IMG/VR virus record: IMGVR_UViG_3300037244_000046
Location: 1-22,466 of that record
From: a virus
Direction: 5' to 3' (one strand)
DNA length: 22,466 nucleotides
In this document: piece by piece, positions 1 through 22,466 of the stretch
Position numbering within the stretch: the first letter of the stretch is position 1
How the letters are laid out: each line of letters begins with the position of its first letter
Notes under the pieces: generated by a model
Database searches by the model: none
The model's input: only the letters and a program-made list of their open reading frames with translations
What the model was told of the DNA's origin: nothing
Translations under genes and position numbers: made by a program

Positions 1-110
1 ATACCGTTTGCCGCGGCGTATTTCTTGATTGCGGCCTCTTGGCGGTCCCAGGTGTCACCATCGCGCTGGGACTCGCCACTGCATCGGCTGTAGGCTACGG
101 CTTGCGTCAT
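1..110 (-). CDS. Serine site-specific recombinase/integrase, N-terminal fragment (runs off left edge)
   Basis: Reading leftward from an ATG at 110, 36 codons are visible before the window ends. The start reads MTQAVAYSRCSGESQ, the resolvase N-terminal signature, in which Arg9 and the presumed nucleophile Ser11 lie in the Y-S-R-C-S motif and a conserved D-R-Q follows at residues 22-24. This family cuts and rejoins DNA through a phosphoserine link. In phages, large serine recombinases integrate and excise the genome. Whether this one is a large integrase or a short resolvase cannot be told, because the rest lies outside. Its start overlaps the stop of the upstream 54-residue gene as ATGA, so the two are probably translated together. 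The call rests on the short but characteristic N-terminus. Confidence 0.82.
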   Translation of the reverse strand, partial: MTQAVAYSRCSGESQRDGDTWDRQEAAIKKYAAANG

Positions 111-271
111 ACGCCCCTCGAATTCGGTTGATGCTCGTTTAAACTCGCCGCGATCCTCTTGGCCATTGTCCGAGAGCAGGCCGCGCACACATATTCTTTG
201 CCGCGCATGACCACATTCGAGCCATGCACGGCTACAAAGATGGGCGCGGGTTTGGGTTTCAGAACAGACAC
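107..271 (-). CDS. Small conserved-type protein upstream of and coupled to the recombinase (54 aa, GTG start)
   Basis: A 54-residue frame starts at GTG (271). A good Shine-Dalgarno AAGGGAGA lies at 285-278, six bases upstream, and this fixes the start. It ends in TGA, overlapping the recombinase ATG by ATGA. The protein has a C-A-A-C pair at residues 29-32 followed by a helical stretch M-A-K-R-I-A and the ending P-N-S-R-G-V. Short proteins with an A-K-R-I-A...LN...PN-R-G tail are, from memory, common just upstream of phage recombinases, but I know no function for them. No membrane segment is visible. Two cysteines are too few for a complete zinc site unless it dimerises. The strong ribosome site and the overlap support a real gene; the role is unknown. 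Confidence 0.65.
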   Translation of the reverse strand: MSVLKPKPAPIFVAVHGSNVVMRGKEYVCAACSRTMAKRIAASLNEHQPNSRGV

Positions 272-480
272 GGTGAATCTCCCTTCCCATGAAACAGCGG
301 GCTCTCCCGCTCCATGATGCCGGCGGCCCTGGACACATCCGCCCGCGGCTCCAGCATCCGCGCCGTCATCTCGGCGGCCTCAGCAATGCCCCGCTCTCGC
401 TCGCGTTCCGTGTCTGTGCCTGCGATCAGGGTTCCGGGTTGCCCCGTTCAATTAACTTACTGAAACGACCATAGGCGCAT
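259..480 (-). pseudogene. Possible decayed small gene, or small gene with unrecognised start
   Basis: A strong Shine-Dalgarno AAGGAG (488-483) precedes ATGs at 480 and 472, but both frames close after seven and six codons. In the frame of ATG 480, stops at 459-457 and 450-448 are followed by an open stretch to TGA at 261-259. This stretch looks coding: it contains D-T-E-R-E-R-E-R-G and an amphipathic helix, then M-E-R-E-S-P-L-F. Its only ATG with useful length is at 369 (36 residues) and has no good ribosome site; a CTG at 429 would give 56. Another frame just upstream reads G-R-F-S-K-L-I-E-R-G-N-P-E-P and then hits TGA at the point where the second frame becomes plausible, so a one-base deletion could have split one gene. 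This is inference. Confidence 0.35.
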
Positions 481-537
481 ATCTCCTTAATGTAAAGAGA
501 AATCTCTAATCATTTCGCTAATCCTTATAATGTGTGG

Positions 538-996
538 CTAAACTGCGACAGTTTGCGCCTCATGCCTGAACGCATCCCAGCGCATAATTGAATCCGCGTG
601 AGACTGAGAATCACCGATAAACCCAATGCGCGGATTGAGATAGTACACTCCACGCTCGGCGCTACGCTGGATGATCTCAGCATCGACCAACTCACCGATA
701 GCTGCGCTCACGGCCGGTTGGTGCATCCCAGCATCCCGCGCCAGGGCATCCTGCTTGACCTCAATTCTGTTCCCATCCCTCATCAAATAGAACATTAGGT
801 AGAGCACACGGGACGTGCTCGCACTCAATCGCGCATTCGCCAGAATCAGCCAAGCCTTCGATGCCATCTTGTGCCACCTTCCGCCAAACGGGTTGGAAGA
901 GTGCCCGTTTGACAATTCTAGCCTGACTCCTGATAAGATTGCACCTGTATCGACCTCGAACACTCCCAACGCCTTCAACTTGCGCGGCCTGCTCAT
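538..996 (-). CDS. RepL-type winged-helix protein (replication initiator or regulator)
   Basis: The 152-residue product from ATG 996 begins MSRPRKLKALG. It shows the layout of RepL-family plasmid replication proteins: an N-terminal strand region (residues 12-43, with D-T-G-A-I-L-S-G), a helical region where L-S-A-S-T-S-R-V-L-Y-L precedes the DNA-binding unit, a helix-turn-helix around 80-103 (D-A-L-A-R-D-A-G then Q-P-A-V-S-A-A-I), a wing, and the typical Y-Y-L-N-P near 118-122. The frame can be extended to a TTG at 1059, but the extra 21 residues look unlike the family. Neither start has a convincing Shine-Dalgarno. The family initiates replication of small plasmids; related winged helices act as regulators in prophages. 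Next to a recombinase and divergent from the virion genes, either role is possible. Confidence 0.65.
   Translation of the reverse strand: MSRPRKLKALGVFEVDTGAILSGVRLELSNGHSSNPFGGRWHKMASKAWLILANARLSASTSRVLYLMFYLMRDGNRIEVKQDALARDAGMHQPAVSAAIGELVDAEIIQRSAERGVYYLNPRIGFIGDSQSHADSIMRWDAFRHEAQTVAV
540..554. repeat. Perfect 6-bp inverted repeat over the RepL-like stop codon
   Basis: AAACTG, a CGA spacer and CAGTTT form a perfect dyad that includes the TAG stop of the RepL-like gene (538-540). The stem is short and no U-run follows on either strand, so it is not a convincing terminator. It could be a small binding site or chance. Confidence 0.3.
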
Positions 997-1153
997 ATAC
1001 GTAGGATAGTATATTTGCGCCCTTTTGTATACATCCTGTCGTATGCGACCGCGCTGCAAACAAAGATACTTACGAGCGTTCTATTCTAGAGTATTAGAGC
1101 ACACTACGCGGATTCCCAGCCATTCACCCGCGAATTGAGATAAAATCAGCCCC
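997..1153. promoter_or_regulatory. Divergent intergenic control region between RepL-like and TerS genes
   Basis: This noncoding stretch, visibly richer in A and T than its neighbours, separates the leftward recombinase/RepL genes from the rightward virion genes, so it should hold promoters for both. On the plus strand a TAAAAT hexamer (1141-1146) ends seven bases before the TerS ATG. On the minus strand TATACT lies eleven bases before the RepL-like ATG. Neither has a clear -35 box at 16-18 bases. Other signals are the palindrome GTATAC near 1026-1031, GTCG-TATG-CGAC just after it, and an imperfect dyad around TCTAGA near 1080-1100 (GTTCTA on the left, TAGAGC on the right). These may be operator sites; the sequence does not prove it. 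Confidence 0.4.
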
Positions 1154-1588
1154 ATGGCGCCAAAGGTCACCGCCGTTATTGAAGCGCCAAAGGTCAGTGG
1201 CCGGCACACTCACGTTGCGCCCAGCATTCGCAGGATGAAGTTGCGCTATCCAGAACTTAGCGAAGGCCAGATAGCCAAGCGGGTCGGATGCGATCCTGCA
1301 AACGTTCATAGAGTCTTGACGCGCTTTCTCGGCGATGGCAACAGCGAAGCCGATCTCCAAGCCTTCCAGAATGACAAAGCCAACGTATTTGATGCGCTTC
1401 AGCATCGGATGCTTATGTCAATCACTGACGAAACTATCGCAAAAGCCCAATTGTTGCCACGAGTTACAGCCGCAGCGATCCTCGAAGATAAGGCCCGCAC
1501 CATACGCGGCCAGGCGACGCAGATCAACGTGCAGGTGATAGCCGACCTGGTAGCTGCAGCACGCGCAGCGCGAGGCGATGAGCGTTGA
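1154..1588 (+). CDS. Terminase small subunit-like protein (helix-turn-helix)
   Basis: The 144-residue protein has an N-terminal helix-turn-helix at about 36-57 (L-S-E-G-Q-I-A-K-R-V-G-C-D-P-A-N-V-H-R-V-L). This is followed by a long helical part and a region around 95-120 (L-L-P-R-V-T-A-A-A-I-L-E-D-K-A-R) of the kind seen in many phage small terminase subunits. Such subunits bind the packaging site as a ring and hand DNA to the large subunit. It is the first gene of the virion operon and lies about 800 bases before TerL, with three small genes between. No Shine-Dalgarno precedes the ATG; an in-frame ATG at 1235 has only a weak one (GCAGG). A plain DNA-binding regulator is the alternative, but position and length favour TerS. 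Confidence 0.65.
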   Translation: MAPKVTAVIEAPKVSGRHTHVAPSIRRMKLRYPELSEGQIAKRVGCDPANVHRVLTRFLGDGNSEADLQAFQNDKANVFDALQHRMLMSITDETIAKAQLLPRVTAAAILEDKARTIRGQATQINVQVIADLVAAARAARGDER

Positions 1589-1742
1589 ATCTGCACACGA
1601 TACGCAGGCGATCCGCGCGCTCATCTCCAATTCTACAGATAGAGAGAATTTAGCCTCGCAGGGACCAAAAAGTAGGACCCAGGCGACCCCCATGCCCCCC
1701 ATCGAGGCCGGCGGCGGGTGCGCGTTACATATCCGCCTCTGA
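1578..1742 (+). CDS. Possible 54-aa small protein overlapping the TerS end
   Basis: An ATG inside the last codons of the TerS-like gene opens a 54-codon frame beginning MSVESAHDTQAIRALISN and ending at TGA 1740-1742. The first third looks like an ordinary helix, while the rest (P-M-P-P-I-E-A-G-G-G-C) resembles translated noncoding DNA. The only ribosome-site candidate is the weak GAGGCG before the ATG. The junction geometry (11-base overlap) is like others in this operon. I do not recognise it, and it may not be expressed. Confidence 0.3.
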   Translation: MSVESAHDTQAIRALISNSTDRENLASQGPKSRTQATPMPPIEAGGGCALHIRL

Positions 1743-1749
1743 GGATTTT

Positions 1750-1773
1750 CCCCAAAAGGGTCATCCCCAAAAG
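1750..1773 (+). repeat. Direct repeat CCCCAAAAG x2 in the gap before the next gene
   Basis: CCCCAAAAG occurs at 1750-1758 and again at 1765-1773, a 15-base period. It sits in the 1743-1864 gap, which otherwise holds only the Shine-Dalgarno of the next gene. No promoter-like hexamer pair is clear in the gap. The repeat could be a protein or packaging-site recognition element near the terminase genes, or chance. Confidence 0.35.
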
Positions 1774-1864
1774 TAGTAAGCACCAACTGGAGACCTTGCG
1801 TTTGCGGCCGGGAATTTCTGCGAGGGATGGGGATAGAGTGGTAGGATTCGGTTGAGGTGAGTTT

Positions 1865-2170
1865 ATGCCGTGTGGACAGGTAACAATTGGGGCGGCCGCA
1901 ACGCAGGTGCAGACGAACACGCAGCGGGCGATGCAGTTGTGGTTCCAGAACAATTCTGCACATTCGATTCGGGTGGGTGATTCGGCGAGCGTGAGCATGA
2001 CGGTTCCGGCGGCGGTGAATGGCGGGACGGCTGGGTTCGGTACGTTGGTTCTGGCGGGCGGGTCTGTGAATGTGGGGACGTTTACCAGCGGGGCGACGGA
2101 TTTGAACCAGTGGTATATCGCCGGGACGAATACGGATGTGATCGATTATCGGTACAACCTGGAGGAATGA
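1865..2170 (+). CDS. Small beta-rich phage protein, possibly virion decoration (101 aa)
   Basis: This 101-residue protein is rich in Gly, Ala, Thr and Val, with no long helix. Alternating strands such as M-Q-L-W-F-Q-N-N-S, S-V-S-M-T-V and L-V-L-A-G-G-S are followed by the ending Q-W-Y-I-A-G-T-N-T-D-V-I-D-Y. This suggests a small beta-sandwich of the kind found on phage heads or tails. A good ribosome site (GAGGTGAG) stands a few bases before the ATG. The stop overlaps the next start as ATGA. It shares the general style (signal-free, strand-turn-strand, aliphatic) of the protein at 7662-8051, though not obvious sequence identity. I recognise no named family. A structural role is inferred from composition and from lying among packaging and head genes. 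Confidence 0.6.
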   Translation: MPCGQVTIGAAATQVQTNTQRAMQLWFQNNSAHSIRVGDSASVSMTVPAAVNGGTAGFGTLVLAGGSVNVGTFTSGATDLNQWYIAGTNTDVIDYRYNLEE

Positions 2171-2406
2171 AGGGCGCCTACGCCAATCGCTACGCGAACC
2201 TGACTGCGGTCAGAGTCGGTTGCGCGAAATCGAACCCCATGTGCCTGTTTTGTACACGCCGCGCGACGATACTTGTGCTTCGGAAAGATGGCGGTCTGAG
2301 CTACCGAAGCTGCGGCGCGTGTTTCCGTATCGTCGAGGCGCAGGCGGAAGACCGCAATCCTTGGGAGCACGACGGGAGATGTAATGGCGAAGCGCGAGGC
2401 TCCTAA
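2167..2406 (+). CDS. Small zinc-ribbon-like protein overlapping TerL start (79 aa)
   Basis: The 79-residue product starts at the ATG that overlaps the previous stop (ATGA); GGAGG lies only one base upstream, so translation is probably by coupling. Four cysteines form two knuckles, C26-L-F-C29 and C49-G-A-C52, separated by about 20 residues with a strand-turn-strand between them. This is the geometry of a treble-clef or zinc-ribbon site. C19 and C72 are extra. The last 23 bases overlap the TerL start. Small zinc proteins near terminase genes are sometimes HNH-type nucleases that aid packaging, but no His-Asn-His motif is seen here. Function is unknown; binding of nucleic acid or of TerL is only a suggestion. 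Confidence 0.6.
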   Translation: MKGAYANRYANLTAVRVGCAKSNPMCLFCTRRATILVLRKDGGLSYRSCGACFRIVEAQAEDRNPWEHDGRCNGEARGS

Positions 2407-4096
2407 CCCTCTGGCGCGTGCTGTCGGGGCGGACGGCAAGATCGATCCGGCGAAGCTGATCGAGACCGCGAACTCGATAGCCCGGCTTGCCATGATGCGG
2501 ATGAACCGGATACAGGAGCCGTTTATCCGGTCGAAGAATGCGCAGGGCCGAACTCCCAGGCGCAGGATTTTAGAAGCCGGCGAGAAGGTCGGTAAAACCA
2601 GAATGGGCATATCGGAAGACCTCGCTCACGCGATGGGGTTTCGCCCGTGGCTTAGAACGACAGACCCCGATTACAAGATTTCCGTGCGGGTTCCAAATCA
2701 TGGCCTGGTGGGCTGCGAGACGATGGCGCAGTCGGTCGAGGCCAAGATCCGGCCGGAGTTCGAGGCGCTGATCCCCCAGCACTGCGCGCCGGTGTGGAAA
2801 AACGATACCACCGGGGCGCTGAAGAGCATCACGCTGCGCTATGACGACCTCGGGAAGCAGTGCGGTTCGACGATTCATATCCGGTCGTATAACCAGCCGG
2901 CAGACTCGTTCCGCGGCATCGATCCGGATTGGAACCACTGGGACGAACCCCCGCCGAGAGACATCCTGATCGCTTCCGAGCGCGGCAAGGTAGTGACCAA
3001 CGCACCGAGTTGGTTTACCATGACGCCATTGAAGGAAGCCTATATCTATGACATGTTTAGCGTCAAGGCTTTCAATAATGGAGGGACAGATCAGGAGGTC
3101 GCTGTCTTCCACGGAAGCATGTGGGAGAACTGCCAGGACTGGTGTAGGGCGTGCGACTGCTATATTTCGGAGAACGATCCAAAAAACATGGCGGACCCTC
3201 ACCAGGAGAGGCCGAAGAATAATTGTCCGATGTGCGGCCTGGTCATGGGGTTCATCCCCCGGGCGGGCATTCAGGAGTACCTGAAACTCTTCACGGACCC
3301 AGACGAACTGGCCGCCCACATCGAGGGCAAATACGCGCATCTGTCGGGTCTGGTGTACAAGGAACTCGACCGCGAGAAGCACACCTACCCCGACTTCAAG
3401 ATTCCGGACAACTGGATGCGGATCGAGGCGGTCGATCCGCACGACGCCCGGCCGACGCGCTGGCTGTTCGCAGCGGTGAGTCCGGAAGATGTAACGATCA
3501 ATGGAAAGAGCGCCAACCGCATCTATGTCTATGATTACCTGCTTGCGAGCGGAACGATCGAGGAGATTGCCCGCAAGGTGAAGGTGAAGCGCGCCGAGCA
3601 CAATTACCAGACGCCCGCATTTGTGATTCTGGACGCCAAGTACGGTGCGCGCACGACAAGGACGCTGGAATCGGAAAGCTCATGGGAAGAGGATCTGGGC
3701 AAGGCGGGAATTGAGAGGATCAGGCTTTCCCATTCCGACGCCGGCGATGTGGCGCTTGGGCACAAGCGGGTCAAGGAGTATCTGGCGCCGCACTACTCCG
3801 CGGTTAAAGCCAAGATGGTTCCGGCGATGATGTTCGCCGAGGACGGGTGCAAGGGAGACCGCAGCCCCATCCAAGACCTAACGAATTACCAGTGGGCAAA
3901 ACCAACCGAGAAAAACCCCAACCCGGATTCTCCCGATGAGAAATATAAAGATTTCTGCGACTGCGTACGGTACATCGCCCTGGAGCAGCCGGTGTACGAA
4001 GCACCGAGCGCGCAGCGGGACATGCTGCTGGAATTATTGGCAAAGAAGAACGAATCGGAATATAGTCCAATGAGTTACGGTCTCAGAACGGTTTAA
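2384..4096 (+). CDS. terL: Terminase large subunit (packaging ATPase and nuclease)
   Basis: The 570-residue protein is the DNA-packaging motor. The ATPase shows a Walker A at 66-72 (G-E-K-V-G-K-T), a Walker B at 184-188 (N-H-W-D-E, with D187 and catalytic E188), and a coupling motif T-M-T-P at 212-215. The RNase H-like nuclease has acidic residues in the right order: D351 (A-V-D-P-H-D), D417 (V-I-L-D-A-K-Y-G), and D523 or D526 (D-F-C-D-C-V-R-Y). Between the two domains, residues 250-284 carry six cysteines (C250, C254, C257, C259, then C281 and C284), probably a zinc-binding insert. Length is normal for the family. The start has GGGAG a few bases upstream and overlaps the previous gene by 23 bases. 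Confidence 0.93.
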   Translation: MAKREAPNPLARAVGADGKIDPAKLIETANSIARLAMMRMNRIQEPFIRSKNAQGRTPRRRILEAGEKVGKTRMGISEDLAHAMGFRPWLRTTDPDYKISVRVPNHGLVGCETMAQSVEAKIRPEFEALIPQHCAPVWKNDTTGALKSITLRYDDLGKQCGSTIHIRSYNQPADSFRGIDPDWNHWDEPPPRDILIASERGKVVTNAPSWFTMTPLKEAYIYDMFSVKAFNNGGTDQEVAVFHGSMWENCQDWCRACDCYISENDPKNMADPHQERPKNNCPMCGLVMGFIPRAGIQEYLKLFTDPDELAAHIEGKYAHLSGLVYKELDREKHTYPDFKIPDNWMRIEAVDPHDARPTRWLFAAVSPEDVTINGKSANRIYVYDYLLASGTIEEIARKVKVKRAEHNYQTPAFVILDAKYGARTTRTLESESSWEEDLGKAGIERIRLSHSDAGDVALGHKRVKEYLAPHYSAVKAKMVPAMMFAEDGCKGDRSPIQDLTNYQWAKPTEKNPNPDSPDEKYKDFCDCVRYIALEQPVYEAPSAQRDMLLELLAKKNESEYSPMSYGLRTV

Positions 4097-4114
4097 CGTG
4101 TTAGGATGACTGCC

Positions 4115-4591
4115 ATGAACGAGGCCCACCGTGAGCGAGAAGAGATTCGCGAACTCAGGGAAGAGATCAAGCTCGACCGGGAGATCGTCGAAGAACTCCG
4201 CGACATCCGGCGCGACCTCGAACACCCCACCCCAACAGGATTTGTTTCCAAGGAGATAACAATGCTCGCAATCGCAGCCGGCAATACCCCCGTTTTCACC
4301 ATCACCTATTTGCCCGTGGGTTCGGTCTTTCCCGCCGGCACAACCTTCACCGCGGCCGCGAATGACCCCGCCATCACCCCGACCATCAGCGCGGACGGAA
4401 CGATTGTGACCGTGCCCCTGCCGACCGGCTGGGTGCAGGACGGCGTTCATCCGCTGGCCGTCTCGCTGGCATCGAGCACATTTGTTCCCAATCCCTCCAC
4501 GTCGCCCGCGCAGATTTCGGGGCAGGTGTTTGGGCCGGCGCCGAATGCCGCGGTAACTCCTGTGAGTTTTACCGCAGAACAGACCACATAG
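4115..4591 (+). CDS. Coiled-coil plus Ig-like beta-domain phage protein (158 aa)
   Basis: The first part (to about residue 37) is a highly charged helix (R-E-R-E-E-I-R-E-L-R-E-E) that should form a coiled coil. The rest, from about residue 50, is strand-rich with the pattern of a bacterial Ig-like fold: V-F-T-I-T-Y, an A-N-D-P-A-I-T-P-T turn, S-A-D-G-T-I-V-T-V, then P-L-A-V-S-L-A-S. I chose ATG 4115 because AGGA at 4103-4106 is eight bases upstream; ATG 4106 is also possible, with no room for a ribosome site. A second, stronger ribosome site precedes an in-frame ATG at 4262, exactly at the domain border. Its position after TerL and before the portal, and its fold, suggest a head decoration or fibre, but this is inference. 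Confidence 0.65.
   Translation: MNEAHREREEIRELREEIKLDREIVEELRDIRRDLEHPTPTGFVSKEITMLAIAAGNTPVFTITYLPVGSVFPAGTTFTAAANDPAITPTISADGTIVTVPLPTGWVQDGVHPLAVSLASSTFVPNPSTSPAQISGQVFGPAPNAAVTPVSFTAEQTT
4250..4264 (+). promoter_or_regulatory. Internal Shine-Dalgarno and in-frame ATG inside the Ig-like gene
   Basis: AAGGAG (4250-4255) is followed by six bases and then ATG (4262-4264), in the same frame as the enclosing gene. It is one of the best ribosome sites in the window. It would yield a 109-residue form holding only the Ig-like domain, alongside the full coiled-coil form. Confidence 0.6.
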
Positions 4592-5071
4592 ATGCTGGAT
4601 TTCCAAGTGGAACAGTTGACGCTCTCCCTGATCGTGGAGACGGAAGCTGTGCAGCAGGCGTATTGGGAGGAAGTGGCTGGGCCATTCCACGCATTTCCTC
4701 CCGATGTGGACTGGAAAACGTACATGCTCGCCCAGCAAACCGGGCGCCTGGTAGTGATATGCGCACGCGTCGGTGGAGCGTTGAAGGCGGGATGTTTTGT
4801 TGTCACCACGCCACACCCGCACTACGCCTGCATCGCCTCGGGGTTGCCGTTGCTGTTCGTCCATCCCGACTACCGCAAAGGGCGAGAAGGATTGCGGCTA
4901 GTGAAAATGGCCGAGGAAGAGGCCGCTAAAGTTCAAGGGCAACTCATGATGACCCATGGCGGGATGCACAACGGCGTGTATAAGTTATTTGAATTCATGG
5001 GCTACCAAGACTTTGGACGCTACTTTGTCAAGATCATTGGAGATACGACGCCGGTTTTCAAGGTGAAATGA
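4592..5071 (+). CDS. GNAT-family acyltransferase-like protein (159 aa)
   Basis: The sequence follows the acetyl-CoA-dependent N-acetyltransferase fold. There is an N-terminal helix region, a strand pair (L-V-V-I-C-A-R then K-A-G-C-F-V-V), and motif A with strand L-L-F-V, H91-P-D-Y-R and the pyrophosphate loop R95-K-G-R-E-G100. A long helix (L-R-L-V-K-M-A-E-E-E-A) follows, and the C-terminal part has Y130-K-L-F-E-F-M-G-Y typical of motif B. The ending F-G-R-Y-F-V-K also matches small phage-borne members. It starts directly after the previous stop, with no strong ribosome site, so coupling is likely. Substrate is unknown; candidates are a virion protein, a host defence target, or a small molecule. 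Family assignment is firm, target is not. Confidence 0.75.
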   Translation: MLDFQVEQLTLSLIVETEAVQQAYWEEVAGPFHAFPPDVDWKTYMLAQQTGRLVVICARVGGALKAGCFVVTTPHPHYACIASGLPLLFVHPDYRKGREGLRLVKMAEEEAAKVQGQLMMTHGGMHNGVYKLFEFMGYQDFGRYFVKIIGDTTPVFKVK

Positions 5072-5340
5072 TGGGCATCACGGCTCTGATAACTACGCTG
5101 GCAGTATCGGCTGCAGCCACGGTCGGCGAAGGCATCTACGCTGTGGCGTCTCAGCCGCAGGCTCCTACTGCTCCGACACCACAGCAGACCAGCCAGCAAC
5201 AGGCGCAGGCGTCGCAGGCGGCGGCCCTGGCGCAGGCCGATGCGCTGACCAAACGGCGCGGCATGGCGAGCACGATTTTGACAAGCCCGATGGGGGCGAG
5301 CGGGGCCCCGCAAACGCAGAAAGCGACTCTCGGCGCTTAA
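5068..5340 (+). CDS. Small phage protein with N-terminal hydrophobic segment and Gln/Ala-rich middle (90 aa)
   Basis: The product starts at an ATG overlapping the previous stop (ATGA), with AAGGTGAA just upstream. Residues 3-29 are hydrophobic (I-T-A-L-I-T-T-L-A-V-S-A-A-A), a likely membrane helix or packed helix. Residues 31-60 are Pro/Thr then Gln/Ala repeats. The C-terminus reads K-R-R-G-M-A-S-T-I-L-T-S-P and ends K-A-T-L-G-A. From memory, a tail of the type R-R-G-x-A-S-T-I-L-T...T-L-L-G recurs in small proteins near podovirus portal genes, so I regard it as a conserved but unnamed head-module protein. It might be a minor virion component; a holin is less likely given the position and the long polar tail. 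Confidence 0.65.
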   Translation: MMGITALITTLAVSAAATVGEGIYAVASQPQAPTAPTPQQTSQQQAQASQAAALAQADALTKRRGMASTILTSPMGASGAPQTQKATLGA

Positions 5341-5351
5341 AGGGGGATGGC

Positions 5352-5555
5352 ATGATCGTTGTGTTTGTCGAAATAACGGGCAGGGCGTTGGGAAGATTCG
5401 AGGTGACTTCAAAGATCCCGAATGTGGGTGAGGAAGTTCGGCTGCACGTTGGGAAGTCGGTCGAAACATTCGTAGTCAAGAAGTTGGTCTTTGAATTCTT
5501 CGGGTCCAACGACCGCCACCTTCTCGAAATACAGGTTGAAAGTATCGGAGTTTAA
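5352..5555 (+). CDS. Small hypothetical protein before the portal gene (67 aa)
   Basis: A 67-codon frame with a good ribosome site (AGGGGG a few bases before ATG) ends exactly where the portal gene begins (TAA followed by ATG). The sequence alternates strands: M-I-V-V-F-V-E-I, then F-E-V-T-S, G-E-E-V-R-L-H-V-G-K, F-V-V-K-K-L-V-F-E-F and L-L-E-I-Q-V. That is a compact all-beta protein, perhaps an SH3- or OB-like barrel. There is no signal peptide and no cysteine. I do not recognise the family. Tight spacing and composition support a real gene. Confidence 0.6.
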   Translation: MIVVFVEITGRALGRFEVTSKIPNVGEEVRLHVGKSVETFVVKKLVFEFFGSNDRHLLEIQVESIGV

Positions 5556-7415
5556 ATGTCCTATCCATCCGTGATGGCGACGCCGTTCAATGACTCCGCC
5601 GGATACGCGCCATCCCATCTAAACGGCCGGACAGCGGACGAACGCGCCAAGGACGCGACGAAGTATCTTCAGGTTCTCGCCGAGCAACGGTTGCCCTGGG
5701 AGCCAGCCATCGACAACTTGATCGCCTATGTAAATCACGGTCGCAGATCGATACAGGACAAAGACTTGTGGCCCGGCCAGAACACCGGCATGGAGATTTA
5801 CGACGATACCGCGATGCTGGCCTGCTCGAAGCTGGTGGACGGGATGGTGGGGTATCTGTGCCCGCGCAACCAGGCGTGGTTCGCGTTGCAGCTGCCGGGC
5901 AAGTTGAACTTTCCGCGCACTTCCCGGATGCGGGCATGGTCAGGCAAGCGTGTCGATTCCTACCCAGAAGTCCAGCGCTGGCTGCAGGACTCGCAGGACG
6001 TGATGACCTCGGCTTTCAATCGGTCGAACTTCTACGATGTCAACACCGAGTTCATCCGCGACGGGGCCTCGGCGGGGACCGGCCATCTACTCGCCGAAGA
6101 GGATGTCCGGACGGCGACAATCATCATAACGGTTCCTCACTTTCGCGAGTGTTTCATTGCGGAAAACAGGTTCGGCCAGGTCGATACCAACTATCGCGTC
6201 TGGAAGTGGACACTGCGCCAGTTCGTGCAGAAGTTCGGCCTGGAGGCGATGAAGCGGGCGGACCCCAACTTCGAGCATAATTACGAGTCGAACATGCACT
6301 CCGAGCGCGAAGTCCTGCACGCCGTCTACCCGCGCAAGGATTACGATCCGCGGCGCATCGACGCCAAAGGGAAGCGGTGGGCATCCGATTGGGTTTACCG
6401 CAAGGGCGGAAAGATTCTCGGAAACGCGAGCGGGGACGGCGATCAAGGCGTATCGATGCTGGACGAGGGCGGGTACGACTCGATGCCCATTCTGAGCTGG
6501 AGGTGGAGAAAGAACTCAGACGAGGTTTACGGCCGGGGACCGGCGCACGACGCCTGGGTAGCGATTGCACTCGCGAACCAGATGGGGAGAACCAACCTCA
6601 TCACGGCCCAGAAAGCGGCCGAACCTCCTCTCGCGGCGTACTCGGACCAGCGCGGGCAGATTCAGCGCGGACCGAACGGCATTACATTCCTCGAAGCCAA
6701 CCGCGGAGCCCTGCGCGACCGGATGCCCCAGCCTCTCACGACGGGAGTCCAGAACCTTCCCTTCAACACCGAGTACCAGGAGCGGGTCGGGGCCATCATC
6801 AATGAGCACTTTCACGCCGACGTGTTTACCATGTTGAGCCAGATCGGGCAGCAGAAGGGCATGGGCCGCCCGGTCACAGAGCAGATTTTCGAGATGCAGA
6901 GCGAGAAGGCGGCGGTGCTAGGAACTCGCATCGGGAACCTGCAATCGGAGGCATTCGACCCTCTCATCGCCCGATTCTTCGACATCGAGGCCAGGGCTGG
7001 ACGCATCCCCGAACCCCCGCAAATTCTGCATGAAGCAGAGCATGAAGGCGTATCGGTCGAATATCTTGGGATGCTGGCCCAGGCCCAGACCAGGCTGAGT
7101 AAGGTACGGTCGATTCAGACTTCCGTTGCCCTTGCCCAGCAGGTCACGCAGTTCGATCCCCTGGCCATCCATGCCATCGACACGGACGAGATGATGCGCG
7201 AGATCATGGACGCCTCCGGAATGCCGGCCTCTTGTATGCGCCCGCCCAAGGAGATTGCCAAGATTCGCGAGATGGCGCAGAAGCAGCAGGAGCAGCAGCA
7301 GAGGATCGAGAATGCGCCCAAGATTGCCAAGGCAGCGTCCCTGGCAGGGAAAGCCGCAGAGCCCGATAGCCCGCTCAAGACCCTCATGGGCGGCGGAAAG
7401 GCGCCGGGAGAATGA
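5556..7415 (+). CDS. Portal protein (podovirus head-tail connector)
   Basis: The 619-residue protein lies where the portal belongs, after TerL and before scaffold and capsid, and its size fits podovirus connectors (about 500-720). The N-terminal part has the usual helical clamp start (L-A-E-Q-R-L-P-W-E-P-A-I-D-N-L), then C-S-K-L-V-D-G-M-V-G-Y-L. The middle has the Y-G-R-G-P-A-H-D-A region typical of head-tail connectors. The C-terminal part is helical, with a Lys/Gln/Glu stretch near residues 570-580 and a tail G-G-G-K-A-P-G-E. Twelve copies would form the ring at one head vertex, dock TerL during packaging and later the tail. GGAG stands five bases before the start codon. The last bases overlap the next gene by ATGA. 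Confidence 0.9.
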   Translation: MSYPSVMATPFNDSAGYAPSHLNGRTADERAKDATKYLQVLAEQRLPWEPAIDNLIAYVNHGRRSIQDKDLWPGQNTGMEIYDDTAMLACSKLVDGMVGYLCPRNQAWFALQLPGKLNFPRTSRMRAWSGKRVDSYPEVQRWLQDSQDVMTSAFNRSNFYDVNTEFIRDGASAGTGHLLAEEDVRTATIIITVPHFRECFIAENRFGQVDTNYRVWKWTLRQFVQKFGLEAMKRADPNFEHNYESNMHSEREVLHAVYPRKDYDPRRIDAKGKRWASDWVYRKGGKILGNASGDGDQGVSMLDEGGYDSMPILSWRWRKNSDEVYGRGPAHDAWVAIALANQMGRTNLITAQKAAEPPLAAYSDQRGQIQRGPNGITFLEANRGALRDRMPQPLTTGVQNLPFNTEYQERVGAIINEHFHADVFTMLSQIGQQKGMGRPVTEQIFEMQSEKAAVLGTRIGNLQSEAFDPLIARFFDIEARAGRIPEPPQILHEAEHEGVSVEYLGMLAQAQTRLSKVRSIQTSVALAQQVTQFDPLAIHAIDTDEMMREIMDASGMPASCMRPPKEIAKIREMAQKQQEQQQRIENAPKIAKAASLAGKAAEPDSPLKTLMGGGKAPGE

Positions 7416-7660
7416 TCGAGTATACCCCGGGAAACGCGGAGTTCGACCGCCGGGAACGGGAGCGATTGCAGCGCTATCGCAACGTATTCGGGTCGGCGGA
7501 GGGCCGTTTGGTGCTTGGAGATATTCTCGTCAGAAACCACTTCGGAGTTCCGATAAATAACGAAGTGGAGCGGATTGAGTATAATGTGGGCATTGAAATT
7601 GCCCGCACGAGTGGTATGATGGGCGCAATCGACAAGCAGTTGGGAATCGAGGAGGATTGA
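7412..7660 (+). CDS. Bbp19-like small phage protein (82 aa)
   Basis: This short protein overlaps the portal stop (ATGA). It has the pattern of the Bbp19 domain known from phage BPP-1: a basic helix D-R-R-E-R-E-R-L-Q-R-Y, then V-F-G-S-A-E-G-R-L-V-L-G-D-I-L-V-R-N-H-F, then a second helix (V-E-R-I-E-Y-N-V-G-I-E-I-A-R). The V/F-x-T/S-x-E-G-R-x-V-L-x-D-L core is the recognisable part. Its role is not established as far as I know; genes of this type sit between portal and capsid genes, so a head assembly or minor virion role is likely. The purine-rich end (GAGGAGG) also serves as ribosome site for the next gene. Confidence 0.7.
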   Translation: MIEYTPGNAEFDRRERERLQRYRNVFGSAEGRLVLGDILVRNHFGVPINNEVERIEYNVGIEIARTSGMMGAIDKQLGIEED

Positions 7661-7661
7661 A

Positions 7662-8051
7662 ATGGCAGTACCGACAGCGCCGAATTATGGAAATGTTATG
7701 TGGCCTGGATCTGGCGGGCTAAGAGTTCCACAGGAAGCTGGAGGCGTCACTCTTGACGTTATCAGTCTGGTAACAATTGCCCTCGGAGCCATCGGTGTTG
7801 CAACGGCCGTCAACCTCACTCCCGCGCAGTCAAATGCCTCCGAGATCATCGTAACTGCCAGCGGAGCATTCGCCGTCACGCTCAACCTTCCTGCGGCATT
7901 CCCCGGAAGCCATTACATCCTGTACAACAATACCGCCAACAATGTCATTTTGAAGGTGACGGGGCAGACCGGCGTTACGGTTGCAACCGGCAAGCGGGCT
8001 ATATTGGTCTGCGAATCGACCGACGTTGCGCGCGTGACGGCGGACACGTAA
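7662..8051 (+). CDS. Beta-rich probable virion protein (129 aa)
   Basis: The ATG is placed by GAGGAGG eight bases upstream and lies one base beyond the previous stop. The protein is small, aliphatic and Thr/Asn-rich. After a Gly/Pro-rich start it reads I-I-V-T-A-S-G-A-F-A-V-T-L-N-L-P, then Y-I-L-Y-N-N-T-A-N-N-V-I-L-K-V-T-G and ends V-A-R-V-T-A-D-T. Such repeats of short strands with N-N or G turns suggest a beta-sandwich decoration or adaptor. The segment T-L-D-V-I-S-L-V-T-I-A-L-G-A-I-G is hydrophobic but looks like strands, not a membrane helix. I know no named family. Its place between Bbp19-like and scaffold genes supports a head role. Confidence 0.6.
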   Translation: MAVPTAPNYGNVMWPGSGGLRVPQEAGGVTLDVISLVTIALGAIGVATAVNLTPAQSNASEIIVTASGAFAVTLNLPAAFPGSHYILYNNTANNVILKVTGQTGVTVATGKRAILVCESTDVARVTADT

Positions 8052-8070
8052 AGTTTCGAAGGAGCAGTAA

Positions 8071-8787
8071 ATGGCAGAAGTTTTAGAGCAACCGGTTACA
8101 GACTCCCTTGGATGGAGAGCCGGGCTACCCGACGACCTCAAGACGAACGAGACGTTTACGCCGTACAAGACAGTGGGCGACTTTGCAAAGGCCCACATCG
8201 AGACGGCGACCAAACTCAAAGACGTTGAGGGGAAGCTGGGGAACTCGATTCCCAAACTTAAAGAGAATGCCACTCCGGAAGAGCGCAATCAGTTTTATAC
8301 CTCACTCGGCCGGCCCGAAAAGCCGGACGGCTATGGACTAACCAAAGACAGCAAGAACGCCCCGGAATGGGACAAGTATTGGGAGAACGCGCTCTTCGAG
8401 AACGGCGTTTCCTCGACCACCGCCCAGGGGCTCAAGAAGGCTTTGGATGTCCAGATGACGCAGTTGGTCGAGCGGCACAACGCCAAGATTCTCGAAGAGA
8501 ATACCAAGGCGACCGCGACCCTCAAAACCGAGTTGGGCGACAAATACGATGCGAGCGTGGAGCTCGTGTCGCGGCTATGGAAGCAATGGGGAAAAACGGA
8601 AGTTGACTTCGATAAGGCATTCGCTACCGAATCGTCCGCCAACCGAGTGATAATGATGCGTTTCCTGTTGAATGTGGCCGCGAAAACCGGAGAAGATGAG
8701 TCCTTGCGTGGGACAGGGCAAAGAACTGCGGCCCCGGCAGGCGGATACGATTTGAGCGTATTCAAGCTGCCCCCAGCGAGAACCTAG
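8071..8787 (+). CDS. Capsid assembly scaffold protein
   Basis: A 238-residue, highly charged, mostly helical protein directly before the major capsid gene. It has the marks of podovirus scaffolds: an early L-P-D-D-L-K segment (residues 20-25), Y-K-T-V-G-D-F-A-K-A-H-I, then G-R-P-E-K-P-D-G-Y-G-L around 80-90, a long helical middle rich in Glu/Lys/Thr, and a flexible Gly/Pro-rich end. Scaffolds form an inner core that guides capsid protein into a closed shell and then leave. A strong GAAGGAG ribosome site is upstream. No protease is visible in the head block, so exit without cleavage, as in T7 and P22, is the simpler idea. Confidence 0.85.
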   Translation: MAEVLEQPVTDSLGWRAGLPDDLKTNETFTPYKTVGDFAKAHIETATKLKDVEGKLGNSIPKLKENATPEERNQFYTSLGRPEKPDGYGLTKDSKNAPEWDKYWENALFENGVSSTTAQGLKKALDVQMTQLVERHNAKILEENTKATATLKTELGDKYDASVELVSRLWKQWGKTEVDFDKAFATESSANRVIMMRFLLNVAAKTGEDESLRGTGQRTAAPAGGYDLSVFKLPPART

Positions 8788-8812
8788 CGCTCTCCAACAG
8801 GAGAAACCCGTC

Positions 8813-9868
8813 ATGGCAACAGACCAGTCTCAACTCGGATACTCGACGCTCTCAGACGTGATTGGAAGTTATTCGTCTTCAGATGCCCGAGCGATGTTCG
8901 TCAAACCTGCCAAGGTTCTCGCCCGCGCTTGCCCGCTGCTCGAATTCTTGCCGTTCATCCCCGCCAACAACATGCTTTTCAACGTCGCACGGCGCACCGA
9001 CCAGATCGATACCCCTTCAACACGCCGTTTCAATGAGGCGGCTGCGGTATCTTCATCGAAGAATACCAACATCACCGACGACATTGCCATGTGGGAAAAT
9101 TGGAGCGTTGAAGATTCGGCGTTTGCCGATATTCAACCCGACCCTGCTGCGTATATGTCGGACCAGATCGACAACAAGGTCGAAGGATTCAAGCAGAAAC
9201 TTGAAGCCTCGTTGTTTTACGGGTCTCCGGCTACCGATGTCGGCGGAATCAGAGGGCTGGCAACGCGAATCAACAACCTCGAATCCCTTCCTAACGGTGA
9301 CGGTCAGTGGCCCGCCAATGCTTACAATGGTGGACTCGCAACCGGAAACGCTACAAGTATCTGGGCGCTTGAGCTCGGGAAAAACAAAGTGCAAGGGATC
9401 TACCCCGCGGGCAGCCCAGGGGGGCTCGAAATCAACACTCTCGGGAAAATGCCGTGGACAATGGCCACCGGCCTGAGCGGCATTCTTGGGCAATCCAGGG
9501 CGATGATGGCGTATGTTACTCAGGTGAAATGGAGTCTTGGGATTCAGATTGTCGATGAGCGCTGCGCCCAGCGTATCGCCAACGTGAATCCTGTTGCGCT
9601 GGCGGCGGGTGGCTTCGATGAGAACCTTCTCATCCAAGCGCTTGGAAATCTGCCCTCTGCCGGAAATGCTCCCGGCACGGTAATTCTGTGCAGCCGCGCC
9701 GTCCTGAATGAAATGAACATCCGTGCTGTGTCGCAGAAGATCAACGCTTACTACACACAGAACATGGAGACCGGAGAAATCTGGGGATCGCGGCGCATTA
9801 CCCGCTTCCAGGGAATCCAGGTTGTCATGGCGGAAAAGATTTCCAATGCGGAAACCATCATCGCCTAA
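8813..9868 (+). CDS. Major capsid protein (Bbp17-like, HK97 fold expected)
   Basis: The 351-residue protein follows the scaffold and precedes a cement-type protein. It matches the major capsid proteins of BPP-1-type podoviruses in order: L-A-R-A-C-P-L-L-E-F-L-P-F near residue 40, an extended arm (N-V-A-R-R-T-D), W-S-V-E-D-S-A-F-A-D-I, then K-L-E-A-S-L-F-Y-G-S-P (130-140), G-I-R-G-L-A-T-R-I-N-N, a central glycine-rich region, and T-R-F-Q-G-I-Q-V near the end. Several hundred copies would form the icosahedral shell. AGGAG precedes the ATG. Length is normal, and no long insertion or internal stop was seen. Confidence 0.88.
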   Translation: MATDQSQLGYSTLSDVIGSYSSSDARAMFVKPAKVLARACPLLEFLPFIPANNMLFNVARRTDQIDTPSTRRFNEAAAVSSSKNTNITDDIAMWENWSVEDSAFADIQPDPAAYMSDQIDNKVEGFKQKLEASLFYGSPATDVGGIRGLATRINNLESLPNGDGQWPANAYNGGLATGNATSIWALELGKNKVQGIYPAGSPGGLEINTLGKMPWTMATGLSGILGQSRAMMAYVTQVKWSLGIQIVDERCAQRIANVNPVALAAGGFDENLLIQALGNLPSAGNAPGTVILCSRAVLNEMNIRAVSQKINAYYTQNMETGEIWGSRRITRFQGIQVVMAEKISNAETIIA

Positions 9869-9880
9869 AAGGAGCCGATC

Positions 9881-10402
9881 ATGCTGACAGATGCGATGCA
9901 GTATTTTCACGGAACAGGGGCAGCAGCTTTTGGCCCTGTGACGAACACCGCTGGAGTTCTCGGCGACGCGCTGTGTGCCGCCGGGAGCCAGTATAGCAAC
10001 TTGGAAATCGACTTTGGAGCACCGAGCACAGGAAGCGCTTTCCCCTACATTACGGCGTTCCCGTCCCTTGCCGAGAAGGGCTACACGACTCCGCCCGAAG
10101 TGGTTGGCGACGGCGGAATACCGTTCGGCGTCCACATCGTTGTAGGCTCAGCGTTCAACACGCTGACCAGCATCCTGTTCAATGTGGTGAGTGCGGCTAC
10201 CACGGCGGCTACCACTCCGATCATTGCAGCGAGGTCTCTGACTTTGGCGCAACTCGCAGTTGTCGGCGCTCACTACTGGATTCCGGTTCCGCCCGTCGCC
10301 GTGCTTGAATTTCTGCGCTGGGATGCTGTGCTGACGGGATCGGACCCAACCCTCGGAACCATCTACTCATGGTGGGGACCGAAGACTGGAGCTGAACAGT
10401 GA
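9881..10402 (+). CDS. Bbp16-like capsid cement/decoration protein (173 aa)
   Basis: Immediately after the major capsid gene, with AAGGAG seven bases before ATG. The start M-L-T-D-A-M-Q-Y-F, the strand-rich middle (I-P-F-G-V-H-I-V-V-G-S-A-F), and the ending W-I-P-V-P-P...F-L-R-W-D-A-V-L-T-G-S-D-P-T-L-G-T-I fit the Bbp16 family, which in BPP-1 forms jelly-roll cement on the capsid. The closing pattern L-R-x-x-x-x-x-T-G-x-x-P-T-x-G is the most telling. Copy number should be close to that of the capsid protein, consistent with strong translation signals. Its stop overlaps the next start as GTGA. Confidence 0.72.
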   Translation: MLTDAMQYFHGTGAAAFGPVTNTAGVLGDALCAAGSQYSNLEIDFGAPSTGSAFPYITAFPSLAEKGYTTPPEVVGDGGIPFGVHIVVGSAFNTLTSILFNVVSAATTAATTPIIAARSLTLAQLAVVGAHYWIPVPPVAVLEFLRWDAVLTGSDPTLGTIYSWWGPKTGAEQ

Positions 10403-10731
10403 GGACCGTTGTAGCCAAATGCCTGGCTTTTGCATGGGATAGCGTTGAGTGCAAAGGCTATGAGCCGAACCGAGGCCCATTGCCCGATGGCTGTTATGAG
10501 ATCGACGCCGACAGCCAACTATCCACCCTCACCACCATCAGAGGGCTGTGGCTTTTCCAGTATCCAGGCCATGAGGGCAAGGCTACAGAGAAACCTAAGT
10601 TGGTGGTTTCTCAAGCCGTTGCGCAAACTACAGAAAGGCCCAAGCGGACCATGAGCGATGCGCTCAAGAAGAAGATGGCTGCCGGGCGCGCGGCGCGCAA
10701 GGCGGCCAGGGAAGCCTCAGTAGCAGCTTAG
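10399..10731 (+). CDS. Small protein with basic Ala/Lys-rich C-terminal tail (110 aa, GTG start)
   Basis: The frame begins at a GTG overlapping the cement gene stop (GTGA). No separate ribosome site is evident, so translational coupling is likely. Residues 1-60 form a small domain with three cysteines (C8, C18, C32) and strands L-W-L-F-Q-Y. Residues 62-80 look flexible. Residues 81-105 are strongly basic: P-K-R-T-M-S-D-A-L-K-K-K-M-A-A-G-R-A-A-R-K. The pattern R-x-M-S-x-A-x-K-x-x-M-A-A occurs in small phage and bacterial proteins thought to touch nucleic acid, but I cannot assign a function. It is the last gene before the terminator that closes the head block. Confidence 0.6.
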   Translation: MRTVVAKCLAFAWDSVECKGYEPNRGPLPDGCYEIDADSQLSTLTTIRGLWLFQYPGHEGKATEKPKLVVSQAVAQTTERPKRTMSDALKKKMAAGRAARKAAREASVAA

Positions 10732-10749
10732 TTCGGTTGCCATTTACCA

Positions 10750-10785
10750 GGGAGGCGCAGGCCACAAGCCTTCGTCTCCCTTTTT
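10750..10785 (+). terminator. Rho-independent terminator after the head genes
   Basis: GGGAGGCG (10750-10757) pairs with CGTCTCCC (10773-10780), with one G-U pair. Inside, AGGC (10759-10762) pairs with GCCT (10768-10771) around the loop CACAA. Only C10758/T10772 is mismatched. TTTTT follows at 10781-10785. This gives a 12-pair stem with U-tract, separating the capsid genes from the tail genes. Confidence 0.85.
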
Positions 10786-10788
10786 GTT

Positions 10789-10800
10789 GGAGGTTCCTTG
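10789..10800 (+). promoter_or_regulatory. Shine-Dalgarno that sets a TTG start for the tail tube gene
   Basis: GGAGG (10789-10793) is four bases before TTG (10798-10800). The next in-frame ATG (10828) would cut off the conserved N-terminus, so TTG is the best start. The site begins four bases after the terminator U-tract. Confidence 0.7.
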
Positions 10801-11523
10801 AACTATTCAAGTGTCGCCATCGCGAACATGGCCCTGCAGAGAATCGGGGCCCGCGGTACGATTGCGTCTCTGACAGAAAATTCCCCCAATGCGATCAAGG
10901 TAAATGTTTGCTGGGACATGATTTTTCAGGAGGTTCTTTCAGAAAGGGACTGGAAGTTTGCCAAGACTCGCGTGCAGTTGCAGCAGAACGCCAACTCGCC
11001 TATCGGCGGATACAAGTACGCCTATGCGCTCCCGACCGATTTCCTTCGCTTGAGCCGTGTACGAGAGAAACGGGAAGAGCATCGCATCGCGGATGCAACT
11101 CTCTGGGGATGGGGCGGCCATCACAACCGCGATTACCCCGTGTGGCCGCGCGAGGTTGAGCCGTATGTCACCGAGACGGTTCAGAACGGCGCCACTGGCA
11201 CTTACACAACCAATCTCCTGAGTAACTATCCCGGCTGCAACACCTACGCTAACGTCTGCCCAATTACCATCGCGTACATCCGTCTCATCACCGACATGAC
11301 GCAACTTCTGCCAGGCTTTGTGAATGCGCTGGCGTACCGGCTGGCGGGCGAGTTGGCGATTCCAATCGCAGAAGACACGGCTAAGGCACAGAGCATGATG
11401 GGCATGTACCTTCAGACGCTCAACTCCGCGCAGGCGCAGCAGGAGTGCGATGACTATGTGGCGGACGAGGCTGGCTCGAGTTCGTGGGTCGATGCGGGCC
11501 GGTATGGGCGGGGGTATAGATGA
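10798..11523 (+). CDS. Tail tubular protein A-like (head-tail adaptor, T7 gp11 type)
   Basis: A 241-residue protein with the family's clear N-terminus: A-N-M-A-L-Q-R-I-G, then I-A-S-L-T-E-N-S-P-N-A-I-K-V, and L-S-E-R-D-W-K-F-A-K-T-R-V-Q-L at about 46-60, which is the well-kept p-W-x-F-A region. Further on come Y-A-Y-A-L-P-T-D-F-L-R-L and I-T-D-M-T-Q-L-L-P-G-F-V-N-A-L-A-Y-R-L-A. In T7, gp11 forms the dodecameric ring below the portal. Start is TTG with a good ribosome site. It is the first gene after the terminator, so tail transcripts need read-through or a separate promoter; none is visible in the 66-base gap. Stop overlaps the next ATG. Confidence 0.83.
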   Translation: MNYSSVAIANMALQRIGARGTIASLTENSPNAIKVNVCWDMIFQEVLSERDWKFAKTRVQLQQNANSPIGGYKYAYALPTDFLRLSRVREKREEHRIADATLWGWGGHHNRDYPVWPREVEPYVTETVQNGATGTYTTNLLSNYPGCNTYANVCPITIAYIRLITDMTQLLPGFVNALAYRLAGELAIPIAEDTAKAQSMMGMYLQTLNSAQAQQECDDYVADEAGSSSWVDAGRYGRGYR

Positions 11524-14500
11524 GCCGCGCCAATGTCCTCATCAATAACTTCAACACGGGCGAGGTCAGCCCTTTAATCGAATCCAGATCGGACCTGGCT
11601 AAGTACGCCGCGGCCTGCACAACTCTTGAGAACGCCGTCCCGCTGGTCGAGGGTGGGGCCAAGAAGATGCCAGGCACGATCTTTGCGGGCATCGCAGCCA
11701 ACGGCGGCCCGCTGGGAACTCCGGCATCGGGCAAATCGCGACTGGTCCCTTTCGAGTTTTCTACCAACCAGACGGCAATCCTTGAATTCTACGCAATGGG
11801 AGTGCGGATCTGGGTCAACGGCGGCCTAGTGGTTAGCGGACCAGCCGGCCTGATCGACTGGACTCCAGGAACAACATACGCGGCGCTCGCCCAGGTAGTT
11901 CTGGGCTCCAACGTGAGCCTAGATCCATCCTATCCGCTGCCAGCCACCACCTATCTCATCGTTCAAGCCCCCTACGCAGAAGGATCTTTGTCCAGCATTA
12001 TCATTAACCTCGGCGTGAATACGATAGACACGCTGGCAGTGACGAAAACAGGCAGCGTCCCAAACCAGGGAATCCAGATTCTGCTCGCCAACGCGACCTC
12101 CGCAAAGAACTCGTCTGCTGCAATTCAAGCGGCAATTCAGGCGCTCGGCTATTTGAACTCGCCTTCTTCTAATTATGTAAACCTTGTCTCATGGCAGGCT
12201 TACTGGAATCCAGCCGCGACTCCCCCTATCAGTTCAGCTACAATCTCGCAGGCGATGGGCGGAGTGACGGGAATCTACCAGAGCACAGGAGCGGGCAACG
12301 TGGGAAACTTCCCGCCGCTCTCTCCATCAAACTGGACCGCCGTGGTTCCGAATGTTCCAATCGTCATCGCTACTCCCTATGCCGAGGCCGATGTGTTTGA
12401 TCTCGATGTCTCGACACAGAGCGCAGACGTGCTGTACATTACCCACTCGTCTTATCCGGCCGCATCATTAAGTCGCTATTCCGACACCACCTGGGTCTAC
12501 CAGCCGCTCGCTCTCTACGGCACAACCGATGTGGTCAAGACAGGCTACAGTGCTTTAGGACAGGCCATCAGCGCTATCTCGGTAGCGAATCCAGCGGTCG
12601 TCACGGTGGCGAGTATCAACCAGCCGTTCAACGATGGAGGCCGAATTTACATCAACGAGTGCTCCGGCATGGTGGAGTTGAACGAAGGCCAGTTCATCGT
12701 CTCCGGCATGGGTGGAAGCTCTGGCGCATGGACGTTCAACCTGCTACCTCTCGGGGCCGCGGGGGGAGGGCCGGCGGGCAGTGTCAGCGGTCCAAACGGG
12801 CCGCACTATTATGCCTCCAATCCAACTGGGGTGTATGCAGCCAGCGGAGGCAGCGGAACGGGCCTGACGATAGGAGTCAACGGGGCGGCTCCTACCGGGC
12901 TGAATGGCTACACTATAGCGTCAATCTATGTCGATGCGCCGGGGTCTGGATACAACGTGGGAGACTCGGTGTATTTTACGGTCCAGGCGTCCAATATCGG
13001 GACTCAGATCACATCGATTGTTGGCAGCGCTGCTATAAATTCAACGGGATTTCTCGCCTATACGGGTGGCGGATTTGCTGTGGCGATTCCAAGTCTGTTT
13101 GCAGGGTTGGGGAATTATCCGGCCTGTGCGACGCTCTACCAGGAGCGCTTCGTTCTTGCCGGAGCCTTGAATACTCCAACGCAGATGAACGGCAGCGTCC
13201 AGGATGATTATCCCGACTTCATCTGCGATCCGAACGAAAACGACTACGCCATCCAATTTACTTTGGTCTCGCAGCAGGTCAACCAGATTAGATGGATGAT
13301 AGGAACTCCTACAGCTTTGATGCTGGGGACTTCCGGCGGCGTCTGGGCAATGTTCACCACCGATGGAAGCTCGCTCTCGCAGGTAGACGTTTCAGCGGCG
13401 CTTCAAACGACCATCGGCACAGGCAACGTGGCGCCGCAACTTGTGAATGCGGATGTGATCTGGGTTACAAGATCGGCAAAGCGGGTTCGGTTGCTTCTGT
13501 TCAACTTTGCGACGAACCAGTGGGACGGTCCCGACCTCACTCGGCTGAACAAGGACATCACCATTGGCGCAACGGAGGCTCTGTCGGGAATCGTCCAGAC
13601 CTCATTCCAGAGCGAACCTTACCCAATATTCTGGGCGGTGAGAGCCGATGGTCAGCTGCTTGGATTGACTTATGAGCGCTCCGAGGAAGTTTTCGCATGG
13701 TTCCGCGTAGTGACCGATGGGATGATTGAATCTGTAGCCTGCGTTAGCGAAGACAACGCCGAAGACCAGGTATGGATTTCCGTTCTCAGGACTGTGAATG
13801 GGGTTGAGCAGCGGTACATCGAATCCTTCGCTCCGCAGGACTTGTTTCATCAACTCTCAAATGCGTTCTTCGTTCACTGTGGCTTGCAGTTCCAAGGGGT
13901 TGGGCCGTTCGCTATAACTGGGATTTCTCAAGCCAACCCGGCTGTGGTGACGGCGCCAGGGCATACTCTTCAAAATGGAATGTCGGTTGGGATTGCGGAT
14001 GTCCTGGGAATGACCCAAGCCAATACCAATCCACTGACCGCATGGACCGTGGCCGGGGTGATCGGAAACACATTTCAACTTCAAGGCATCGACTCGACCG
14101 CATGGGGAGCGTACACGTCCGGCGGGACAGTCGAGCAGGTAACGAATCAAGTGACGGGGATGGAGTATCTGCAAGGCGAAACGGTGGTGGCAGTCGGAGA
14201 CGAGCAGCAGATTTTCTCAGGTCCGGTCCCGGCCGGCGGAACGGTTGTCTTTCCGTCCTACGCCAATGCTGTAACCATCGGCCTTTCCTACACCACCACG
14301 ATTCAGCCCATGAATCCTGTTATCGGGAGTGCGCAGGCGACATCGAAGGGCAAGAAGCAGAAGTTCTCCCGCGCTACACTCTCACTCTACGAATCGATTG
14401 GCGGGCAGGTGGGAATGGACTCCGCGCATCTCTACGACATCGAGTACGGAGAGAGTTCGATTGGCGATCCTACAGCCATGTTCACCGGCAACATCACACG

Positions 14501-14615
14501 CGACCTCGACGGCGATTGGTCTCAGGAAGATACCATACTCATTGTTCACAGCGACCCGTTCCCCTTCACGCTGCGCAGTGTCACTCCACGGCTATCCGTG
14601 GCCGAGGAGGGCTAG
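11520..14615 (+). CDS. Tail tubular protein B-like (tail nozzle, T7 gp12 type) with two inserted FCCH-like repeats
   Basis: The 1031-residue protein begins with the standard N-terminus of this class: N-N-F-N-T-G-E-V-S-P-L-I-E-S-R-S-D-L-A-K-Y (9-29), then L-E-N-A-V-P-L-V-E-G-G-A-K-K-M-P-G-T, and L-V-P-F-E-F. The mid-protein Y-Q-E-R-F-V-L-A-G-A (about 538-548) and later F-A-W-F-R-V-V-T-D-G are also typical. T7 gp12 is about 794 residues; the extra length here comes from a duplicated module (348-412 and 797-873) and a Gly-rich strand region between about 412 and 520. Expected role: the nozzle at the tail end that contacts fibres. It overlaps the previous gene by ATGA and is followed at once by the next gene. 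Confidence 0.8.
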   Translation: MSRANVLINNFNTGEVSPLIESRSDLAKYAAACTTLENAVPLVEGGAKKMPGTIFAGIAANGGPLGTPASGKSRLVPFEFSTNQTAILEFYAMGVRIWVNGGLVVSGPAGLIDWTPGTTYAALAQVVLGSNVSLDPSYPLPATTYLIVQAPYAEGSLSSIIINLGVNTIDTLAVTKTGSVPNQGIQILLANATSAKNSSAAIQAAIQALGYLNSPSSNYVNLVSWQAYWNPAATPPISSATISQAMGGVTGIYQSTGAGNVGNFPPLSPSNWTAVVPNVPIVIATPYAEADVFDLDVSTQSADVLYITHSSYPAASLSRYSDTTWVYQPLALYGTTDVVKTGYSALGQAISAISVANPAVVTVASINQPFNDGGRIYINECSGMVELNEGQFIVSGMGGSSGAWTFNLLPLGAAGGGPAGSVSGPNGPHYYASNPTGVYAASGGSGTGLTIGVNGAAPTGLNGYTIASIYVDAPGSGYNVGDSVYFTVQASNIGTQITSIVGSAAINSTGFLAYTGGGFAVAIPSLFAGLGNYPACATLYQERFVLAGALNTPTQMNGSVQDDYPDFICDPNENDYAIQFTLVSQQVNQIRWMIGTPTALMLGTSGGVWAMFTTDGSSLSQVDVSAALQTTIGTGNVAPQLVNADVIWVTRSAKRVRLLLFNFATNQWDGPDLTRLNKDITIGATEALSGIVQTSFQSEPYPIFWAVRADGQLLGLTYERSEEVFAWFRVVTDGMIESVACVSEDNAEDQVWISVLRTVNGVEQRYIESFAPQDLFHQLSNAFFVHCGLQFQGVGPFAITGISQANPAVVTAPGHTLQNGMSVGIADVLGMTQANTNPLTAWTVAGVIGNTFQLQGIDSTAWGAYTSGGTVEQVTNQVTGMEYLQGETVVAVGDEQQIFSGPVPAGGTVVFPSYANAVTIGLSYTTTIQPMNPVIGSAQATSKGKKQKFSRATLSLYESIGGQVGMDSAHLYDIEYGESSIGDPTAMFTGNITRDLDGDWSQEDTILIVHSDPFPFTLRSVTPRLSVAEEG
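12561..12755 (+). repeat. FCCH-like module, copy 1 (within tail tubular protein B)
   Basis: Residues 348-412 read I-S-A-I-S-V-A-N-P-A-V-V-T, then G-R-I-Y-I-N-E-C-S-G-M-V-E-L-N and a T-F-N-L end. This is the small beta-barrel pattern commonly labelled ubiquitin-activating-enzyme FCCH-like in phage tail proteins. It shares the A-N-P-A-V-V-T core and the G-M...N turn with copy 2. Confidence 0.55.
13908..14138 (+). repeat. FCCH-like module, copy 2 (within tail tubular protein B)
   Basis: Residues 797-873 read I-T-G-I-S-Q-A-N-P-A-V-V-T, then G-M-S-V-G-I-A-D-V-L-G-M-T and N-T-F-Q-L-Q-G-I-D-S-T-A-W, ending Y-T-S-G-G-T-V. This is the fuller form of the module; copy 1 lacks the S-T-x-Y-x-x-Y-x-S-G-G-T end. 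Confidence 0.6.
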
Positions 14616-15116
14616 ATGGGCCAACTGACACAACTCCAGCAAATCGGCATGGGCCTGGCGGGAGTCGGTGCCGTGGGTTCGGCTGTCTCCGGCTTCGGGC
14701 AGTACGAGTCCGGGCAGCAGCAGAAACAGGCTGACGACTACAACGCGGATGTCACGCTTCAGCAGATGCAAGATCAAATGCAGACCTCTGAGGCCAAGTA
14801 TTCCAACCTCATTGGCAGGCAGGCTTCGGCCTATGCGCGCGCGGGAGTGGACATCGCTTCCGGGTCGCCCTTGCTTATGATGGCGCACACCGCCGCGCAG
14901 GGTGGCGTAGAGCAGGAAAGCGAGTATCAGGCCGGGACGGAAGAGGCCGCGTTGCAGCGCTACCAAGGCAAGGTCGCTGCGTTCTCCGGAACGATGGCTG
15001 GAGTCAGTACGTTTATCTCTGGGCTGACGAAGGCCGGGACGAGTATCGCAAGCATTATGGGGCCGTCTTCCTCTTACGGCACAGTCCCCACCGTACCTAA
15101 CTCGATGGCTCCCTAA
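14616..15116 (+). CDS. Internal virion protein-like (T7 gp14 position, 166 aa)
   Basis: A small Gly/Ala/Gln-rich protein directly after the tail nozzle gene, with a strong GAGGAGGG ribosome site. The N-terminus has a hydrophobic helix (M-G-L-A-G-V-G-A-V-G-S-A-V-S-G), then a Gln-rich helix. The motif A-R-A-G-V-D-I-A-S-G-S-P-L-L-M around residues 73-87 is one I associate with small internal or DNA-transfer proteins of podoviruses, and a second hydrophobic helix follows at 128-148. In T7, gp14 forms the outer-membrane part of the ejection channel. The order (nozzle, small protein, mid-size helical protein, giant protein) copies T7 gp12-gp14-gp15-gp16. Assignment rests mainly on order and composition. 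Confidence 0.65.
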   Translation: MGQLTQLQQIGMGLAGVGAVGSAVSGFGQYESGQQQKQADDYNADVTLQQMQDQMQTSEAKYSNLIGRQASAYARAGVDIASGSPLLMMAHTAAQGGVEQESEYQAGTEEAALQRYQGKVAAFSGTMAGVSTFISGLTKAGTSIASIMGPSSSYGTVPTVPNSMAP

Positions 15117-16852
15117 TGGCTCAAATTCCTACCGTCGTCGCGCCTAGTCTAACTCCGCCGCCGGAGATGAACCCGAACATCGCCGGAAAGCCGGGGCAGG
15201 CTCTTGCGGGCGTGGGAGAGCAACTGGCGAGCACAGCCGACATTGGCATTCAGGTTGCCGACCGCATCAAGAAGGCCCAAGACGAGGGGATTTTACTCGA
15301 CGCGGAGAACAAGATTGCCGGCGACATTGAGCAGGCGCACTCAGGACTCGCCAACTGGACCGACTACACTCACGCCGACCAATTGAAGCAGGACACCGCA
15401 ACCGCGCTTCAGGAAAAGTACGAAGAGAAGTATGGGAACCGGCCGGATCTCTGGCGCCACATTCAACCGTATCTTGGGAGGGAACTTAATTCCTACAACG
15501 GCGTGGTCGATCAGAAGGCTGCGCAACTCACGGCGCACTTCAATCAAGCCGCCCTGTTCGATTCTCAACTACATGCAGAGAACGAGGCGGCCACCGAACC
15601 CTCACTTGATGGCAAGGAGCGCATTTGGGCCATTCAGGATGCGAAGACGGATTTGATGGTCAAGAACGGGACGATGTGGGCGGACCAGGGCGAGCAGGCC
15701 AAGAAACTGCTCCGCTCGCGCACCATATCCGCCGAGGTTGAACGGGCCGCCAATCCATTGAACGCGCCTGAAATCATGGAATCTGAAATGGCGCGGCTGA
15801 AGGAGTACGAGGGGAAGGGCTATGTAGAGCCCGAAGAGCTTGAGCGGATGACCGACCATCTTTCAGTCGCATACGAACGAGCGCTTAACCGCTCAGATCG
15901 TGTTGATGTGTCGAAGCAGGGTGATGCGGTTCTGTCTAGCCTCAAGAACGATCCCACGCTCAAAGATCCCGAGACACGCGAATTCGACCATCTGGAGGCG
16001 GCGAAGCGGGTGGACGAAAACCCGGACATTCCTACGAAGGTAAAGAAGTACGTCCGCTCAGAACTTGAAGAGGAAGCCGGCGCGACTCAGAAATTGCAGA
16101 ATGATAAAGATCAGAAGATGCTGGACGATCTTGACCCGCATGTTGAAAGCGGCGCATTGACGTTCGCGGAACTGACGCGCCGGGAGAATCTAGCGCCCGG
16201 AGAAAAGGACTGGATACCGCGGCGGGTTGCGGATCATCTGCTCACCAAGTCTGCTCAGATTCAGCGCGAAAACCGAGTGGAAAACACTCAAGAAAGAATG
16301 CAACTTCGGCAGGAGGCGGATTACAACAGCGCACAGCTATTCAGAGAGGCGTCCTCAACCCCTGGCTACCTGACCAGCGAATCGGAGCTGTACCAAGGCG
16401 AGTACGCTAATCTGACCAAGGCCGACAGAGCGCAACTGTGGGCGGAGAAGAACATCGGAGGAGTGAAGGAATACCAGGACGCCGTGAAGATGATGAACTC
16501 TTCCTCTGCCTACCCGCAAACCGATGAAGGAAACCGCGCTCTTGCCGACGCCAAATCGCAACTTCGCGCAAGGGTGGAAGCTGGAAAACTTACTGGCCCG
16601 CAGATCACCGAAGAGGCGGCAAAGATTGTTGCGCCGAAGGTGGAAGCACAGACACACCAGACCATCAAGGGTTGGCTTGATGGAGTCTTCCACATTCAGA
16701 GGAACGCTCAAGGCGTGGCGGTTCCATCTCGCGGGACAACACCGCAAACGCCAACCTCGCGCAAAGAATACTTCGACGGGATGAAGAAGGCCAACCCCTC
16801 AGCCTCCGATGCAGACATTAACTCTTATCTCGACGGCAAGGGGATCAAGTAA
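15116..16852 (+). CDS. Internal virion protein-like (T7 gp15 position, 578 aa)
   Basis: The ATG overlaps the previous stop as TAATG. After a Pro-rich start (residues 1-25) the protein is almost wholly helical and charged. Many Glu/Lys/Gln runs suggest coiled coils, for example A-D-R-I-K-K-A-Q-D-E-G and V-E-P-E-E-L-E-R-M-T. There is no signal peptide, no membrane helix and no cysteine seen. T7 gp15 (747 residues) is a helical core and ejection protein that forms the periplasmic tube. The present protein is shorter but has the matching place and character. The C-terminus has a Pro/Thr-rich linker (R-G-T-T-P-Q-T-P-T-S-R-K) and a short acidic helix. No enzymatic motif was found. Confidence 0.6.
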   Translation: MAQIPTVVAPSLTPPPEMNPNIAGKPGQALAGVGEQLASTADIGIQVADRIKKAQDEGILLDAENKIAGDIEQAHSGLANWTDYTHADQLKQDTATALQEKYEEKYGNRPDLWRHIQPYLGRELNSYNGVVDQKAAQLTAHFNQAALFDSQLHAENEAATEPSLDGKERIWAIQDAKTDLMVKNGTMWADQGEQAKKLLRSRTISAEVERAANPLNAPEIMESEMARLKEYEGKGYVEPEELERMTDHLSVAYERALNRSDRVDVSKQGDAVLSSLKNDPTLKDPETREFDHLEAAKRVDENPDIPTKVKKYVRSELEEEAGATQKLQNDKDQKMLDDLDPHVESGALTFAELTRRENLAPGEKDWIPRRVADHLLTKSAQIQRENRVENTQERMQLRQEADYNSAQLFREASSTPGYLTSESELYQGEYANLTKADRAQLWAEKNIGGVKEYQDAVKMMNSSSAYPQTDEGNRALADAKSQLRARVEAGKLTGPQITEEAAKIVAPKVEAQTHQTIKGWLDGVFHIQRNAQGVAVPSRGTTPQTPTSRKEYFDGMKKANPSASDADINSYLDGKGIK

Positions 16853-19800
16853 TGGCCACGCAGCCACAACTCGTTGATCCCTTTGCGCAGAAGTCGCAAC
16901 CGCCTCCGCCTAAGCCTGCTCTGGTCGATCCATATACGCAGACTGCCCCGGCCCCATCGCTCGACCAGGACCAGGCGAAACGGGCTACAGACGCCCTCGT
17001 GTACTCACACCTGACCGGAGCGCCGCCGAGCTACACCTATGAGAACCGGGATGCCATTCACAAGGATTTCACGGAGCGCCTTCAGGGATACGCTGAGTCC
17101 GGATGGAAGGGTCTGACAAAAGACTCCATCATCGGCGAGTACCTGAGAGGGCAGACATCCAGCCCATTTGAAGGCGAGGGTGAGGTAGACAAGTTCATCG
17201 AGGGATTCGGGCAGATGATTGGAGACCTCCCCGCTTATCTTGTAGGCGGTGGATTGGGAGCTCTGGCTGGCGCCGCGGCCGGTTCGGTTGAGTTGCCGGT
17301 CATAGGAACCATCTCGGGCGGCGTGGTAGGGGCTGGCGCGGGCAGTTTCGGTCTGACCGCTGGGCTGCGTCAATGGCTTGTGGACAAGTACGCCGGTCGG
17401 CAAATATCGGCGTTTTCTGAAGTGATGGACGTTATCAAGGCGACGGGCAAGGGAGCGTTGACGGGGGCGGCTTTCGGTGTAGCTGGAGAAACGGCTCCGC
17501 TGGCTGGTGGAACGGTAGGCAGGTTCCTCGGACCTCGGGCGTACAAGACGGCTGCGGAGCTTGCGGCCATGACAACGGTTGGTAGTTTGGTTGAGGGGCA
17601 GGTTCCATCGGCGCGAGACTTCGCCCAGAACGCGGCTCTGCTCGCCCTGATGCACGTCACGGTGGGCAACCTGCCATTCGGCAAGAAGGCCGCCCCTGAA
17701 CTCCAGACGAAGACGATGGACCTTTACGCCAGAGAGGGCGTGCATCCTGCAGACATTGCCTCGGAAGCTGCCCGGCGCACTGTGGATGAGCCTCCTACCG
17801 AAAACCCGATGGAGATTCTGAACAAGATCGACAACGAACTCGCCGGGATTCCAGGGAAGACGCCAGAACATGCAGCGGAGGCCACAACAGAAGAGTCTCC
17901 CACGCCAGCGGGCGGTCCCGATACCGGCATCAAGAACGAGACCACCACGGCCGAGCGGGAAGCGCGGGGACTGCCGGAGGTTGAAGTTGAGGCCCGCCAG
18001 GTACCGGCTTTTGAAGCAGGCAAAAAGGCTGTAGACGAAGGCAGGATCGATCCCAGGGCCTTGGCGAAGGAACTTGCCGACAATCCACGCCCGCACACCG
18101 ATGAGGAAGCGGCAGCCCTTCTCTACGATCGCATGAAACTCCAGAACGAGCACGCAACGGCGATGAACACCATCGAGCAGGCGCGCGCTACCGGCGACGA
18201 AGACGCTATGGAGCGCGGCAAGGATCACTTGAAGCGGGTAGAAGACGCCATGAACGCGAACGATGAGGCCGCGCGGAAGTCGGGCACAGAGACCGGCAGG
18301 GCTCTCAATGCCAGGCGCATGATGATCAAGCAGGATTACTCGCTCGCCAACGTGCTCCAGAGAGCGCGCGCCGCCAGCGCCAACGGTGAGGTATCGCCGG
18401 AGGTCAGGCAGAACCTAGAAACCCTCACCCGGCAATTGGACGAGGCCAACAAGCGGCTCGACGATTATGAGGAGACAAAGAAGCAGCAGGCGGCGGAGCA
18501 AACGGTTGAGAAAGTAAGAAAAGGACTGCAAGAGCGCACCGGGCAGCGCGCGTCTACCAAAGAGGCTCGCAAGGCCGACCGGGATGTAATCTACAAGCAA
18601 CTGAACGCGGAATTGCAGCAGTTGAGCGCGAATCCCATGCTCAACCCTAAACTATATGAACTCTTCGGCAAGTTGGCAATCAGTCACATCGAAGACGGAT
18701 TGACGACAATCGAGCAGATCGTCGATGAAATTCACTCGAACCTTCAAGAGCGGGGCATCAGTAAGCGGGAGATTCGCGACTATATTTCGCAGTACGGCAA
18801 GAAGATCGAACTGAGCCAGGAAGAGATCAATGTGCAACTCCGCGAGGCGCGGCGGCAGGGGCGCTTGCTGTCTCAGTTGGAAGATGCTCAGGCGAAAGAG
18901 CAGCCTCTTCGGAGTGGGTTGCAGCGAGACAAGCAAACCGAGCGCGTCAAGGAACTTACGCAGCAGGTCAAAGAGGCAATGAGGGACGCTGGACTCACTC
19001 TTGACAAAAGAGAGACTTCCAACGATCAGAGACTAGCCACTTATAAGAAGGCGCTCGAAACCAAAATTAGGACGCTTCAGAAGCAACTCGATACCGGCGA
19101 CTTCACCAAGCCAACTCGCAGGCAAACGATTCTCGACCATCAGGCGGAGGATTTGAAAGCGCGGGCGGAGAAGATTAAGAGCCAGGTGGACGACGCGATA
19201 CACAAGCAAAAGTTGGCCGCGAGAACTCCGCTTGAAAAGGGTGCGGCTGTGTTCCAGAAGTGGCGCCGGGCGGTACTCCTGTCAAGCGTGAACACGCTGG
19301 GCAAACTGACAACCGCGGCGATGGCGCGATTCGGCACAACACCTATCGAAGAGTTGATCGGCGGTGTTCTGTCCAAGATGCCCGGCCTGTCCGATATTGC
19401 CGCGAAAGCACCGCGAGAGGGCGGCGGATTGAACCTTTCGGCGGAGGCGAAGGCGTTCGGTCAGTTCTTCGAGAAGGCGACCGCCAGCGACATCAAAGAG
19501 GCCGTCAAGACTGGCAAAACTTCGCTCGACTATCTGTACGGTAAGAAGAGCACACTTCCACCGGAGGCCCTCGATTTCTTTGGCCATTTGCACGGCGCTC
19601 TCAAGGTGCTTCCGAAGCGGGCGGAGTTCTTCCGCTCCCTAGAGAAGCGCGCGCAGTGGGCGCTCGACAATCACCTGGACATTCAAGACCCCAAGGTGCA
19701 GGTGACGATGGCGGCGGATGCGTATATCGACGCGAACCGCGCAATCTTCATGCAAGAGAACTTCATCAACACCGGATTCAGGATGCTAATGGGATACTTC

Positions 19801-20565
19801 CACTCACAGGGATTGAGCGGAAAATCGACCGAGTTCATGATTCAGACCGTTCTGCCTATCGTCAAAGTGCCAACCAACATCATCGCGGAGACAGGGACGG
19901 TTGCGTTCGGATCGTTGACTGGTAGCATCGACGCGATGCGCGTTTTGGTCACAAAAGACGGGCTCAAGAACCTGACCGGCCACGAAGCCGACAACATCAT
20001 GCGCTCGCTGAAGAAAGGGAGCATGGGACTGGCCGTGCTCGCAATGGGATATTACGCAGGCCAGTCTTCCGGGTTCATCACAGCAAGCGGCTTCTACAAG
20101 CCGGGCGATGAGAAAAAGAAGGAGAAGCCTGAATCGCTGACCATCGGAGGCGTGGAACTTCCACCGTGGGTTCAGCACACTCCCGTGGGGATAGTTTTCG
20201 AGATGGGCGCGACGATGCGGCGGGTAAACGATGCCTACACCGTAAAGGGCAAGAGCGGCGGGTTTGTTGCGGGGGCATCTACGGCGGGCCTGGGCGCGGC
20301 CAAGAAGGTGCCGTTTCTCGAAGAGGCAACGCGGTTAGGAGAGGCAACCCGCACCGCGGACTCCGCAGGACTGTTCATCGATGACCTGATCCAAAGTCTT
20401 CTCATACCTCCGGACGTGCGCAAGGTAGCTCAGATGGGCGATCCCACCAAGCGCAAGCCTACTGATCTGAAGGAGACGCTGGAGAACGCCATTCCGGGTA
20501 TGAGGGAGAACGTGCCGGCATCTAAAAAGAAGAAGAAATTCTCGATTCGCGGAGCGTACCGATGA
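16852..20565 (+). CDS. Giant internal virion/ejection protein (T7 gp16 position, 1237 aa)
   Basis: The largest gene of the window, overlapping the previous one by TAATG with AGGGG eight bases upstream. Visible order: Pro-rich head with a repeated L-V-D-P motif (residues 7-10 and 24-27); a helical domain to about 120; a Gly/Ala-rich hydrophobic region (126-172 and 196-275) that could enter a membrane; a Pro/Thr/Glu-rich linker (310-380); a long coiled-coil region (about 390-790); and a C-terminal globular region from about 790 (F-Q-K-W-R-R-A-V-L-L-S-S, then G-H-L-H-G-A-L-K) with a further hydrophobic stretch near 1060. The end is strongly basic. T7 gp16 (1318 residues) crosses the inner membrane, but no N-terminal transglycosylase motif was seen here. 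Parts resemble giant polyvalent phage proteins. Confidence 0.65.
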   Translation: MATQPQLVDPFAQKSQPPPPKPALVDPYTQTAPAPSLDQDQAKRATDALVYSHLTGAPPSYTYENRDAIHKDFTERLQGYAESGWKGLTKDSIIGEYLRGQTSSPFEGEGEVDKFIEGFGQMIGDLPAYLVGGGLGALAGAAAGSVELPVIGTISGGVVGAGAGSFGLTAGLRQWLVDKYAGRQISAFSEVMDVIKATGKGALTGAAFGVAGETAPLAGGTVGRFLGPRAYKTAAELAAMTTVGSLVEGQVPSARDFAQNAALLALMHVTVGNLPFGKKAAPELQTKTMDLYAREGVHPADIASEAARRTVDEPPTENPMEILNKIDNELAGIPGKTPEHAAEATTEESPTPAGGPDTGIKNETTTAEREARGLPEVEVEARQVPAFEAGKKAVDEGRIDPRALAKELADNPRPHTDEEAAALLYDRMKLQNEHATAMNTIEQARATGDEDAMERGKDHLKRVEDAMNANDEAARKSGTETGRALNARRMMIKQDYSLANVLQRARAASANGEVSPEVRQNLETLTRQLDEANKRLDDYEETKKQQAAEQTVEKVRKGLQERTGQRASTKEARKADRDVIYKQLNAELQQLSANPMLNPKLYELFGKLAISHIEDGLTTIEQIVDEIHSNLQERGISKREIRDYISQYGKKIELSQEEINVQLREARRQGRLLSQLEDAQAKEQPLRSGLQRDKQTERVKELTQQVKEAMRDAGLTLDKRETSNDQRLATYKKALETKIRTLQKQLDTGDFTKPTRRQTILDHQAEDLKARAEKIKSQVDDAIHKQKLAARTPLEKGAAVFQKWRRAVLLSSVNTLGKLTTAAMARFGTTPIEELIGGVLSKMPGLSDIAAKAPREGGGLNLSAEAKAFGQFFEKATASDIKEAVKTGKTSLDYLYGKKSTLPPEALDFFGHLHGALKVLPKRAEFFRSLEKRAQWALDNHLDIQDPKVQVTMAADAYIDANRAIFMQENFINTGFRMLMGYFHSQGLSGKSTEFMIQTVLPIVKVPTNIIAETGTVAFGSLTGSIDAMRVLVTKDGLKNLTGHEADNIMRSLKKGSMGLAVLAMGYYAGQSSGFITASGFYKPGDEKKKEKPESLTIGGVELPPWVQHTPVGIVFEMGATMRRVNDAYTVKGKSGGFVAGASTAGLGAAKKVPFLEEATRLGEATRTADSAGLFIDDLIQSLLIPPDVRKVAQMGDPTKRKPTDLKETLENAIPGMRENVPASKKKKKFSIRGAYR

Positions 20566-21821
20566 GTGAAACCTCCACCAAATCGGTCTGCGTCTGCGAC
20601 AATGGCCTATTCTCGGAACTGGCGCGCACGCTGTCTGATTCATTCGGAAAAGTCTATTACACGTCTCCGTGGGTATCTGGGTTCCCATTCAGCGCCCACC
20701 TGGAGGTTGGCGAAAGCGATCAGAGCCTCAATATCGAGCGCATCGATGACTTGCACGAAGTCATCGATGACTGCGACCTGTTCGTTTTCCCTGACATCTA
20801 CCAGGGGCCAGCGCAGGAATACCTTGAATCCATCGGCAAGCGCGTTTGGGGATCGCGCGATGGAGACGATCTTGAAATCTACCGCAAGGACGCGAAAGAA
20901 CACTTTGCTGAGCTTGGCATTCAGCAGGGCGAATACGAAGCGATTAAGGGCATGACTGGCGTGCGGAAATACATCAAAGAGCACGACGGATGCAAGTTGT
21001 GGATCAAAGGTAATAAGGCGCGCGGCGATTTCGAGAGTTTCGCGGTCGAGGGCTACGATCTTGGTAAGAGCAAGCTAGATGACATCGAAGCCCGTCTCGG
21101 TCCGGTTGCCGAAAGTATGACCTACATTGTTGAGCCAAACCTGAAGGACACGCTTGACCTAGCTATCGACACTCACTGCATCGACGGGCAGTACCCTGCG
21201 ACGGCCGTTCTCGGAACCGAAGAGAAAGGCGAGTGCTACGTCGGTGCGGTTCGTCCATGGGCGAAGATGCCTGCCAAACTGCGGGCCATCTACGACAAAC
21301 TGGCGCCAACATTCAAGAGGTACGGCTACCGCAACTTCCTATCCCTGGAGTCGCGGGTTGACCAGAAGCACGTCTACCTGCAAGATCCATGCTGCCGGGC
21401 CGGTTCCCCGCCGATGGAGTTGCAACTCAATTGGATCAAGAACCTTGCGAATATTATGTGGATTGGATCAACCGGGAAGATGGTCGAGCCGGAGTATGCA
21501 GGCAAGTACGGAGCGCAACTGAACATCCATTCCGACTGGGCCGACCAACACCCCCTCATGGTAGACTTCCCACAGGAGCATCGCTCTGCGATTAAGTTCC
21601 GCTATAACAGCGAGTTCGATGCGAAAACGTGGATTCTACCGCAGGGCGCCGGGCCGAGAATTGCAGCCGTGGTTGCGTGCGGAGACTCGCTTGAAGCCTG
21701 CATGGAGCGGTGCAAGGAGATCAGCGGCTCGCTCAAGGGAATACAGGTCGAGGCGTTCACGCGCTCGTTCCCGATTATCGAGGAGAAGATCAAGCAGTTG
21801 AGGGGGTTTGGCTTATGGTGA
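20562..21821 (+). CDS. ATP-grasp (PurD-like) ligase-fold protein in the tail operon
   Basis: The 419-residue protein follows the PurD/GARS plan. An N-terminal Rossmann-like part is followed by D72-L-F-V-F-P-D and G-K-R-V-W-G-S (92-98). Next comes the helix Y-R-K-D-A-K-E-H-F-A-E-L-G-I leading into E-Y-E-A-I-K. The ATP-grasp strand L-W-I-K-G-N (K149) and hinge Y-I-V-E-P-N (E191) follow, then Y-R-N-F-L-S-L-E263, and the final motif L-Q-D275-P-C-C-R279-A-G-S-P. Typical members have E-x-N-x-R there; here it is D-x-C-C-R, so metal binding may be altered. The family joins a carboxylate to an amine using ATP. It overlaps the neighbouring genes on both sides (ATGA; 7 bases), so it belongs to the tail operon. 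True purine synthesis is unlikely. Confidence 0.72.
   Translation: MSETSTKSVCVCDNGLFSELARTLSDSFGKVYYTSPWVSGFPFSAHLEVGESDQSLNIERIDDLHEVIDDCDLFVFPDIYQGPAQEYLESIGKRVWGSRDGDDLEIYRKDAKEHFAELGIQQGEYEAIKGMTGVRKYIKEHDGCKLWIKGNKARGDFESFAVEGYDLGKSKLDDIEARLGPVAESMTYIVEPNLKDTLDLAIDTHCIDGQYPATAVLGTEEKGECYVGAVRPWAKMPAKLRAIYDKLAPTFKRYGYRNFLSLESRVDQKHVYLQDPCCRAGSPPMELQLNWIKNLANIMWIGSTGKMVEPEYAGKYGAQLNIHSDWADQHPLMVDFPQEHRSAIKFRYNSEFDAKTWILPQGAGPRIAAVVACGDSLEACMERCKEISGSLKGIQVEAFTRSFPIIEEKIKQLRGFGLW
21801..21817 (+). promoter_or_regulatory. Shine-Dalgarno that sets the tailspike start and its signal peptide
   Basis: AGGGGG (21801-21806) is eight bases before ATG 21815. This supports translation from the ATG that includes the signal-peptide-like N-terminus. 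The next in-frame ATG (21848) lies inside the hydrophobic core and has no purine-rich site before it. Confidence 0.65.
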
Positions 21822-22466
21822 GACGCGCATTGTTGCTTTTGGCTTTCATGCTTCTCCCGGCACTCGCCCGCGCGACCGTGACCGGCACGGCCAGCACTGC
21901 GCCATTCCTCTGCACCGGCGCGACCGGCCCATTCCCCTTTACTTTCCCGGTGGACGATGCCGCCGGTCTGCTGGTGATCGATACTCCGGCCGGATCGCTT
22001 CCTGGCGTGATGACAATACTCGCATCAAGCGCGTGGACGAGCACGCCGGTTAATAATTCCTACGCGAACGGCGGCAGCATCACGCTGGTAACTTTATGCA
22101 CGGCCGGAGACACGCTGACCATTGCGCGAGCTACAGAGCCTACTCAGTTGACAGCATTCACCCCGTACATGCCTGCCCTCTATGCGAACTTCGAGAACGC
22201 GCTCGACAAATTGACGACCGGGAGGCAGGATGCCTTTCGCGCTCTCCAGCTTCAACCAGGAACTATGAGCACGATTCCGTTCGGTTCCAGTGGAAGCGCG
22301 TCTATTACATACACTCCACTAGGTCAATTTCTCAATCTGGTGTTCCCAGGGGCCGCGTCATCTACGTCCTATCCAGGTTGCGCCACTGCTACTGGAGGCA
22401 TGGCCTGCAAGACCACCGGCATCCCGCGCCCAGTAGATGATGTAACGCAGTTCGGTTGTGTCGGCG
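21815..22466 (+). CDS. Tail fibre/tailspike with N-terminal Sec signal peptide (partial, runs off right edge)
   Basis: 217 codons are visible without a stop. Residues 1-20 look like a signal peptide: basic M-V-R-R, hydrophobic A-L-L-L-L-A-F-M-L-L-P, and a cleavage site A-L-A-R-A before T21. Residues 22-135 follow the T7-fibre-type adaptor pattern: F-P-F-T-F-P-V-D near 40-47, a strand L-L-V-I-D, G-G-S-I-T-L, then A-G-D-T-L-T-I-A-R, T-Q-L-T-A-F-T-P and the helix F-E-N-A-L-D-K-L-T-T. At 208-217 D-D-V-T-Q-F-G-C-V-G matches the start of pectate-lyase-like beta-helices in tailspikes (D/F-G-A-V-G-D-G). Five cysteines (33, 95, 189, 198, 215) are many for a spike. The adaptor would attach to the tail; the missing part likely binds or cuts glycan. 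Confidence 0.72.
   Translation, partial: MVRRALLLLAFMLLPALARATVTGTASTAPFLCTGATGPFPFTFPVDDAAGLLVIDTPAGSLPGVMTILASSAWTSTPVNNSYANGGSITLVTLCTAGDTLTIARATEPTQLTAFTPYMPALYANFENALDKLTTGRQDAFRALQLQPGTMSTIPFGSSGSASITYTPLGQFLNLVFPGAASSTSYPGCATATGGMACKTTGIPRPVDDVTQFGCVG

Follow-up and report, generated by a model that had tools for sequence, protein, structure and literature searches.

A PurD-like ATP-grasp gene in a phage tail operon belongs to a family of putative phage ligases with a recurrent partner gene

Results

The ATP-grasp gene overlaps both of its neighbours

The window, as the whole stretch of DNA analysed is called here, is a 22.5-kb virus record in which PHROG searches identified genes for terminase, portal (phrog_332), major capsid (phrog_212), tail tubular (phrog_394 and phrog_376) and internal virion (phrog_418) proteins, and from this set of genes a podovirus-like structural module can be recognized. 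Pfam and PHROG searches with the larger window proteins led to structural and packaging families and to one acetyltransferase, and no other purine gene was found among them. The acetyltransferase gene (4592-5071) is GNAT-like (phrog_1249, E=2e-8) and has the terminase gene on one side and the portal gene on the other.

The ATP-grasp ORF (20562-21821) starts with ATG, contains no internal stop and shares 4 nt with the upstream gene (ATGA; stop of that gene at 20563-20565) and 7 nt with the downstream gene (own stop at 21819-21821; next ATG at 21815), in agreement with a sequence-only reading of this DNA that had described a complete ATP-grasp ORF overlapping its neighbours at both ends. The positions of the genes and of conserved motifs are given in Table 1. 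For the large upstream ejection-like protein no Pfam or PHROG family was matched. The fibre/spike-like genes that follow the ligase gene encode signal-peptide-like hydrophobic N-termini (MVRRALLLLAFMLLPALARA, for example), both in the window (21815-22466) and in the related locus L004 (11264, 11829, 15710 and 17600), which is unusual for virion proteins built in the cytoplasm.

Values of dN/dS for the ATP-grasp ORF were 0.05-0.06 against two 84%-identical relatives, approximate figures as dS is near saturation, and 0.05-0.09 among close relatives, which shows that the ORF is under strong purifying selection. Because of these low values and because its reading frame is common to dozens of relatives, the ORF is not a chance one. 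A frameshifted ligase copy was encountered in L007 (10001-11264), where assembly errors are likely since the neighbouring ejection gene on the same contig is split as well.

Table 1. Positions of the ATP-grasp gene, its conserved motifs and selected neighbours (in the window unless another contig is named)
Feature	Position	Strand	Remarks
Large ejection/internal-virion-like protein gene	16852..20565	+	1237 aa; function inferred from position
PurD-like ATP-grasp gene, whole ORF	20562..21821	+	419 aa; profile, TIGR00877 and fold matches
E105-x-x-R108, linker segment	20874..20885	+	E 112/112, R 109/112; aligned with PurD L-E-G-S-K
K149-x4-R154, strand lysine and loop arginine of the ATP-binding subdomain	21006..21023	+	both 112/112
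G218-x-E220-x-K222, family-specific, region of PurD D-H-K	21213..21227	+	E220 and K222 112/112
E263-x-R265, first metal-carboxylate position	21348..21356	+	E 112/112, R 109/112; aligned with PurT E267
D275-P-C-C-R279, second metal-carboxylate motif	21384..21398	+	D and R 112/112
Fibre/spike-like protein, gene start only	21815..22466	+	function inferred from position and longer homologues
Replacing PurD-like gene in L118	6605-7951		c1 directly after
Replacing PurD-like gene in L113	6662-8008		c1 directly after

The predicted fold is that of PurD

Compared on its own, the window protein reached 12 bits (E=0.066) against the purD model TIGR00877, below the curated cut-off of 288 bits, and it matched no Pfam family and no PHROG significantly (best 0.17). 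A single-sequence PDB match to the metallo-beta-lactamase PNGM-1 (E about 0.01) was judged to be due to chance, as it was gone with a deep profile. Iterated searches of viral contigs raised the number of relatives from 6 to 63 and then to 88, and a 42-row family alignment was used for profile searching and structure modelling. The profile matched PurD in the PDB (2yw2, E=1.2e-7) in two colinear stretches, and 19 of the 42 aligned members matched TIGR00877, the best with 3.4e-9. The model obtained from this alignment had a pLDDT of 94 and a pTM of 0.91, whereas a model from only 5 close sequences had a pLDDT of 42. When the model from the 42-row alignment was compared with structures in the PDB, the top 14 matches were all PurD, with 2yw2 aligning over the whole chain (E=6e-19, TM 0.73), and these were followed by biotin carboxylases and PurT; the best match in a viral structure library had a TM of 0.48-0.55. 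The PurD-like ATP-grasp fold that the sequence-only reading had proposed, naming structure prediction and structural search as its check, was therefore recovered over the full length of the protein, and the window protein is predicted to possess the fold of the ATP-grasp superfamily, in which two alpha/beta subdomains hold ATP.

Catalytic positions are conserved and the final motif lacks the asparagine

Residue conservation was counted over 112 distinct proteins of the window's branch of the family (branch A), with identities down to about 27-30%. Ten residues, E105, K149, R154, D203, E220, K222, E263, D275, R279 and N294, were invariant (112/112), and residue 108 was Arg in 109 proteins, the remaining 3 having Lys. 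K149, E263, D275 and R279 represent a trait of the superfamily, in which an ATP-binding lysine and acidic ligands of the metal precede a final Arg. Such invariance indicates constraint, without telling which reaction is catalyzed.

The final motif had been read as D-P-C-C-R instead of E-x-N-x-R, which proved correct; its third position is T in 59, C in 49 and A in 4 of the 112 proteins, and never the Asn of ExNxR. The PurT and PurK proteins from E. coli are working ATP-grasp enzymes whose corresponding carboxylates serve as metal ligands. PurT has E267...E279-V-S-P-R and PurK has E226...E238-L-A-P-R, with Ser or Ala at the Asn position, and the 12 residues from E263 to D275 equal the spacing between the two carboxylates in both enzymes. 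As Asn is also missing from active PurT and PurK and the remaining catalytic positions do not vary, D-P-C-C-R gives no sign of a dead enzyme, and the earlier proposal that it marks a dead copy or necessarily a new chemistry is not supported. Judging from these residues, the phage ligase is most likely active.

The family resembles PurD and is distinct from it

The window protein shares with PurD (TIGR00877; PDB 2yw2, 2qk4 and 1gso) the full-length domain order and fold, a colinear profile match, the L-E-x-x-K/R segment and the final R-x-x-x-P. However, R[LF]GDPEx[EQ], the GARS signature seen in E. coli PurD, occurs in none of 139 branch-A and none of 22 branch-B proteins; in addition, branch A lacks the TGPNTGGMG-type loop, has T, C or A instead of the Asn of ExN and Asp instead of its Glu, and possesses an extra carboxylate, E263, which has no counterpart in PurD. 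Since the signature and the loop are gone and the score lies far below the cut-off, the family is regarded as built on a PurD chassis and should not be named PurD, and the earlier view that purine synthesis is unlikely is borne out by the missing signature.

With PurT and PurK the window protein has in common two carboxylates 12 residues apart, a residue other than Asn and then an Arg, and the alignment with the PurT profile spans 292 columns with a low probability score, but the loop motifs differ and PurT and PurK rank below PurD in the fold search. The R2K clade of ATP-grasp proteins, which comprises CDC123 and phage and bacterial relatives, is characterized by a strand lysine, a close basic loop residue and an E-x-R motif (PMC4431377). 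K149 followed by R154 (both 112/112) and E263-x-R265 are reminiscent of this arrangement. A further mark of the clade is that the linker lysine is absent; at this position (108) the window family keeps a basic residue, Arg in most members and Lys in a few. The overall architecture is PurD-like, and among the listed families none of the R2K Pfam models came up at E<=10.

Relatives occur on unrelated phage backbones

The family is widespread among contigs of uncultured phages, and branch-A relatives are all on viral contigs. No tblastn match to branch-A proteins was obtained in GenBank-phage and plasmid collections, and two scans of genome contigs with patterns from close relatives only detected no cellular relatives. 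The family is spread across unrelated phage backbones: the large neighbours of the ligase gene fall into 24 clusters upstream and 32 clusters downstream, and the gene is mostly found among packaging and structural genes, its neighbours in some relatives being terminase, portal or DnaB-like helicase genes (in L068 a replicative helicase). It is evident from these neighbourhoods that the tail-operon site is a trait of the window's lineage and not of the family, so that the earlier suggestion of a tail-operon linkage holds within that lineage and does not extend to the family as a whole.

Nine loci were compared at the site of the window's ligase gene and all nine are occupied. The ejection protein of L113, L118 and L119 shares 81% identity with that of the window, and in these three loci the site contains a 23%-identical PurD-like gene followed by c1, a small gene described below; at the remaining six loci the gene is of branch A. 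The ligase sequence is identical in L118 and L119. The profile of branch B (L118, L175 and MW202796.1) matched E. coli PurD with E=5e-30. Branch B resembles the window ligase in having the Asn replaced (E-x-T-x-R) and in its use of the same site in sister phages, and the wider window family in its c1 partner (L118, L113); it differs from the window protein, to which it is about 23% identical, in being nearer to PurD and in keeping R-F-G in most members. In the circular 43.8-kb phage record MW202796.1 (L125), the PurD-like gene (42140-43468) is unannotated and lies downstream of genes for a tail stabilization protein and a GNAT.

A small gene, c1, recurs beside the ligase gene

The c1 protein has about 125 aa and invariant residues H48, E52, D70, H97 and E104, mostly with an HExxE motif, and searches of Pfam, PHROGs and the PDB brought no substantial match for it. 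c1 is present at 64 of 103 ligase loci, and in 52 cases it adjoins or overlaps the ligase gene on the same strand. The link between the two genes is recurrent, as well-supported branches require c1 to have changed state 8 times or more. In a scan seeded with c1, a PurD-like gene was present in 63 of 80 loci (39 from branch A and 24 from branches nearer to PurD), some contigs being common to the c1-seeded and the ligase-seeded samples. Seventeen c1 loci (L129, L168, L181 and L194, for example) have no recognisable PurD-like gene nearby. An antisense ORF cluster (cluster 14) that seemed to be conserved was rejected as a mere shadow of c1.

c1 is absent from the window's own branch, even across contigs of 44-50 kb, and for the window's copy the evidence from c1 is therefore indirect. 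A search for c1 elsewhere in phages without it at the ligase locus found it absent from 17 of 19 contigs, the two matches being loci that have c1 locally.

Two further kinds of genes accompany the ligase gene in a few cases. A gene resembling AdoMet decarboxylase (PF02675, E=6.6e-5, slightly short of the cut-off) is situated between c1 and the ligase gene in L019, L020, L021, L023 and L062, and GNAT acetyltransferase genes lie beside the ligase gene in three loci. Rare as they are, these neighbours may point to an amine or a peptide as the product.

Discussion

The explanation that best accounts for these results, with a probability of roughly 0.6, is that the product of the gene is a carboxylate-amine ligase of the ATP-grasp type, competent in catalysis, derived from a PurD-like (GAR synthetase-like) ancestor and acting on a phage-specific substrate. 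MgATP would be held by K149, R154, E263 and D275, and the chemistry would follow that of other ATP-grasp ligases, with a carboxylate converted to an acyl phosphate on which an amine then acts as the nucleophile. The enzyme would be made late, together with the virion genes, and would act on a small molecule, a peptide or a protein inside the infected cell. Modification of a virion protein, a surface molecule or a host factor, all of which the sequence-only reading had considered, is possible, and the likeliest single class, with about one chance in three, is the addition of an amino acid or an amine to a component of the virion or the envelope.

Among the alternatives, a copy of the ATP-grasp fold that has lost catalysis and serves a structural or regulatory role, for example as a virion component, fares best and is nevertheless improbable. 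The gene does lie within a structural operon in the window and the Asn of ExNxR is never present, but active PurT and PurK do without this Asn, non-structural neighbours such as the DnaB-like helicase occur, and ten invariant candidate catalytic or binding positions would be needless in a scaffold.

PurD acts on a ribosyl amine, and purine enzymes have been recruited by phage DNA modification pathways. A nucleotide- or DNA-modifying ligase that helps to build a hypermodified base would fit this background and the relatives located beside a replicative helicase, but it appears unlikely, as the gene is found mostly amid packaging and structural genes and a gene of the thymidylate synthase family was present in none of 36 related contigs. 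Hypermodification through thymidylate synthase was rejected on the latter count.

Slightly less credible still is the conjugation of a decarboxylated, polyamine-like amine to an acid in the manner of glutathionylspermidine-type ATP-grasp enzymes. The decarboxylase-like gene between c1 and the ATP-grasp gene points in this direction, bacterial operons link AdoMetDC and ATP-grasp genes (PMC11237479) and, according to PMC10407285, phage homologues of AdoMetDC can be ornithine or arginine decarboxylases. However, the gene occurs at only 5 of 103 loci, was not found in the other contigs searched and is not present in the window's lineage.

That the gene is a genuine PurD (GAR synthetase), an auxiliary metabolic gene boosting purine supply, is the least probable reading, for although virome studies have reported purD among phage auxiliary genes (PMC11097641; PMC11360552), the PurD fold extends over the full length and profiles are similar, the GARS signature is absent from both branches, the loop is lost in branch A, the score is a small fraction of the curated cut-off and the larger window proteins include no second purine gene.

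The gene represents a large phage enzyme family that had gone unrecognized in Pfam, in PHROGs and in the searched GenBank phage records, and its recurrent partner c1 makes the function of the family approachable. A wider proposal, which we consider rather doubtful at present, is that many uncultured phages carry a dedicated cassette for modification, consisting of a PurD-derived ligase and an HExxE partner, to which a gene resembling a decarboxylase or an acetyltransferase is sometimes added. The cassette would couple an amine or an amino acid to some molecule of the virion, the envelope or the host; if true, it would constitute a phage modification pathway that has not been described before. 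Among the auxiliary genes that virome studies such as PMC11097641 and PMC11360552 have listed as 'purD', some may also be such ligases and not genes of purine synthesis.
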